Made by a program: the position numbers and the translations under genes. Shown piece after piece: positions 1-55,887 of a stretch of 55,887 nt of DNA (position 1 is the stretch's first letter; each line of letters starts with the position of its first letter). The stretch is from an archaeon. GTDB lineage: Archaea > Thermoproteota > Nitrososphaeria > Nitrososphaerales > Gagatemarchaeaceae. The stretch lies in NCBI GenBank assembly GCA_021800855.1, contig JAJYYP010000004.1, positions 7,309 through 63,195 of the forward strand, in the 5' to 3' direction. The notes below the pieces were generated by a model, which was not told where the DNA came from, ran no database searches, and saw only the letters and a list, made by a program, of their open reading frames with translations.

Positions 1-125
1 CTCGGAGTCGGTGCCTTCGGGCCCGACGAGCGCAGCATGTTCCAATGGTGAGCTGGGTGGCGCCACCCCTGGTACGGCCCAGGTGACCGACCTGGGCGGG
101 AGGCCCGGGGTATGCCCGAGGATGC

Positions 126-473
126 TCAACATGCGGTCTGGAGCCTGGCGAACACAGACGCGACCAGCGCGGCCAAGGAGCAGGCGATCCCGATGAGGAC
201 GAACGTGCCTGCTGCCCGCTCCGTGATGACGCACGCAAGGACCAGCAACCCGTCTACTCTAGGCTGCTGGACGCCGCACCAGTACGTCTCGACCCCTGAC
301 TCGTAGATAGCCGCTGCAATCCCGGCGACCGCCAGCATCCACAACTCGACTGCCACCACGGCGGCTAAGCCTATCCCTCTGCGAAGACGGATGCCAGAGG
401 CCAAGGGGCGGAGCGGCCGCTCCAGGTGTCCTGGCCTCCTCGTCCGGGCAGCCTTCGCCCGCCGGGTCATCAC
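126..473 (-). CDS. Small membrane protein, unknown function
   Basis: About 115 residues. The N-terminus is strongly basic (MMTRRAKAARTRR). It is followed by a hydrophobic segment around residues 33-57 and a longer one around 75-108, so two membrane helices with a positive-inside N-terminus are likely. It follows the minus-strand gene at 470-700: that gene's TGA (472-470) overlaps the GTG at 473-471 and also the next codon, an ATG at 470-468, so either codon could be the start. The overlap argues for translational coupling and for a real gene. I recognise no family. A function in the envelope is only a guess from hydrophobicity. Confidence 0.5.
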   Translation of the reverse strand: MMTRRAKAARTRRPGHLERPLRPLASGIRLRRGIGLAAVVAVELWMLAVAGIAAAIYESGVETYWCGVQQPRVDGLLVLACVITERAAGTFVLIGIACSLAALVASVFARLQTAC

Positions 474-700
474 TCGCCGGCCCTCCTTGACTCCAGCTCC
501 ATACGGGCCATGAACCCCACGTTGAGCGCCATCCCTGCCAGGCCTACCGCGAGGAGGATGTCCGCTCTCGACACAAGCGCTCGGCGGGCCGAGTCATTGG
601 CGATCATCGGGGCGGCGGCGCTCTCGATGAACCACGCGAAGACCCCACACACGCCGAAGGCCCATGAGACGAGAGCAGCCACCCAGTTGACGCCCTTCAT
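470..700 (-). CDS. Small membrane protein, unknown function
   Basis: 76 residues starting at an ATG (700-698), with hydrophobic segments near residues 5-30 and 46-66, consistent with a two-helix membrane protein. A TTTTAAA box at 732-738 lies 32-38 nt upstream of the ATG, so the mRNA would have a very short leader, in keeping with many other genes in this window. The downstream gene (126-473) overlaps its stop codon, so the two form a small operon. No family is recognised. The pair stands alone, divergent from the eS30/elp3 promoter. Confidence 0.5.
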   Translation of the reverse strand: MKGVNWVAALVSWAFGVCGVFAWFIESAAAPMIANDSARRALVSRADILLAVGLAGMALNVGFMARMELESRRAGE

Positions 701-932
701 CCGAACGGTTCGTCCCGGAACCGGCGGCCGGTTTTAAAGCTTGGATCAGAGTCGCGCCAACCAGAGCGTCCCCCTAGCGCTTCGCGCATCCCCGGCTGGA
801 GCCTCTCACCCTCGGTGACGTACGTGCCTAGCTCCCGGTGCCGTGGATTTCTAGCGAACTCTTAGGTCGAATAGGTTTCCACCGAGCGGGTCAACACCGC
901 GGTAGATTTCTGCTCTCGGCCCCGAGCTAAGA

Positions 933-940
933 CTATATAG
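933..940 (+). promoter_or_regulatory. TATA box for the eS30-elp3 transcript
   Basis: CTATATAG is a good archaeal TATA box in a GC-rich background. Counting about 27 nt downstream from its centre puts the transcription start near 961-963, where an ATG begins a seven-codon minigene (961-981) that contains the Shine-Dalgarno sequence of the eS30 frame. No BRE was scored. Confidence 0.6.
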
Positions 941-982
941 AGCGCTCAGGCGCCTCGCCAATGAAGGAGGAGGTGCAATAAC

Positions 983-1170
983 ACGCCAACTCACGGATCA
1001 CTGACCAAGGCGGGCAAACACCACGAAGGTGGCCTCGAGTCCGGGGTCAGACTCCAAAGCTCGAAGGGAAGGAGAAGGTCGGCAAGATTCCCAAGGTAAG
1101 GAACAAGCGGACCTACGAGAAGCGCTTCACCCTGAAGCGGAAGCCCGGCCAGAACTGGATGCGCCAGTGA
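983..1170 (+). pseudogene. rps30e: Interrupted eS30 ribosomal protein frame (ACG start, 20-nt insert)
   Basis: Two pieces in different frames encode a typical archaeal eS30. Positions 983-1018 give (M)PTHGSLTKAGK if ACG is read as the start. Positions 1039-1170 give VRGQTPKLEGKEKVGK followed by the basic segment RNKRTYEKRFTLKRKPGQNW and a short end. Removing exactly 20 nt (1019-1038) joins them into a 55-residue eS30, a usual length. Without removal the first frame stops near 1096. No ATG, GTG or TTG lies in frame after the upstream stop at 962-964, but GGAGGTG (969-975) sits 7 nt before ACG. eS30 belongs to the small ribosomal subunit and overlaps elp3 by GTGA. The frame may be a broken copy, a sequence error, or a gene with a 20-nt spliced intron and a near-cognate start. 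The sequence alone cannot decide, and 'pseudogene' is a provisional label. Confidence 0.7.
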
Positions 1171-2756
1171 CAGAGCAGGAGCTAGGTATCAAGGACGCTG
1201 TGTCCTACTTAGCGGAGCTCATGTCGAAGGGGGAAGTACGTTCGAGGGAAGGCCTGGAGAGTGCGAAGAAGCGCGCCGCCTCACTCTATGGCCTGGACAG
1301 ATATCCTTCCAACTCCGAAATCATCACCGCGCTCCCCGGCGACAAGGCAGAGGGGCTCCAGGCGCTCCTCAGGGTCCATCCGAGGCGGAGCGCATCGGGG
1401 ATAGTGGTCGTAACCGCGTTTTCCGCGCCGTTTGCATGCCCCCACGGGACATGCGTGTTCTGCCCAGGGGGCCCCCGGCTCGGGACGCCGCAGTCCTATC
1501 TCCCACGCAGCCCTGGGATGAAGTCGGCCCTCTCTGCCGAGTTCGACCCGTTCATCCAGGTGAGGAGGTGTCTTGCGAAGTACAGCGCCAACGGCCACGA
1601 GACAAGCAAGGTGGAGACTATCATCGAGGGGGGGACGTTCATCGCCGTCGACGAAGACTATCAGAGGGAGTTCGTCAAAGGGGTCTATGACGGGCTCAAC
1701 GGGTCTGTGTCCCCTACCTTAGAGGCAGCGCAGGCCCTCAACGAGTCTGCGGCTAGCAGATGCGTCGGCCTGACCCTCGAGTCGAAGCCAGACTGGTGCA
1801 GGCCAAGGGACGTCGACCTGATGTTGAGCTACGGGATCACCAGGCTCGAGGTAGGGGTCCAGAGCTTGCGCGACGAGGTGCTGGCGAAGAGCAACAGGGG
1901 TCACACCGTCGAGGACGCAGCCAGGGCCTTCCAGGTCGCAAGAGACGCAGGGCTCAAGGTGACGGCCCACATGATGCCCGGGCTCCCAGGGGCGACCCCC
2001 GAGGAGGACCTGGCTGACCTGCGCAGGCTCTTCGAAGACGAGACTTTCAGGCCCGACATGTCCAAGCTCTATCCGACGCTCGTGGTCCCGGGGACCGCCC
2101 TGGCACGCTTGTTCGACGCCGGGAGGTACTCCCCATACGCCTTGGAGACCGTGGTGGAGCTCCTGAGCGAGATGAAGAGGTTCGTCCCGCCCTGGCATAG
2201 GATAATGAGGATACAGAGGGAGATCCCAGCTGACGAGATAGCTGGGGGGGTCAGGGACGGCAACCTGAGGCAGCTCGTCCTTAGGAGGGCAGCGGAGAAG
2301 GGGGTGTCGTGCAGATGCATCAGGTGCAGGGAGGTCGCCTTGAAGGCCCCCGCGGACATCGAGGACGGCGGCCTAGAGTTCAGGCAGACCAAGTACGCAG
2401 CTTCGGAGGGGGAAGAGGTGTTCGGCTCCTTCGAGTCGGAGAGTTCAGGGGTCATCGCTGGTTTCGTCAGGGTTCGCGCCCCGTCTGCCAGGGCCCACAG
2501 GAAGGAGATGGCGGGGGCCGCTGTTGTAAGAGAGCTGCGGGTCTACGGGAAGGCGGTCAGGCTCGGGGGTCGTGACGCTGGAGCCTGGCAGCATCGTGGG
2601 CTCGGTGTGGCGTTGATGAGACGAGCGGAAGAAGCGGCGGCGTCAGCCTTCGGCGCGAGGAAGCTCCTCGTCACCAGCGCCGTCGGGACCAGGGGGTACT
2701 ACCGCGGGCTCGGCTTCGAGAGGGAGGGGCCCTATATGTCGAAGCCGCTTCGCTAA
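1167..2756 (+). CDS. elp3: Elp3-like tRNA U34 carboxymethyl transferase (radical SAM/GNAT)
   Basis: 529 residues if started at the GTG at 1167, which overlaps the eS30 stop as GTGA. An in-frame GTG at 1029 lies inside the eS30 frame and would add 46 residues of unrelated sequence, so I reject it. Elp3 installs the cm5 group on uridine 34 of tRNA anticodons using an N-terminal radical SAM domain and a C-terminal acetyltransferase domain. The archaeal cluster motif CPHGTCVFC is at about residues 91-99, and the tail RGYYRGLGFEREGPYMSK is the GNAT end typical of Elp3. Length matches the family. A ribosomal protein frame sits upstream and two tRNA amidation genes downstream, so this is a translation neighbourhood. 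Confidence 0.95.
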   Translation: MTEQELGIKDAVSYLAELMSKGEVRSREGLESAKKRAASLYGLDRYPSNSEIITALPGDKAEGLQALLRVHPRRSASGIVVVTAFSAPFACPHGTCVFCPGGPRLGTPQSYLPRSPGMKSALSAEFDPFIQVRRCLAKYSANGHETSKVETIIEGGTFIAVDEDYQREFVKGVYDGLNGSVSPTLEAAQALNESAASRCVGLTLESKPDWCRPRDVDLMLSYGITRLEVGVQSLRDEVLAKSNRGHTVEDAARAFQVARDAGLKVTAHMMPGLPGATPEEDLADLRRLFEDETFRPDMSKLYPTLVVPGTALARLFDAGRYSPYALETVVELLSEMKRFVPPWHRIMRIQREIPADEIAGGVRDGNLRQLVLRRAAEKGVSCRCIRCREVALKAPADIEDGGLEFRQTKYAASEGEEVFGSFESESSGVIAGFVRVRAPSARAHRKEMAGAAVVRELRVYGKAVRLGGRDAGAWQHRGLGVALMRRAEEAAASAFGARKLLVTSAVGTRGYYRGLGFEREGPYMSKPLR

Positions 2757-2790
2757 CCCTTTAAGAACGAAGGGGGGCGGCAGCGTTCGC

Positions 2791-4101
2791 ATGGGCGACC
2801 TCTCGGGCTACAAGGGCGCCGCCCTCCGGCTCCTCGAAGGGGCCGGGGCCGCGGTCGGCGACGTGCTCGAGGTAAGGACCGCATGGGGGGCGGTCACAGG
2901 GACCCTGGTCCCAAGATATCTCTATGGCGACGGAGAGCACGTGGTACTCAAGCTGAAGTCAGGATACAACGTCGGACTGAGTTTGGAAGACATCTCGGAG
3001 GTTAGGGTCTCGGCCAAGGGGGAGAAGCCCTCCTTTTCGCCCCCTCCACCGCCGGAATCCCCAGAGGGGCTCCCTAGGGTGCTGGTGATTGGCACCGGCG
3101 GGACCATAGCCAGCAGGATCGACTACAGGACCGGGGCCGTCAGGCCGGCGGTGACGTCAGATGAACTTCGCTCCCTGGTCCCGGAGCTGTCGCAGGTCGC
3201 TAGGGTCGACCCAGAGATAATGTTCGACATAATGAGCGAGAACATCGCCCCTTCCCACTGGACGAAGCTGGCGCGCAGGGTGGCCAGGGCGGTGGGGGAA
3301 GAGGTGGACGGCGTAGTGATAACCCACGGGACAGACACCCTTGGGTACACTGCTGCTGCCCTGAGCTTCGCCCTCGCGGGGGTCCCTATCCCTGTGGTGC
3401 TTGTCGGAGCCCAGCGGTCCCCCGACCGGCCGTCGTCAGACGCCCCCCTCAACCTTATCGCGGCGGTGAGCGTGGCTGCTACCGCGAACTTCTCCGGAGT
3501 CTACGTCGCCATGCACTTGAATGAAAGCGACGACAGGATAGCCATTCACCGAGGGACCAGGGTGAGGAAGAACCACACAAGCAGGAGAGACGCCTTCGAA
3601 TCGGTGGACGTCCCCCTCGCCGCGGTGTGGGGGAGGGGCGGGCTGGAGCACGTCGCTGAGGGGCTCCCTCCGAGGGGACGCGAGTTCGAGCCGAGCGTGA
3701 GGTTCGACGAAGGCGCGGCTCTCCTGAAGTTCTATCCGTCGATGCCCGGCGCGCTTGTGAGGGCCGCGAGGAGGTCTGGCGCGAAGGTCATAATCATGGA
3801 AGGGACGGGCCTCGGTCACGTGAGCGAGGAGGTCGCGAAGGAGCTGAAGTCGTTCATAAGGTCCGGGGGGATGGCGTGCATGACATCCCAGTGCATCAGG
3901 GGGAGGACAGACCTCAGCGTCTATGACACAGGTAGGGACCTGATCCACATGGGGGTCCTGCAGCTGGGGGACATGCTCCCCGAGACCGCCCTGGCGAAGG
4001 CGATGTGGGTCCTGGGGACCGGGGCAAGGGGGGAGAAGGCCAGGAAGCTGATGGCCGAAGACCTGGCGGGGGAGACCACCGCCCGCACCTTTCCAGGGTA
4101 G
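2791..4101 (+). CDS. gatD: Glu-tRNA(Gln) amidotransferase subunit D
   Basis: 436 residues. GatD is the archaeal asparaginase-like subunit that releases ammonia from glutamine (or asparagine) for conversion of Glu-tRNA(Gln) to Gln-tRNA(Gln) by GatDE in the cytoplasm. An N-terminal beta-barrel-like domain (residues 1-75) and a proline-rich linker lead to the amidohydrolase domain. The first active-site threonine is in GTGGTIASR (from residue 101), the second Thr-Asp pair in THGTDTLGY (about 178-186), and a lysine follows in RKNHTSRRDAF. TTTAAG at 2760-2765 lies about 27 nt before the ATG, so the mRNA is probably leaderless. gatE follows 11 nt downstream, as expected for an obligate partner. Confidence 0.96.
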   Translation: MGDLSGYKGAALRLLEGAGAAVGDVLEVRTAWGAVTGTLVPRYLYGDGEHVVLKLKSGYNVGLSLEDISEVRVSAKGEKPSFSPPPPPESPEGLPRVLVIGTGGTIASRIDYRTGAVRPAVTSDELRSLVPELSQVARVDPEIMFDIMSENIAPSHWTKLARRVARAVGEEVDGVVITHGTDTLGYTAAALSFALAGVPIPVVLVGAQRSPDRPSSDAPLNLIAAVSVAATANFSGVYVAMHLNESDDRIAIHRGTRVRKNHTSRRDAFESVDVPLAAVWGRGGLEHVAEGLPPRGREFEPSVRFDEGAALLKFYPSMPGALVRAARRSGAKVIIMEGTGLGHVSEEVAKELKSFIRSGGMACMTSQCIRGRTDLSVYDTGRDLIHMGVLQLGDMLPETALAKAMWVLGTGARGEKARKLMAEDLAGETTARTFPG

Positions 4102-4112
4102 GCGGGAAGCGG

Positions 4113-5990
4113 ATGGAGAGACTCCTGGTGGGGCTCGAGCTGCACCAGCAGCTGGCCTCCAGCACCAAGCTGTTCTGCGCTTGCCCGACTGTGAAGACAG
4201 AAGAGTTCCCTGGAAAGTTCGAGAGGAGGCTTAGGCCAGCCCAGAGCGAGACGGGGCACCTGGACCCTGCGGCGGTGTTCGAGTTCGCCAAGGGGAGGTC
4301 CAACCTTTACTTCTGGAACCCAGAGTCCTCCTGCCTCGTGGAGGCTGACGAAGAGCCCCCCCACCCCCTGAGCCGGGAAGCGCTGCGCGACTCTCTGTTG
4401 ATTGCGGCCACCCTCGGCTCCCACCTCATGGGGGAGGTGCACGTCATGAGGAAGATAGTCATAGACGGCTCGAACACCACCGGGTTCCAGCGGACCGCGG
4501 TGGTAGGGCTGGGGGGGTCGTTCGACGTGGACGGCGTCAGGGTAGGGGTCCAGACCGTCACGCTGGAGGAGGACGCAGCCCGGATACTCGGCGAGGACGA
4601 CGCGTCGCGACATTGGGGCCTCGACCGCCTCGGCGTCCCGCTGGTAGAGATTGCCCTGGAGCCGGTCGACGGGGACCCCGACCTCGTCGGGCGGGTAGCG
4701 CTCCACCTCGGGAGGGTCTTGAGGTCGACGGGGAAGGCGGCCAGAGGGCTAGGGACCATACGCCAGGACATGAACGTCTCCCTGGGGGGCGGGAAAGTCG
4801 TGGAGGTGAAGGGTGTCCAGAAGCTCAACCTGCTCCCCAAGGTGGTCGAGTACGAGCGTCGGAGGCAATCGATGCTGCGAAGGGTCGCGGAGGAGCTCCA
4901 GGGGAAGGGGGCGAGGAGGGTGGCCTGCGTCCACGCCGATGTCACCGGGGTCCTGCGGGGCTCGGCGTCGCCAGTGGTGTCCAAGCTACTCTCGGGCGGG
5001 GCCAAGGCTGTCTGCATAGCCGCCACAGGGCTCGGGGGGCTCCTAGGCTGGGAGCCTGAGCCCGGGGTACGCCTGGGGAAGGAGCTGGCGGAGGTAGCGA
5101 GGGCGAACGGCGTCGGAGGGGTGATCCATTCGGACGAGTTCGAGAAGCAGGGAATCCAGCCGGTCGAGGAGGCCGCGATCAGGAGGGCGGTCGGGTGTGG
5201 GAGTGAGGACGCACTCGTCATCGTCGCAGGGAGGGCGGATGCGGTCGACAGGGTCGTCCCACTCCTGGCGGACAGGCTCGGGGCCTGCGTCGACGGCGTC
5301 CCCGCTGAGACCAGAGCCCCGACGGACGGAGGAGAGACCAGGTATATGCGCCCCAGAGCCGGCTCGCAGAGGATGTACCCGGAGACCGACGTCCCTGACA
5401 TCACCGTCACCGAGGCAGAGGAGGCTGAGATATCGCGGGAGGCGCCCGAAGACTGGCGGTCAAGGGTCGGGCGCCTGGAGCGGGAATGGTCTCTCAGCCG
5501 GGACTTGGCCCTCAAGCTCTATGACGCAGACGAGATAGAGAGGTTCGAGGAGCTCGCCAGGCGCCTCGAAATCGAGGCTTCCTTCATCGCTTCTGTCTTC
5601 GTCGACCTCCCCGCGAGGCTGTCGAGGGAGGGGGTCGCCGAGTCAGGCTACTCCCACTCTGCGCTGGCCCAAGCTCTGGAAGCAGTCGCCTCTGGGGTTG
5701 TTGCGAAGGAAGCAGTCCCCGACGTCCTTAAGGCAGCCTGGGAGAAGGGCATGACGGTCGAGCAGGCGGCGGGGGCGCTGGGACTGGAGCGCATCGACGA
5801 GGTTCATCTGGCTGGGATCCTTGACGGGATTGTGTCGAGGCAGGCGGCGCTCATCAGGGAAAAGGGCGACGCAGCTTTCTCGCCGCTGATGGGAGAGGCT
5901 ATGAAGGAACTCCGAGGCAAAGCCGACGGAGCCCTCATAGCGCGCCTGCTGAGAGAGAAGATAGCCGGCTTCTCGCGCGCCCCGGACTAA
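4113..5990 (+). CDS. gatE: Glu-tRNA(Gln) amidotransferase subunit E
   Basis: 625 residues from the ATG at 4113. An upstream in-frame ATG at 4005 lies within gatD and gives a non-homologous leader. GatE activates the gamma-carboxylate of Glu-tRNA(Gln) with ATP and uses ammonia from GatD. The GatB/GatE-type kinase domain starts at MERLLVGLELHQQL and includes FCACPT, RPAQSETGHLDPAA and RKIVIDGSNTTGFQRT. An insert around residues 280-410 corresponds to the AspRS-like domain, and the C-terminal third has the YqeY-like tail (residues about 490-625). The stop overlaps that of a convergent minus-strand gene. Nothing essential appears missing. Confidence 0.96.
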   Translation: MERLLVGLELHQQLASSTKLFCACPTVKTEEFPGKFERRLRPAQSETGHLDPAAVFEFAKGRSNLYFWNPESSCLVEADEEPPHPLSREALRDSLLIAATLGSHLMGEVHVMRKIVIDGSNTTGFQRTAVVGLGGSFDVDGVRVGVQTVTLEEDAARILGEDDASRHWGLDRLGVPLVEIALEPVDGDPDLVGRVALHLGRVLRSTGKAARGLGTIRQDMNVSLGGGKVVEVKGVQKLNLLPKVVEYERRRQSMLRRVAEELQGKGARRVACVHADVTGVLRGSASPVVSKLLSGGAKAVCIAATGLGGLLGWEPEPGVRLGKELAEVARANGVGGVIHSDEFEKQGIQPVEEAAIRRAVGCGSEDALVIVAGRADAVDRVVPLLADRLGACVDGVPAETRAPTDGGETRYMRPRAGSQRMYPETDVPDITVTEAEEAEISREAPEDWRSRVGRLEREWSLSRDLALKLYDADEIERFEELARRLEIEASFIASVFVDLPARLSREGVAESGYSHSALAQALEAVASGVVAKEAVPDVLKAAWEKGMTVEQAAGALGLERIDEVHLAGILDGIVSRQAALIREKGDAAFSPLMGEAMKELRGKADGALIARLLREKIAGFSRAPD

Positions 5991-6415
5991 GGCTCGGTGT
6001 CCAGCGCCCCCTGCGGGACGGGGGGCGGCGGCCGCCTTTCATCGAGGGCCCGTATCCTGGAGTCGACGTAGTCCAGCTGCGCTGCAAGGAGCTTCTGGTA
6101 CGCCCTGAAGAGCTTCGCTTGGTCTTCGGCCGTAGCGCCGTCTATCGTCTTCATCGTCCGGGCGAATGCGACCCCGGCGGCCTTCATGGAGCGGTCCAGG
6201 GACTTCTGTATCACAGGGGTCGCCTTCTCGATGGACTTCTGGGTAGTCACCACGGCCCTCTCCATAGCCTCGACGACGGACCTGAGAGCTCCCCTGGGGG
6301 TGCGCTTTTGGGGCTCGGCGGACAGCTCAGGGCCCCTCCTCAGACGTCTGTGCTCTGGCCATGTGCGCTCTTGGGGGGACGTGTGATTTGAATCTACGGC
6401 TTTGAACGCCTTCAA
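5987..6415 (-). CDS. Hypothetical protein, helical
   Basis: Up to 142 residues from a TTG at 6415. The first about 50 residues are polar and low in pattern. Residues 51-125 are rich in alternating charged and hydrophobic positions (for example QKSIEKATPVIQKSLDRS) and look like a long helix or coiled coil, ending in a proline-rich tail. An internal ATG near residue 51 is an alternative start. Its stop (TAG, 5989-5987) overlaps the gatE stop convergently. The TTG lies inside an inverted repeat, TTTGAA-CGCC-TTCAAA (6401-6416). A TATA-like box at 6464-6471 lies about 50 nt upstream. No family is recognised. Confidence 0.55.
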   Translation of the reverse strand: MKAFKAVDSNHTSPQERTWPEHRRLRRGPELSAEPQKRTPRGALRSVVEAMERAVVTTQKSIEKATPVIQKSLDRSMKAAGVAFARTMKTIDGATAEDQAKLFRAYQKLLAAQLDYVDSRIRALDERRPPPPVPQGALDTEP

Positions 6416-6463
6416 ATGCCCGCCCTAAAGGCTCCTGGGGTTACAGGGGCCCCCGTCGTAGTT

Positions 6464-6471
6464 TTTATAAA
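6464..6471. promoter_or_regulatory. TATA-like box between two divergent genes
   Basis: TTTATAAA reads nearly the same on both strands and is the only AT-rich patch between 5987-6415 (-) and 6513-6920 (+). Predicted starts near 6441 (-) and 6495 (+) would leave leaders of about 20-25 nt on each side. Confidence 0.5.
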
Positions 6472-6512
6472 ACTGGATTCGGCGGTCTCAGTGCAGCAGG
6501 TAGGCGAACGCA

Positions 6513-6920
6513 TTGGTCTTCAGTACCTATGGGAACTTCTACATCGGCTTGACGCTTGGGTTCATAGCCACCATGGCAATCGCGGTGGCTCTGAACAGGT
6601 TGGGGGACGCTATGTTCAGGCGCGGCGTCGCCAGGCCATTCTTCGTGTTGGGGCACAGGCTGCACCACAGGAGCTTCCTCTATCGCGCTGTCCCCTTCGC
6701 GTACTTCGTGGTGTCGGTGCTGCTGCTCGCAGGCTACGTGCACATCGTATGGAGCGTGCTCTGGACGGGGCTGGCTGGGACGAGCCTCGTGGCCGCTGAC
6801 TGCCTTATCATGGACATGGCCATGGACTACGCACTCAAGGGGCGGGGGAAGTGGCTGCTCAAGCACGAGCTGGTCTACGCCGCCGTCCCACTCTACGCCT
6901 TCTCTATGTTCCTCAGGTAG
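6513..6920 (+). CDS. Small integral membrane protein, unknown function
   Basis: 135 residues from a TTG at 6513. Hydrophobic segments are visible near residues 8-28, 55-80, 82-100 and 115-132, suggesting four membrane helices. A histidine-rich stretch, GHRLHHRSFLYR, between helices 1 and 2 recalls metal-binding loops of membrane hydroxylases. There is only one such motif and the protein is short, so no enzymatic role is claimed. A TATA-like box lies about 45 nt upstream and a weak GGTAGG precedes the TTG. Its 3' end overlaps the convergent PaiB-like gene by 8 nt. Confidence 0.6.
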   Translation: MVFSTYGNFYIGLTLGFIATMAIAVALNRLGDAMFRRGVARPFFVLGHRLHHRSFLYRAVPFAYFVVSVLLLAGYVHIVWSVLWTGLAGTSLVAADCLIMDMAMDYALKGRGKWLLKHELVYAAVPLYAFSMFLR

Positions 6921-7563
6921 GAGGACTATCGGTTCCGTCTCTTGACATTTCGCCTGCCAGCTCGAGGTCGTCCCCTGCCCCTCTGGACCTGAGACCGGCT
7001 ACGACGCCGAGCCTGTCCCCTAGGGGCCTGTTCTGCCCGAGCTTCCACTTGCCTTCCAGCGAGGAGACGCGGATCTCGAAACCAACTATCGCTTTCAGCT
7101 CCCTGGCCAGATAGTCGGCCGGGGCTTCCGAGACACGCCACGGCGACCCCTGCCCTTCCTCGAACTTCTCTGTGAGCCTGGTGACGAGTTTGAGAAGCCT
7201 CGACTCGTCGGTGAAGAAGCTGACGGGACCCCTCGCGTGTACTGCGATGTAGTTCCAAGTGGGGACAACTTCGCCCTTCCCAATGCTGGACTCGTACCAC
7301 TTCGGAGAGATGTACGCTTGCGGCCCGACGAATATGGCCAGCCCTTCCGTCCCGGGGACGGTGTCCCTCCACTGGAGGTTTCCCCGGGCTATGTGGCCGA
7401 GGATGGTCCCGTGCTCCCCGGCGTCCCTATCGATGAGCATCGGGACGTGGGACGCAGAGACCCCGCGCGGTGTGACCGTCACCACCGTCCCGAATGAAAT
7501 CCTGTCGATCATCTCGAAAATCACCTCTGCCCTCTCCTCCCTGAACCACCTCGGGTTGTACAA
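6913..7563 (-). CDS. PaiB-like FMN-binding protein
   Basis: 216 residues from a TTG at 7563. The protein starts at (M)YNPRWFREERAEV, matching the usual PaiB N-terminus. The open frame continues 29 codons upstream but that part is unlike the family. PaiB-like proteins have a split-barrel FMN-binding fold and in Bacillus act as negative regulators of sporulation and protease genes. Family landmarks seen are FGTVVTVTPRGVSASHVPM, GHIARGNLQW, FVGPQAYISPKWY, VPTWNYIAVHARG and the C-terminal IVGFEIRVSSLEGKWKLGQNR. A CTTTTTATC box (7595-7587, minus) is centred about 27 nt before the TTG, which supports a leaderless TTG start. Whether it is a regulator or an oxidoreductase here is unknown. Confidence 0.88.
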   Translation of the reverse strand: MYNPRWFREERAEVIFEMIDRISFGTVVTVTPRGVSASHVPMLIDRDAGEHGTILGHIARGNLQWRDTVPGTEGLAIFVGPQAYISPKWYESSIGKGEVVPTWNYIAVHARGPVSFFTDESRLLKLVTRLTEKFEEGQGSPWRVSEAPADYLARELKAIVGFEIRVSSLEGKWKLGQNRPLGDRLGVVAGLRSRGAGDDLELAGEMSRDGTDSPPT

Positions 7564-7586
7564 GCATCCGCCGCTCGGCGGGCTGC

Positions 7587-7595
7587 GATAAAAAG
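7587..7595 (-). promoter_or_regulatory. TATA box of the PaiB-like gene
   Basis: CTTTTTATC on the minus strand, centred about 27 nt upstream of the TTG at 7563. Its spacing decides the start codon in favour of TTG rather than the longer reading frame. Confidence 0.6.
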
Positions 7596-7794
7596 AGCGC
7601 CGGGGGTGTAACCTGCCAGCCTGCCCCAGCGAGACGCAAAATGGCTGCACCCCTTCGGCTGCGAACGAGCCTCCTCCTCGGCCCAGAGTGGACGCATCCG
7701 CCTAGGACGGTTCAGCGCGCCTATCAGCCCACGATATCCCATGCCCGATCCCGACGAGGCAGGGTGGCCATATGGGATTGAGCGCCTCGCGTAC

Positions 7795-7824
7795 CTTAAA
7801 TCATGGCTGGATAAACCATCCAGC
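7795..7824 (+). promoter_or_regulatory. TATA box and perfect inverted repeat upstream of the ECF gene
   Basis: CTTAAAT (7795-7801) predicts a transcript start near 7825, just before the ATG at 7830. Between them lies a perfect 7-bp inverted repeat, GCTGGAT (7806-7812), AAACC, ATCCAGC (7818-7824). It lies upstream of the predicted mRNA start, so it is more likely a protein-binding operator than an RNA hairpin. Confidence 0.55.
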
Positions 7825-7829
7825 GGCGT

Positions 7830-8429
7830 ATGCAGAAATCACTCGAGGTCGCGATGGTCGCCGCCTTCACCTCAGCGATAGTTGGCTCCGATTTCGCCCT
7901 GGCGCCGTACGCCGACGTCAAGCTTCTCGACACCCTGGTGTTCGTCGCGTCCTTCGTATTCGGCCTCAGGGTTGGTGCTTCGGTAGCCGTGCTCTCGGAG
8001 ACCATATGGGGGTTCGTCAGCCCGTTCGGGATGGCCGGGGCCATCCTCCCGTTCCTCGTCGGGGGGGAGCTGCTGTTTGCCCTCGCAGGCTATGGCGCCT
8101 CGCGCGTATGGAAGTACTCGGACCGGCCGGGGCCTCTTTCTATACGGAACCTATTCTTCGGCGCCATCCTGTCCATCTGCGCGTTCGCCTGGGACTTCGA
8201 GACCAACCTCGCTACCGGGCTCCTCGCGGGAGCGGCATCAGTCCCGTCCCTCCTCGCGTACGAGGTCTATGGCATCCCATTCATGATCGCACACGAGATA
8301 AGCGACTTCGCGCTCGGTTCCCTGTTGGCCCCGGGCATCATCGCGCTGTCTTGGCGGATGGTCGCCATGAGGGGACCGAGGAGCATTGTGGGAGGGGCGG
8401 GGACCCTCCGCAGCGAGGGGGGAGAATAG
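7830..8429 (+). CDS. ECF-type transporter substrate-binding (S) component, putative
   Basis: 199 residues with about six hydrophobic segments: near residues 5-25, 32-55, 60-82, 95-120, 125-147 and 150-175. Length, topology and the small-residue-rich helices fit S components of energy-coupling-factor vitamin or metal transporters. These capture the substrate in the membrane and associate with a shared EcfAT module. No EcfA or EcfT gene lies in the window, so the energising module would be elsewhere. The next gene, 3 nt downstream, encodes an anchored DUF4430-like protein. That domain is related to the transcobalamin beta domain and is often near corrinoid uptake genes, so a corrinoid is a possible substrate. 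This is inference. The tail after residue 185 is polar and cytoplasmic. Confidence 0.7.
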   Translation: MQKSLEVAMVAAFTSAIVGSDFALAPYADVKLLDTLVFVASFVFGLRVGASVAVLSETIWGFVSPFGMAGAILPFLVGGELLFALAGYGASRVWKYSDRPGPLSIRNLFFGAILSICAFAWDFETNLATGLLAGAASVPSLLAYEVYGIPFMIAHEISDFALGSLLAPGIIALSWRMVAMRGPRSIVGGAGTLRSEGGE

Positions 8430-8431
8430 CC

Positions 8432-9118
8432 GTGCAGGTTCGGACTCTCTACGGAGTGGTAGCGGTACTTGTCGCGGCGATGCTAGTCGTCTCGAGCGCT
8501 GGTGTGTACTACTATTATCAGGACCAGCAGGCGTCGACTCTGAACCAGCAGCACACGGCCGAGCTCGACGCGGCCCTCACCAGCTATAAAGCCCTCTCGG
8601 GGTCTTTCAACGAGAGCCTGGACGGATACAACGAGACCCTCTCTCTCCTAGCGGGGGCGGTGGCCGGCCTGAACACGAGCACCCCTGCGTACCACGAAGC
8701 GAGCCTCGCCCTCGCGTCGCTTTGGAGCACGTATCAGTCCCTCGCGAAGGCCAGAGGGAGCGGGACGCTGGCCTACGAAGTCCACATGCTCGTCGACTTC
8801 GGCAACGGCACCAGAGTCTGGTACAACGACACGAACGTCCAACCTGGATGGAACGGCTATGTAGCAACGCTTGTCATCTTGGATGGGCGAGTCCAGGCGA
8901 CTTGGTACCCTCAGTACGGGGAACATTTCGTGACAGGGATAGACGGAGTGGCGGACACCAGCGCGGACTACTGGTTCCTTCTCACCTACAACAAGACGAG
9001 CTCTTGGCAGGTCGCGCAGGTGGGGGCGGACGACATACCTATGCTAAACGGCACCAACTTCGCGTGGGTGTACTGCCCTGAAAACGCCAGTTACCTCCCT
9101 GCCTGTCAGCTCCCGTAG
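8432..9118 (+). CDS. Membrane-anchored DUF4430-like extracellular protein
   Basis: 228 residues from a GTG at 8432, 3 nt after the upstream stop. Residues 8-28 form one hydrophobic segment (signal anchor). A Gln/Ser/Thr-rich helical stretch with several N-glycosylation-type sequons (NES, NET, NTS) covers residues 30-110. The C-terminal part (about 115-228) has the pattern of DUF4430, the transcobalamin-like beta domain: VDFGNGTRVWYNDTNV, GWNGYVATL, then FVTGIDGVADTSADYWFL and FAWVYC. It probably presents a ligand-binding domain outside the cell to the S component upstream. A lone cysteine pair near the end could form a disulfide. The ligand is not known. Confidence 0.72.
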   Translation: MQVRTLYGVVAVLVAAMLVVSSAGVYYYYQDQQASTLNQQHTAELDAALTSYKALSGSFNESLDGYNETLSLLAGAVAGLNTSTPAYHEASLALASLWSTYQSLAKARGSGTLAYEVHMLVDFGNGTRVWYNDTNVQPGWNGYVATLVILDGRVQATWYPQYGEHFVTGIDGVADTSADYWFLLTYNKTSSWQVAQVGADDIPMLNGTNFAWVYCPENASYLPACQLP

Positions 9119-9129
9119 GGCCATCCAAA

Positions 9130-10167
9130 TTGGCTGGACGGACCAGAGCCGACGGCGTCCTCGCCGGCTCTCCGTCTGAACCGGAGGGCCTCGTCGCCAC
9201 GGCCTCTGGGCTGAGGAGGACGGTCATCTCGGCGGTGGAAGAGACGCTCGGCGATTCGATACTCCTCTCAGGGGGCCTCGATACGAGCATAGTCGCGACG
9301 GTCGCTTCGACGTTCCGTCGTAGGGGGGAGGGGGGCCTGAAGGCCTACACGGTGATCTTGAAGGGCGCTCCTTCGCCCGACCTCGAGTACTCAAAGCTCA
9401 TCGCGGGCAGGCTGGGCCTAAAGCATGACATACTGGGTGTCAGCGTAGACGAGGTCGAAGGGGCTCTCCCAGACGTCATAAGCGTCCTGGGGTCATTCGA
9501 CCCCATGGAGGTCAGGAACAGCGTGGCGGCGTTCATCGGGCTCCGGAGGGCCCAAGCCGACGGCTTCCACGCAGTGATGACAGGGGACGCAGCCGACGAG
9601 CTCTTCGCAGGCTACGGTTTCATATTCAGGCTCCCGGAGAAGCAGGCGAAGGAAGCGCTCGTCCACCTATGGCGTGTGATGCACTTCTCTTCGGTACCAC
9701 TCGCTGAGTCCCTCGGGATCGCCGCGCGTCTCCCCTTCCTGCAGGGGCGCCTGAAGGAGTTTGCCATGCACCGCGTCAGATACCAATACCTCGTAGGCAG
9801 GAGAGACGGGACGGGCGAGCTCTTTGGGAAGTACGTCCTCAGGGCAGCCTTCAAAGGGATGCTCCCCGAGGCTATAACGTGGAGGACGAAGACCCCCATC
9901 GAACAAGGCTCTGGGACGACGGCGCTGCAAGGCTGGTACGCGCAGCACGTCAGAGACGCGGAGTTCGGCGCGAAGCGGAAGGGATACCTTGAACGAGACG
10001 GGGTCAGAATCAGAGACAAGGAACAGCTCGCGTACTATGATGTCTACAGGCGAGTCCACGGGCCGCCTCGGCCGCTCGACCCGAGCCGGCGGGCCTGCCC
10101 TGCGTGCGGGTCCAACGTCCCCGACGCCGCCACCTTCTGCACGACCTGCGGCGAGTATCCCATCTAG
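9130..10167 (+). CDS. Asparagine synthase-like protein with C-terminal zinc ribbon
   Basis: 345 residues from a TTG at 9130. The N-terminal glutaminase domain of AsnB is absent. The ATP-pyrophosphatase loop SGGLDTS is near residue 47, followed by VMTGDAADELFAGY, both hallmarks of the asparagine synthetase C-terminal domain. A C-terminal zinc ribbon (CPACGSN and CTTCGEYPI, residues about 320-345) is fused on. The family adenylates a carboxylate or carbonyl and transfers an amine, but the lack of a glutaminase means ammonia or another nucleophile must be supplied. It follows the ECF S component and DUF4430 protein closely, so modification of an imported compound is possible but unproven. Confidence 0.78.
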   Translation: MAGRTRADGVLAGSPSEPEGLVATASGLRRTVISAVEETLGDSILLSGGLDTSIVATVASTFRRRGEGGLKAYTVILKGAPSPDLEYSKLIAGRLGLKHDILGVSVDEVEGALPDVISVLGSFDPMEVRNSVAAFIGLRRAQADGFHAVMTGDAADELFAGYGFIFRLPEKQAKEALVHLWRVMHFSSVPLAESLGIAARLPFLQGRLKEFAMHRVRYQYLVGRRDGTGELFGKYVLRAAFKGMLPEAITWRTKTPIEQGSGTTALQGWYAQHVRDAEFGAKRKGYLERDGVRIRDKEQLAYYDVYRRVHGPPRPLDPSRRACPACGSNVPDAATFCTTCGEYPI

Positions 10168-10310
10168 CCTGGTAAGTCATTGCGCCCCAACGCCGTTGCT
10201 CCATCCTTCGTACGCGCCTGCGGCGTAGAGATCCGGATGATTGTTGGACGAGTATGTCAAGCGGCCGCTCTTCGCGACGGCCCAGGCTGCGTCACCTGTC
10301 ATAGTAATAC

Positions 10311-10340
10311 TTATATGCACTTTATCGTCATATGATAATC
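10311..10340 (+). promoter_or_regulatory. Promoter and candidate operator of the ArsR-family gene
   Basis: TTATATG (10311-10317) is a TATA box whose spacing places the transcript start at about 10341, the second of two candidate ATGs. The AT-rich stretch to 10340 carries short inverted elements, ATATG (10313-10317) with CATAT (10329-10333), and TATC with GATA. An ArsR dimer could bind here and block the start site. Confidence 0.45.
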
Positions 10341-10670
10341 ATGACACTTGAAATACTCCCTGCCAAGCCTCACGCGCTGCTCTTCCAAGCTTTGGCCAAC
10401 CCGGCCAGGATGCAGATTCTGAACCTGCTGAGAGAAAAGGGGAGGATGAACGTCACTCAGATCTGTGGTGAGCTGGGGATGGAGCAGACGCGTGTCTCGC
10501 ACAGCCTCAGGTGCCTTGCGTTCTGTGGGCTGGTAAATTCGAGCCGAGAAGGGAAGTCCAGGATCTACTCCGTCAATGATGAGACTACGCTGCCGCTCCT
10601 GAAGGCGGCAGATGAGCATCTGAGGAGATACGCAACGAACCTCCTCACCTGTGATTCCCTGGAGAGGTAG
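10341..10670 (+). CDS. ArsR-family winged-helix transcription regulator
   Basis: About 109 residues. The ATG at 10341 is preferred over the one at 10332 because of the TATA spacing. The fold is a typical ArsR/SmtB regulator: LLFQALANPARMQILNLL, then the recognition region VTQICGELGMEQTRVSHSLRCL, then a wing ending in GKSRIYSVND. These proteins bind promoters as dimers and release on metal or metalloid binding. Cysteines at ICGEL and LRCLAFCGL could contribute a thiol site, though the canonical CVC pair is not seen. It precedes two membrane proteins with paired cysteines and a thioredoxin-like protein, so sensing of a thiophilic metal is a reasonable inference. Confidence 0.88.
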   Translation: MTLEILPAKPHALLFQALANPARMQILNLLREKGRMNVTQICGELGMEQTRVSHSLRCLAFCGLVNSSREGKSRIYSVNDETTLPLLKAADEHLRRYATNLLTCDSLER

Positions 10671-10819
10671 GTCGTCGTGAGCCGTATCGACCTCGTGGTG
10701 GCCGTACAGGGCTCAGCCGCCTCCGCCGAGGGAGTTGTGGGGTCAAGCTCTGCACGCTTTCGTTCTATACGGGCGTGGAGAAGATGAGCTCCCGCGCGGA
10801 GTAGCGGGACTCCATCTCC

Positions 10820-11149
10820 ATGTCCAGCTTGAAAAACCAGATCAGGGCAGGCGTGCTAGGATCCCACACCCGCGAGGATGCGAGGGGGATCTCGGCGGCC
10901 CGCTCAACTCCCCTGGCATGGGCCTTCGCTCTAGTTGCGATAGCAGCCTGCTGCGGCCTGCCATTCTTGGTCCTAGCCGCAGGCGGGCTCGCGTCCATCT
11001 CGGTCGCCGCGGGGCGGTACTGGCCGCTCTCCTCTGGCGGTGCGGCCCTTGTTGCGTCGGCAGCCGCGGTCGGGGTTGCACGGCGGGCAAGCAGCAAAGG
11101 CAGGGCTCAACAGATGGACGGCGAAGACGAAGAGGATTGCTGCAAATGA
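10820..11149 (+). CDS. Small MerF/MerT-like membrane protein with paired cysteines
   Basis: 109 residues. Two hydrophobic segments near residues 32-58 and 66-90 are separated by a short loop. A vicinal cysteine pair in the first helix, ACCGLPFLVLAAGG, resembles the CC pair in helix 1 of mercuric transporters MerF and MerT. The polar tail ends with a second pair (CCK), again like the cytoplasmic CC of MerF. The similarity is in layout rather than in long identity, so the substrate may be another soft metal. It lies between the ArsR gene and a further CC membrane protein. No mercuric reductase is in the window. Confidence 0.6.
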   Translation: MSSLKNQIRAGVLGSHTREDARGISAARSTPLAWAFALVAIAACCGLPFLVLAAGGLASISVAAGRYWPLSSGGAALVASAAAVGVARRASSKGRAQQMDGEDEEDCCK

Positions 11150-11182
11150 TTCGAATCTGCACCCGACGGAGGTCGAGCTAGA

Positions 11183-11722
11183 TTGACGGCTAGCCAGCTC
11201 GACCGACTCCATTGTGAGCGATTCGCCGTCGAAGCCACTTTCGCCGGGAGGGCATACATCGCTCTCTTCCTATCTCTTTCGATATCCATCTCGGCGCTCT
11301 ACCTGTTCCTCCTCCCCTCGCTCCCGCTCGGGGCGCTCGTGCCCTATGCGATCCGGTTCATAACCCCAGTCCAGGCGGCTTTCGCTCTGGTCTTTGGCGT
11401 CCTACTGAGCCTGGTCGTCACGCTGAACGTCTACGCGTTCAGGATGCGCGCATCCTCCGTCAAGGGCGTCACCGCAGGGTCGATCATCGCCAGCCTGGTG
11501 AACGGGCTCTGCTGCACCCCGCTGATACCTAGCCTCATAGCCATGACCGGGGCTTCGACGCCTGTCCTCTACGAGATATCCCCTCGGCTCCAGGCCTTCT
11601 TCGAGCTCAACTCGCAGTACTTCTACGCTCTCTCTGTCGCGCTCCTGCTCATCTCGGTCCACTACCTGAGCCGGAGCATCACCGCCTGCTGCGGCGTGCG
11701 GAAGGGGGAAACGTCGCAGTGA
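11183..11722 (+). CDS. Membrane protein with paired cysteines, metal-cluster context
   Basis: 179 residues from a TTG at 11183, with GGAGGT about 9 nt upstream. Four to five hydrophobic segments: near residues 25-50, 60-85, 95-115, 118-130 and 145-165. A CC pair followed by proline, GLCCTPLIPSL, lies in a hydrophobic segment, and a second pair, ACCGV, lies near the cytoplasmic end. The same layout of an in-membrane CC plus a terminal CC occurs in the preceding small protein, which suggests the two hand a thiophilic ion between them. The next gene overlaps its stop as GTGA. No named family is recognised. Confidence 0.65.
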   Translation: MTASQLDRLHCERFAVEATFAGRAYIALFLSLSISISALYLFLLPSLPLGALVPYAIRFITPVQAAFALVFGVLLSLVVTLNVYAFRMRASSVKGVTAGSIIASLVNGLCCTPLIPSLIAMTGASTPVLYEISPRLQAFFELNSQYFYALSVALLLISVHYLSRSITACCGVRKGETSQ

Positions 11723-12339
11723 GGAACCGAAAGCCAGGGCGGCGGCGAAGAGGAGGCAACAGGAAGCTGCTTCTTGTTTCGCTTGGCTTGCTCGTCGTCC
11801 TGGTCGCCGCTGGGGTAGGTACCTATGCGTCATACGCGCACCAACAGCAAGCGAGCACCACAGGAGCCGTCGGCATAAGTGCGGGGGACAGGGCTCCGGA
11901 CATGCCCCTCTATCTGACTAACGGGACGTCCACGTCACTGAGCAGCCTCCAGGGCCATACCGTCCTCGTGTGGATGGTTGCCACCTGGTGCCCGGGTTGC
12001 CAGGAGACGGCGCCCCTCATCGTGTCGCAGTATTATTCCCAGCTCCGCTCGGCTGGCGTCACCCTGCTGACCGTCGAGGACTACAACGACCTCGGATACT
12101 CGGGCCCGACCATGACACAGTTCGCAAGCCAGTATGCCGGCGGGGCGGGAAGCCATCCAGGCTGGCTCTTCGCCGATACGTCCCAGAGCGCCACCTACAC
12201 CTACAACCCACAGGCCGACCTCGACATATGGTACCTCGTCGGCCCGTCGGGGCAGATAGCGACCAGCGGCCTCAATCTCGGAACGACGATTCAGAGCGCG
12301 ATAACAGCCGCAGCCAGCCTTCAGGCTGCGACGCGGTAG
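11719..12339 (+). CDS. Membrane-anchored TlpA-like thioredoxin
   Basis: 206 residues from a GTG that overlaps the upstream stop (GTGA). A basic N-terminus (MRNRKPGRRRRGGNRK) and one hydrophobic helix (residues 17-38) anchor the protein outside. The rest is a thioredoxin fold of the TlpA/peroxiredoxin-like type: GDRAPDMPLYLTNG, then VWMVATWCPGCQETAP with the redox WCPGC, and YLVGPSGQIATSGL as the cis-proline-side strand region. TlpA-like proteins reduce disulfides or metallochaperones outside the membrane. In this operon it could keep the paired cysteines of the two membrane proteins reduced or deliver metal to them (inference). Confidence 0.85.
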   Translation: MRNRKPGRRRRGGNRKLLLVSLGLLVVLVAAGVGTYASYAHQQQASTTGAVGISAGDRAPDMPLYLTNGTSTSLSSLQGHTVLVWMVATWCPGCQETAPLIVSQYYSQLRSAGVTLLTVEDYNDLGYSGPTMTQFASQYAGGAGSHPGWLFADTSQSATYTYNPQADLDIWYLVGPSGQIATSGLNLGTTIQSAITAAASLQAATR

Positions 12340-12890
12340 GGATGACTATCGCTCAGAAGTCCAGTAGCAACCGGCCTCGACGTCCTGACGGAAGACGAGA
12401 GGGTGGATGGCTGTTCGCAGGCGCCCAGACTGGAACATGAGTGTTGAGCGGCTGAAGATGCGTGCGAGGTGCGGAACCGCTCGGAGAGGCGGCACACATC
12501 GTCTGGTTTTTATCCTCCGAAGACGACGCTCATCATGGGACGAAGACCAAAAACGAACATGGGTACCCAGCGGAAAACACATCCCTTGGGATTCACATGG
12601 GTTCCATTGCTGCGCGGGCTTCAGCATCGATACCATATGAGCCATCGGCTGCGTCTCATCACAAGCGACACGCGAGCGCATCCTACGCCCCGGGCCGCCC
12701 CGCACTCGCACGAGGGTCAGTCCAGGCTCACTGTTGGAGAGTCCGGTCCCTGTGAAGCAGGATGCCCACATTGGCACCTCCGCCGTTCCCCCCCGCCTGC
12801 CTCATCTAGGGGGTAGCCTCTACGAACGGGGGCCGCAGTTGTCCTACCCTCCAGCCGAGCTCTCCACGGCGCATCCCCAGGCTTATCTGC
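12340..12890. other. Intergenic stretch without a recognisable gene
   Basis: About 550 nt. Short open frames exist on both strands but their translations are Arg/His/Pro-rich and resemble no family. A TTTTTATCC patch at 12508-12516 could be a TATA box with an ATG at 12536 downstream, but the resulting frame is not convincing. No tRNA arm or long inverted repeat was seen. It separates the metal cluster from the glucan cluster and may hold remains of a lost gene. Confidence 0.5.
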
Positions 12891-12912
12891 GATGACACCG
12901 GGCGGCGGTGGC

Positions 12913-15900
12913 ATGGGGAGGGGCGAAGGGGTCTTGGAGTCGACCTGGTACAGGGACGCTGTGATATACGAGGTCCACGTGAAGGCGTTCCGCGACAGCG
13001 CTTCCGACGGCATCGGGGACATACGGGGGCTCACTTCGAAGCTCGACTACCTACGCGACCTAGGGGTGACGGCCGTATGGCTCCTCCCGTTCTACCCTTC
13101 GCCTCTCAGAGACGACGGCTATGATATCTCGGACTATCACGGGGTGTACAAGGCCTACGGAGACATGGCAGACTTCAGGAACTTCCTCCAGGAAGCGCAT
13201 ATGAGGGGGATCCGCGTCATCACCGAGCTCGTCATCAACCACACCTCGGACAGGCATGACTGGTTCCAGAGGGCGAGGAGGGCCCCCCCAGGCTCACGGG
13301 AGCGGGAGTTCTACGTCTGGACGGAGGACCCCAAGAAGTATTCCGAGGCGAGGGTGATCTTCAAGGACAGCGAGACCTCCAACTGGACGTGGGACCCGGT
13401 GGCGAAGGCGTACTACTGGCACAGGTTCTACAGCCACCAGCCTGACCTGAACTTCGACAGCCCTGACGTCCAGAAGGCGGTCATCGACGTAATGGACTTT
13501 TGGCTCAAGCTCGGGGTCGACGGGCTCCGACTGGACGCCGTCCCCTATCTGTACGAGAGGGAGGGGACCAACTGCGAGAACCTCCCCGAGACACACGGGT
13601 TCCTCAAGAAGATGCGCGCCCACATGGACTCGAAGTTCAAGGGGAGGATGCTCCTGGCCGAGGCGAACCAGTGGCCGTCAGACGCCGCCCGGTACTTCGG
13701 CGATGGGGACGAGTGCAACATGGCTTTCCACTTCCCCCTGATGCCTAGGATGTTCATGGCCATCCAGATGGAGGACAGGTTCCCCATAGTTGACATCCTC
13801 GAGGAGACCCCCCCCATACCGGAAGGGTGCCAGTGGGGGATATTCCTCAGGAACCACGACGAGCTGACGCTGGAGATGGTGACTGACGAGGAGCGGGACT
13901 ACATGTACAGGGCGTACGCCCACGACAAACAGGCCCGGCTGAACCTCGGGATTAGGCGCAGGCTCGCCCCGCTGTTGGGGAATGACAGGCGTAAGATCGA
14001 GCTGATGAACATACTGCTCTTCACCCTCCCGGGGACCCCGGTGATTTACTACGGGGACGAGATAGGGATGGGGGACAACATCTACCTCGGGGACAGGAAC
14101 GGGGTGAGGACGCCGATGCAGTGGAACGCTGACATGAACGCGGGTTTCTCAAGGACAAACCCGCAGAGGCTCTACCTCCCCGTGGTCATCGAGCCACGCT
14201 TCCACTACGAGGTGGTCAACGTGGAGAACCAGGAAGCTGACCTTTCGTCCCTCCTCTGGTGGTTCAGGCGGGTGATATACATGAGGAAGCAGCACAGGGC
14301 GTTCGGCCGTGGGTCAATCGAGTTCGTCCGCGCCGAGAGCGAGAAGGTCTTGGCATTCGTGAGGCGGTACGAGAACGAGAGCATGCTGGTGGTAGCGAAC
14401 CTCTCCAGGAAGCCGCAGTGCGTCGACCTTGACCTTGGGGCGTTCGAAGGCGACCGGCCCACGGAGGTGATGGGGGGGAGCGCGTTCCCTGATGTCGGTA
14501 AGGTTCCATACAGGCTCACATTGGGCGCATATGGCTACTACGTCTTCTCCCTTGCTGAGAAGGCGCGCCCAGCGGACGCCCCAGCCGAGCAGGCTGTCCA
14601 GCTCGAGGTCCAGCGCGGGGAGGGAGAGCTCTTCTGGGGGAGGCACAAGCGGACCATGGAGACATCTGTCCTTCCGGCCCTTTTCAGCGGGGCGAGGTGG
14701 TTCGGGGGGAAGGCGCGCAGGATCGACTCAGTCACCATCCGAGACGCCGTGGAGATAAGGCAGGGCCAGAACTACTGGCTGGCCGAGGTGCTCGTCGACA
14801 TCGTGTACTCCGAGGGGCCGCCAGAAACTTACTCCGTGCCGCTTGGGCTGATGCCTGACGACGAATTCTCGAAGCTCCCGGAGCACGTCCGCCCGAGGGC
14901 AATCGCCAGGGTCCTGTCGAAGGATGGGGGAGGAACCCTCTTCGACGCGGGGTCCCACCCTGAGTTCGCGTCCGCCCTGATGCACGGGCTCTACGTCAAG
15001 AGGGCCGCCAATGGAGCGAGCGGAAGGTTCGCATTCGTCCCAGGCCCTACCTTGAGGAAGGCGGTCCCTGTCCCCCCCGCCCCTTCTGAGTTCCGGCCGC
15101 TGGGGGCTGAGCAGAGCAACAACAGCTTCGTCGCCGGCGAAGGGGTCGTGCTGAAGCTCCTGAGGCGCGTAGAGGAAGGGGTCCAGCCCGAAGTGGAGCT
15201 CGGAGGGTTCCTCACAGCCCGGGGGTTCCCCTACACCCCCGCCTTCCTCGGACACGTCGAGTACCAGCAGGAGGACAGGGACCCCGTCGTGGTAGCCGTT
15301 GCCGAGTCGTTCGTCAGGAACGAAGGGGACGCGTGGAAGCTCTTCACCACCCACTTCGAGGACTTCGCGGAGAAGGCTTCGCAGGGGCAGTACGGGGCCC
15401 TCCTCGACGCCCTCGCCCCCTCAGGCTCGATAGTCCAGCTGGCCCGCGGGCGGTCACTCGACAAGCTCTTTGAAGTGACGGGCCCTCTCTTCCGGGACAA
15501 CGTGAGGCTACTAGGAAAGAGGACAGCCGAGTTCCACAAGGCGCTCGCTTCAGACCAGGGGGACCCAGACTTCGCCCCCGAGCCCTTCGGCTACCTCGGC
15601 CTGACCTCCCTCGCCCAGTCGATGCTCTCCGCCGCCCACAGGAGCGTGCAAACCCTGTCGAGGGCTAAACTATCGGACCCTGTGCTGGCGGGGCGACTTT
15701 CAGCCCTCCTCTCCCGGAAGGAAGAAGTCTTCTTGACCTTCGAGAAGATAAGGACTCTCAGGACTGACGCCCTCCGGTGCAGAATCCACGGGGACTACCA
15801 TCTGGGGCAGGTGCTCTTCACAGGGAAAGACTTCGTCATCGTGGACTACGAAGGCGAGCCTGCCCGCCCCCTGGGGGAGCGGAGGCTGAAGAGGTCCCCC

Positions 15901-16263
15901 CTCAGGGACGTCGCCGGGATGCTCCGCTCCTTCCACTACGCGGCCGTCTCCAACCTCTTCGCTAACGGGGGTTCAAGGCAGTACGCACAGCACCCGAAGA
16001 TCTGGGAGTGGGCCAAGGCCTGGTACCTCGCGGTCGCCTCGTCGTTCCTCGAGGCCTACCTTGGCGAGCTCGGCGGGAGCAGGCTCGCTCCATCGGACGA
16101 CAAGGCCATCGAGGCGATGCTGGGCGCTTACCTTCTCGAAAAGGCGCTCTATGAGCTCTTGTACGAGCTCAACTCCAGGCCGGACTGGGTCGGGGTCCCC
16201 ATGGTCGGGATAGAAGAAGTGCTGGGGAATAAGACACCCTCTCCGCCCAGTCCAGGGCCTTGA
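12913..16263 (+). CDS. treS: Trehalose synthase-maltokinase fusion
   Basis: About 1116 residues; an in-frame ATG at 12892 is an alternative start. The first about 550 residues are a GH13 trehalose synthase that interconverts maltose and trehalose: YRDAVIYEVHVKAF, the nucleophile region GLRLDAVPYLYE, the acid LLAEANQWP and the third acid FLRNHDELTLEM. From about residue 590 a maltokinase follows (ATP plus maltose to maltose 1-phosphate). It has the C-terminal kinase-like motifs CRIHGDYHLGQVLF and FVIVDYEGEPARPL and a following RSPLRDVAGMLRSF. Fused TreS-Mak proteins feed GlgE, which is also in this cluster. GlgX starts within its stop codon (TTGA), so the first three genes are translationally coupled. 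Confidence 0.93.
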   Translation: MGRGEGVLESTWYRDAVIYEVHVKAFRDSASDGIGDIRGLTSKLDYLRDLGVTAVWLLPFYPSPLRDDGYDISDYHGVYKAYGDMADFRNFLQEAHMRGIRVITELVINHTSDRHDWFQRARRAPPGSREREFYVWTEDPKKYSEARVIFKDSETSNWTWDPVAKAYYWHRFYSHQPDLNFDSPDVQKAVIDVMDFWLKLGVDGLRLDAVPYLYEREGTNCENLPETHGFLKKMRAHMDSKFKGRMLLAEANQWPSDAARYFGDGDECNMAFHFPLMPRMFMAIQMEDRFPIVDILEETPPIPEGCQWGIFLRNHDELTLEMVTDEERDYMYRAYAHDKQARLNLGIRRRLAPLLGNDRRKIELMNILLFTLPGTPVIYYGDEIGMGDNIYLGDRNGVRTPMQWNADMNAGFSRTNPQRLYLPVVIEPRFHYEVVNVENQEADLSSLLWWFRRVIYMRKQHRAFGRGSIEFVRAESEKVLAFVRRYENESMLVVANLSRKPQCVDLDLGAFEGDRPTEVMGGSAFPDVGKVPYRLTLGAYGYYVFSLAEKARPADAPAEQAVQLEVQRGEGELFWGRHKRTMETSVLPALFSGARWFGGKARRIDSVTIRDAVEIRQGQNYWLAEVLVDIVYSEGPPETYSVPLGLMPDDEFSKLPEHVRPRAIARVLSKDGGGTLFDAGSHPEFASALMHGLYVKRAANGASGRFAFVPGPTLRKAVPVPPAPSEFRPLGAEQSNNSFVAGEGVVLKLLRRVEEGVQPEVELGGFLTARGFPYTPAFLGHVEYQQEDRDPVVVAVAESFVRNEGDAWKLFTTHFEDFAEKASQGQYGALLDALAPSGSIVQLARGRSLDKLFEVTGPLFRDNVRLLGKRTAEFHKALASDQGDPDFAPEPFGYLGLTSLAQSMLSAAHRSVQTLSRAKLSDPVLAGRLSALLSRKEEVFLTFEKIRTLRTDALRCRIHGDYHLGQVLFTGKDFVIVDYEGEPARPLGERRLKRSPLRDVAGMLRSFHYAAVSNLFANGGSRQYAQHPKIWEWAKAWYLAVASSFLEAYLGELGGSRLAPSDDKAIEAMLGAYLLEKALYELLYELNSRPDWVGVPMVGIEEVLGNKTPSPPSPGP

Positions 16264-18341
16264 CTGAGAACTATGGCCTCCCCGACCTCGGTGCGACCTG
16301 GGACGGGGCAGGGACAGAGTTCGCCGTCTACTCCGCCGAAGCGACCTCGGTGGACGTGCTCCTCTTCGACTCCCCACGGGCGACTCCGAAGGAGAGGCTC
16401 CCCCTCGCCCGCGCGGGGGGGTTCATATGGAGGGGGAGGGCTCCAGGGGTGGGTCCGGGTCAGCTCTATGCGCTCTCCGTCGACGGTCCCTACAACCCTG
16501 CCAAAGGGCACAGGTTCAACAAGAACAAGGCGCTCCTCGACCCCTACGCCAGGGCCGTCGCCGGTCCGCTGAGATGGGACGACTCTCTCTTCGGATACCA
16601 GCTCGAGGACCCCCAGGGCGGGTCGTCCTTCGATACCAGAGACTCCTCGCCCTTCGTGCTCAAAGGGGTGGTCGTCGACCCATCTTACGATTGGGAGGGC
16701 GACAGGCTCCCCCGGACGCCGTGGAGGGACACGGTGATCTACGAGGCGCACGCGAAGGGGTACACCAAACTCAAAGAAGACGTCGATGCGGCGAAGAGAG
16801 GGACCTACTCGGGGTTGTCGTCCCCGGGGACCGTCGCCCACCTGAAGGATCTGGGCGTCACAGCCGTGGAGCTCCTCCCGGTCCACCAGCACGTCGACAA
16901 CAGGTTCTTGGTGGAGAGGGGGCTCACAAACTACTGGGGGTACAACACCCTCGGGTTCTTCGCCCCCGACGCGCGCTACGCAAGGCCAGGGGTACCCGGC
17001 GGGGAGGTGGAAGAGTTCAAGTCAATGGTGAAGGAGCTCCACTCCGCGGGGATAGAGGTCGTCCTCGACGTGGTCTACAACCACACGGCAGAGGGGAACC
17101 AGTTTGGCCCGACGCTGAGTTTCAGGGGGCTGGACAACAGGGCATACTACAAGCTGCAGAAGAACCACTCTGCTGCCTACACAGACTTCACCGGGACCGG
17201 GAACACCCTGAACACCGGGCACCCCTTCGTAGTGAAGATGATAATGGACAGCCTCAGATACTGGGCCCTGGACGCCCACGTCGACGGTTTCAGGTTCGAC
17301 CTCGCCCCCGTCCTCGCCCGCCCCGACCACGAAATAGACCTGTTCAGCCCGCTCCTCCAGGCGATACACCAGGACCCCGTCCTTTCCAAGCGCAAGCTGA
17401 TAGCAGAACCTTGGGACCTCGGCAGGGGAGGGGACCTACAGGGGATGTTCCCGCCGCCCTGGTCGGAGTGGAACGGGAGGTTCAGGGACACCGCCAGGGG
17501 CTACTGGAGAGGGGACCACGTCCCCCTGGCCGAGGTGGCGACGAGGCTCGCGGGCTCCAGCGACCTCTACACGAGAGGTGACCGCGGGCCGACGGCAGGG
17601 GTGACCTTCGTCACTTGCCACGACGGCTTCACCCTGAGAGACCTGCTTAGCTACAACGAGAAGCACAACGAGGCGAACGGCGAGGAGAACCGAGACGGAT
17701 GGTCGAACAACCTCTCTTGGAACTGCGGGGTGGAAGGGCCGACGTCGGACCCGACTGTCGTAGCAATGAGGCGGAGGCAGTCGATGAACATGCTCGGGAC
17801 GCTCCTCCTCTCCCAGGGCGTCCCCATGATCCTCGGGGGAGACGAGTTCGGGAGGACCCAGGGAGGGAACAACAACGCCTACTGCCAGGACAACGAGACG
17901 AGCTGGGTGGACTGGAGAGAGGGTTCCATGGACCTTGCGCTCACACGGTTCGCGAAGCGCGCGGCTGAGATACGACGGAGCAGCCCCATCTTCAGGAGGG
18001 AAGAGTTCTTCAGGGGCGCCCATAACGGTGACGGACGGAAGGACATCGCCTGGCTCAGGCCCGACGGGCGCGAGATGACGACGGATGACTGGCACGGCAC
18101 AAGGGAGCGCGCCGTCGGAATGCTGCTCGCCGAAGACCCCCCGTCTACCCGTGACTTCCTCATGGTCCTGAACGGGTCCCCGGGGGACGTTGCCTTCTCG
18201 CTCCCGCCCAGGGGGGGCGGGTGGGAAGTCATCCTCGACACGTCGGTCCCTGTCGGCTTCCCGTCCGAGCCGCGGTTCGTGGATGGCGACGCAGTCGTCT
18301 ACGGGAGGTCGCTCCAGCTATTCCGGAGTTCCCAGAGATGA
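16260..18341 (+). CDS. glgX: Glycogen debranching enzyme GlgX/TreX
   Basis: 693 residues from a TTG that overlaps the treS stop (TTGA). This GH13 isoamylase-type enzyme hydrolyses alpha-1,6 branches of glycogen. An N-terminal CBM48-like domain (GATWDGAGTEFAVYSAEAT) comes before the barrel. Catalytic regions are VDGFRFDLAPVLAR (nucleophile Asp), LIAEPWDLG (acid Glu) and FVTCHDGFTLRDL (third Asp). YNEKHNEANGEENRDG is typical of the isoamylase/GlgX subfamily. Its products are linear malto-oligosaccharides, the substrates of TreY, which is encoded next and overlaps by ATGA. Length is normal and no residue is missing. Confidence 0.94.
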   Translation: MTENYGLPDLGATWDGAGTEFAVYSAEATSVDVLLFDSPRATPKERLPLARAGGFIWRGRAPGVGPGQLYALSVDGPYNPAKGHRFNKNKALLDPYARAVAGPLRWDDSLFGYQLEDPQGGSSFDTRDSSPFVLKGVVVDPSYDWEGDRLPRTPWRDTVIYEAHAKGYTKLKEDVDAAKRGTYSGLSSPGTVAHLKDLGVTAVELLPVHQHVDNRFLVERGLTNYWGYNTLGFFAPDARYARPGVPGGEVEEFKSMVKELHSAGIEVVLDVVYNHTAEGNQFGPTLSFRGLDNRAYYKLQKNHSAAYTDFTGTGNTLNTGHPFVVKMIMDSLRYWALDAHVDGFRFDLAPVLARPDHEIDLFSPLLQAIHQDPVLSKRKLIAEPWDLGRGGDLQGMFPPPWSEWNGRFRDTARGYWRGDHVPLAEVATRLAGSSDLYTRGDRGPTAGVTFVTCHDGFTLRDLLSYNEKHNEANGEENRDGWSNNLSWNCGVEGPTSDPTVVAMRRRQSMNMLGTLLLSQGVPMILGGDEFGRTQGGNNNAYCQDNETSWVDWREGSMDLALTRFAKRAAEIRRSSPIFRREEFFRGAHNGDGRKDIAWLRPDGREMTTDDWHGTRERAVGMLLAEDPPSTRDFLMVLNGSPGDVAFSLPPRGGGWEVILDTSVPVGFPSEPRFVDGDAVVYGRSLQLFRSSQR

Positions 18342-21103
18342 AGACCCCCGGGTCGACCTACCGCCTCCAGCTCAACTGTGGGTTCCCTTTCTCCGAGGCA
18401 GAGAGGCTCGTCCCGTATCTCAGCTCCCTGGGGGTCCAGACCCTGTATTGTTCACCCGTGCTCAAGGCGAAGACGGGGAGCGCCCACTGCTACGACGTCA
18501 CAGACCATTCGGTGGTGAACCACGAGCTCGGAGGGGCTGCAGGGCTTGCGTCTTTGTCCGCGCGCCTCAAGGAGCGGGGGATGGGGCTCCTGCTGGACAT
18601 AGTCCCGAACCACATGAGCGCGTCTCACGAGAACCCCTACTGGATGGACGTGCTCGAAAAGGGGGAGGGCTCGCAGTTCAGCAGGATGTTCGACATCGAC
18701 TGGGACCCGCCGGACCGGTCCTTGAAGGGGAAGGTCCTCCTCCCCGTCCTCGGCTGCTCCCTGAGGGAGGCGGAATCGAACGGGTCGATACAGATCGCCG
18801 TCGGCGGGATTAGTCCCTTCTCCCTGCTCGTCGATGGGTCGCCCCTACCCATCTCACGTGAATCTTACGCGGAAGTCGTCGAGGCTCTCGAGTCTGTCGA
18901 CCTCCACGCCAGCCTCCGGCACGCCGTCTCACGACTGAAGGCCCTCCTCCAGAGCCCCTCCCCTCACAAGCCCCGAGAGAGTCCCTCCGCCCGCCGCGCC
19001 CTAAAGGCCAGGCTCGCCTCGGCGATACGCAAGAACGTCGCGCTCAGCAGGGCCGGAGCGCGCGGGTTCAGGGTCCCGACCGATCATCTTGCCCGGGTCC
19101 TGTCGAAACAGCACTACGTCCTCTCGAAATGGACGGAAGCTGGCACGAGGATAAACTACCGCAGGTTCCTGAACGTCAACGAGCTCGTGGCCCTCCGCGT
19201 GGAGGACCTCGCCGTCTTCGAAAGGACCCACGGGTTGGTCGCATCGCTCCTCCGGTCGGGGGAGGCCATGGGAGTCAGGGTCGACCACGCCGACGGCCTG
19301 AGGGACCCCGCGGCGTACTTCCGCCGCCTCTCCGCGGCGACAGGTGGGGCATACACCCTGGCCGAGAAGATACTGATGACAGGCCGGAGGCTCCCAAAGG
19401 AGTGGGAGGTCAGCGGGACGACTGGGTACGACTTCCTCAACGCGATGAACCTCGTCTTGGTCGACGAAGCGAAGGAGGGCGAGGTCGACGCTGTCTACAG
19501 ACGCTTCACTGGGGACAGCGACGGGTACCTCTCCGACGTGAGGGCCGGGAAGCTGCTCGCCATGGAAACCATGCGCAGCGAGTCGGGGAGGCTCGCCAGG
19601 CTGCTCTTAGCCTCCGCAGCCCAGGGCGCAGACAAAGACGTCATAGAAGAGGCGATCAGGGGTGTGGCATCGAACCTCGACGGGTACAGGACGTACACGT
19701 CTCCAAGGACCCGCGTAGTCAGAGGGGCTGCCCGGCGAAGGATCAGCCGTGCCGCGGTCATGGCAGTGAAAGACGGTGTCCCGAGGTGGGCTGTGATGAA
19801 GGTGAGGGACGCCCTCCTCCTGAAGGGGCCTGAGACGGTGGGGGCGGAGGGGCGCGCGGCGGCCCTCGAGTTCGTGCTGCGCTTCCAGCAGTTCACGGCG
19901 GCTGTGGCGGTGAAGGGGGAGGAAGACACCGCGCTGTACAGGTTCGTCCGCCTCGCCTCACTAAACGAGGTCGGAGGGGACCCATCCACCTTCGGGACCG
20001 GGCCGAAGGGTTTCCACAGGAAGTGCCGTGACAGGGCCAGAGACTGGCCGGGGACCATGAACGCCACCTCCACTCACGACACGAAGCGGAGCGAGGACGT
20101 CAGGGCGCGGATAAGCGTGCTGTCGGAGATCCCGGACAGGTGGGAGGAGGCGATAGAGAGGTGGCACTCCCTCTCAGCCCCAGCGAGGGGGGAGTTCAGA
20201 GGGAGGCCAGCCCCCACACCAAGGGACGAATACCTGTTCTATCAGACTCTGGTAGGGGCTTGGCCCCCGGACGGCTGCGAAGCCCCCGCTCTCGCCCGGA
20301 GGCTCGTCGACTACATGACGAAGGCTGTGCGGGAGGAAAGGGAGCAGACGAGCTGGGCTCGTCCTTCGCGAGGATACGAGGAGCGGCTGGAGCGGTTCAT
20401 CCTCGGGGTACTCCGAAAGGGGTCCACGTTCCTTGACGACTTTCTCGAGTTCGAGAGAGAGGTGGAATGGTACGGAGCCCTGAACTCTCTCACCCAGGCC
20501 CTGGTGAAGATCACCGCTCCGGGGGTGCCGGACGTATATCAGGGGAACGAGAGCCTCGACTACAGCCTGGTGGACCCGGACAACAGGCGTCCCGTAGACT
20601 TCGGCGCACGCAGGAGGATGCTCGAATCGATCGACTCCGCGATTTCTCGCAGGGGGTTGGAGAAGACGGCCCAGGAGGCAGCGTTAATGCTTCGCATGGG
20701 GACAGCCAAGATGTATGTCACCGCTCTCGCGCTCCGCTACAGGAGGGGGAACGCGCAGCTGTTCGCCACTGGGGGGTATGTTCCTGTGAAGGGGACGGGG
20801 CCGAGGGCGCGGAACCTCCTGGCCTTCGTCAGGAGGGGGCGGAGGTCCGAGTGCGTGGTCTGCGCGCCCCGGCTGTTCACGGAGCTCTGCGCCCCTGGCG
20901 CACTGCCGTGCGGAGGACAGACCTGGCAGGGGACTGGGCTCGTCCTCCCCGGGCGAGGTCCTCGCTCCTATGAAGACGTCTTCACAGGCAGGGTCGTGGC
21001 GCCGGCCGAATCAGGAAGGGGTCGGCTTCTCCGTGCCGCCGAAGTCTTCTCCGAGTTCCCCGTGGCTCTCCTCAGCGCGGTCGAGCCTCCGGCTCGAGCC
21101 TGA
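18338..21103 (+). CDS. treY: Maltooligosyltrehalose synthase TreY
   Basis: 921 residues from the ATG at 18338 (ATGA overlap with glgX). An upstream in-frame ATG at 18221 lies inside glgX and is rejected. TreY turns the reducing-end alpha-1,4 bond of a malto-oligosaccharide into the alpha,alpha-1,1 bond of trehalose. Landmarks are STYRLQLNCGFPFSEAERLV, YCSPVLKAKTGSAHCYDVTD, LLDIVPNHMS, the nucleophile region GVRVDHADGLRDP, YTLAEKIL, STHDTKRSEDVRARI, and GVPDVYQGNESLDYSLVDPDNRRPVD. The large insert between barrel halves is present. Its 3' end overlaps the convergent glgE by 32 nt. TreZ, the next enzyme in the pathway, is encoded at 25.3 kb. Confidence 0.95.
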   Translation: MKTPGSTYRLQLNCGFPFSEAERLVPYLSSLGVQTLYCSPVLKAKTGSAHCYDVTDHSVVNHELGGAAGLASLSARLKERGMGLLLDIVPNHMSASHENPYWMDVLEKGEGSQFSRMFDIDWDPPDRSLKGKVLLPVLGCSLREAESNGSIQIAVGGISPFSLLVDGSPLPISRESYAEVVEALESVDLHASLRHAVSRLKALLQSPSPHKPRESPSARRALKARLASAIRKNVALSRAGARGFRVPTDHLARVLSKQHYVLSKWTEAGTRINYRRFLNVNELVALRVEDLAVFERTHGLVASLLRSGEAMGVRVDHADGLRDPAAYFRRLSAATGGAYTLAEKILMTGRRLPKEWEVSGTTGYDFLNAMNLVLVDEAKEGEVDAVYRRFTGDSDGYLSDVRAGKLLAMETMRSESGRLARLLLASAAQGADKDVIEEAIRGVASNLDGYRTYTSPRTRVVRGAARRRISRAAVMAVKDGVPRWAVMKVRDALLLKGPETVGAEGRAAALEFVLRFQQFTAAVAVKGEEDTALYRFVRLASLNEVGGDPSTFGTGPKGFHRKCRDRARDWPGTMNATSTHDTKRSEDVRARISVLSEIPDRWEEAIERWHSLSAPARGEFRGRPAPTPRDEYLFYQTLVGAWPPDGCEAPALARRLVDYMTKAVREEREQTSWARPSRGYEERLERFILGVLRKGSTFLDDFLEFEREVEWYGALNSLTQALVKITAPGVPDVYQGNESLDYSLVDPDNRRPVDFGARRRMLESIDSAISRRGLEKTAQEAALMLRMGTAKMYVTALALRYRRGNAQLFATGGYVPVKGTGPRARNLLAFVRRGRRSECVVCAPRLFTELCAPGALPCGGQTWQGTGLVLPGRGPRSYEDVFTGRVVAPAESGRGRLLRAAEVFSEFPVALLSAVEPPARA

Positions 21104-23039
21104 AGATCTGGACAGGCTCCACCCGGGGGTCTAGGGACACAGTGGCCGCTTCCCCCTCCCAAGTGTACGACCCCCCTCCGATGAGCTCCTTGGCTGCGTA
21201 TCGGGCGCCCAGCCCGAGCTCCCCCGCGGGGACGTTGACCCTGGCTACCCGGGCCGAGTGGGAGTCGAGGTTGGCCGCGACCGCGATGATATTGCTGTGG
21301 TCGGGGGTCCACTTCGCATAGAACAAGACCGAGTCGTCTCCCGCTGGGAGAAGCCTCAGGTTCCTCCTGAGGCGGAGGGCCGGGTTGTCTTTGCGGATGC
21401 TGTTCACCTTCGTGATGTATCCCTTGATGTTCCCGGGCGAGTCCCAGTCTCTCACCTTGTACTGGTACTTCTCCGAGTCCAGGTACTCCTCCGACCCTTC
21501 TTCCCTCGGGACGTTCTCGCAGAGCTCGAAGCCGCTGTATATCCCGTACAGAGGGGAGAGGGTCGCGGCCAGCGCGAGGCGTACCTTGAAAGCCGCCCTC
21601 CCACCTTTCTGGAGGTAGGCGTGGAGTATGTCGGGGGTGTTGGTGAAGAAGTTACCCCTGTAGTACTCCGCCGTCTCGGAGAGGACGAACTCCCTGAGAA
21701 ACTCCTCCAGCTCTGGCTTCGTATTCTTCCAGGTGAAGTACGTGTAGGACTGCGTGAACCCTGACTTCGAGAGGCGCTTCATCGGCTTCGGGGCGGTGAA
21801 CGCTTCGGCGAGGAATATCACGTCGGGGCGGTCCTTCTTGACCTCGGCGATGAGCCACTCCCAGAACATGGTGGGCTTGGTATGCGGGTTGTCCACCCTG
21901 AATGTGCGGACCCCCTTGGACACCCAGAAGAGCGTCACCCGCTTCAATTCCTCCCAGAGCTCCCGCCAGGCCGGCCCGTCGAAAGCTAGGGGATAGATGT
22001 CGTAATACTTCTTGGGCGGGTTCTCTGCGTATCTGATCGACCCGTCCTCCCTGTGGTAGAACCACTCAGGGTGATACTTCACGTACGGGTGGTCCGGGGA
22101 ACATTGGAATGCCAGGTCGAGCGCGACCTCCATCCCTGCCCTCCCTGCCTCGGCCACTAGGTGCTGGAATTCTTCGATTGTTCCGAGCCCGGGGTCGACC
22201 GCATCGTGCCCTCCTTCTTCGCTCCCGACGGCCCACGGGCTCCCCGGGTCGTTGGGCCTTGGGTCGGGGGAGTTGTTGGGGCCCCTCCTGTTGGTCCTGC
22301 CTATCGGGTGGATGGGCGGCAGGTAGAGGACGTCGAAACCCATCGAGGATATGTCGCGGAGCCGCGCTTCGCACTCACGGAAGGTGGACCCCAGACCAGG
22401 CACCTTCCCCTGGGAGCGTGGGAACATCTCGTACCACGACGCGAACTCCGCCTCTGGCCTGTCCACGACGGCTGAGAGGTGGGGGGAAGCCGTCGCGTCC
22501 TTCCTGGGAGCGTGCTTCCACATGAGCAGGGAGAGCCGAGGGGACTTCGCAGCTCCCACCGCTTCGTGTCCTCCAGGAGCTCCCCTGATCTCGCGCGCGA
22601 AGCCCAGGAGCTCTCCCCTCTCGTCACTGTTGGCCCCTGAGGCCGCTTCTTCAACCAGCGCCGCGAGCGCGCGCTTCTCGGGACCGACGTCTTCTCCGGC
22701 TGCCGCCCACTTCTCCAGACCCCGGAGCATGGTTCCGAACCTGTCGGTCCACGCCATCACCCGGTACCTCACCACTCCGAGGTCCGCCAGCTTCACCCTC
22801 GCGACCCATCTGTCATTGGCGAAGAGCTCCATGGGGAGCTCGGACCATCCATCCTCGCCGGGCTTCTGCAGCTGGAACGCGACCCCGATGGAGTCGTGCC
22901 CGGGCTTGAACGCGTCCGCCCACACCTCTAACGTCTCACCGACCACTCTCTTGATGGGGAATCTGCCGCAGTCGACCTGCGGGTAAACGTCCTCGACCGC
23001 GACCCACCCGTCCCATGGGGACGGCTCCATGGCGCGCAT
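21072..23039 (-). CDS. glgE: Maltose-1-phosphate maltosyltransferase GlgE
   Basis: 655 residues. GlgE extends alpha-1,4-glucans with maltosyl units from maltose 1-phosphate, the product of the maltokinase fused to TreS. The N-terminal domain begins VYPQVDCGRFPIKRVVGE. The barrel has SSMGFDVLYLPPIHPIGRTNRRG, EVALDLAFQCSPDHPY, the nucleophile in RTFRVDNPHTK (Asp about 383) and the acid in FLAEAFTAPK (Glu about 412). YRGNFFTNTPDIL is also characteristic. The ATG at 23039 (or 23030) lies 4 nt after glgB, so the two are co-transcribed on the minus strand. GlgE is best known from Actinobacteria, so acquisition by transfer is plausible but needs a tree. Confidence 0.94.
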   Translation of the reverse strand: MRAMEPSPWDGWVAVEDVYPQVDCGRFPIKRVVGETLEVWADAFKPGHDSIGVAFQLQKPGEDGWSELPMELFANDRWVARVKLADLGVVRYRVMAWTDRFGTMLRGLEKWAAAGEDVGPEKRALAALVEEAASGANSDERGELLGFAREIRGAPGGHEAVGAAKSPRLSLLMWKHAPRKDATASPHLSAVVDRPEAEFASWYEMFPRSQGKVPGLGSTFRECEARLRDISSMGFDVLYLPPIHPIGRTNRRGPNNSPDPRPNDPGSPWAVGSEEGGHDAVDPGLGTIEEFQHLVAEAGRAGMEVALDLAFQCSPDHPYVKYHPEWFYHREDGSIRYAENPPKKYYDIYPLAFDGPAWRELWEELKRVTLFWVSKGVRTFRVDNPHTKPTMFWEWLIAEVKKDRPDVIFLAEAFTAPKPMKRLSKSGFTQSYTYFTWKNTKPELEEFLREFVLSETAEYYRGNFFTNTPDILHAYLQKGGRAAFKVRLALAATLSPLYGIYSGFELCENVPREEGSEEYLDSEKYQYKVRDWDSPGNIKGYITKVNSIRKDNPALRLRRNLRLLPAGDDSVLFYAKWTPDHSNIIAVAANLDSHSARVARVNVPAGELGLGARYAAKELIGGGSYTWEGEAATVSLDPRVEPVQIFRLEPEARPR

Positions 23040-23043
23040 CGCT

Positions 23044-25218
23044 CTATCTCCTCGGGACCCTCAGGTAGAGTACGCCAAGAGGCGGGAGGGTGAGGGCGAG
23101 GGAGTCCGCCCGGCCGTGCATCGGGGTCGGCTCCGAGTCAGCTCCCCCCAAGTTCCCTACCCCACTCCCCCCGTAGGCTTCGGCGTCGCTGTTCAGGATT
23201 TCCTCGTACCTCCCCCTCCTGGGGACCCCGATCCTGTACCCGTGCCTCGGGACAGGGGTCATGTTGCAGACGACCATCACCATCCCTCCTCCGCGCCCTT
23301 TTCTCACGAAGCTTATCACAGAGTTCTTGTAGTCCTGAAAGTCGAGCCACTCGAACCCTCCCTCTTGGAAGTCAAGCGCGTGAAGGGGCTCTTCCTCCAT
23401 GTATGCCCGGTTGAGGTCCCTGACGAACCTACGGAGCCCGTCGCGGAGGCGGCCCCCTCCCTCTAGGTCCGCCGCACCCCGGAAGTCCCACTCCCCAGCC
23501 TGCCCTGCTTCGTCCCCCATGAAGAGGAGCTTCTTCCCTGGATGGGCGAACATGTATCCGTAGAAGAGCCTGAGGTTGGCGAATTTCTGCCACTCGTCCC
23601 CTGGCATCTTGCTCAGCATTGACCCCTTGCCGTACACCACCTCGTCGTGGGAGAGGACGAGGACGAACCTCTCACTGAAGGCGTACCAGAGGCTGAACGT
23701 GAGCTGGTTGTGGTGGTGTTTCCGGTAGAGCGGGTCCTTCGAGAAGTAGTCGAGCGTGTCGTGCATCCAACCCATGTTCCACTTGAGGTCGAAGCCGAGC
23801 CCCCCTGCCCCAGACGGGGCGGTGACCCCCGGCCACGCCGTCGACTCCTCGGCGATAAGGACCGCACCGGGGGACCTCGAATGCACCACGTCGGCCGTCT
23901 CCCGGAGGAATGCGACGGCCTCGAGGCTCTCCCTCCCGCCGTTGCGGTTGGGGAGCCATTCCCCGTCCTTCCTGGAGTAGTCGAGATAGAGCATGGATGC
24001 GACGGCGTCCATCCTGAGCCCGTCCGCGTGGTACTTCTCCAGCCAGAAGAGGGCGTTCGACACCAGGAACGACCTCACCTCGTTCCTCCCGTAGTTGAAT
24101 ATGTACGTCCCCCAATCGGGGTGGACCCCGAGGCGCGGGTCCGCGTGCTCGTAGAGATGGGTCCCGTCGAAGAGCCCAAGGCTATAGTCGTCCTTGGGGA
24201 AGTGTGCGGGGACCCAATCGAGGATGACGCCGACGCCGTTCTTGTGGCATTCGTCGACGAACGCCATGAACTCCGCCGGGGTCCCGTGCCTGGACGTAGG
24301 CGCGAAGTAGCTCCCCACCTGATACCCCCACGAGTCGTCGAGGGGGTGCTCCATCACGGGCATCAGCTCGACGTGGGTGAACCCCATCCCCTTCACATAA
24401 GGGACCAGCTCCCTCGCGAGTTCCCCGTAGGTGAGGGGCCTTCCTCCTTCACTCCTCTTCCAGGAGGCGGCGTGGACTTCGTAGATTGACATCGGACGGG
24501 CGAGCTGCTCCTTCCTCTCCTCCTCCATCCACCCTCTGTCGGACCAGGCGTGCTTTTCTAAGTCGGCGACCACGGAGCCGGTCCTGGGCCTGACTTCCAT
24601 GGCGAACGCATATGGGTCCGCCTTTTGCTTCACCTCGCCCGTATCCCTGTTCTTTATGGCGTACTTGTACACCTCACCCTCCTCCAGGCCTGGGACGAAC
24701 AGCTCCCACACCCCTGAGCTCCCCATGGACCTCATGGGGTTCTCCCCGACTGTCCAGTGGTTGAAGCCCCCCACCACGGCCACGCTCCTGGCGTTGGGGG
24801 CCCAGACTGCGAAGCTGACCCCTGGGACGCCGCCGACGCTCGTGAGGTGGGCTCCCATCTTATCGAAGGCGCCGTAGTACTTCCCTTCACCCATTAGGTA
24901 CAGGTCAGTCTCTCCGAGGGTGGGCGGGAATGAGTACGGGTCAGAGCGGACAATGGTGTGACCGCTCCCGTCCTCGTACCCCAGCTTGTACTCGCGTCCG
25001 ACCGGTCCTCCTTCGAAGAACCCTGAGCCTGCGACGCGCCGCATCTCGACCTTGTCTCCCCCCCTCACCTCGAGCCAGGCAGTCCGCGCCCTCGGGAGGT
25101 AGGCCCTGACGGAGGCGTACTGATCCCCCCCTGGCGCCGACCCCTTTGGCCCCAGCACCCTGTGCGGGTCAGCCTCTTCGAATTTCACTATGCTTTCGAT
25201 TTCGCTTTGTGTGACCAA
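23044..25218 (-). CDS. glgB: 1,4-alpha-glucan branching enzyme GlgB
   Basis: 724 residues from a TTG at 25218, which gives (M)VTQSEIESIVKFEEADPHRVLG, the usual GlgB N1-domain start. The open frame runs 192 codons further upstream through treZ and the intergenic region, but only as a shadow. GlgB introduces alpha-1,6 branches. Visible are the CBM48-like GVSFAVWAPNARSVAVVGGFNHW, the barrel start SIYEVHAASWKR, the nucleophile region GLRMDAVASMLYLDYSR, the acid LIAEESTAWPGVT and LSHDEVVYGKGSM. A TATA-like ATAAAAG box lies about 55-60 nt upstream, leaving a 30-nt leader with GGTGA. It works on the linear chains made by GlgE, whose gene follows after 4 nt. Confidence 0.95.
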   Translation of the reverse strand: MVTQSEIESIVKFEEADPHRVLGPKGSAPGGDQYASVRAYLPRARTAWLEVRGGDKVEMRRVAGSGFFEGGPVGREYKLGYEDGSGHTIVRSDPYSFPPTLGETDLYLMGEGKYYGAFDKMGAHLTSVGGVPGVSFAVWAPNARSVAVVGGFNHWTVGENPMRSMGSSGVWELFVPGLEEGEVYKYAIKNRDTGEVKQKADPYAFAMEVRPRTGSVVADLEKHAWSDRGWMEEERKEQLARPMSIYEVHAASWKRSEGGRPLTYGELARELVPYVKGMGFTHVELMPVMEHPLDDSWGYQVGSYFAPTSRHGTPAEFMAFVDECHKNGVGVILDWVPAHFPKDDYSLGLFDGTHLYEHADPRLGVHPDWGTYIFNYGRNEVRSFLVSNALFWLEKYHADGLRMDAVASMLYLDYSRKDGEWLPNRNGGRESLEAVAFLRETADVVHSRSPGAVLIAEESTAWPGVTAPSGAGGLGFDLKWNMGWMHDTLDYFSKDPLYRKHHHNQLTFSLWYAFSERFVLVLSHDEVVYGKGSMLSKMPGDEWQKFANLRLFYGYMFAHPGKKLLFMGDEAGQAGEWDFRGAADLEGGGRLRDGLRRFVRDLNRAYMEEEPLHALDFQEGGFEWLDFQDYKNSVISFVRKGRGGGMVMVVCNMTPVPRHGYRIGVPRRGRYEEILNSDAEAYGGSGVGNLGGADSEPTPMHGRADSLALTLPPLGVLYLRVPRR

Positions 25219-25272
25219 CGCCTTCGAAGTCCTCTCACCTTTGCAGTATGATGGCGAACGAGCCCAGGGCGG

Positions 25273-25313
25273 ATAAAAGTGTTGGATGCGCGGAGTCCCT
25301 CCCACGCTTAAAT
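25273..25313. promoter_or_regulatory. Divergent promoters of glgB and treZ
   Basis: On the minus strand CTTTTAT (25279-25273) serves glgB, with a leader of about 30 nt. On the plus strand CTTAAAT (25307-25313) is centred 27 nt before the treZ ATG at 25337, so treZ is probably leaderless. The two boxes are only 28 nt apart, so transcription of glucan synthesis and trehalose release could be co-regulated or mutually exclusive. Confidence 0.55.
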
Positions 25314-25336
25314 CGCGCGGGCCGGCTCGTGACTGG

Positions 25337-27148
25337 ATGGGTTCCGGGATGTCCGCTGGGGCTTGGTCCCCCACCTTCGGGGCGGCCCCCGGGGGAGGGA
25401 GGGTGAGGTTCCGTGTCTGGGCCCCTGGCAAAGCGGAGGTCAGTGTCATCATTGAGAAAGCAGGGAAGAGGGAGAAGGCCCGCATGCACTCCACCAATGG
25501 TGTCCATGAAGCCAGCGCGGACGGCGGGGGAGGGATGCGGTACTGGTACTCGCTCGAAGGGGGTCCCCCTACGCCTGACCCTGCCAGCCTCGCGCAGCCT
25601 GAAGGGGTCCACGGCCCCTCGATGGTTGTGGACACCGCGTCGTTCGAGTGGCACGACGAGGGGTGGCGCGGGGTGCGGACCGAAGACCTAGTGATATACG
25701 AGCTCCACACCGGTACTTTCACCGAAGCTGGGACCTTCGACGGGGTCATCCCACGCCTTGGATACCTCGGCAGCGAGCTGGGGGTTACGGCCATAGAGAT
25801 AATGCCCGTGGCGCAGTTCCCAGGGAGGAGGGACTGGGGGTACGACGGGGTCTTCCCATATGCGGCTCAGAATTCCTACGGGGGGGCAGCGGGGCTGGCG
25901 CGCCTGGTCGACGCGTGCCACACCGAAGGGCTCGCGGTCATCCTGGATGTGGTCTACAACCACTTCGGGCCCGAGGGGAACTGCCTCCCGCTCTACGCCC
26001 CCTACTTTTCGGGAAAGTACAGCACCCCCTGGGGGGCGGCCATCAACTACGACGGGCCAGGCTCAGACGAGGTCAGAAGGTATGTCGTCGACAACGCTCT
26101 CTACTGGGTCAGGGCCCTCCACGTCGACGGGCTGAGGCTGGACGCAGTCCACGCCATCTTCGACTCATCCCCGAAGCACGTTCTAGCGCAGCTCGCAGAA
26201 GAGGTACATTGCGCAGGGGATTCGCTGGGCAGGGCGGTCGCCATCATAGGAGAGAGCGACCTCAACGACCCGAGGGTGGTGAAAGGGAATGGTGAGTGCG
26301 GCTACGGGCTCGACGCCCAGTGGGCCGACGACCTCCACCACTCCGTCCATACCGCCCTCACGGCGGAGCGCTTCGGATACTACCAGGACTACCGGGGAGG
26401 AGAAGACGTAGCAGCCGCGTTCCGCGAGCCGTTCGTCCTGGACGGGAGGTACTCTGGATTCAGGGGGCGGAACCATGGCGCACCGTCGACTGGCGTCCCG
26501 GGGGACAAGTTCGTCGTCTTCGCCCAGAACCACGACCAGGTGGGGAACCGCGCCGATGGCGCCCGCCTCACCGTCCTAGCCGGGGAAGGAGCGGCCAGAA
26601 CCGCGGCCGCGGCGGCCATCCTCTCACCATACCTCCCGCTCATCTTCATGGGGGAGGAGTTCGGGTCCAGGTCCCCCTTCTACTTCTTCTGCGACTACTC
26701 GGATCCCGAAGTGGTCAGAGGGACGAGGGAGGGGCGCCGCCGCGAGCTGGAGGGACAGGGGCAACCCTTCGTGGACCCGCAGTCCGATTCGGCCTTCGAG
26801 GCTTCGAGGCCTGACCATGGCGAGTCGGCGTCCCCTCAGGGGGAGAGGACGCTAGAGTTCTACAGGTCTCTGATAAGGTTCAGAGCAGACCACCCGACCG
26901 TCCGCGCCCCGAGAGAGAAATCCGCGGTGTCCTGGTCGGACGGGTCAGTCGTCGTCAGGAGGTGGGGCAGCGGGGGGCAGGTCCTCCTGGTGTTCGCCTT
27001 CAAGGACGGCGCGTCGTCTGTCGAGGTCACAGGAGACACTCACTGGAGGCTCGCTCTCTCTTCGAGCGGAGAGGCCCCCCACACCCTCACTCCGGGGAGG
27101 AGGGCGCCTTTTCCCGGACCGAGCGCGTCAGCCTACGTGGAAGGCTGA
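25337..27148 (+). CDS. treZ: Maltooligosyltrehalose trehalohydrolase TreZ
   Basis: 603 residues from the ATG at 25337, chosen because CTTAAAT is 27 nt upstream; ATGs at 25286 and 25349 are alternatives. TreZ releases free trehalose from the maltooligosyltrehalose made by TreY. An N-terminal CBM48-like domain has PGGGRVRFRVWAPGKAEV. The GH13 barrel has EDLVIYELHTGTFT, AVILDVVYNHFGPEGN, the nucleophile region GLRLDAVHAIFD, the acid IIGESDLNDPR and AQNHDQVGNRADGARL. Length fits the family. It is divergent from glgB and completes the pathway whose other members are encoded on both strands of this cluster. Confidence 0.95.
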   Translation: MGSGMSAGAWSPTFGAAPGGGRVRFRVWAPGKAEVSVIIEKAGKREKARMHSTNGVHEASADGGGGMRYWYSLEGGPPTPDPASLAQPEGVHGPSMVVDTASFEWHDEGWRGVRTEDLVIYELHTGTFTEAGTFDGVIPRLGYLGSELGVTAIEIMPVAQFPGRRDWGYDGVFPYAAQNSYGGAAGLARLVDACHTEGLAVILDVVYNHFGPEGNCLPLYAPYFSGKYSTPWGAAINYDGPGSDEVRRYVVDNALYWVRALHVDGLRLDAVHAIFDSSPKHVLAQLAEEVHCAGDSLGRAVAIIGESDLNDPRVVKGNGECGYGLDAQWADDLHHSVHTALTAERFGYYQDYRGGEDVAAAFREPFVLDGRYSGFRGRNHGAPSTGVPGDKFVVFAQNHDQVGNRADGARLTVLAGEGAARTAAAAAILSPYLPLIFMGEEFGSRSPFYFFCDYSDPEVVRGTREGRRRELEGQGQPFVDPQSDSAFEASRPDHGESASPQGERTLEFYRSLIRFRADHPTVRAPREKSAVSWSDGSVVVRRWGSGGQVLLVFAFKDGASSVEVTGDTHWRLALSSSGEAPHTLTPGRRAPFPGPSASAYVEG

Positions 27149-27566
27149 GGTTGGAGTTCAGGCATTCCACGGCTGCGACGCATCTGTCCCTGGGGGTACG
27201 CCAACGGGAAATGACCGCAGGCAGCCTCTGGAACTAGAAGCTTGCATGAGGCTGTAGCCGCTGTTCTGTGCCTTGGCCAGAGACAGGCTCGGGGGGCACT
27301 CATATCAAATCGCGGCGGCCGCGGCGCGAGCGTAGAGCTCCGTCAGGTCCTCCCCGCGCGCCACGCCCAACCAATTCGGCACCCCATTACGGCGGCAACC
27401 TGCGCTTTGGGTAATCATTCGCCTTCACCTAGAGATCGCCATGGCCCCGGCTGCAGGGTCTTCGCCCCTTCGAGCTCAGCGAAGCCGGGCAAGCGTCTGC
27501 GTGTTCCGCGCATGGCTGCGTTCTTCCCGACACTGAATGGCCACCCACCAACATTCGTCGGTGTCG
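27149..27566. other. Intergenic stretch without a recognisable gene
   Basis: About 420 nt between treZ and the convergent MFS gene. The only long frame (27242-27676, +) overlaps the MFS gene and its translation is Arg/Pro-rich with no family resemblance. No tRNA-like arms, strong promoter or terminator hairpin were found by eye. Confidence 0.5.
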
Positions 27567-28892
27567 CTACGCTCGCAGAGAACGAACGTCGGAGAACAGG
27601 AGAAGGCCAAAGGAGAAGGCGGCCGTCCCCAGGCCCGCGAAAATGTAGTCCGCGCCGAGCCCGTAGGAAGCGATGATTAACCCGCCAGCGATCTGACCGG
27701 CGGGACTTGCTGCAAAGCTCCCCACTTCGTCTATGCTAAGATATCTGCCCAGGATGTGGCGTGGTACGAAGCTCTGGACCCCTGTGAAGAAGGTCGTGTT
27801 CCCGAAACCCCCGAATGCTGTCGACACGAAGAGAATGAGAAGGGACAGCGCGGTCACAGGGAAGAAGACGAAGGCGATTATCCCGATACCCACCAACCCC
27901 CAGGGGAGAGCGAACCAGACCCCGAACCGCCGTTCTGGGTGGAGCCTGCCTACGAGCAGGGATCCCACGCTGAAGCCAGCGCCCCCAGCCGCGCCGAGTA
28001 GGCCGTAGAAGAGGGCAGACTGGTGCAGGACGCTGTCCACGTAGACGACAAGGAATGTGAAGAATAAGCTGAGGAAGAAGTTCGCCCCGAAAGAGGCGAG
28101 GGTGAGCTTGAGGAGCCCCCGCTCACCGTTGATGTAGGCGAAACCGCCCTTGAGCTGCCCAACGAACGTCGGGCGTTCGGACGGCTCCACCTCCGCGGGC
28201 CTCCCGACCGAGGCTAGAGACAGGGAGACGAGGACTATCATCACCGCTGACGCGATATAGCTCGCCCCGTTCACAGCCAGGGTCGCGGCGACTCCCACCC
28301 CCCCGACGAGTATGCCGCCGAGGGGGCTGCCTATCACAGAGGCCGCTTCTTGGGCTGCTGTGAACAGACCGTTGGCCGACCCGAGCTGTTCCTTGGATAC
28401 GGCCTGCGGGAGGAAAGAGTTGATAGACGGGCGGAAGAGCGACTGTCCAAGCCCGAGGATGAAGACTGCCGTCAGGACGACGTAAAGGCTGAACCCGAAG
28501 ATCGCGAGGGTCACCGCGAACACGACCATTGTGGCTGCGCGGAACCCGTCGGCGACGATCATCAGTCTCAGCTTGCTGTACCTGTCTGCGAGCGCCCCGC
28601 TGAAGACGCCGAATATCACCCTCGGCACGGTCCCTGCCACGCCGACGAGGGCGAGGTCGAAGGCGGACCCTGTGACTGTGTAGACGAGCCAGTTGATGGC
28701 AAGCAGCCCCGCCGAGGACCCGATGGACGAAGCCACTGACCCGACCCACAGCCCTCTGAAGGCTCTCTGCCGGAAGAGCGATGGGAGCTTGGCGCGCTTA
28801 GCTCCGGTTCCCCCGCTCTCCGGGGTCCGACCGCTCGAGGAAACAGAGTCGTCTGGCGCTCCTGAGAGGCTCTGTGTCGGCTGGCCGGCCAC
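27567..28892 (-). CDS. MFS transporter, EntS-like exporter
   Basis: 441 residues from a GTG at 28892. About 11-12 hydrophobic segments follow a polar 45-residue N-terminus. Family features are FRGLWVGSVASSIGSSAGLLAINWLVY for helix 1, GALADRYSKLRLMIVAD for the loop 2-3 motif (the MFS A-motif in degenerate form), and RPSINSFLPQAVSKEQLGSANGL, typical of the EntS/DHA3-type major facilitator exporters. It would export a small compound by proton antiport, with substrate unknown. A GCTAAATAC box (minus, about 28921-28914) is centred 25-27 nt upstream of the GTG, so the mRNA is probably leaderless. It is a single-gene unit at the edge of a gene-poor region. Confidence 0.88.
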   Translation of the reverse strand: MAGQPTQSLSGAPDDSVSSSGRTPESGGTGAKRAKLPSLFRQRAFRGLWVGSVASSIGSSAGLLAINWLVYTVTGSAFDLALVGVAGTVPRVIFGVFSGALADRYSKLRLMIVADGFRAATMVVFAVTLAIFGFSLYVVLTAVFILGLGQSLFRPSINSFLPQAVSKEQLGSANGLFTAAQEAASVIGSPLGGILVGGVGVAATLAVNGASYIASAVMIVLVSLSLASVGRPAEVEPSERPTFVGQLKGGFAYINGERGLLKLTLASFGANFFLSLFFTFLVVYVDSVLHQSALFYGLLGAAGGAGFSVGSLLVGRLHPERRFGVWFALPWGLVGIGIIAFVFFPVTALSLLILFVSTAFGGFGNTTFFTGVQSFVPRHILGRYLSIDEVGSFAASPAGQIAGGLIIASYGLGADYIFAGLGTAAFSFGLLLFSDVRSLRA

Positions 28893-29241
28893 TGTCGATG
28901 GTCCGTCCTGTTCGTATTTAGCTGGATGCTAGCTGGGCGGTGTCGGTTGGGAGCGCCTTCGTCAGTTGTTTTTGCTCTCCCATAAGTTGGACGGAGGATC
29001 CCCCACGCCCTGGCATGACTCGAAGAGGGCCCTGCGAAGGGTAGGAGGACGTCAGCGAAACCAGCCCGACTTGGAAGTCAGGGGCCTGTCGGCTGCTGAG
29101 CCGCTCAGGGGATGGGGACGGCTGACGCGCGTCGACCCATGCCTTTTCCAGAGGCATGAGTCGGACGACCCCAAGGGGACCAAGCGCGGGGGCGCAAGCA
29201 CTCGACCATCACGACGTTCTACGGTCCGCCGGGCGCGGCTG
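28893..29241. other. Intergenic stretch with only the MFS promoter
   Basis: About 350 nt. The MFS TATA box lies at 28914-28920. The remaining short frames on both strands are low-complexity in character, and none has a supporting start signal or family resemblance. Confidence 0.45.
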
Positions 29242-29820
29242 TCAGCCACGTAGTGACCTCGTTGTGCGGTCTCGCCTCCCTCTTTTGTTCTGCCCGATGA
29301 CTGCACCAGACGGGTCGAGGTCGAGCGAAAAGAAGATGGCGATGTCGTGCGACGAACGGGGGGTGTTGGTGTAGTACCTGTCGTTGAAGCCGCACAGGCG
29401 GAAGCCGTTCGCGAGATAGAAGTCCATTCCATCCTTGTTGTCCGGCTGCGTTTCAACGATGATACACCTCAACGTGTGGAATCTTGCATACTTCGAAAAC
29501 TCCGATACGAGCCGCTTTCCTATGCCCATCCGTTGTACCAGTTTGTCGACCGCCAGTTCGACCAAGTATCCGGTCTTGTTCCAACGGGTGATCCACATCA
29601 ACCCCGTCCCAACGATGCGAGCCTGCCTGCCTATGGTTTCAGCGACCAGGAGGACAGCGTCTCTGTTCCGAAGCTCCTGATTGTGGTCTATGTTGACTCT
29701 CCAATGCTGGTTGATCACCCTTTCCAGACCCCCGACGTCTTCAATGCTCGCCTTCCGTACTCTCACTTCCAGCAAGTCGTACCGGTTAGATTGCAGCGGC
29801 CGCATTTGAGTTAAACTCAT
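29242..29820 (-). CDS. GNAT-family N-acetyltransferase
   Basis: 192 residues from the ATG at 29820. The open frame extends 101 codons upstream to 30123, but the GNAT fold begins near VRVRKASIEDVGGLERVI and the extra part resembles nothing. The acetyl-CoA-binding motif is VDKLVQRMGIGKRLVSEF (the Q/RxxGxG/A pattern), followed by IIVETQPDNKDGMDFYLANGFRLCGF, the usual beta5-alpha5 end. It would transfer an acetyl group to an unidentified amine. The basic tail (GQNKRGRRDRTTRS) is unusual. No TATA box is clear near 29845, so the true start is uncertain. Confidence 0.75.
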   Translation of the reverse strand: MSLTQMRPLQSNRYDLLEVRVRKASIEDVGGLERVINQHWRVNIDHNQELRNRDAVLLVAETIGRQARIVGTGLMWITRWNKTGYLVELAVDKLVQRMGIGKRLVSEFSKYARFHTLRCIIVETQPDNKDGMDFYLANGFRLCGFNDRYYTNTPRSSHDIAIFFSLDLDPSGAVIGQNKRGRRDRTTRSLRG

Positions 29821-30123
29821 CGGAGCATCGGTCGGCGTCCAGGTAGGAGTGAACCCTTGTACTTCACGGAATGTCTCCATCGGCTGCCAGACGGTAGAGG
29901 TAATCTCTGGATGAGGTAGGTCGCCCAGCCTGAGCGTACCCGATGGACCGTTCGCGCGAGTCGGCGGTAATGACGTGCTTACCCGAGGATTAATCGCGCG
30001 GACGCCGTTGTGTTCTCTTCGCTGGAAGAACGAAGAAGGGGAGGAAGGAAGCATCCCCCAGGTCTTGCTCAGCCTGAACATGTAACAGTTCTGACAGGCG
30101 GAGTCCACATTCCTGCGGCCCAA

Positions 30124-30646
30124 CCCGAAGTTCAGGGTCGCATCAGTCCAGGCTATCGAGGTATCCTTTCAGATTTTTCCTACCTCTAGATTCAGAGCGC
30201 GAAATTCGCCAATGAACCTATCCCAAAAGAAACTCAAAATGCGGCGCGTCAACTGAGATGATGCCTAGATTCGCCTTTTCTCGCTTAAAGAAACTGAAAT
30301 CTGGGGGATTAGGTTTTTATAGAAAATTCGCGCTCCTATTATAGATATGGATTTGCGAGGTGGGGGGAAATCCGGGGCAGGGAAACCGGTCTATGATTAG
30401 CGTTTTTCTAAGTAATCCTTTCACAAATCGAAGTGTTTTGTGGAAGTTGGTACCTACCCGTCACCTCCGAAACATATTCGAAAACGGGGAATCCTAGGCG
30501 GGTATAGCTCCCAAAGAGCAGCACGCTCAGAGCGGACCTACTAGTTCCTGTCTGGACGACGCCCTAGTCCCAGGGCACGCTCGTCTGGCAGCGGGACTTT
30601 CTCGTCTTGCGCTCTGCCCGTAACTCTCGAACTTCGCCGAGTCAGT
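30124..30646. other. AT-rich non-coding region with candidate structured RNA
   Basis: About 520 nt with clearly lower GC than its surroundings between 30160 and 30450 and no plausible gene. TATA-like boxes at 30314-30323 (GTTTTTATAG) and 30338-30344 point rightward. Downstream are several inverted repeats: GGATTT (30349-30354) with AAATCC (30368-30373); TACCCG (30455-30460) with CGGGTA (30499-30504); and GACGA-C-GCCCT (30555-30565) with AGGGC-ACGC-TCGTC (30572-30585). I compared it by eye with RNase P and SRP RNA core motifs and found no convincing match. An unidentified non-coding RNA is possible. Confidence 0.35.
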
Positions 30647-31015
30647 TCAAACCCAGACTTTCTTCACTTCGGAGAAATGTGGATCGTCAGTCACGCAAGG
30701 AAGTCGAAGCCGCTTCGAAGTCGCCATGATGAGCGCGTCGGTCATTGGGACATGGAGCTTGTGGCTGATTTCGGCTCCCTGCTCAGCTATTTCCTTGTCG
30801 ACGTCAATCACGTCGAACTCCCTCTCAATGGTATCGGCTCTCAATTTGGCGACAGCCCTACCTTCGCCAGCCAGAGTGAGCTTGTACACCTCGAAGATTG
30901 TGACTGACGAAGCGAAGGCAGACTTCGACTTTTCGAGCAGGGCCTTCAGTTTGCTCATCTCTTCGGGGCTCTTCGAAGTGAACACTGCCCAGAAGTATCT
31001 GGTGTCGAAAAGCAT
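30647..31015 (-). CDS. vapC: PIN-domain ribonuclease toxin VapC
   Basis: 122 residues. The PIN fold uses four acidic residues to bind metal and cleave RNA. Here they are in FDTRYF (Asp 4), TIFEVYK (Glu about 42), MTDALI (Asp about 92) and TDDPHF (Asp pair about 109-110). All positions expected for an active enzyme are present. The ATG overlaps the stop of the upstream vapB by one base (TAATG), the usual antitoxin-toxin order and coupling. It sits in a gene-poor, compositionally mixed stretch next to a tRNA-like fragment, where such modules often occur. Confidence 0.88.
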   Translation of the reverse strand: MLFDTRYFWAVFTSKSPEEMSKLKALLEKSKSAFASSVTIFEVYKLTLAGEGRAVAKLRADTIEREFDVIDVDKEIAEQGAEISHKLHVPMTDALIMATSKRLRLPCVTDDPHFSEVKKVWV

Positions 31016-31236
31016 TACTCTTCTTCCCTCATCGCGTCTAGACGCTCGAACGCCTCGTCCCTGCTCAGTTTGCTCGTTCCAGCCAAGTCGAAGAGGGACG
31101 GCACTTTCGTAAATATGACCCTGCCACCTTCGGCCTCCACCCTCAACCTCGTCCCTTCTTGGATCCCCAGTTTGCGTCTTACCTTCGTCGGAATCGTAGT
31201 CTGCCCACGCCTCGTCACAACTACTTCTTGGGTCAC
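31015..31236 (-). CDS. vapB: AbrB-like antitoxin VapB
   Basis: 73 residues from a GTG at 31236. An N-terminal swapped-hairpin AbrB/MazE DNA-binding domain is clear: VVVTRRGQTTIPTKVRRKLGIQEGTRLRVE. The C-terminal part, FDLAGTSKLSRDEAFERLDAMREEE, is the acidic segment that would wrap around and inhibit VapC. It overlaps vapC by one base. VapBC complexes usually repress their own promoter. I see no strong TATA box or palindrome just upstream, so regulation is unresolved. Confidence 0.88.
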   Translation of the reverse strand: MTQEVVVTRRGQTTIPTKVRRKLGIQEGTRLRVEAEGGRVIFTKVPSLFDLAGTSKLSRDEAFERLDAMREEE

Positions 31237-31394
31237 GCCGGACGAACAGAGGCTCCTGCTATTAAGGAATTCCTACCGCGAGAACATTCCTACCAGCGTG
31301 GAGCTCCTGGGATTTTGACTTCACTGGTCGAAGCAATTGTGTAAGTTCCGCTTTGAATACCCTCATAACTAAGTTCGTCATGTTTCACCGCTGA

Positions 31395-31449
31395 CACGTG
31401 CGGAGGTCCAACCTCGCCAAGACCGCTGGTTCAAGTCCGGCCGACCCCA
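31395..31449 (+). other. tRNA 3'-half-like fragment
   Basis: Positions 31425-31449 have exact tRNA 3'-end geometry: T-stem GCTGG, T-loop TTCAAGT, T-stem CCGGC (one G-U pair), a seven-base acceptor strand CGACCCC, and discriminator A. Immediately upstream is a hairpin, GAGGT-CCA-ACCTC. No matching 5' acceptor strand (GGGGTCG-like) or D arm lies in the preceding 200 nt, so a complete tRNA is not present. It could be an attachment-site remnant from integration into a tRNA gene, a decayed gene, or a 3' half of a split tRNA. Confidence 0.4.
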
Positions 31450-31582
31450 GCTTTAATGGGCTGGCTATGCGCCTTGTTCCGCAAGAAGGGCTTGACTCTA
31501 GCATTCCGCTCGATGTGCGATCAGGTAGCGTCACCAGACAACATGGGCAATAGCATCAGACAGCGCGTAGCTCGCTTCCAGG

Positions 31583-32023
31583 TTAATCCGTCGCCGGTGA
31601 AGGCGGGTTCTTTGTTCGCCTTTGTGGCGCCCACAACTCCATGATGTTGCCCGCCGGGTCTGAGAAGTATGTGCTCCATGCCAGTCGAGAGCCGTGCCAG
31701 CCTCTCGAGTTTTCGGTCTTGGGGCTGCACTTTATGCTCTTGCGTTCCAAGAACCGAATGCACTCGTCTAACTTGTCAGGTTGGACTTCGAAAGCCACGT
31801 GCAGAGCGGCCTTGACCATTTCGTCTCCGTACCCGCTCATGAATCCTCTGTCTTCGTGGGCAAAGCCGAAGTATTGTTCGCCCACGTCAGCGAAATGAAT
31901 GTGTTTCTTGTCCGGACGAGCTGGAAACTCGAGACCTATCTTTCGGTAGAATTTGGCGCATTCTTCGGTCCTTGTGGTAAGGAAGGCGACCTCGGCGACC
32001 CGTAACAGTGGCAGTCTCTTCAT
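31583..32023 (-). CDS. VOC-superfamily (glyoxalase-like) protein
   Basis: 146 residues. Two beta-alpha-beta-beta-beta modules of the vicinal-oxygen-chelate fold are visible: EVAFLTTRTEECAKFYRKIGLEF with HIHFADVGEQYFGFAHE, and ALHVAFEVQPDKLDECIRFLE with WSTYFSDPAGNIMELWAPQ. Candidate metal ligands are His in HIHF or ALHV and Glu in IMELWAP. Members include glyoxalases, dioxygenases and resistance proteins, and the substrate cannot be told here. A minus-strand CTTTAAG box (32059-32053) lies about 30-36 nt before the ATG, giving a leader of only a few bases. Confidence 0.82.
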   Translation of the reverse strand: MKRLPLLRVAEVAFLTTRTEECAKFYRKIGLEFPARPDKKHIHFADVGEQYFGFAHEDRGFMSGYGDEMVKAALHVAFEVQPDKLDECIRFLERKSIKCSPKTENSRGWHGSRLAWSTYFSDPAGNIMELWAPQRRTKNPPSPATD

Positions 32024-32206
32024 TCGAAGCGCTGTCGTCCCACGGTTCCAGGCTTAAAGGGGTTCTTACCACTTTCGCTCGCCGAAACCATCCACCAGTG
32101 ACTCGTTCATCTGATGCGGGATCATTAATCGACTTGTGCATATCGAGTCAAGCCGCTCGCATAAGGGATGGATTTGCACGTAAACCTTCGAATTCGGACG
32201 ACCCCG

Positions 32207-33667
32207 TCAGAGGTCGAAGTAGAGGTTGAATTCGTAGGGGTGCGGCCGCGCCGCCACGCTCCTGTATGCCTCCATCTCGAGTTCGACCATCACATCGACC
32301 AGGTCCTTCGGGAAGATCCCGTCCAGGAACCCGGAGTCGCTCTCGAGGCTCTCAACCGCCTCCTTGAGGCTCCCTGGGAGCTCTCCGACCTTGAGGGCCC
32401 TCCGCCTCTCCGGGGTGAGCTTGTAGATGTCCTCGTCGACGGGGTCGCCTGGGTCTATCTTGTTCCGTACCCCGTCCAGGCCTGCGGCCGTAATCGCGGC
32501 GAAGGCGAGGTAGGGGTTGCACGAGGGGTCCGGGGTCCTGAACTCCACCCTCTTCGCCCTTTCTGACCCTCTTTCGTAGGCCGGGATCCTGACGTTGGCT
32601 GACCTGTTCATCTTGCTCCATGCGATGTAGACCGGCGCCTCGTATCCAGGGACCAGCCTGTGGTAGGAGTTGGTCGTCGGGTCGACGATGGCGCAGAGGG
32701 CCCGGCTGTGCGACATTATCCCCCCTATGTAGTATCTGGCGAGCTGGCTCAGCTCCGCATAATCGTCGGCCGGGTCGAAGAACGCGTTCCTCTCGCCCTT
32801 CCAGAGGCTGGAGTGGACGTGCATCCCGACGGCGTTGTCCCCGAAGATAGGCTTGGGCATCGTGGTCGCGATCATCCCCATCTGGCTCGCCACGTTCTTT
32901 GTGACGAACTTGTATGTCATCGTGCTGTCGGCCATGGTGACGAGTTCGTCCCTGTAGATGTCTATCTCGCACTGGCCCGCCGTCGCCACTTCGTGGTGGT
33001 GGGCGTTGCTCAAGACTCCGAACCCATCACGAAGGTAGTTGACGCAGACCCCGCGGTAGTCGTTGAGGGTGTCGACGGGCTGGGCAGGGTAGTACCCGTC
33101 CTTGAACCTGATGGGGAAGTTCGTCCCCCTGCACTCTGAGGCAGATTCCTTCGAGGATATCTTGAAGCCAGACGAGAACGGGTTGTTCGTCTCCCAGGTC
33201 GCGGCGTCGAAGACGAAGAACTCGACCTCCGGCCCCCAGAGCGAGCCGGTGAACCCCGCGTCCCGAATCTTCTGCTCCGCCACCTGTGCCACATGCCTCG
33301 GGTCCCTGGCGAACCTCCCTCTGCCATAGCCCGCATTTACGTCGCATATCAGCCGCGCCGTCTTGAGCTGGCCGCTAGTCCATTGGAAGACCCCGTAGGT
33401 CGAGGGGTCGGGGACCAGGAGCATGTCTGACTCGTTGATGTCGACGAACCCCTTGACCGACGAGCCGTCGAGCTTGGCCACCCCTTCAGCGAACATCCCC
33501 TCGTTCGCCATCTCAGAAGGGAGGGTCACGTGCCTGAGCCTCCCGGGGACGTCCGTGAACTGGAGGTCGACGAACTTCACCTCTTCCTCCCTCAGCAGCC
33601 TGATCACCTCCTCGCCGGAGAATGTCCTCTTCGCGAAGTCTCCCGTAGCCGTCACCTGGAATGTCAA
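32207..33667 (-). CDS. glnA: Glutamine synthetase type I
   Basis: 486 residues from a TTG at 33667. It makes glutamine from glutamate, ammonia and ATP, and forms dodecamers. Family motifs in order: FTDVPGRLRHVTLP, VDINESDMLLVPD, GPEVEFFVFD (metal-binding Glu), GFGVLSNAHHHEVATAGQCEID, GDNAVGMHVHSSLW, YEAPVYIAWSKMNRSANVRIP, RVEFRTPDPSCNPYLAFAA and the C-terminus HPYEFNLYFDL. No Tyr-adenylylation motif of the GSI-beta type is seen. AAATATATAATG upstream puts a TATA box 27 nt before the TTG, so the mRNA is leaderless. The gene is divergent from an Lrp-type regulator that may control it. Confidence 0.96.
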   Translation of the reverse strand: MTFQVTATGDFAKRTFSGEEVIRLLREEEVKFVDLQFTDVPGRLRHVTLPSEMANEGMFAEGVAKLDGSSVKGFVDINESDMLLVPDPSTYGVFQWTSGQLKTARLICDVNAGYGRGRFARDPRHVAQVAEQKIRDAGFTGSLWGPEVEFFVFDAATWETNNPFSSGFKISSKESASECRGTNFPIRFKDGYYPAQPVDTLNDYRGVCVNYLRDGFGVLSNAHHHEVATAGQCEIDIYRDELVTMADSTMTYKFVTKNVASQMGMIATTMPKPIFGDNAVGMHVHSSLWKGERNAFFDPADDYAELSQLARYYIGGIMSHSRALCAIVDPTTNSYHRLVPGYEAPVYIAWSKMNRSANVRIPAYERGSERAKRVEFRTPDPSCNPYLAFAAITAAGLDGVRNKIDPGDPVDEDIYKLTPERRRALKVGELPGSLKEAVESLESDSGFLDGIFPKDLVDVMVELEMEAYRSVAARPHPYEFNLYFDL

Positions 33668-33687
33668 ACACGGCGCCGATGTTCACA

Positions 33688-33726
33688 AAATATATAATGT
33701 GGAGCTCAATCATGAACAACGGTTGT
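33688..33726. promoter_or_regulatory. Shared glnA/lrp promoter with a palindrome
   Basis: AAAATATATAATG (33687-33699) can serve as the TATA box for glnA (-), 27 nt from its TTG, and for the lrp-like gene (+). The palindrome ACAAC-G-GTTGT (33716-33726) lies at the predicted plus-strand start site, a natural autoregulatory position for an Lrp/AsnC protein. Confidence 0.6.
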
Positions 33727-33736
33727 CTGACAAACC

Positions 33737-34240
33737 ATGGTAAAACCAACCAAACGTTCTGACGAAGCAGGCCAGAAGGAGGGTGCGCTTGGACGAAGCA
33801 CCGACACCCTCGACCTCAAGATACTCAGGATGCTCCTCCTCGACGGGAGGGCGTCGGCCCGGGAACTCGCCTCGAGCCTGGGGGTGTCCACATCTACGGT
33901 CACTGCACACCTCGAGCGGCTCCGGGGGAGCGGGATCCTGCGGGGGTTCACAGCCGTGCTCGACTTCCAGAGGCTTGGGTACGAGCTGACAGTCGTCACG
34001 GAGATCAGCGTATTGAAGGGGAAGCTCTTCGAGATGGAACGGGAGATAGCGAGGCTACCGACGGTTTGCGCGGTCTACGACGTCACGGGCGAGATAGACG
34101 CAATAGTCGTCTCCAAGTGCAAAGGGAGGGAGGAGCTGAGCCGCTTCACAAAGGGGCTCCTGGCGATGCCCTTCATAGAGCGGACCAACTCCCACGTGGT
34201 CCTGACCACTGTCAAGGAAGACTTCCGTGTCCCAATCTAA
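33737..34240 (+). CDS. Lrp/AsnC-family transcription regulator
   Basis: 167 residues from an ATG at 33737. The N-terminal helix-turn-helix is TLDLKILRMLLLDGRASARELASSLGVSTSTVTAHLERLRGSGIL, followed by the linker strand GFTAVLDFQRLGY. The C-terminal RAM (ferredoxin-like) domain runs from VVTEISVLKG to LTTVKEDFRVPI and would bind an amino acid effector and set the oligomer state. It is divergent from glnA with one AT-rich promoter region, so control of nitrogen assimilation by glutamine or another amino acid is likely (inference). The RAM domain keeps the expected VYDVTGEIDAIVV segment. Confidence 0.93.
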   Translation: MVKPTKRSDEAGQKEGALGRSTDTLDLKILRMLLLDGRASARELASSLGVSTSTVTAHLERLRGSGILRGFTAVLDFQRLGYELTVVTEISVLKGKLFEMEREIARLPTVCAVYDVTGEIDAIVVSKCKGREELSRFTKGLLAMPFIERTNSHVVLTTVKEDFRVPI

Positions 34241-34265
34241 GCTTAAATGACGACAACGCGCCACG

Positions 34266-34778
34266 ATGTCTCCCGACATGGTGAAGATCAAGGTGAAGCT
34301 CGGCCAGGCTGAAGCCGAAGTCGAGGCAGACCCCGAGCACCTTAGGGAGGCTATCGACCTAATCCCCGAAGTAGCTGGGAAGCTCCCCCAGATGGGCAGG
34401 GCCTCCCCGGCAGCGGACCCTGCAGACACGGCCCGTCCCGCGGACTTTCCACCACGGGAGCACGCGGAGGCCCCGGTGGTGACTCTCGAGAAGGGGGACT
34501 CCCTCGCCGATGTGATAGCAAAGTTCTTCGCCGGCCCCTGGGGGCGGGAGAGGAGAAAGCTCTCTGACGTCAGGGAGGCGCTCCAGTCCTATGGCCTCAA
34601 CTATCCGAAGCAGTCTGTCGCGGTCGCCCTGTTACGGCTGGCTAAGGCGACTAAGCTGAGAAGATTCAAGGCAGAGGACGGAGAATACGTCTACACCTCC
34701 GCAACCACAGTCCCTGCGAGGACGCCTCAGCAAGACGACGACGCTCTCCAGGCAGCGGACGCGGTCCAGCTTGCTTAG
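34266..34778 (+). CDS. Winged-helix protein with N-terminal beta-strand module (paralogue 1)
   Basis: 170 residues. Residues 6-40 (MVKIKVKLGQAEAEVEADPE and following) form a short strand-turn-strand-helix module. A Pro/Ala-rich linker follows. Residues about 78-140 (SLADVIAKFF, then RKLSDVREALQSYGLNYPKQ, SVAVALLRLAKATKLRRF) look like a winged helix with a beta wing ending in GEYVYTS. The N-terminal module resembles those of the genes at 36257 and 36744, and the C-terminal part closely resembles that of 36744 in spacing and key residues. CTTAAAT (34241-34247) lies about 22 nt before the ATG, so the start is probably leaderless. No named family is recognised. A DNA-binding or regulatory role is inferred. 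Confidence 0.7.
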   Translation: MSPDMVKIKVKLGQAEAEVEADPEHLREAIDLIPEVAGKLPQMGRASPAADPADTARPADFPPREHAEAPVVTLEKGDSLADVIAKFFAGPWGRERRKLSDVREALQSYGLNYPKQSVAVALLRLAKATKLRRFKAEDGEYVYTSATTVPARTPQQDDDALQAADAVQLA

Positions 34779-34796
34779 CTGCAAGGACACCTTGGA

Positions 34797-36161
34797 TTGA
34801 ACCGAAGACCCCTCCTGGCGGCCTCCGCAGTCCTCGTAGCCGCCCTTGTCCTCGGAGGCTACGTGGCCGCCATGTATTTCCAGTCCCCTGTCACCAAGAT
34901 CGCGGCCGCAACGAACGTCCAGGTGGACTCATTGGCTCCGGGTGCGATCTTCCCCTGGGCCTACACGAACGAGACAGTCCAGGGTGTCCAGCCGAGCGTC
35001 GCTGTCGGCGCAGAGGGCCAGGTCTACGCTTCTTGGATAGGGTTCTCTACCTCATCCCCCCAGGTCTACCCGAGCTCGGCCCAGGGCTTCAGGACGCAGA
35101 TACTGTTCGCCGCGTCCACCGACGGCGGCAGGAGCTACTCGGCTCCGGTGGAAGTGAGCAACTCGACGAGCCCGCTCAGCTACAGCTGCTTCGACACCTC
35201 GACCGCGGTCGCGCCCAACGGGACGTTGGTCTACGTCGCCTACGCCTGCTACTCAAAGGACGGGTTCGCCACCACCATCTTCGTCGCGGCCGGGAGGGCA
35301 GGGGCTTCGGGAGGTTTCAGCTTCACCCAGAACGCGGTCTCGGTCGGGGTCGGGTTCAGCAGCCCTTGGATAATGGTGTCGAAATCCGGAGGTGTGTACC
35401 TCGCCTGGGACAGCGCTTACGCGCTGTACTGGTCGACGGTCAGGCCTAACATGACCATCGGAAGACCGTCATCGAACGCCTTCCCTACGGAGTATGGCTG
35501 GACCACCGGCGCAGCCCTCCTCCCCAACGGCACCATCGCCGTCGTCGCCTACGGTTACTCCAGCCCCAATCAGGCTAACTCCACAATCAGCGTTCTCTAC
35601 GCCCCACTCTCCAGGGACGCGCACTCCGGGAAGCTCGACTGGACGAGCGTAGCCAACCTCACAGTCCCCAGCTCGATGTATGTCGGGGGGCCAGTCCCAT
35701 TCTTCCCCGGACCAGCCCTGACGATGACTTCAGGCGGGACGCCCTACATCGCCTACGCGTCGGGGGTCGGGCACTCGCTGCTCCTCACCTGGCTGGTGCC
35801 CGGGGATCCGTCCTGGTCGAGCCCGGTCGTCCTTGGGTCTTCGCAGAACGGGACGGTTGAGTCCCCTGCACTAGCCTCAGGCGGGAGCGGCGTCATCGTG
35901 GCTACTTGGATGGGAAACGCGACCGGGGCGTGGGACGCCTACGTCTCGGCCTACCAGACGTCCGCCCCTAAGCTCTCGGGACCGATCATGCTGAGCAGCG
36001 CGCCAGGGTTCGCGTCCGGGCCGATGACGTGGCACGGCGACTTCATGTCCGTCGCGCAGGTGAGCGGGTCTAGTTTTGTGGCCATGTGGTCCGACGGCCG
36101 TGGTGTCCCGGACTACTACGGATACGGCCACATCTACTCATCGCTCGTCTCGGTCTCATAA
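34797..36161 (+). CDS. Membrane-anchored extracellular protein, sialidase/BNR propeller-like
   Basis: 454 residues from a TTG at 34797. One N-terminal hydrophobic helix (residues 7-30) anchors the protein, and the rest is Ser/Thr/Gly/Tyr-rich and extracellular in character. Repeating blades are suggested by PSVAVGAEGQVYASWIG, FAASTDGGRSYSAPVEV (an Asp-box-like motif), STAVAPNGTLVYVAYA, SPWIMVSKSGGVYLAWDS, GAALLPNGTIAVVAYG, ALTMTSGGTPYIAYAS and SPALASGGSGVIVATWMG. This is the pattern of a six- to seven-bladed sialidase-like beta-propeller. Catalytic arginines of true sialidases are not identifiable, so binding rather than hydrolysis is equally likely. Many N-glycosylation sequons are present. 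It sits between two related winged-helix genes. Confidence 0.7.
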   Translation: MNRRPLLAASAVLVAALVLGGYVAAMYFQSPVTKIAAATNVQVDSLAPGAIFPWAYTNETVQGVQPSVAVGAEGQVYASWIGFSTSSPQVYPSSAQGFRTQILFAASTDGGRSYSAPVEVSNSTSPLSYSCFDTSTAVAPNGTLVYVAYACYSKDGFATTIFVAAGRAGASGGFSFTQNAVSVGVGFSSPWIMVSKSGGVYLAWDSAYALYWSTVRPNMTIGRPSSNAFPTEYGWTTGAALLPNGTIAVVAYGYSSPNQANSTISVLYAPLSRDAHSGKLDWTSVANLTVPSSMYVGGPVPFFPGPALTMTSGGTPYIAYASGVGHSLLLTWLVPGDPSWSSPVVLGSSQNGTVESPALASGGSGVIVATWMGNATGAWDAYVSAYQTSAPKLSGPIMLSSAPGFASGPMTWHGDFMSVAQVSGSSFVAMWSDGRGVPDYYGYGHIYSSLVSVS

Positions 36162-36256
36162 ACCGCTGGCGCCCGCATCGGCCCCCGGGTATGCGCGGCG
36201 CGCGATACTGATTTTAACCTGACAAGAAACCCGCTGCGGAGGAGCCGTTCACCTAC

Positions 36257-36769
36257 ATGTCAAGCGAAAGGGAGCTTCACGTTTCAGTCAGCTACGGCGA
36301 GGCCAAGCTGGAAATGTCGGGCTCTCCAGAGGTGGTGATGCGCTCGCTCCGAGAGTGGGTCTCAAAGGAGGTCCCGAACATGGACCTCGCCCGGGCGATA
36401 AGCGTGAATCACTCCCTCAACGACCTGATCCAGATGTTCAGAGAGTTCGTGCGTGTCACCCCTGAGGGCCCCCGAGTCTGGGTCCAGGACAAGAAGCTGA
36501 GCGACAGGGACGTGATAATGCTCCAACTTGTGGCGGCTCGGATCGCTAACCTGAGCGGCAAGTCTTCAGCCGACGCCATGGGGGTGGGTGACATAGAGGC
36601 CGCCACAGGGCTCTACGCCAAGACGATCAGCTCGAGGCTCAGCGAGCTCACGAAGTCGGCCAACGTCGAACGGCTCGACTCCGAGCAGGGGGGGAAGTAC
36701 AGGATTACCACCGTGGGGGCGAGCAGGCTCTGGGAGCAGCTCTCTAAGAAGTTCCCTGCGTCCCCTTGA
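36257..36769 (+). CDS. Winged-helix protein with N-terminal beta-strand module (paralogue 2)
   Basis: 170 residues from an ATG at 36257. The N-terminal ELHVSVSYGEAKLEMSGSPE module (residues 5-24) matches the pattern VxVxxGxxxxExxxxPE of the gene at 34266. A helical middle, DLARAISVNHSLNDLIQMFREF, leads to a C-terminal winged helix (residues about 87-165) in which LYAKTISSRLSELTKSANVE is the likely recognition region and KYRITTVGASRLWEQL the wing and last helix. A GATTTTAAC patch near 36210 may be the TATA box. Its 3' end overlaps the convergent third paralogue by 26 nt. DNA binding is inferred from the fold pattern. No family name is recognised. Confidence 0.72.
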   Translation: MSSERELHVSVSYGEAKLEMSGSPEVVMRSLREWVSKEVPNMDLARAISVNHSLNDLIQMFREFVRVTPEGPRVWVQDKKLSDRDVIMLQLVAARIANLSGKSSADAMGVGDIEAATGLYAKTISSRLSELTKSANVERLDSEQGGKYRITTVGASRLWEQLSKKFPASP

Positions 36770-37292
36770 ACGGATACTTCTGGACGTACTGGTAGTTCCT
36801 CATGCTCCCGTCTCTGAAGAGCGACCCTTCGCGGACGAGGTCTACGAGGGTGTGCGAAACCGCCGTCCTATCGTAGTGGTAGCCGCGCCTGCTCATCTCT
36901 TCGTGGACCTCAGACAGCGACCTGGGGGTGGCGAACCACCCCTCCTTCCACATCATGGTGATCACGCTCCTGCTTGTCTCCCCCTTCCTCTCCCCTGACG
37001 CTGCGCCGGGGAGCTCTGCCAGGACCGGCTCCCTTGATGCCATAGCCGCGAGGACGCTCTCGACGTCGCTCTGGACGCGCCCCTCCTGAGTGGTGATCTC
37101 TATCTCCCACGACCCTCGCTTCAGCTTGATGGTCACGTTGGCAGGCTTCTCGCTCTCTGACATCTGTATCTTGTTGCGCCTGTTGTCCAAGATGCCATTA
37201 TTTGAATTGCCCACTCCAGCTTCACGCTCCAACCCGGAGGGGGCGCCCGCCGATGGACCGGGCGGTGCCGGCCGCTTAGAGTTATTGCCCAT
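36744..37292 (-). CDS. Winged-helix protein with N-terminal beta-strand module (paralogue 3), putative operator-binding regulator
   Basis: About 182 residues from the ATG at 37292. TTG at 37307 and ATG at 37301 are in frame but lie within the palindrome. A low-complexity linker (SKRPAPPGPSAGAPSG) precedes the module NVTIKLKRGSWEIEITTQE, related to those at 34266 and 36257. The C-terminal winged helix, RSVITMMWKEGWFATPRSLSEV, then HEEMSRRGYHYDRTAVSHTL, then FRDGSMRNYQYVQKYP, aligns well with the end of the 34266 protein. The gene is divergent from nurA-herA. A perfect palindrome covers its 5' end and another covers the nurA start, so this protein is the natural candidate to bind there (inference). 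Confidence 0.72.
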   Translation of the reverse strand: MGNNSKRPAPPGPSAGAPSGLEREAGVGNSNNGILDNRRNKIQMSESEKPANVTIKLKRGSWEIEITTQEGRVQSDVESVLAAMASREPVLAELPGAASGERKGETSRSVITMMWKEGWFATPRSLSEVHEEMSRRGYHYDRTAVSHTLVDLVREGSLFRDGSMRNYQYVQKYPFKGTQGTS

Positions 37293-37351
37293 GTTGCGCA
37301 TGCGCAATTATTAAATACTAACTGTACTATGGCCCATGTTGCGCAACATGG
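37287..37351. promoter_or_regulatory. Bidirectional promoter flanked by two palindromic operators
   Basis: TTGCGCATGCGCAA (37294-37307) and CCATGTTGCGCAACATGG (37334-37351) are perfect palindromes of 14 and 18 bp. They share the direct repeat GCCCATGTTGCGCA (37287-37300 and 37332-37345), with a 45-bp period. The AT-rich TTATTAAATA (37308-37317) between them can act as a TATA box in both directions. Each palindrome overlaps a start codon region, an arrangement expected for a repressor acting on both genes. Confidence 0.75.
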
Positions 37352-38334
37352 CCATCGCAACCTTCCCATTGCAGGACTGTTCGCTGTCGACCCTTGACTC
37401 CCTGGCCAGGGAGTTCGAAGAGGCCTTCACTGGTCTCGCCGAAAGCGCAGAGCGCGAGCTCGCCGGGAAGACCTTCGTCTTCAGCAGGTATGGGAAGGAG
37501 CTGTACCCGTACTTCGAGGCGACGAACGCGTCATTGGTCCCTGGGTGCATAGTTCCTATCAAAGAAGGGCGACCAATCGCGTCCGTCGACTCGACGTGCG
37601 TCCTGGTGGGGGAGACCTCGCTGGGCTCGCTCTACGCTGCCAGGACAGCGGTGGGTGTTTCGTACGGGGGCGCCCTGCGCCGTTTCTTCAGGCTCGGGCC
37701 GATCCTGGTCTACGCGACCCCGTCCGGGCTGAGCGGCCTCCTCCAGCACGTCCCTTCGTCCGAGATGGACCTAATCCTATCTGACGACGCCGTCGCAGAA
37801 CGGTTCATCAGGAACACTGTCGAGAGGAGGGTCATCGAAGCCCTCTCCTCGGGGGAGGGGGACACCATAATCATGGCGGACGGTTCGCTCAAGCACCCCA
37901 TGGGGCAGCTCTCCTCGTCCGTCCTCAGGCGGGCCGGCGGGAGGTCCATGGTGGGCTTCTCCAAGTCGAGCGACCTGATTCTCTCTGAGGACTACGTGAG
38001 CGCGCTGTCAATGTCCCCAGTCCCTGCCTATCACGCTCTCGGCCGGGGGCCGATCGAGACGGTCCTCGCGAAGTTCGCCCCCGACGGCCTAGTCTTCAGG
38101 CTCGACGTCTCCTCGCACGAGCCGGCGGAGACGACCCTGGGCCGGATACTCTGGAACGACGCCTTCGCGTCCGGATACCCGGACTCCCTGAAGGTGGCGC
38201 ACCACCTCTCTGTCTTCTCCAGGGCGGACGACCAGGCGCTCAAGGCGTACGTCGCGAAGCGCTTCAGGGTGAAGCAGCTCCACGCATTCCCGCTTCGGAA
38301 AATAGCCCTGGGGAGCTTCAAAGGGGGGGCCTAG
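37336..38334 (+). CDS. nurA: NurA-family 5'-3' nuclease
   Basis: 332 residues; ATG at 37336 (leaderless, inside the operator) or ATG at 37348. NurA is the nuclease partner of the HerA translocase in archaeal double-strand break end processing. The two conserved acidic segments are RPIASVDSTCVLV (Asp about 85) and IIMADGSLKHP (Asp about 182), with the lysine-containing GFSKSSDLIL and the C-terminal HHLSVFSRADDQALKAYVA as in the family. HerA-like helicase follows 1 nt downstream. Mre11 and Rad50, often next to these genes in archaea, are not here. Confidence 0.85.
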   Translation: MLRNMAIATFPLQDCSLSTLDSLAREFEEAFTGLAESAERELAGKTFVFSRYGKELYPYFEATNASLVPGCIVPIKEGRPIASVDSTCVLVGETSLGSLYAARTAVGVSYGGALRRFFRLGPILVYATPSGLSGLLQHVPSSEMDLILSDDAVAERFIRNTVERRVIEALSSGEGDTIIMADGSLKHPMGQLSSSVLRRAGGRSMVGFSKSSDLILSEDYVSALSMSPVPAYHALGRGPIETVLAKFAPDGLVFRLDVSSHEPAETTLGRILWNDAFASGYPDSLKVAHHLSVFSRADDQALKAYVAKRFRVKQLHAFPLRKIALGSFKGGA

Positions 38335-38335
38335 G

Positions 38336-39805
38336 GTGAAGATACTCAAGAAGGAGTCCGACGACATCCTCGTGATCGCCTCCCCCAGGGAGATGGTGAG
38401 GGTGGGGGACTACCTGGTGGCGACCGAGCCCCAGCGCAGCCTCGTCCTCCAGGTCTACGACGAAAGGTATCTCGACGTCGAGGGGATAGAGGAGGAGATA
38501 GCCAGGGAGGAGGTGCTCTCCGTGTCTGCCCAGGGGGTCACATCAGACCCCACCGAGCTGACCACCATCTCGACAATAATCCGCGACATGCGGATACTCC
38601 TCTGCAAGGCGCGCGGGACGATTTCGGAGGGGCGGCTGACCCCGAGGGCCAACTGGATGCCGTCCAGGACGAGCTCCACGGTGACGCGCCTCATGATTGA
38701 GGACCTGGCTGGCGCTGTGGCGCCGTTGGGGATCAGGAACATCAGGCTGGGGACGGTGGACGGGGAGTCGTCGTTCGGGGTCCCCGCCGAGGCCCTGGAC
38801 GGGAGGATCACCGTGATAACTGGGCGGAAGGAGTCAGGGAAGTCCCACATGGCGAAGATCCTCCTCCGGGGCCTCCTCGAGAACGGTGCATATTCTGTGG
38901 TCTTCGACCTGAACGACGAGTACGGTGCCATAGCGCAGCTAGGCGACGGTACTGACGGCGGCCAGGGGCGGAAGGTGAGGGTGATGAGGCCAGGGAGGGA
39001 GCTCAAGTTCTCGCTGGCGAGCATCGGGCTCAGGCCGATAGTCAGCCTCCTCTCCCACTCCCTCGAGATGCCCGGGACGTCCCTCAGGGAGTTCGTGAAG
39101 ATATGGGAGCAGCTCGACCGCAGGGACGAGCTGTCCCTGGCCACGCTGGAGGCTGCGATTCAGCAGTGGAGGTGCAACGAGTTCGTAAGGGACGCGCTAT
39201 TCGCCAGATATCACACGCTCGCGTCGTGCGGGCTCTTCACCGACTCCAGCCACCAGCAGTTCGACCTCCAGGACTTCTTTGGCCTCAACACGTCCGGCGG
39301 GGTCCTGGTGGTGTCATTGAGCGGCGTCTCGCCTCTCAACAGGAAGATGGTGGTCGAGCTAATGCTCTCCAAGCTGGTGGAGCTGCTCGAGAGGCGGAAG
39401 ATACCACCTGTCTTCCTCTTCGCCGAGGAGGCGCACCTCTACCTGCGGGACACCTACTGGGAGGACCTTATCACGCGGATGCGCCACTTCGGCGTCTTCA
39501 CCGTCTTCGTGACCAATCAGCCGGACGCCATAGACCAGAAGATATACCGCCAGGTGGACAACATATTCCTCTACAACTTCAGCAACGACTCCGACCTCGC
39601 CCTCGTCTCCCAGGCATCCATGGCCGACGCCGACACTGTGAAAGCCATAGTGAGGACCCTACCGCCGCGGATGTGCCTGCTCCTGGGGCACGCTGTCAGG
39701 AACCTCCCGGTGGTGGTGAGCGTCGACCCCTTCGACTCTCCACCGTCGGGGACGACGAGGCGGTTCTTCGCAGACGCTGTCGAGGTCGGCCCGGCTGCCA
39801 GGTAG
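38336..39805 (+). CDS. herA: HerA-family DNA translocase ATPase
   Basis: 489 residues from a GTG one base after nurA. HerA forms hexameric FtsK-like motors that move DNA into or past NurA. The N-terminal HAS-barrel-like domain (MKILKKESDDILVIASP through about residue 95) is followed by the RecA-like core. Walker A is GRKESGKSH (about 163-171), a departure from the common GxTGSGKS. The next strand, VVFDLNDEYGAIA, replaces the usual DPHGEY with NDEY. Walker B is VFLFAEEAHLYL (about 359-370), with sensor-like VFVTNQPDAI and RQVDNIFLYN downstream. The gene order and tight spacing support a functional NurA-HerA pair. Confidence 0.85.
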   Translation: MKILKKESDDILVIASPREMVRVGDYLVATEPQRSLVLQVYDERYLDVEGIEEEIAREEVLSVSAQGVTSDPTELTTISTIIRDMRILLCKARGTISEGRLTPRANWMPSRTSSTVTRLMIEDLAGAVAPLGIRNIRLGTVDGESSFGVPAEALDGRITVITGRKESGKSHMAKILLRGLLENGAYSVVFDLNDEYGAIAQLGDGTDGGQGRKVRVMRPGRELKFSLASIGLRPIVSLLSHSLEMPGTSLREFVKIWEQLDRRDELSLATLEAAIQQWRCNEFVRDALFARYHTLASCGLFTDSSHQQFDLQDFFGLNTSGGVLVVSLSGVSPLNRKMVVELMLSKLVELLERRKIPPVFLFAEEAHLYLRDTYWEDLITRMRHFGVFTVFVTNQPDAIDQKIYRQVDNIFLYNFSNDSDLALVSQASMADADTVKAIVRTLPPRMCLLLGHAVRNLPVVVSVDPFDSPPSGTTRRFFADAVEVGPAAR

Positions 39806-39808
39806 CCC

Positions 39809-41128
39809 TCAACTCTCATAGTACACGACCACCAGGCCTGGGCCTCCCTCCCCGCCCTGCGCACCTGGGCGCCCCCCGCAAGACGTCGATGTGGAGAAGG
39901 AGCCGCCCGCCCCGCCCCCGCCGGCTCCCGGCCCGGCACTTGCGCCCGCAGACCCTGACCCGCAGGAGCCCACGCCGCCTCCTCCCGTCCCGCCGTCGGC
40001 GAATGGAGACGCGGACCCCCCGCCGCCCCCGAATGCGCAATTGCTACTCCCGCCAGGCAACCCTGTGTAGACAGCCCCAGAGCCTAGCGAGTCTGCGGGG
40101 CTCCCCATCCCTGGAGGGTAGTAGAAGCCCCCGCCGCCCCCTCCCCCGCCACCGTATGTCGTGTACTGGAGCGCGTTGGCCGCGACCCCTGAAGAGACGT
40201 CACTACCGCCGGGGACGCCGTCACCGCTCCCGCCGCTGGGTGTCCCGGTGAGGTCGCAATATGCTCCACCAGCCCCGTTGTAGATGTAAGAGGATCCTCC
40301 GCCGCCTTGACCTCCGCCGCAGGCAATGAACCCTCCGAAGGAACTGGCCCCTCCGCTCCCTCCGTCCCCGCCGTCCGTGGTCGCCCCACCTCCAGCCCCT
40401 CCGCCACCCCCCTGGCCCACGGTGACCGCCACCGAGCTCGCCCCTTGGAGGTTCACAAACCCCTGCGCGAAGCTCCCTGCTCCGCCCCCGCCCCCGCCCC
40501 CGCTCCCTGCCGGCCCTCCCGCGTCCGTGGCCCCTCCGCTCCCACCGCCCCCTCCGCCTCCCCCGACGCACACCACGTAGGCCCAGCCTGCGCCAGGGGG
40601 GACGGACCACGTCGTCGACGCCGTGAACTTCACCTCAGTCCACCCCGGCTGGGCGCCCGAGGCGGTGTACCAGAAGACGTCTCCGAGCGAGGTGAGCAAC
40701 CCGACCGAAGACCCGGGAGGGTTCCCCGACGTTATCTCCTCGTAGCGCGACGAGCAGGTCGTGTTCCCCGGGGAGCACGCGCTCGCGGGGATGAGAGGCG
40801 GGACCGGGGTCTCGCCCCCCGCGGGTATGGCGGCTGACGCCGCGAAAGAGTATACCGTGCCATTGGGGTACCGCAATATGACGTGGTTCACCAGGACCGT
40901 CGCCCCGCCGCCGTTGACGGCCTCAAGCGTTCCTGATGAGGTGATGAAGGTCAGCGACTCGCTGGCCCTCAGCGCGTCGACCCCTTGGGCCTGCTGCTCC
41001 GCCTGGGACGCCTGCGTCTGCAGCGCCTCAGAGTATGCGAGGGTCCCGAGCGCCAGCATGAAAACAACTATGAATATGATCGTCCCCACCACGGAGGCTA
41101 TCCCCCTGCGACCGCATGGTACCCTCGT
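39809..41128 (-). CDS. Pilin-like protein with long glycine-rich tail
   Basis: About 439 residues if translation begins at the in-frame ACG at 41128, giving (M)RVPCGRRG-IASVVGTIIF, a class III signal peptide cut after Gly like its neighbours. The nearest standard in-frame starts (GTG at 41095 and 41092) would remove the cleavage site. An ATG at 41117 is out of frame by one base because of a run of five G. After the hydrophobic helix comes a beta-rich region (to about residue 160), then about 250 residues dominated by Gly, Ser and Ala (GGGGGGGGS blocks), like the Gly-rich domains of fibre tips. The gene is the last of a four-pilin operon and could encode an adhesin or tip pilin. Confidence 0.72.
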   Translation of the reverse strand, partial: TRVPCGRRGIASVVGTIIFIVVFMLALGTLAYSEALQTQASQAEQQAQGVDALRASESLTFITSSGTLEAVNGGGATVLVNHVILRYPNGTVYSFAASAAIPAGGETPVPPLIPASACSPGNTTCSSRYEEITSGNPPGSSVGLLTSLGDVFWYTASGAQPGWTEVKFTASTTWSVPPGAGWAYVVCVGGGGGGGGSGGATDAGGPAGSGGGGGGGAGSFAQGFVNLQGASSVAVTVGQGGGGGAGGGATTDGGDGGSGGASSFGGFIACGGGQGGGGSSYIYNGAGGAYCDLTGTPSGGSGDGVPGGSDVSSGVAANALQYTTYGGGGGGGGGFYYPPGMGSPADSLGSGAVYTGLPGGSSNCAFGGGGGSASPFADGGTGGGGVGSCGSGSAGASAGPGAGGGGAGGSFSTSTSCGGRPGAQGGEGGPGLVVVYYES

Positions 41129-41140
41129 CTTCCTCCACCC

Positions 41141-41638
41141 CTACGCCGGGACGACCCTGACCTCGACCGCCTGCTGCGCCCCGCCGGCTGCGGTCACTGT
41201 CACCAGGTGGCTCGATCCTACCGCGAAGGCGGCCCCCGAGACCACGACTTCGACCAGCACCGTTGCCCCAGGCACAAGGGGGGTCGCCACTCTGACCGAG
41301 CCGGGGTCCGACCCCGCGGCCGGGCAGGACGACGCCAGGACCGCCCGGTCGGACGTGTCATAGACAGAGTAGCAGTAGCTGGCGGTGCTCGGGGCGCCGC
41401 TGGTCGTCACTTCGAACGACCCCAGCGCGGTCTCCGAGTTGTCTGTCACGAGCAGCGTCTCCACCGCCGAGTAGGGTCCCTGCCTGATGCTCGCCTCGGC
41501 GACTGCCACCGAGCCCCCTCCCATGGCGGCGAAGTACCCCAGTGCCGCCCCCATCACCAGGACCGCTCCTCCCATGGCCACGGCGATGAGTATGAACACC
41601 TCCAGGTAGCCTGCGACCCCTCGTCGGTCAGGTCTCAA
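41141..41638 (-). CDS. Pilin-like protein (class III signal peptide)
   Basis: 165 residues from a TTG at 41638, with GGAGG a few bases upstream. The longer open frame to 41725 is a shadow inside the preceding gene. (M)RPDRRG-VAGYLEVFILIAVAMGGAVLV has the basic residues, glycine and hydrophobic helix expected for processing by the archaeal prepilin peptidase. The mature part is beta-rich with one Cys pair (YCYSVYD, SSCPAAGSD) that may form a disulfide. It overlaps the preceding pilin gene by 11 nt and is followed 12 nt later by the glycine-rich pilin. Confidence 0.75.
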   Translation of the reverse strand: MRPDRRGVAGYLEVFILIAVAMGGAVLVMGAALGYFAAMGGGSVAVAEASIRQGPYSAVETLLVTDNSETALGSFEVTTSGAPSTASYCYSVYDTSDRAVLASSCPAAGSDPGSVRVATPLVPGATVLVEVVVSGAAFAVGSSHLVTVTAAGGAQQAVEVRVVPA

Positions 41639-42107
41639 CTTGGACCTCCTCCCCCGCGTGGTCGAACACGACCACCGTCTGCCCGGACGGGTGGGCGCAC
41701 ACGCCCAGTGGGACCTGGAAGACAACGAGTGAACCGGGGGTTATAGGAGCGAAGTCACCGTCGATTATGGTCGAGTTGATGACGAAGCCCGCCGGGGTGA
41801 AGCCAGCGGCCCCGTAGTCGTAGAGCGCGAGCTCGAGGGTGGGCCCCTCCTGGATCCCTCGGTAAGACGGGCAGGCGGACGAGGGGGACACCGCGGAATA
41901 GGCCAAGGAGACCTGTACCCCGACCGAGTCTTCGCTCAGCGCGGCCCCTGCGGACGCCGAGTCTGAAGCCAGACTGAACTGGCTGGTCGCGGCCGCGACG
42001 ACCATGCTCCCAAGGGAGAGTGTCACTCCTATCATAAGCAGGGCGGCGTAGAGCTCGCTGACGCCTCGCCGGGCGCCTCGCGGACGAAAAACGCGGGAGG
42101 GGACCGT
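41628..42107 (-). CDS. Pilin-like protein, start codon non-standard or missing
   Basis: About 159 residues if begun at ACG (42107). An ATA at 42122 is another non-standard possibility. The in-frame sequence VFRPRGARRG-VSELYAALLMIGVTLSLGSM is a clear class III signal peptide. However, there is no ATG, GTG or TTG in frame between the end of the preceding gene and the cleavage site; the first upstream start lies deep inside the preceding pilin gene. The mature part has a Cys pair (SACPSYRG, GVCAHPSG) and is beta-rich. Its stop overlaps the next pilin's start. The gene is certain, the start is not. Confidence 0.72.
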   Translation of the reverse strand, partial: TVPSRVFRPRGARRGVSELYAALLMIGVTLSLGSMVVAAATSQFSLASDSASAGAALSEDSVGVQVSLAYSAVSPSSACPSYRGIQEGPTLELALYDYGAAGFTPAGFVINSTIIDGDFAPITPGSLVVFQVPLGVCAHPSGQTVVVFDHAGEEVQVET

Positions 42108-42118
42108 GGTCCGGCCCC

Positions 42119-42670
42119 CTATTGAGAAACCACTGTGACTTGGGCTGAGGAAGAGCCGAAGAGGATGTTGATCGTCACCGGGGTCCCTGGGGCCCAGAAG
42201 GTCCCGCTCCCAGAGACGTTCAGGGGGCCGTTGAGCACGAACGAAGTCTCCCCCCCTGGAGGGAGGGTCGAGGGGGCGGCGGCGCGGAATGTCAGGGGGC
42301 CGCCGGTGGATGTGGATACTGACCATGTCATGTTACCTCCGGAGGTGACCGGGCATGTCGTGGAGCAGCTCACCCCGGTCCCGGTGCTGGTCCCGGCGAA
42401 GACCACCTGGCACGAGGTGGCGGTCGCACACGATATGGGCGTCCCTCCGTTGTTCTTGAGCGCTACCGATATGGCCGTAGGCGAGCTGGAGGGCGTCGTC
42501 CCAGCCCTCAGGGACGCGCCTACCACTTCTATGCTGGAGTTGGCCGTGGCGCTGTTGATGAGGTTGTAGATGGAGGCAGTCACGACGCCGCCGACGCCGA
42601 GCACTGCCGCTATTATGATGAAGAGGTCGAGGCTCTGCGAGATCGCTTTCCGTCGTCTTGTGATTTTCAA
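42119..42670 (-). CDS. Pilin-like protein (class III signal peptide), first of the pilin operon
   Basis: 183 residues from a TTG at 42670. (M)KITRRRKA-ISQSLDLFIIIAAVLGVGGVV is the basic leader plus hydrophobic helix of archaeal type IV pilins. The mature part is Ser/Thr/Gly-rich with two Cys pairs (SCATATSCQ, SCSTTCPV) and ends in a beta-rich region. TTATAA (42693-42698) is centred 26 nt upstream, so the transcript begins at or near the TTG and the four pilin genes form one leaderless operon separate from the ATPase/platform pair. Confidence 0.8.
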   Translation of the reverse strand: MKITRRRKAISQSLDLFIIIAAVLGVGGVVTASIYNLINSATANSSIEVVGASLRAGTTPSSSPTAISVALKNNGGTPISCATATSCQVVFAGTSTGTGVSCSTTCPVTSGGNMTWSVSTSTGGPLTFRAAAPSTLPPGGETSFVLNGPLNVSGSGTFWAPGTPVTINILFGSSSAQVTVVSQ

Positions 42671-42692
42671 CGGCCATCTATGCAGCCCGCGC

Positions 42693-42698
42693 TTATAA
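42693..42698 (-). promoter_or_regulatory. TATA box of the pilin operon
   Basis: TTATAA, 26 nt from the first pilin's TTG. It lies only 12 nt before the stop of the upstream membrane-platform gene, so the pilin operon can be expressed independently of, and more strongly than, the assembly genes. Confidence 0.65.
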
Positions 42699-42709
42699 CC
42701 GACCCTCCC

Positions 42710-44380
42710 TCAGCGGAGCAAGAACCCGGAGAGGTAATGCGCCCCCGGACCAGCTAGAAGGACTACTGCGGCCGTTGCGAGGGCGACGTTGAGCGACGCC
42801 CGCCAGGTGTTCCGGACTGTGAGGTCAGTCACCTTCGCGCCGATCAGCCCAAGGGCCGCGGCCGACACCACTATGAGGAGGTCCGACACAGTCGACAAGC
42901 CCGAAGGTGCCAGACCGACATGGAACGCGCCGAGCCGGACGGCAGAGAGCCCCAGCCCGGCCCTGGAGCCGAACGTGGAGAGGATGGCGCCGACGAACGT
43001 CACGCCGAAGGCGAGGAGAAGGGGGGACGCGTAGGAAAGGGCGAGGTAAGGCTTCATCTCCGCTGTCGCGTTCCTCCTCATCTGAATCATCCTGTCGGCG
43101 AAGCTCGACACCTGGAAGACCGTGTCGACGGTCCCGCCCCCGGAGCGGCTCATCTCCCCCAGGAGCAGGAACGTCAGCCTCCCGAGGGCGCTCCTGCACG
43201 CCGTCTTCGCCTCGTCGAGGGGGACCCCCGCCCTCACTCTCGCAGCGATCATCGAAAGCAGCGTCGCGAAGGGGCGGGGGTAGCCGCCGTGGGCCTCCAT
43301 GGCCACAACCGCCTTGGACAGGTCATACTCGTGCCTCTTGTATTCGAGGAGGTCCCTCAGGAACTTCGACAGCCCAGCCTCGAGCTCCCTCGTCTCCGAC
43401 ATCTGCTTGCGCACGGACACGCCGTAGACGGTGAAGAAGACGAAGAGGCATGCTGCGGCTGAGGCCCAGGGGGCTCCGGCGACGACTCCGAGGGCTGCGA
43501 AGGGGACCGCCGCCAGCAGGGCCCTCGCACCCTCCCCGCGCGGCGCCTCCTCTGGGGAGGGCTGCATCCTCCCAGCCATGTAGAGCAGCGCCACCGTGAA
43601 CACGGGGACCCCCACCCCGGTGAAGAACGCCAGCCCGACCACGGAGAATCCGGTGGAGAACACCCCGACCACCATGAGCAGGAGCGGGACGACCCCGAAC
43701 ACAGTTATCATCATGCTCCCAACGATACCGACCCTGGTGACGTATCTCCCCCAGGCCTCCTCGAGCTCCCTCAGCAGCGACCCGCTTTCAGCCGTGAGGT
43801 AAGCAGAGACGTCCCCTCCGCTCCTCGCCTTGCTCGTGTACCCTAGGAGGAAGCTCCCAAGCTTCTTCGAAGGATGGACGGACGCGAGCCTCTCGAGCGA
43901 GTTGTTTGGGTCCATCCCGAAGATCTCTACGTCCCGACGGACCAGCAGCGCCTCTTCTTTCATCGAGGGGAAGACGTCGCTGACTGACACGCCCTTCAGT
44001 ATCGAGTAGAGCGGGACCCCCGCTCCCCCCAGTACACCGACCAGGACCGAGAAGAACGGGAGCTCCCGCTCCACCCCCTCCATCCTCCTGGCGACCTCGT
44101 CCCTCAGCCTGACCTCCGGGGCGAAGAATGGTATCAGCGGCGCCAGAGCGAGGGCGAAGAGCCATGGGGAGACAATGGTGCCGAGCGCGATCGCTAAAGG
44201 GACCGCCGCCAGGGCAGCCTTTGCCGCACCGCCCACCGACCTCCACGCGATGGCCGCGGGGTTCCCGACACGCCCAGACCTCTTCACGAGCTCCGACATC
44301 CTGCGTGTCCTCCAGAGAGCGACCCTCCGAAGGGGCCGCGCCCCCCGGCCTCCGGCGCTCGCGGGCGCCAGGTCACCCAT
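42710..44380 (-). CDS. Type IV pilus membrane platform protein (TadC/ArlJ-like)
   Basis: About 556 residues from the ATG at 44380, which overlaps the ATPase stop by 8 nt; an internal ATG (MSELVKRSG) is an alternative. Two homologous T2SF-type cytoplasmic domains are visible. The first is VERELPFFSVLVGVLGGAGVPLYSILKGVS, with LRELEEAWGRYVTRVG after it. The second is LSKFLRDLLEYKRHEYDLSKAVVAME, with LSMIAARVRAGVPLDEA after it. Each is followed by two or more membrane helices. This is the core membrane protein on which pilins are assembled by the ATPase. Confidence 0.88.
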   Translation of the reverse strand: MGDLAPASAGGRGARPLRRVALWRTRRMSELVKRSGRVGNPAAIAWRSVGGAAKAALAAVPLAIALGTIVSPWLFALALAPLIPFFAPEVRLRDEVARRMEGVERELPFFSVLVGVLGGAGVPLYSILKGVSVSDVFPSMKEEALLVRRDVEIFGMDPNNSLERLASVHPSKKLGSFLLGYTSKARSGGDVSAYLTAESGSLLRELEEAWGRYVTRVGIVGSMMITVFGVVPLLLMVVGVFSTGFSVVGLAFFTGVGVPVFTVALLYMAGRMQPSPEEAPRGEGARALLAAVPFAALGVVAGAPWASAAACLFVFFTVYGVSVRKQMSETRELEAGLSKFLRDLLEYKRHEYDLSKAVVAMEAHGGYPRPFATLLSMIAARVRAGVPLDEAKTACRSALGRLTFLLLGEMSRSGGGTVDTVFQVSSFADRMIQMRRNATAEMKPYLALSYASPLLLAFGVTFVGAILSTFGSRAGLGLSAVRLGAFHVGLAPSGLSTVSDLLIVVSAAALGLIGAKVTDLTVRNTWRASLNVALATAAVVLLAGPGAHYLSGFLLR

Positions 44381-46040
44381 CCGACCTCGCGCCCCTGGCC
44401 TCCTGGACCGAGAACTCCTTGACCATCTTGGATAGCGCCCCAGGGTCCAGCTCCCCTCCGGCGATCTGACCAGAAAGGCGGGCCGCCCTGACCGCCAGGC
44501 TGGCCTGGACCGCGGCCGGGGTCCACCCATAGCTCTCAGCTATCTCGTTCAACCTGAACGACCTGTCGAGGACCTCCGCCGGCGTGGTCGGAGAGAAAGA
44601 GTCGCTAGCCGGGTCGTACCTGAAGACGTTGACTATCTCGTGCTCGTCCGGGCCGGAAGGCTTGAGCTCGTCGACGCTCACCACCCTGCGCACCACCCTC
44701 CCGTCCTGGAGGATGACCTTCCGGACCGTGGCTATGGCGGTTAGGTCTCTGATGTGTCCCTCAGAGAATCTCATGGGGGGCGTGGTCAGCCTCTGGACGC
44801 ACCGCTCGGCGTTTTCCGCGTGGATTGTCGCCATCGTGGAGAAACCGAGCGTGATTGCTGCGGCGACGGTCTCCGACTCCTCCCCCCGCATCTCGCCCAG
44901 GCTCAGGACGGTCGGGGAGAACCGCAGCGCAAGCTTGAGGAGGTCAGCCAGGCCGTACTCGTAGCGCCCTGCCAGGGGGGACAGCCCCGCACGGTAGGAC
45001 CTGGTCTTCAGCCTCTGCCAGTGGAGGTGGTCAGGGAGGCTGATCTCAAGGACATCCTCTGCGGTCACTATCTTGAACTTCGGGTTGGCGAGGGCGAGTA
45101 TCGCGTTCATCAGCGTGGTCTTCCCCGAATTAGCCTCCCCGCAGACAAGGACGTTGGTGGTCCTCTCGAGTAGGAGCCAGAAGTAAGCTGCCATGAGCAC
45201 GGACAAGGTCTTGTGGGAGTGGACCTCCTCGTAGGGGGCCGGCGCTCCGACGCCCTCGCGGCTTCCCAGGATCGGCCAGCGCGCCTTCTCCGGGGACGCG
45301 AGCTGGGCCAGGGTGATCGGGCTCTCCCTCTGCTTCCTGATGGCGTAGGTGGACCCAGGCCTCGAGATCTCGTCCCCCAAGGTCGCCGTCACCCTCCTGT
45401 CAGAGGGCCCGTGCAGCGTCACCTCGAGGGCAGGCTGGGCGAGGGAGACGGTGGTCCCGCCAAGCTGCGCGAGCCGCCGTATGAACGCCTGAAGCCTGTC
45501 TTCTGACTGGTAGACGACGTCAGTCTCCATGAACATGTACTCCGAAAAGTTCCGATGGATCACCCTGACCGGCCTGTCGTACCTGCACACCGAGATCTCT
45601 TCGATGTAGTCGTCGCTCATCATCGGGTCGACCTCCCAAAACCCAGTGAAGTCCCTCAGGAGGAAGTAGAGGAGCTTGTCGTGCGACTCCTGGGCCACGG
45701 AGACGAACCCCGCCTGCTCCGCGGTCCGCCAGACGTAATCTGCGACCACGTCCCTGGGGTTCCCGAACTCCCCCGCCGGGATCGAGTCCAGCAGGTTCAC
45801 CCTTAGGACCTCGAGGGCCTTCGCCTCCTCCTCGCTCAGCTTCGGCAGCCTGACGAGGTACTTCCCGACCCCCTCCTGCTCCACTACGAACACCTCGGCG
45901 GACGCTTCGGGCTTCGCCCCGGCAGGGACCCTGTACGTGTCGATCACCCCGGCGATCTCTTCGGGCGGTTCCACCTTGCGTTCCGGCTGCTCTGATTCAG
46001 ACGGCCCCTTCTTCCAGAGGAGTCCCTTCATCCGAGACAT
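44373..46040 (-). CDS. Type IV pilus/archaellum-type secretion ATPase (TadA/ArlI-like)
   Basis: 555 residues. An N-terminal domain of about 230 residues (with DPMMSDDYIEEISVCRYDRPVRVIHRN) precedes the GspE-type core. Walker A is GEANSGKTTLMN (about 301-312), the Asp box region is ITLTAEDVLEI-like (KIVTAEDVLEISLPDHLHW), Walker B is TVLSLGEMRGEES (about 377-389) and the His box is ATIHAENAERCVQRL. It powers pilus assembly from the cytoplasm with the platform protein encoded downstream. A TTAAAT box (minus, about 46068-46063) is centred 25-26 nt from the ATG, so the transcript is probably leaderless. An archaellum is less likely because no other arl genes are present. Confidence 0.92.
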   Translation of the reverse strand: MSRMKGLLWKKGPSESEQPERKVEPPEEIAGVIDTYRVPAGAKPEASAEVFVVEQEGVGKYLVRLPKLSEEEAKALEVLRVNLLDSIPAGEFGNPRDVVADYVWRTAEQAGFVSVAQESHDKLLYFLLRDFTGFWEVDPMMSDDYIEEISVCRYDRPVRVIHRNFSEYMFMETDVVYQSEDRLQAFIRRLAQLGGTTVSLAQPALEVTLHGPSDRRVTATLGDEISRPGSTYAIRKQRESPITLAQLASPEKARWPILGSREGVGAPAPYEEVHSHKTLSVLMAAYFWLLLERTTNVLVCGEANSGKTTLMNAILALANPKFKIVTAEDVLEISLPDHLHWQRLKTRSYRAGLSPLAGRYEYGLADLLKLALRFSPTVLSLGEMRGEESETVAAAITLGFSTMATIHAENAERCVQRLTTPPMRFSEGHIRDLTAIATVRKVILQDGRVVRRVVSVDELKPSGPDEHEIVNVFRYDPASDSFSPTTPAEVLDRSFRLNEIAESYGWTPAAVQASLAVRAARLSGQIAGGELDPGALSKMVKEFSVQEARGARSDG

Positions 46041-46144
46041 CGGGAGTGAGCGTCGCGCTGGGATTTAACGGGCCCTGGCCTCCGCGGAGGCTCCCGCACA
46101 CCCGGGGCGAAAGGATTTGAGACCAGGGGGAGGATGGTAGGCCC

Positions 46145-46627
46145 GTGAAGACCGAAGAAGTTGATGTGGCCGTCCCCGACGGGCACCAACTGATACTGGG
46201 GCAGTCACACTTCATCAAGTCGGTCGAGGACATATACGAAGCACTGGCGACTTCGATGCCTGCGGTCAAGTTCGGAGTCGCCTTCTGTGAAGCCTCGGGG
46301 AAAGCGCTGATCAGGTCAGACGGGTCAGACCCCGGCTGCGTCCGCCTGGCGGTTGACTGCGCAGCCAGGGTTGCGGCGGGGCACGTCTTCGTGGTCTTCC
46401 TCTCCGGCGCATTCCCGATCAACGTGTTGAACCGCGTGAAGTCTGTGGAGGAGGTGGCGCACATCTTCTGCGCCACAGCCAATCCTGTCACAGTGGTGGT
46501 GGCTGACTCTGGGAGGGGGAGGGGGGTCCTCGGGGTGATTGACGGGGGCTACCCGAAGGGGGAGGAGGGGCCTGAAGACAGGGCGGAGAGGCGGGAGTTC
46601 CTCAGAAAGCTAGGGTACAAACGCTAG
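46145..46627 (+). CDS. Adenosine-specific kinase
   Basis: 160 residues from a GTG at 46145. The whole protein matches the small archaeal/thermophile adenosine-specific kinase family: VDVAVPDGHQLILGQSHFIKSVEDIYEAL, KFGVAFCEASGKALIRSDG, HVFVVFLSGAFPINVLNRVKSVEEV, IFCATANPVTVVVADSGRGRGVLGVIDG and the C-terminal RREFLRKLGYKR. The family phosphorylates adenosine to AMP and has a fold unrelated to ribokinase-type enzymes. It stands alone, divergent from the pilus ATPase. Length and motifs are complete. Confidence 0.9.
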   Translation: MKTEEVDVAVPDGHQLILGQSHFIKSVEDIYEALATSMPAVKFGVAFCEASGKALIRSDGSDPGCVRLAVDCAARVAAGHVFVVFLSGAFPINVLNRVKSVEEVAHIFCATANPVTVVVADSGRGRGVLGVIDGGYPKGEEGPEDRAERREFLRKLGYKR

Positions 46628-46749
46628 GAGCTCATTTCACTAAGCAGACGGTGAGACGTGAATACACTTTCGTACGACCCCCCAATCAGCATCACAGGTT
46701 TCAGACACATCTTCTTAAAAGCAAGTGCCCTCTTTTACTCCCAGGTGAT

Positions 46750-46935
46750 GTGGGGGTGTACACGAGCACCGAGCAGCAGTCGGCCCCGACCTGCGAAGTT
46801 TGTGGACGAAGGCTCGGTATCGGCTACTACTATTCCTGCCACGTCTGTTCCCGCACCTTCTGCTATGCCCACGCGCCGGTGAAGTGCGACCACCAAAAGG
46901 CCAAGCAACCAGCGAGGGCCGTCCTCGCCAGATAG
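46750..46935 (+). CDS. Small zinc-finger protein (AN1-like)
   Basis: About 61 residues from a GTG at 46750 (46756 also possible). A TTAAAA box at 46715-46720 sets the transcript start near 46745. The longer open frame to 46651 has no support. Eight metal ligands are visible in order: CEVC, then YYSCHVC, then CYAHAPVKCDHQ. This is the Cys/His spacing of AN1-type double zinc fingers. Such archaeal proteins probably bind proteins or nucleic acids, and a ubiquitin-like link is known for eukaryotic members only. The tail is basic. Confidence 0.75.
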   Translation: MGVYTSTEQQSAPTCEVCGRRLGIGYYYSCHVCSRTFCYAHAPVKCDHQKAKQPARAVLAR

Positions 46936-46966
46936 GGATAAACCACGCGCCGCGTCCTCCCAAGCG

Positions 46967-47395
46967 TTGAAAGTCTATCTCTCAGTCCCGATGATAGCAA
47001 ACAGGTCGCTCCCCCGCGCCACCGCGATGGCCAGGGCCATCGTCGACGCAGGTCACACGGTCTCTTCCCCCTGGGTCCTCGGTCCTATCGAGAAGAGGGG
47101 CGTCGCGGCCGTAAACATCTTCCGTCGGGACAAGGAAGCTGCCGAGGCGTCGGACGCCATCGTGGCGGACGTCACAGACCCGAGCATCGGGGTAGGGATG
47201 GAGATCATGGCCGCCTACGTCTCTGGGAAGCGCGTCATACTCCTGGCCAAGAAGGGGAAGGTCACCTCGGGGATGCTCGCTGACATGGACCACAAGGAGA
47301 CTGTGGAGTATGAAAGCGAGGAAGACGTGTACGACCTGCTGCTGCAGGCCCTATCACACCGAGTCGGAGGGGGGCCGCGGCTTCGGGATGGATAG
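46967..47395 (+). CDS. Nucleoside 2-deoxyribosyltransferase-like protein
   Basis: 142 residues from a TTG at 46967, with GATAAA centred 27 nt upstream (leaderless). It begins VYLSVPMIANRSLPRATAMARAIVDAGHTV and continues FRRDKEAAEASDAIVADVTDPSIGVGMEIMAAYVSGKRVILL. This is the pattern of the 2-deoxyribosyltransferase/deoxynucleotide N-hydrolase fold, with Asp in VADVTDPS and Glu in GMEIMAA as the expected catalytic pair. It would cleave or transfer the N-glycosidic bond of a (deoxy)nucleotide, possibly as house-cleaning. The exact substrate cannot be assigned. Confidence 0.82.
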   Translation: MKVYLSVPMIANRSLPRATAMARAIVDAGHTVSSPWVLGPIEKRGVAAVNIFRRDKEAAEASDAIVADVTDPSIGVGMEIMAAYVSGKRVILLAKKGKVTSGMLADMDHKETVEYESEEDVYDLLLQALSHRVGGGPRLRDG

Positions 47396-47473
47396 CGACA
47401 TGTGCCGGCGCCTATGTCAGACCGGAGCTCGCCAAAGATACGTTATTCTATCCCTGCAGTCTCCGCCAGCGCG

Positions 47474-47845
47474 ATGAAGTCAGAGGTCAGGTCGAAGGGA
47501 GCCCCGGAACCCATAGGGCCGTACTCGCAGGGGGTAGACGCTGGCTCCGTGTATTGTTCGGGGCAGGTCGGGACCGACCCCGCCACCGGGAGGCTCGAAG
47601 ACGGGGTCGTAGCGCAGACAAGGCGGGCCCTCTCGAATCTGGGTCAGGTGCTCGGGGCCGCTGGGCTGGGCCTCGGCAACGTAGTGAAGACGACCGTATT
47701 CATGACCGACCTGTCCGAGTTCGCGCAGATGAACGAGGAGTACGGGAAACACTTCTCACCCCCTTTCCCTGCCAGGTCCACGGTCCAGGTGGCGGCGCTC
47801 CCCAAGGGCGCCAGGGTGGAGATAGAAGCAGTTGCGGTCCGCTGA
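47474..47845 (+). CDS. ridA: RidA-family 2-iminopropanoate deaminase
   Basis: 123 residues from the ATG at 47474. TTATTCTA centred 27 nt upstream supports this start over an ATG at 47402 that lies near the preceding stop. Family sequence: APEPIGPYSQGVDAGSVYCSGQVGTDPATG, QTRRALSNLGQVLGAAGL, VVKTTVFMTDLSEFAQMNEEYGKHF and PARSTVQVAALPKGARVEIEAVAV. The Arg in PARSTVQV and the Glu in VEIEAVA are the active-site residues of RidA. It hydrolyses reactive enamines/imines from PLP enzymes in the cytoplasm. Confidence 0.95.
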   Translation: MKSEVRSKGAPEPIGPYSQGVDAGSVYCSGQVGTDPATGRLEDGVVAQTRRALSNLGQVLGAAGLGLGNVVKTTVFMTDLSEFAQMNEEYGKHFSPPFPARSTVQVAALPKGARVEIEAVAVR

Positions 47846-47946
47846 GCTTCAGCGCCGCGACCACGACTTTCGGTACGGCCCGCGCCTCCGTCTCCTGGCC
47901 TTCATACTATGGGCCGTCCCCTCAAGCAGGCTATCCTCCACGGCAG

Positions 47947-49002
47947 TCACTTCTTCATCTTGGCGTAGGCGACGATGCTGAGCATCCCTGCGACCTTGAA
48001 TGCCAGCTCCTTGTAGACCATCGCCTCCTGTGAGTCAGGCTTCGAGTGGGTCACCGGGTCCCCCCTGTCGGTCTGCTCCCTGACCGAGACGGCAAGGGGT
48101 ATTTCTCCGAGGTAGTCGACCCCTCTCTCGGCCGCCATCCTCCTCCCGCCCCCGCCGGAGAATATCTCCGTCTTCTCCCCGCAGTGAGGGCAGACGAAGT
48201 AGCTCATGTTCTCCACCACACCGAGTATAGGCGCGTCCAGCCGCTTGAACATGGCGAGCGCCTTGGCCGCGATGCTGAGGGCTGCGTCCTGGGGGGTGGT
48301 GACTATCAGGATCCCGCCGAGGGGGACTGTCTGCGCTAGGGTGAGGCTGGCGTCGCCGGTCCCCGGCGGGAGGTCTGTGACAAGGTAATCGAGTTCCCCC
48401 CAGTCCACCTGGGTCAGCAGCTGCCTGACCGCCCCGGCCACGAGGGGGCCCCTCCATATCACCGGTGTCTCCTCGTTGTAGAAGAACCCCAGGGACGCCA
48501 CCTTCACCCCATGGGCCACGGGGGGGACCACCCTCTCGTCCCTGACCTCGGGCCTCGACTTCACCCCCATCATGAGGGGGATGCTGGGGCCGTAGACGTC
48601 CGCGTCGAGCAATCCTACCTTCGCACCGGAAGCGGCCAGCGCGCAGGCAAGATTGACGGCCACCGTAGACTTCCCCACCCCGCCTTTCCCGCTTGCCACT
48701 GCGATTATGTTCTTGACCCCCTTCAGCACCTCCGCCTGAGCGTAGTCTCTGGTGGCGTAGACGCTCGACCCTGTCTTCATCTCCACCTCGCTCACCCCTG
48801 GTATCCTCTCCACCGCCCCCCTGGCCGCCTCCTCCATCCTAGTGCGGAGGGGGCAGGCTGGGGTGGTCAGGTTCAGGGTGAACGTGACCTTCCCCCCTGA
48901 GACCGAGACACCGTCGACCATGTGGAGGGAGACCAGGTCTCTCCCCAGCTCCGGGTCTTTGACCTCCGACAGCGCCCTGAATACCTCCTCCTTGTCTACC
49001 AA
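47947..49002 (-). CDS. Mrp/NBP35-type iron-sulfur carrier ATPase with MIP18 domain
   Basis: 351 residues from a TTG at 49002. The N-terminal MIP18/DUF59 domain (VFRALSEVKDPELGRDLVSL to about residue 90) precedes the P-loop ATPase: SGKGGVGKSTVAVNLA (deviant Walker A with two Lys), LLDADVYGPSIP, and DYLVTDLPPGTGDASLTLAQ. The cluster-binding CPHCGEKTEIFSGGG is near residue 275. It assembles or carries Fe-S clusters to target proteins. A minus-strand ATTTAAGG box is centred 27-28 nt before the TTG, so the mRNA is leaderless, and it is divergent from cofE, whose own TATA box lies 20-25 nt away. Confidence 0.94.
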   Translation of the reverse strand: MVDKEEVFRALSEVKDPELGRDLVSLHMVDGVSVSGGKVTFTLNLTTPACPLRTRMEEAARGAVERIPGVSEVEMKTGSSVYATRDYAQAEVLKGVKNIIAVASGKGGVGKSTVAVNLACALAASGAKVGLLDADVYGPSIPLMMGVKSRPEVRDERVVPPVAHGVKVASLGFFYNEETPVIWRGPLVAGAVRQLLTQVDWGELDYLVTDLPPGTGDASLTLAQTVPLGGILIVTTPQDAALSIAAKALAMFKRLDAPILGVVENMSYFVCPHCGEKTEIFSGGGGRRMAAERGVDYLGEIPLAVSVREQTDRGDPVTHSKPDSQEAMVYKELAFKVAGMLSIVAYAKMKK

Positions 49003-49027
49003 ACTGAGAGGAGCTTAGGCCGGGCCC

Positions 49028-49058
49028 TTAAATCCCCTCCCCCGGCAGAGTCTTTATC
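49028..49058. promoter_or_regulatory. Back-to-back TATA boxes of mrp and the cof operon
   Basis: TTAAAT (49028-49033) serves mrp on the minus strand and CTTTATC (49052-49058) serves cofE on the plus strand. Both are about 27 nt from their start codons, so both genes are probably leaderless. The 80-nt intergenic region holds no clear extra operator. Confidence 0.6.
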
Positions 49059-49082
49059 GCACCCGCGGGGGGGCCGCGCGAA

Positions 49083-49832
49083 ATGAGCGTCATGGAGGTC
49101 TTCCCGGTCCGAGGGCTCCCCGAGGTCAAGCCGGGGGATGACATAGGCAGGCTAATCTTGGCGGCCTTGCGCAGAGGTCGCCTCCGCCTAAAGGACGGGG
49201 ACGTCGTCGTGGTCAAGCAGAAGGTTGTCTCCAAGGCCGAAGGCCGCCTCGTCAGGCTCGCGGACGTCGTCCCAGGCCCCCGGGCTGAGAGGCTCGCGAA
49301 GTCCCAGATGAAGGACCCGCGTCTGGTCGCGCTCATCCTGCGAGAGGCTGTTAGGGTCGTCAGAGCAGCGCACGGCGTTATCATAACGGAGACCAGGCAC
49401 GGCTTCGTCTGCGCGAACTCGGGGATAGACCAGTCCAATGTGGGGAAGGGGGTGGCCGCCCTCCTCCCCTTGGACCCTGACAGGAGCGCAAGGGGTGTCA
49501 GGGCCGCGCTCGAGAGGTCGACGGGGGCGCGGCTGGCCGTCGTGGTCACTGACACGTTCGGGCGCCCCTGGCGGGTAGGCCAGACAGACGTCGCGATTGG
49601 GTGCTCAGGGATCGAGCCCCTCATCCGCTACGCCGGGAAGACAGACAGGTTCGGCTACAAGCTGAGGGTGACCCAGCCGGCTGTGGTGGATGAGATCGCG
49701 GGGGCGGCGGAGCTTGTCCTTGGGAAGCTGAGCGGGATCCCGGTCGCCGTGGTCAGGGGCGCGAGCTACTCCAGGGGGGAGAGCGGGGCGAAGCAGCTAG
49801 TGATGCCGAGAGAGAGGGACCTGTTCAGGTGA
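49083..49832 (+). CDS. cofE: Coenzyme F420:L-glutamate ligase CofE
   Basis: 249 residues from an ATG at 49083, leaderless by TATA spacing. CofE adds gamma-linked glutamates to F420-0 using GTP. Family features: FPVRGLPEVKPGDDIGRLI, DVVVVKQKVVSKAEGR, HGVIITETRHGFVCANSGIDQSN, VTDTFGRPWRVGQTDVAIGCSGI, and RGASYSRGESGAKQLVMPRERDLFR. The protein is of archaeal stand-alone length without the bacterial FbiB nitroreductase domain. cofD follows after 4 nt, so cofE, cofD and cofC are one operon for the last steps of F420 synthesis. Confidence 0.95.
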   Translation: MSVMEVFPVRGLPEVKPGDDIGRLILAALRRGRLRLKDGDVVVVKQKVVSKAEGRLVRLADVVPGPRAERLAKSQMKDPRLVALILREAVRVVRAAHGVIITETRHGFVCANSGIDQSNVGKGVAALLPLDPDRSARGVRAALERSTGARLAVVVTDTFGRPWRVGQTDVAIGCSGIEPLIRYAGKTDRFGYKLRVTQPAVVDEIAGAAELVLGKLSGIPVAVVRGASYSRGESGAKQLVMPRERDLFR

Positions 49833-49836
49833 GCCC

Positions 49837-50748
49837 ATGAGGGCCGTGCTCTTGGCCGGAGGGACTGGCTCCTCCAAGCTCCTCCGCGGGGTCCAGGCGC
49901 TTGGCGTCGACATGACCGTCGTCGCCAACGTCGGGGACAACGCATGGGTCTACGGGGTGTATGTCTGCCCCGACGTCGACATCGCTTGCTACGCCCTCGC
50001 CGGGATATCAGACCGAGCGAAGGGTTGGGGGATTCGCGGGGACTCCTTCCAGACGCTCAGCCAGCTGGCCCGGGTCGGCGTCGAGACGTGGTTCAGGCTC
50101 GGGGACAGAGACCTCGCCAACTGCCTGGCCAGGACACAGATGCTCAGGGAAGGGCGCACCCTCACCGAGGCGACCGAGGTACTCGCAGACAGGCTCGGGG
50201 TTGGGTGCGCCGTCCTACCCGCCTGCGACGAGCCTGTCCAGACCGTTGTCTCCACCCCCCGCGGAGAGCTCGGCCTCCAAGAGTTCTGGGTGAGGGAGAA
50301 GGGGCGCCCCCGCGTCCTTGGGGTGAGGTACGCTGGAGCGGACCGAGCCCGCCCTCCGGCCGGGATCAGAGAAGCCGTAAGGTTGGCTGACGTGGTGGTT
50401 GTCTGCCCAGCCAACCCGGTCACAAGCATCGGCCCGACGCTGGCGATTCCAGGTTACTCTCGGCTGCTGAGGTCCGCGCGGAGGGTGGTCGCGCTCTCCC
50501 CTATGGTCGGGGATTGCCCTTTCAGCGGCCCTGCCGGGAAGCTGATGCGGGCCACCGGGGTCCAGCCCAGCTCCCTGGGAGTGGCGAAGCTCTACTCAGG
50601 GTTCGCCGACGTCCTGGTGATAGCGGGCGAGGACAGTGGGATGGTCCCGGAGATACGCCGGTTGGGGCTCGACTGTGTCACCGCGGACACCAGGATGGGC
50701 GGCCCGTCGGACGAGGTCAGGGTCGCCAGGGAGGTGCTGTCCGTCTGA
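49837..50748 (+). CDS. cofD: 2-phospho-L-lactate transferase CofD
   Basis: 303 residues. CofD joins the activated phospholactyl (or related) group to FO to make F420-0. The nucleotide-binding start LLAGGTGSSKLLRGVQAL, the conserved VVANVGDNAWVYGVYVCPDVDIACYALAG, WFRLGDRDLANCLARTQMLREG, VVVCPANPVTSIGPTLAIPG, ALSPMVGDCPFSGPAGKLM and DTRMGGPSDEVRVAREVL are all as in the family. Its TGA (50746-50748) overlaps the CTG that appears to start cofC (CTGA), and its last codons carry the GGAGGTG that would serve as cofC's ribosome-binding site. Confidence 0.96.
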   Translation: MRAVLLAGGTGSSKLLRGVQALGVDMTVVANVGDNAWVYGVYVCPDVDIACYALAGISDRAKGWGIRGDSFQTLSQLARVGVETWFRLGDRDLANCLARTQMLREGRTLTEATEVLADRLGVGCAVLPACDEPVQTVVSTPRGELGLQEFWVREKGRPRVLGVRYAGADRARPPAGIREAVRLADVVVVCPANPVTSIGPTLAIPGYSRLLRSARRVVALSPMVGDCPFSGPAGKLMRATGVQPSSLGVAKLYSGFADVLVIAGEDSGMVPEIRRLGLDCVTADTRMGGPSDEVRVAREVLSV

Positions 50749-51374
50749 AACGCCTGGTAGTAGTGATACCCGTGAAGTCATCAGGGGGAAAGTCCAGGCT
50801 CGCCGGGCTCCTGTCGCAGGCGCAGAGGGAAGAGTTCTCCAAGATGCTGCTTGAAGACGTCCTGGACGCGGTGGCAGGGGCAGGCCTCGTGGCGAGCTGC
50901 TTCGTCGTCTCCTCGGACCGCGAGATACTCGAGCTTGCGGCGAGGCGCGGGGCGCGCGGGGTCCCTGAGGAGAGGGACTCGGGGGTGAACGACGCCGTGG
51001 AGGCGGGTGCCCGGGCGAGCGGGGCTGAGTTGGTCCTGGTCCTCCCCTCGGACCTCCCGCTCATGAGCTCGGCGGACGTCCGCGCCCTCACAGCCCTCGC
51101 GGACGGAGGGTTGGACGTCGTCGTGACCCCGTCGGTCGCCTTCGACGGGACCAACGCACTTCTCTACCCTGCCGGCGCGGGATTCCAGCTGAGCTATGAC
51201 CACAACAGCTTTTGGAATCACCTCGCCTCGGCGGCCGGGATGGGGATGTCCGTCGGAGTCAGCACCCGGCCGGGGATAATGCTCGACATAGACTCACCTG
51301 ACGACTTCAGGGAGCTGGCTTCGTCCGGCTCAGCCAGCAGGGCGGCTCGGTTCTCGAGGAGGGAGATGGTCTGA
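50745..51374 (+). CDS. cofC: 2-phospho-L-lactate guanylyltransferase CofC, apparent CTG start
   Basis: 209 residues from CTG at 50745, giving (M)KRLVVVIPVKSSGGKSRLAG, the exact N-terminus expected of CofC. The next in-frame GTG (VIPVK) would cut into the first strand of the nucleotidyltransferase fold, and upstream in-frame starts lie far inside cofD. GGAGGTG (50730-50736) is 8 nt before the CTG, and the CTGA overlaps the cofD stop. CofC activates 2-phospholactate (or phosphoenolpyruvate) with GTP for CofD. Further landmarks are EERDSGVNDAVEAGARAS, LVLVLPSDLPLMSSADV, FDGTNALLYPAG and GIMLDIDSPDDF. Length is normal. Confidence 0.92.
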   Translation: MKRLVVVIPVKSSGGKSRLAGLLSQAQREEFSKMLLEDVLDAVAGAGLVASCFVVSSDREILELAARRGARGVPEERDSGVNDAVEAGARASGAELVLVLPSDLPLMSSADVRALTALADGGLDVVVTPSVAFDGTNALLYPAGAGFQLSYDHNSFWNHLASAAGMGMSVGVSTRPGIMLDIDSPDDFRELASSGSASRAARFSRREMV

Positions 51375-52900
51375 AGGGGCTCCTCCTGAAGAACTGCACC
51401 TTCCTCGGCTCCTCGGCCGGGGGGGTATACTGCGAAGGAGGGCGCATCGCGCGCATCTATCAGGGAGGGGAGCCCGTGGTCCGCGCCGATACCGCCGTGG
51501 TCGACGCCGGCGGAGGGACCGTCCTCCAAGGGCTGATAGACACCCACTGCCACCCCTTCGAATACGCGTGGCTGAAGAACAACCTCGATCTCCGCGGGAC
51601 AAGCAACGTCGTCGCGTTCCGTCTCCGCATACAAGCCGGGGTCCTCAGAGCGAGACCCGGGGAGTGGGTGGTAGGGCTGGGTTGGGATCAGGAGGCCTTC
51701 CCAGACAGGCGGATGCCCACGAAGGATGACATCGACGGCGTCTCCCCGGCCAACCCTGTGCTGGTGACCAGGGTCTGCGGCCACATAGGTTTGGTCAACA
51801 GCGTGGCCATCAGCCGCCTCGGCCTGGGGTCGAGGGCCGGACCCCTGTTCGAGCGAGACCAGGCCGGGGAGCTGACCGGGATAGTGAAGGAGGGGGCGTT
51901 GACCGAGGTCTGGGCTAGCATCCCCCGGACCACCGAGGGGCTCGCTGCCGGCCTTCAGGTGGTCGAGTCCGAGGGGGCCCGGCTTGGGCTCACGGCCCTG
52001 CACACCATAGTCTCCCCCGACGGATTTCGCGAAGAGCTCGCAGCACTGGCGCTCCTCGCCTCTGAGGGGAGGCTGGCGTTGAGTCATAGGGTCTATGTCC
52101 CGCCCGACTCCCTCGAGTTCCTGGAGGAGCGGAAGCTCCGGTTGAAACTGGCCGGCCCCAGAGCGAGGCTGAACGGGGTCAAGATATTCACCGACGGGTC
52201 ACTGGGCGCCAGGACTGCCGCCCTGCGTGAGCCCTACGCGGACGACCCTTCAAACTCTGGGCTCCTGGCGTACGGCGACGACGAGCTGACCGCCCTTGTG
52301 GAGAAGGTCGACTCCATGGGGATGCAGGCCATAGTCCACGCCATAGGGGACAGGGCAGTCGAGCAGGCCATCGGAGCGCTCTCCAATGTGACCGGGGCGA
52401 CCAACCCCAAGAGGCACAGGATTGAGCATGCAGGCCTCCTCCCACGAGACCTACGGTCTCAGATGGCCAGACACGGCATCAGGGCGGCTGTCCAGCCGTG
52501 CTTCGTGACGTCCGACACTTGGGCGGTGGAGAGGCTGGGAGAGGAGAGGATACGCGACCTCTACCCTTTCAGGTCTATGCTGAGCGAGGGGCTGGTCGCG
52601 TCCGGGGGCTCTGACTGCCCGGTGGAGTCGTTGAGCCCCGTGCTCGGGGTCTGGGCGGCAATGACCAGGGGAGGGATAGTCCCGGAAGAGGCCGTCGAGA
52701 TGGACGATGCCCTGAAGATGTACACCTCGATGGCCGCGTCCAACGGGCTCGACGAACGCCGCTTCGTCGAGGGCGCCCCGGCTGACTTGACCCTCCTCGA
52801 CTCCGCCGTGGCGGGGATGCACCCGGCGCTCTTCAGGAAGGTGAAACCCCTCGCCACGGTGGTGGAGGGGACGCCGGTCCACTCCTACGGCTTGGACTGA
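51371..52900 (+). CDS. Amidohydrolase-family protein (YtcJ-like), apparent CTG start
   Basis: About 509 residues from CTG at 51371, in a second CTGA overlap. GGAGG (51358-51362) is 8 nt upstream. There is no ATG, GTG or TTG in frame between the upstream stop and GTG 51476. That GTG would delete the N-terminal beta-sandwich strands LLLKNCTFLGSSAGGVYCEGGRI that this family needs. The barrel has GLIDTHCHPFEYAW (metal-binding HxH), KIFTDGSLGARTAAL (Lys), AIVHAIGDRAVEQA, RHRIEHAGLL and ASGGSDCPVESLSP. This is an YtcJ-like metal-dependent amide/ester hydrolase. The substrate is unknown. Its place in the F420 operon is suggestive. Confidence 0.85.
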   Translation: MKGLLLKNCTFLGSSAGGVYCEGGRIARIYQGGEPVVRADTAVVDAGGGTVLQGLIDTHCHPFEYAWLKNNLDLRGTSNVVAFRLRIQAGVLRARPGEWVVGLGWDQEAFPDRRMPTKDDIDGVSPANPVLVTRVCGHIGLVNSVAISRLGLGSRAGPLFERDQAGELTGIVKEGALTEVWASIPRTTEGLAAGLQVVESEGARLGLTALHTIVSPDGFREELAALALLASEGRLALSHRVYVPPDSLEFLEERKLRLKLAGPRARLNGVKIFTDGSLGARTAALREPYADDPSNSGLLAYGDDELTALVEKVDSMGMQAIVHAIGDRAVEQAIGALSNVTGATNPKRHRIEHAGLLPRDLRSQMARHGIRAAVQPCFVTSDTWAVERLGEERIRDLYPFRSMLSEGLVASGGSDCPVESLSPVLGVWAAMTRGGIVPEEAVEMDDALKMYTSMAASNGLDERRFVEGAPADLTLLDSAVAGMHPALFRKVKPLATVVEGTPVHSYGLD

Positions 52901-53403
52901 GCCTTCCTGAACTCCCCTGATTTGCCGTCGTAACCAAGGAGATCTGCGTAGATCGCCCAGTGGATCAGGAGCGTCCTGACCAGAGCCTCGTTCAGGTCGG
53001 GCTTGTAGTGCCATTTCAGGCCTATCTCCGCAAGCGAATCGGCGATCTCTTGCGCTGTGACCGTCTTCTTTCTCGAAGCCAGGTCCAGGGCCGTGCGGAA
53101 GGGCTCTATGGTGGCGACCCTGTCTCTCAGCATCCTGACCTTGTTCCGCGTCGTCTTCTGGAACTTCAGGCCGAGGTCTGTCAGCAGCACGTCACCCTTC
53201 TCCGTCCTCACCAGCCCGAGCATCTCGGCTGTGTCCAAGATAGGGAGCAGGACCGCGATGTCGGCCCCTAGCTCGTCGGCGAGCTTCGGGACGTCGACCT
53301 TCCCCCCGATGCTCCCCGCTATCTCCACCAAGCTGATCACCTGGCCCGCTCTAACATTCCCTGGCATCATCAGCGCCGTCGGGAGCGGTCTCGTGTCGGC
53401 CAA
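52885..53403 (-). CDS. AAA-associated C-terminal domain protein (ABC transporter partner)
   Basis: 172 residues. The sequence MPGNVRAGQVISLVEIAGSIGGKVDVPKLADELGADIAVLLPILD, then LGLVRTEKGDVLLTDLGLKFQKT, matches the domain usually fused to the C-terminus of NitT/TauT-type ABC ATPases. Here it is a separate gene downstream of the ATPase (gap about 50 nt). It is a winged-helix-like helical domain, possibly regulatory: the second half ends EIGLKWHYKPDLNEALVRTL. Its 3' end overlaps the convergent amidohydrolase by 16 nt. Confidence 0.82.
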   Translation of the reverse strand: MADTRPLPTALMMPGNVRAGQVISLVEIAGSIGGKVDVPKLADELGADIAVLLPILDTAEMLGLVRTEKGDVLLTDLGLKFQKTTRNKVRMLRDRVATIEPFRTALDLASRKKTVTAQEIADSLAEIGLKWHYKPDLNEALVRTLLIHWAIYADLLGYDGKSGEFRKAQSKP

Positions 53404-53455
53404 CTACACCGATTCCCTCACCGGCACGACCTCTGATTTAAGGAGGACATGGTGC

Positions 53456-54247
53456 TCATGACAGCAGGGTGTACACCTTGTCCACCCAGTGGAAGAACTC
53501 TTCTGACTTTTTGTTCCTGGGCCTCGGCATAGTGACGTCCACCTCGCCCACCACGTGGGCCGGCCTGCCAGACAGGACGACCACCCTGTCCGCGAGTTCG
53601 ATTATCTCCTCCACGTTGTGGCTGACCAGGATCACGCTCTGCACGGGGCTCTGCGGGTTGATGAGGAGGGTGTATGTCTCCTTCCTCAGCCGCTCGGCTG
53701 TGAGGTCGTCCAGTGAGCTGAATGGCTCGTCAAGCAGCATCACCCTCGGCTCTGTGGCCAGGGCCCGCGCTACCCCGACCCTCTGCTTCATCCCTCCGGA
53801 GAGCTCTCCTGGGTAGACGTCCTCGAAGCCAGATAGACCGGCGACATCGAGGGCCGCCTTCGCCTTCTCAATCTTCTGCTCCTCGGTGAACTCGTTCCGG
53901 GAGCTCAGCCCGAAGAGCACGTTCTCGAGGGCTGTCCGCCACGGGAGGAGGACGAAGTTCTGGAACACCATGGACACGTCCGCTCTGGGACCCGTGACCT
54001 CGGTGTCTAGTACCATGACCTTACCGGAGGAAGGCCTGACCAGCCCGGCGATGATGCGGAGGAGCGTCGACTTCCCGCACCCCGAAGGGCCGGTGACGGC
54101 GACGAGCTCGTCCTTCTTAGCGCTCAGGGAGACGTCGACCAGCACCGGGAGCGGCTCCCTCTCCTTGTGGTAGTCCAAGCTTACCCGGTCGACAGTCACG
54201 ACCGTTGTACCGGACGAGGGGTGCGGCTGAGACAACATCGCCGCCAC
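53456..54247 (-). CDS. ABC transporter ATP-binding protein, NitT/TauT type
   Basis: 263 residues. Walker A is GPSGCGKSTLL, the Q-loop region is VSMVFQNFVLLPWRTALENV, the signature is YPGELSGGMKQRVGVARAL, Walker B is PRVMLLDEPFSSLDDLT and the switch His is in ILVSHNVEEIIELADRVVVL. This is the nitrate/sulfonate/taurine-type subgroup. The C-terminal FFHWVDKVYTLLS replaces the extended domain found in some members, which is encoded separately next door. It powers the double permease encoded 6 nt upstream. No periplasmic-type binding protein is seen in the window, and one may lie beyond its end. Confidence 0.93.
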   Translation of the reverse strand: MAAMLSQPHPSSGTTVVTVDRVSLDYHKEREPLPVLVDVSLSAKKDELVAVTGPSGCGKSTLLRIIAGLVRPSSGKVMVLDTEVTGPRADVSMVFQNFVLLPWRTALENVLFGLSSRNEFTEEQKIEKAKAALDVAGLSGFEDVYPGELSGGMKQRVGVARALATEPRVMLLDEPFSSLDDLTAERLRKETYTLLINPQSPVQSVILVSHNVEEIIELADRVVVLSGRPAHVVGEVDVTMPRPRNKKSEEFFHWVDKVYTLLS

Positions 54248-54253
54248 CTCAAC

Positions 54254-55887
54254 CTAGTGGTTATACGCGTACCGCTTCGTGACCCTGTGGTAGAGCCTCC
54301 TCCAGACCGTCAGGTTGAACACCACGATGAGGACCGTCATGCTCACTACGGCGAGGAAGAGCGTCTCGAGGTTCCCCGAATCGGTCGCCAACGTTATCGT
54401 CTTCCCGATGCCGATCCCTACCTGGGTCAGGGCCCCCTGGGCGGGGTTGGGCTGGAAGTACTCAGCTATGATGAGCGCGTTCCAAGCGCCCCCCACGGCT
54501 GTGATAGCCCCTGTCACAAGGGCTGTCAGGGCGCTGGGGACGTAGACGTCTCTCCAGGCGACCCTCCTGCTGACCCCGAACGCGTGGGGGAGGTCTTTCA
54601 GGTCTCCGGGGATGGTCCTGACCCCGGCCATGACGTTGAAAACGATGTACCAGAAGACCGAGAGGAAGATCACTATCCCGGCGACGGCTTCTGGGCTGTG
54701 CCCGATGATGGGGATGAGCACCACGAGAGGGAGGAGTATGGGGGCTGGGATCGACGAGATCACCTCGAGCAGGGGGGAGACTGTGTCGTAGAGCTTGAAG
54801 TTGAGGGAGATGACCACCCCCATTGGGAGGCCGACACCTATGCATATGGCCACCACGTACCAGACCCTGACGAACGAGAAGGCCAGGGCGACAAGGACCC
54901 CCGACTCGGTTGCCGCCAGCGAACCGAGTGAAGGGAGCGCCCCAGAGTGGAGCGTCCCGGAAGAGGCGGCGGCGATCAGTATGAGGCCCAGGAAGAGCGC
55001 CGCGAATATCGCCAGCGCGACCTTGAGCCCGCGGCCGAACCGTGTGATGGACGAGGTGAACCTCGTCACCCCCCTCCCCTGGGTGAGGAGGAACAGCTTC
55101 GAGACGCTCCTGGAGCTGATCCAGGAGTATGCGCGCATGATCGGGTCCTTGTGCGTCTCCCTGGGCTCCTCCATCATCTTGAACCTCTCGGACCAGAGCG
55201 CGAACTCCCTCAGGAAGAGGTACCTCCACAGAATCACCGCCGCGATTATCCCGGCTACCAATAGGACGTAGTTGCCATACTCGAAGGGCGGCCCCGTGAA
55301 CTGCTCGACGGCTACCCCTATCCCGTACTGTATCGGGATGTTCTTCGTCCCTAGACTGATTATCTCGCTCGCTACCAGGAAGAACAGCCCTACGGCCCAG
55401 GAGATCTGGGTGTTGTATGCGACGCGGCTCATCGACGCCGGGATGTACAGGGTCCTGACCCTCTGCCATGTCCCTGCCTTGGCTACGTCAAGGAGGTCGA
55501 AGTAGTCCTGCGGTATGGCCTTGACAGCCTCGTACACCCCGAACGCTATGTTCCATGACATGCTCGTGAATATGAGGATGATCACCGCGAGGTTCGCCCC
55601 TACGAAGTCAGGGAACGCGCCGTAGACGGCGGCTATCACGAAGGGGAAGAACCCGAGGACAGGTATCGACTGGAAAATGTCGAGGAGGGGGAGGATCACG
55701 CTCTCGGCCCTCCTGCTCCTGGCGGCCCATATGCCTATGACGAGGGCGAAGATTATGCTAAGCCCAAGTGCGAGTATCATCCTCACCCAGGAGGTGACGA
55801 TGTCAAGGGCGACGAGGCCGAACTGTAGTGGTGCTATAGGCCGTCGGGGCCGCGCGACCCGAGACGCGTATTTACAGCTTCCCGGCG
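54254..55887 (-). CDS. ABC transporter permease, two fused BPD domains (partial, 5' end outside the window)
   Basis: At least 510 residues from ATG/GTG codons near 55786. The frame stays open to the window edge with a plausible transporter sequence (PIAPLQFGLVALDIVTSW), so the true start is probably outside. Two binding-protein-dependent permease domains are fused. Each has the EAA-type loop: AVKAIPQDYFDLLDVAKAGTWQRVRTLYIPAS in the first half and VRTIPGDLKDLPHAFGVSRRVAWRDVYVPSAL in the second. About ten to twelve membrane helices are expected. A single chain replaces the usual homodimer of NitT/TauT permeases. The substrate (nitrate, sulfonate, cyanate or a pyrimidine precursor are known for the group) cannot be told. 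Confidence 0.92.
   Translation of the reverse strand, partial: PGSCKYASRVARPRRPIAPLQFGLVALDIVTSWVRMILALGLSIIFALVIGIWAARSRRAESVILPLLDIFQSIPVLGFFPFVIAAVYGAFPDFVGANLAVIILIFTSMSWNIAFGVYEAVKAIPQDYFDLLDVAKAGTWQRVRTLYIPASMSRVAYNTQISWAVGLFFLVASEIISLGTKNIPIQYGIGVAVEQFTGPPFEYGNYVLLVAGIIAAVILWRYLFLREFALWSERFKMMEEPRETHKDPIMRAYSWISSRSVSKLFLLTQGRGVTRFTSSITRFGRGLKVALAIFAALFLGLILIAAASSGTLHSGALPSLGSLAATESGVLVALAFSFVRVWYVVAICIGVGLPMGVVISLNFKLYDTVSPLLEVISSIPAPILLPLVVLIPIIGHSPEAVAGIVIFLSVFWYIVFNVMAGVRTIPGDLKDLPHAFGVSRRVAWRDVYVPSALTALVTGAITAVGGAWNALIIAEYFQPNPAQGALTQVGIGIGKTITLATDSGNLETLFLAVVSMTVLIVVFNLTVWRRLYHRVTKRYAYNH

Follow-up and report, generated by a model that had tools for sequence, protein, structure and literature searches.

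The window, a stretch of 55,887 nucleotides with a GC content of 63.6%, belongs to an archaeal draft genome of 1.45 Mb in 109 contigs (G000) and carries a four-gene F420 operon with two successive CTGA overlaps. The products of cofE, cofD and cofC score above the NCBIfam cut-offs and the fourth gene encodes an Amidohydro_3 protein. The features of the operon, together with three further overlaps cited in a first-pass annotation of the window, are as follows.

49083..49832, + strand: cofE (F420-0:glutamate ligase), which opens the F420 operon; TIGR01916 295.9 bits, PF01996
49837..50748, + strand: cofD (2-phospho-L-lactate transferase); TIGR01819 313.6 bits; stop TGA at 50746-50748
50730..50736, + strand: Shine-Dalgarno (SD) motif GGAGGTG of cofC, 8 nt before CTG; motif and spacing the same in relatives with ATG
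50745..50748, + strand: CTGA overlap of the putative cofC start CTG with the cofD stop TGA, from the sequence and the relatives
50745..51374, + strand: cofC (2-phospho-L-lactate guanylyltransferase), 209 aa if read from CTG; TIGR03552 145.3 bits
50763..50765, + strand: first in-frame GTG downstream in cofC (codon 7), a rival start that would cut part of the first strand
51357..51362, + strand: SD motif AGGAGG, 8 nt upstream of the amidohydrolase CTG
51371..51374, + strand: CTGA overlap of the putative amidohydrolase start CTG with the cofC stop TGA, from the sequence and the relatives
51371..52900, + strand: metal-dependent hydrolase of the Amidohydro_3 type, 509 aa if read from CTG; matches PF07969 from residue 43 on (262.8 bits)
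51476..51478, + strand: GTG, first canonical in-frame codon of the amidohydrolase; a start here would remove 35 residues
11719..11722, + strand: GTGA overlap, from the sequence
16260..16263, + strand: TTGA overlap, from the sequence
18338..18341, + strand: ATGA overlap, from the sequence

The 3' end of cofD reads GTC TGA (50743-50748), and the cofC frame runs from 50745 as CTG AAA CGC CTG GTA GTA GTG ATA CCC. Similarly, cofC ends with GTC TGA (51369-51374) and the amidohydrolase frame starts at 51371 with CTG AAG GGG CTC CTC CTG. At both junctions the stop and the start share bases within 4 nt and the SD lies inside the upstream gene with a gap of 8, which confirms the overlaps and the SD placement proposed in the first-pass annotation. 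The putative restart codon is CTG in both cases, unlike the AUG of the described ATGA/TGATG coupling. The nearest canonical codons of the cofC frame are GTG 50763 and, 77 codons upstream and within cofD, TTG 50514; the amidohydrolase frame, open from 51302, has no ATG, GTG or TTG until GTG 51476, as had been claimed. An Rfam search of positions 49000-53000 found no RNA element.

The first-pass annotation had also proposed a check of the start codons at the same junctions in related genomes. For this comparison, 30 relatives were retrieved with CofC, and the junctions were compared at the genus level in 20 genomes; the comparison genomes are assemblies, mostly metagenome bins. The cofD/cofC junction is NTGA, in one register and with TGA as the cofD stop, in all 20 genus genomes, the variable base being C in six, A in five and T in nine of them. 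Such conservation of the register indicates that the CTGA junction is more than a chance arrangement. The cofC start column is CTG in the window's genome and in G023, G008, G029, G016 and G013, ATG in G009, G004, G017, G020 and G015, and TTG in the nine other genomes of the genus; in G033, from another genus of the same family, it is GTG, formed with the G of NTGA. The SD spacing remains unchanged where CTG and ATG are swapped between relatives.

A similar exchange is observed for the amidohydrolase, whose start column was located by counting back 53 positions from the conserved GLIDTH motif. The window has CTG in this column and its relatives have TTG, ATG or GTG, while G009 and G004 use the codon after it, an ATG (CTGATG). 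In G033, of the second genus, the column is again CTG, with GGAGGTG 8 nt before it and no canonical codon until +37. The column is ACG in G002, with no canonical codon before +33 (ATG in G003 and G026; TTG in G025), and only ATC or TCG is available in G015. Taken with the window, these readings give four genomes lacking any canonical amidohydrolase start. Since the same columns carry ATG, TTG or GTG in relatives at an equal SD spacing, CUG initiation at both junctions of the F420 operon is supported as the best-fitting reading of the comparison.

To see the start codons of other conserved genes, the genomes were read by pattern searches at two series of orthologs, those of ribosomal protein uL15 and of a gene with a THUMP domain (PF02926). 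Among 28 genus genomes, uL15 starts with ATG in 10, TTG in 7, GTG in 5, CTG in 3 (G016, G010 and G002) and ACG in 3 (G027, G012 and G007). The uL15 frame of G016 has its next canonical codon 13 codons downstream, inside the conserved N-terminus. In 17 readable genomes of other genera and families, no CTG or ACG was found at uL15, all being ATG, GTG or TTG. The near-cognate uL15 starts thus seem to be confined to one genus, though the contrast of 6/28 with 0/17 reaches only P = 0.07.

The THUMP-domain gene has ACG in 15, GTG in 5 and ATG in 2 of 22 genomes, and the ACG is present in the window's own genome (G000:C20:86807). No T-initial codon occurs at this column in the 22 genomes, and ACG is never swapped for ACA, ACC or ACT. 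On the other hand, an internal threonine codon 5 codons past the start is mixed in the same 15 genomes (ACT in 7, ACC in 4, ACG in 3 and ACA in 1), indicating that the first codon is held as an ACG start and not as a threonine. In G023, G009 and G016, the genomes whose upstream sequence was covered, this gene has no canonical codon upstream of the ACG.

Junctions were then surveyed with our own dicodon gene finder over 1.1 Mb of G023 (JAKASL010000001.1, archaeon YP1.bin46), 0.9 Mb of G016 and the window, counting an SD match when it had 5 nt or more and a gap of 4-11, and keeping CTGATG apart from CTGA. In the NTGA register, 91 junctions have A, 54 G, 47 T and 35 C, to which 10 CTGATG are added. 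The share with an SD is 29% for ATGA, 24% for GTGA, 26% for TTGA and 34% for CTGA, so that CTGA junctions have an SD as often (12/35) as the three others together (51/192). Outside such junctions, by contrast, only 20 of 378 gene ends in CTGA have one (5%; Fisher P = 1.4e-6 versus the junctions). On inspection, a sizeable part of the surveyed CTGA junctions looks like chance or lacks an SD, and the count is therefore an upper bound. Several of those without an SD are AT-rich after the stop and were rejected as probably not being starts.

Ortholog comparison in five genomes looked beyond overlaps, by recording the codon found where an ortholog starts canonically and no canonical codon is near. 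Wrong-frame calls abounded in the initial list of 301 genes without a canonical start, which was then filtered. The first filter left 12 CTG columns against 1.0 expected (P = 1e-10) and 4 ACG columns against 0.6 (P = 3e-3); the second left 13 CTG against 1.4 and 7 ACG against 0.9. With the second filter ATA also exceeded expectation (5 versus 0.7), an excess due to hydrophobic positions inside proteins; the filter evidently admits noise, and the CTG counts hold some too. An all-gene scan of codons at SD spacing gave 75 CTG against 67 expected and 61 ACG against 42, a noisy and not decisive result. RadB-like CTG columns were rejected as internal positions. The purA gene of G009 was set aside as well, since it looks like an indel and not like a start-codon case.

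Several clear single cases lie beyond the overlaps. The inositol-1-phosphate synthase gene (INO1) has a CTG start column in G016, with a 7-nt SD and no overlap, and also in G013; uL15 of G016 likewise has its CTG without a stop-start overlap. These cases suggest that a CTG start does not depend on coupled re-initiation. Further candidate CTG starts were found in the genes for a zinc-ribbon protein and a PIN protein, both with an SD, in hemD and hemE, and in the gene for an asparaginase-type protein. Candidate ACG starts belong to an ABC ATPase, a pilin-like protein and two MFS transporters, the latter with SDs of 8 and 6 nt. INO1 pattern matches starting with GCG or GCA in G027 and G024 were not counted, the Ala being probably the second residue after an unread start. 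In addition, a HerA-like gene of G016 (C1:745112) has GCG, with an SD, at the start column where four orthologs have GTG, and this column is left unexplained by near-cognate initiation.

Collectively, the exchange of codons at conserved start columns makes it very probable that this archaeal genus truly starts genes at CUG and ACG as well as at AUG, GUG and UUG. The two CTGA junctions would then be a minor instance of a much wider trait. The ATGA, GTGA and TTGA overlaps that the first-pass annotation listed are real, and CTGA does join them; the view that it completes the series falls short, however, as the series goes further and includes the use of ACG. Its reading of CTGA as coupled re-initiation at a near-cognate codon stands for the CUG start itself, which fits the relatives, but the uL15 and INO1 cases separate CTG from coupling, which may nevertheless operate at the overlaps.

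Among the alternatives, C-to-U mRNA editing at start codons fares best, though we consider it improbable. By an archaeal mRNA editing system, CTG would become UUG and ACG would become AUG, as perhaps GCG would become GUG and TCG would become UUG. ACG start codons in plant plastids are indeed C-to-U edited, and a single kind of change would make both CTG and ACG canonical. The GCG of the HerA-like gene in G016 would also be accommodated, as would TCG, one of the candidate starts of the G015 amidohydrolase; neither codon is a near-cognate of AUG. Editing predicts GCG and TCG equally, however, and none was found at the uL15 column in 28 genomes or at the THUMP column in 22, while GCG at the ortholog start columns shows no excess (3 versus 1.7 expected). 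To our knowledge, no such editing system is known in these archaea.

It is somewhat less probable still that the true starts are the canonical codons downstream (GTG 50763 in cofC, GTG 51476 in the amidohydrolase), with the CTG codons being a mere overlap of the extended frames. For cofC, GTG 50763 exists, is a legal start and would leave IPVK intact. Nevertheless, it lacks a properly spaced SD and falls in the first strand, which is complete in the structure 2i5e and in all relatives; position 2 of the TIGR03552 profile corresponds to residue 6 of the protein read from CTG, which aligns with residue 6 of 2i5e. The earlier claim that cofC has no usable canonical start without truncation is in line with this. 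For the amidohydrolase, the closest solved structures, 3icj and 3igh, align from residues 39-41. A start at GTG 51476 would drop 35 residues, a segment with 94% identity to G023 over 33 positions and lying where relatives start canonically, so the alignment with homologues proposed in the first-pass annotation favours the longer protein. A downstream start is also at odds with uL15 of G016, whose first canonical codon is 13 codons downstream.

An altered factor could read CTG and ACG, such as a special initiator tRNA whose anticodon is, for instance, CAG or CGU, but this seems very unlikely. It would suit the apparent limitation of the uL15 trait to one genus, bearing in mind the marginal P value of that contrast, and the somewhat lower aIF1 scores in the genus. 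A search for initiator-type anticodon stems found a normal tRNA with the CAU anticodon in G023 and no variant that was convincing, within a tRNA catalogue that is incomplete as ARAGORN missed most archaeal tRNAs. Finally, a sequencing or assembly error, with T or A read as C, might be suspected in a draft of 109 contigs but is largely refuted by recurrence, cofC having CTG in six separate genomes, one of them at 131x coverage (JAKASL010000001.1), and the THUMP gene having ACG in 15 genomes amid varied neighbouring codons.

If CUG and ACG do serve as starts, ribosomes ending cofD (or cofC) could re-start on the CUG overlapping UGA, or new 30S subunits could land on it, with GGAGGTG or AGGAGG 8 nt upstream positioning the ribosome. 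The ordinary CAU initiator tRNA, whose canonical sequence is present in G023, would form an imperfect pairing in the P site, with either CUG or ACG, and insert Met as the first residue. SD pairing would aid such a near-cognate start, and at overlaps the just-terminated ribosome may aid it too. As to the origin, GC-biased mutation (UUG to CUG, AUG to ACG) may have met a permissive initiation machinery; T-to-C change in a GC-rich genome would explain why CTG and ACG dominate among the near-cognates. Loss of aIF1 as the cause is not supported, since aIF1 was found in 54/61 genomes. Initiation itself, the Met, the stop-start coupling and the GC-pressure origin are what we infer from these comparisons.

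In eukaryotes, near-cognate initiation occurs at CUG and ACG. Those codons, too, are one base off AUG, but they serve alternative isoforms, whereas here they would be SD-led, archaeal, and exchanged among the orthologs of one genus. Termination-reinitiation coupling at ATGA and TGATG overlaps has been described in archaea by Huber et al. 2019 (PMC6728339). It shares with the present junctions the 4-nt stop/start overlap and the SD inside the upstream gene; the text of that study is without CTGA, GTGA or TTGA, whereas the start here would be CTG, which would also open non-overlapping genes. A 2020 review of archaeal initiation (PMC7531240) gives AUG, GUG and UUG as start codons. SD-led initiation and start codons exchangeable at one column are common to the systems it covers and to this genus, but its text has no CUG or ACG, both of which appear to be used here. 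The aIF1 of S. solfataricus is cited, in a passage of PMC6237735, as destabilising complexes on non-AUG mRNA.

Sporadic CTG starts have been reported in prokaryotes: 5% of the unannotated small ORFs of M. mazei (PMC11456600), a suspected case in Haloferax, HVO_1510 (PMC8305020), and alternative initiation sites including CTG in E. coli (PMC9825163). CTG acts there as a start, in part backed by ribosome or peptide data, as against the sequence comparison used here, and the cases are small unannotated ORFs, alternative sites and one doubtful gene, in contrast to conserved full-length genes, including one for a ribosomal protein, with ACG in addition. The open-access literature yielded no relevant report of ACG start codons in archaea, though earlier reports may exist. 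CUG initiation as such is therefore known; what appears to be new is that conserved genes of one archaeal genus make standing use of it, and of ACG as well.

If this is true, a whole genus of little-known uncultivated archaea starts conserved and even essential genes at CUG or ACG, which bears on the stringency of start-codon checking by the archaeal/eukaryotic-type initiation complex (aIF1, aIF1A, aIF2). Gene starts would also be systematically misannotated in these genomes, where gene finders limited to ATG, GTG and TTG would truncate such proteins. The natural series of orthologs with ATG, GTG, TTG, CTG or ACG at one column lets start-codon strength and the loss of stringency be studied. 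The order of these archaea is probably Nitrososphaerales, that of the ammonia-oxidising archaea; AmoA is absent from G000, G016, G023, G033 and G036, and archaeal AmoA is carried by three families of the same order (f2, f8 and f10).

The gene order cofD-cofC-amidohydrolase, together with its overlapping junctions, is common to most of the genus and to G033, a genome from another genus of the same family (L014/L018 and the other cofC neighbourhoods). Such conservation suggests a functional link between the amidohydrolase and the F420 operon. In the related genome G015 (locus L019), the amidohydrolase frame opens 7 codons ahead of the conserved CTC CTG ATC, and ATC or TCG are the sole start options ahead of the first canonical codon. 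This gene could possibly start at ATC (or TCG).

Further observations concern the following features:

G016:C1:745112, within locus L058, minus strand: HerA-like gene with GCG at the start column, from ortholog comparison
G000:C20:86807-86842, beyond the window: THUMP-domain gene, ACG start
G009:C20, -9624, minus strand: purA (adenylosuccinate synthetase)
G023, ~27.9 kb from the end of a 1.1 Mb sequence, minus strand: initiator tRNA-like sequence

The start column of the HerA-like gene carries GCG, accompanied by a Shine-Dalgarno sequence, in G016, whereas GTG is found in the window, G023, G009 and G004. In G016, no canonical codon lies upstream of this GCG and the nearest downstream one is 20 codons on. 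GCG is not a near-cognate start.

The apparent ACG start of the THUMP-domain gene also occurs in G000, the genome of the window itself.

In G009, the reading frame that encodes the N-terminus of adenylosuccinate synthetase lacks a start codon. A GTGA overlap exists but is out of frame by one base, which suggests an indel or frameshift in purA.

The G023 initiator tRNA-like sequence has the anticodon loop CTCATAA, and an apparent intron comes directly after this loop.
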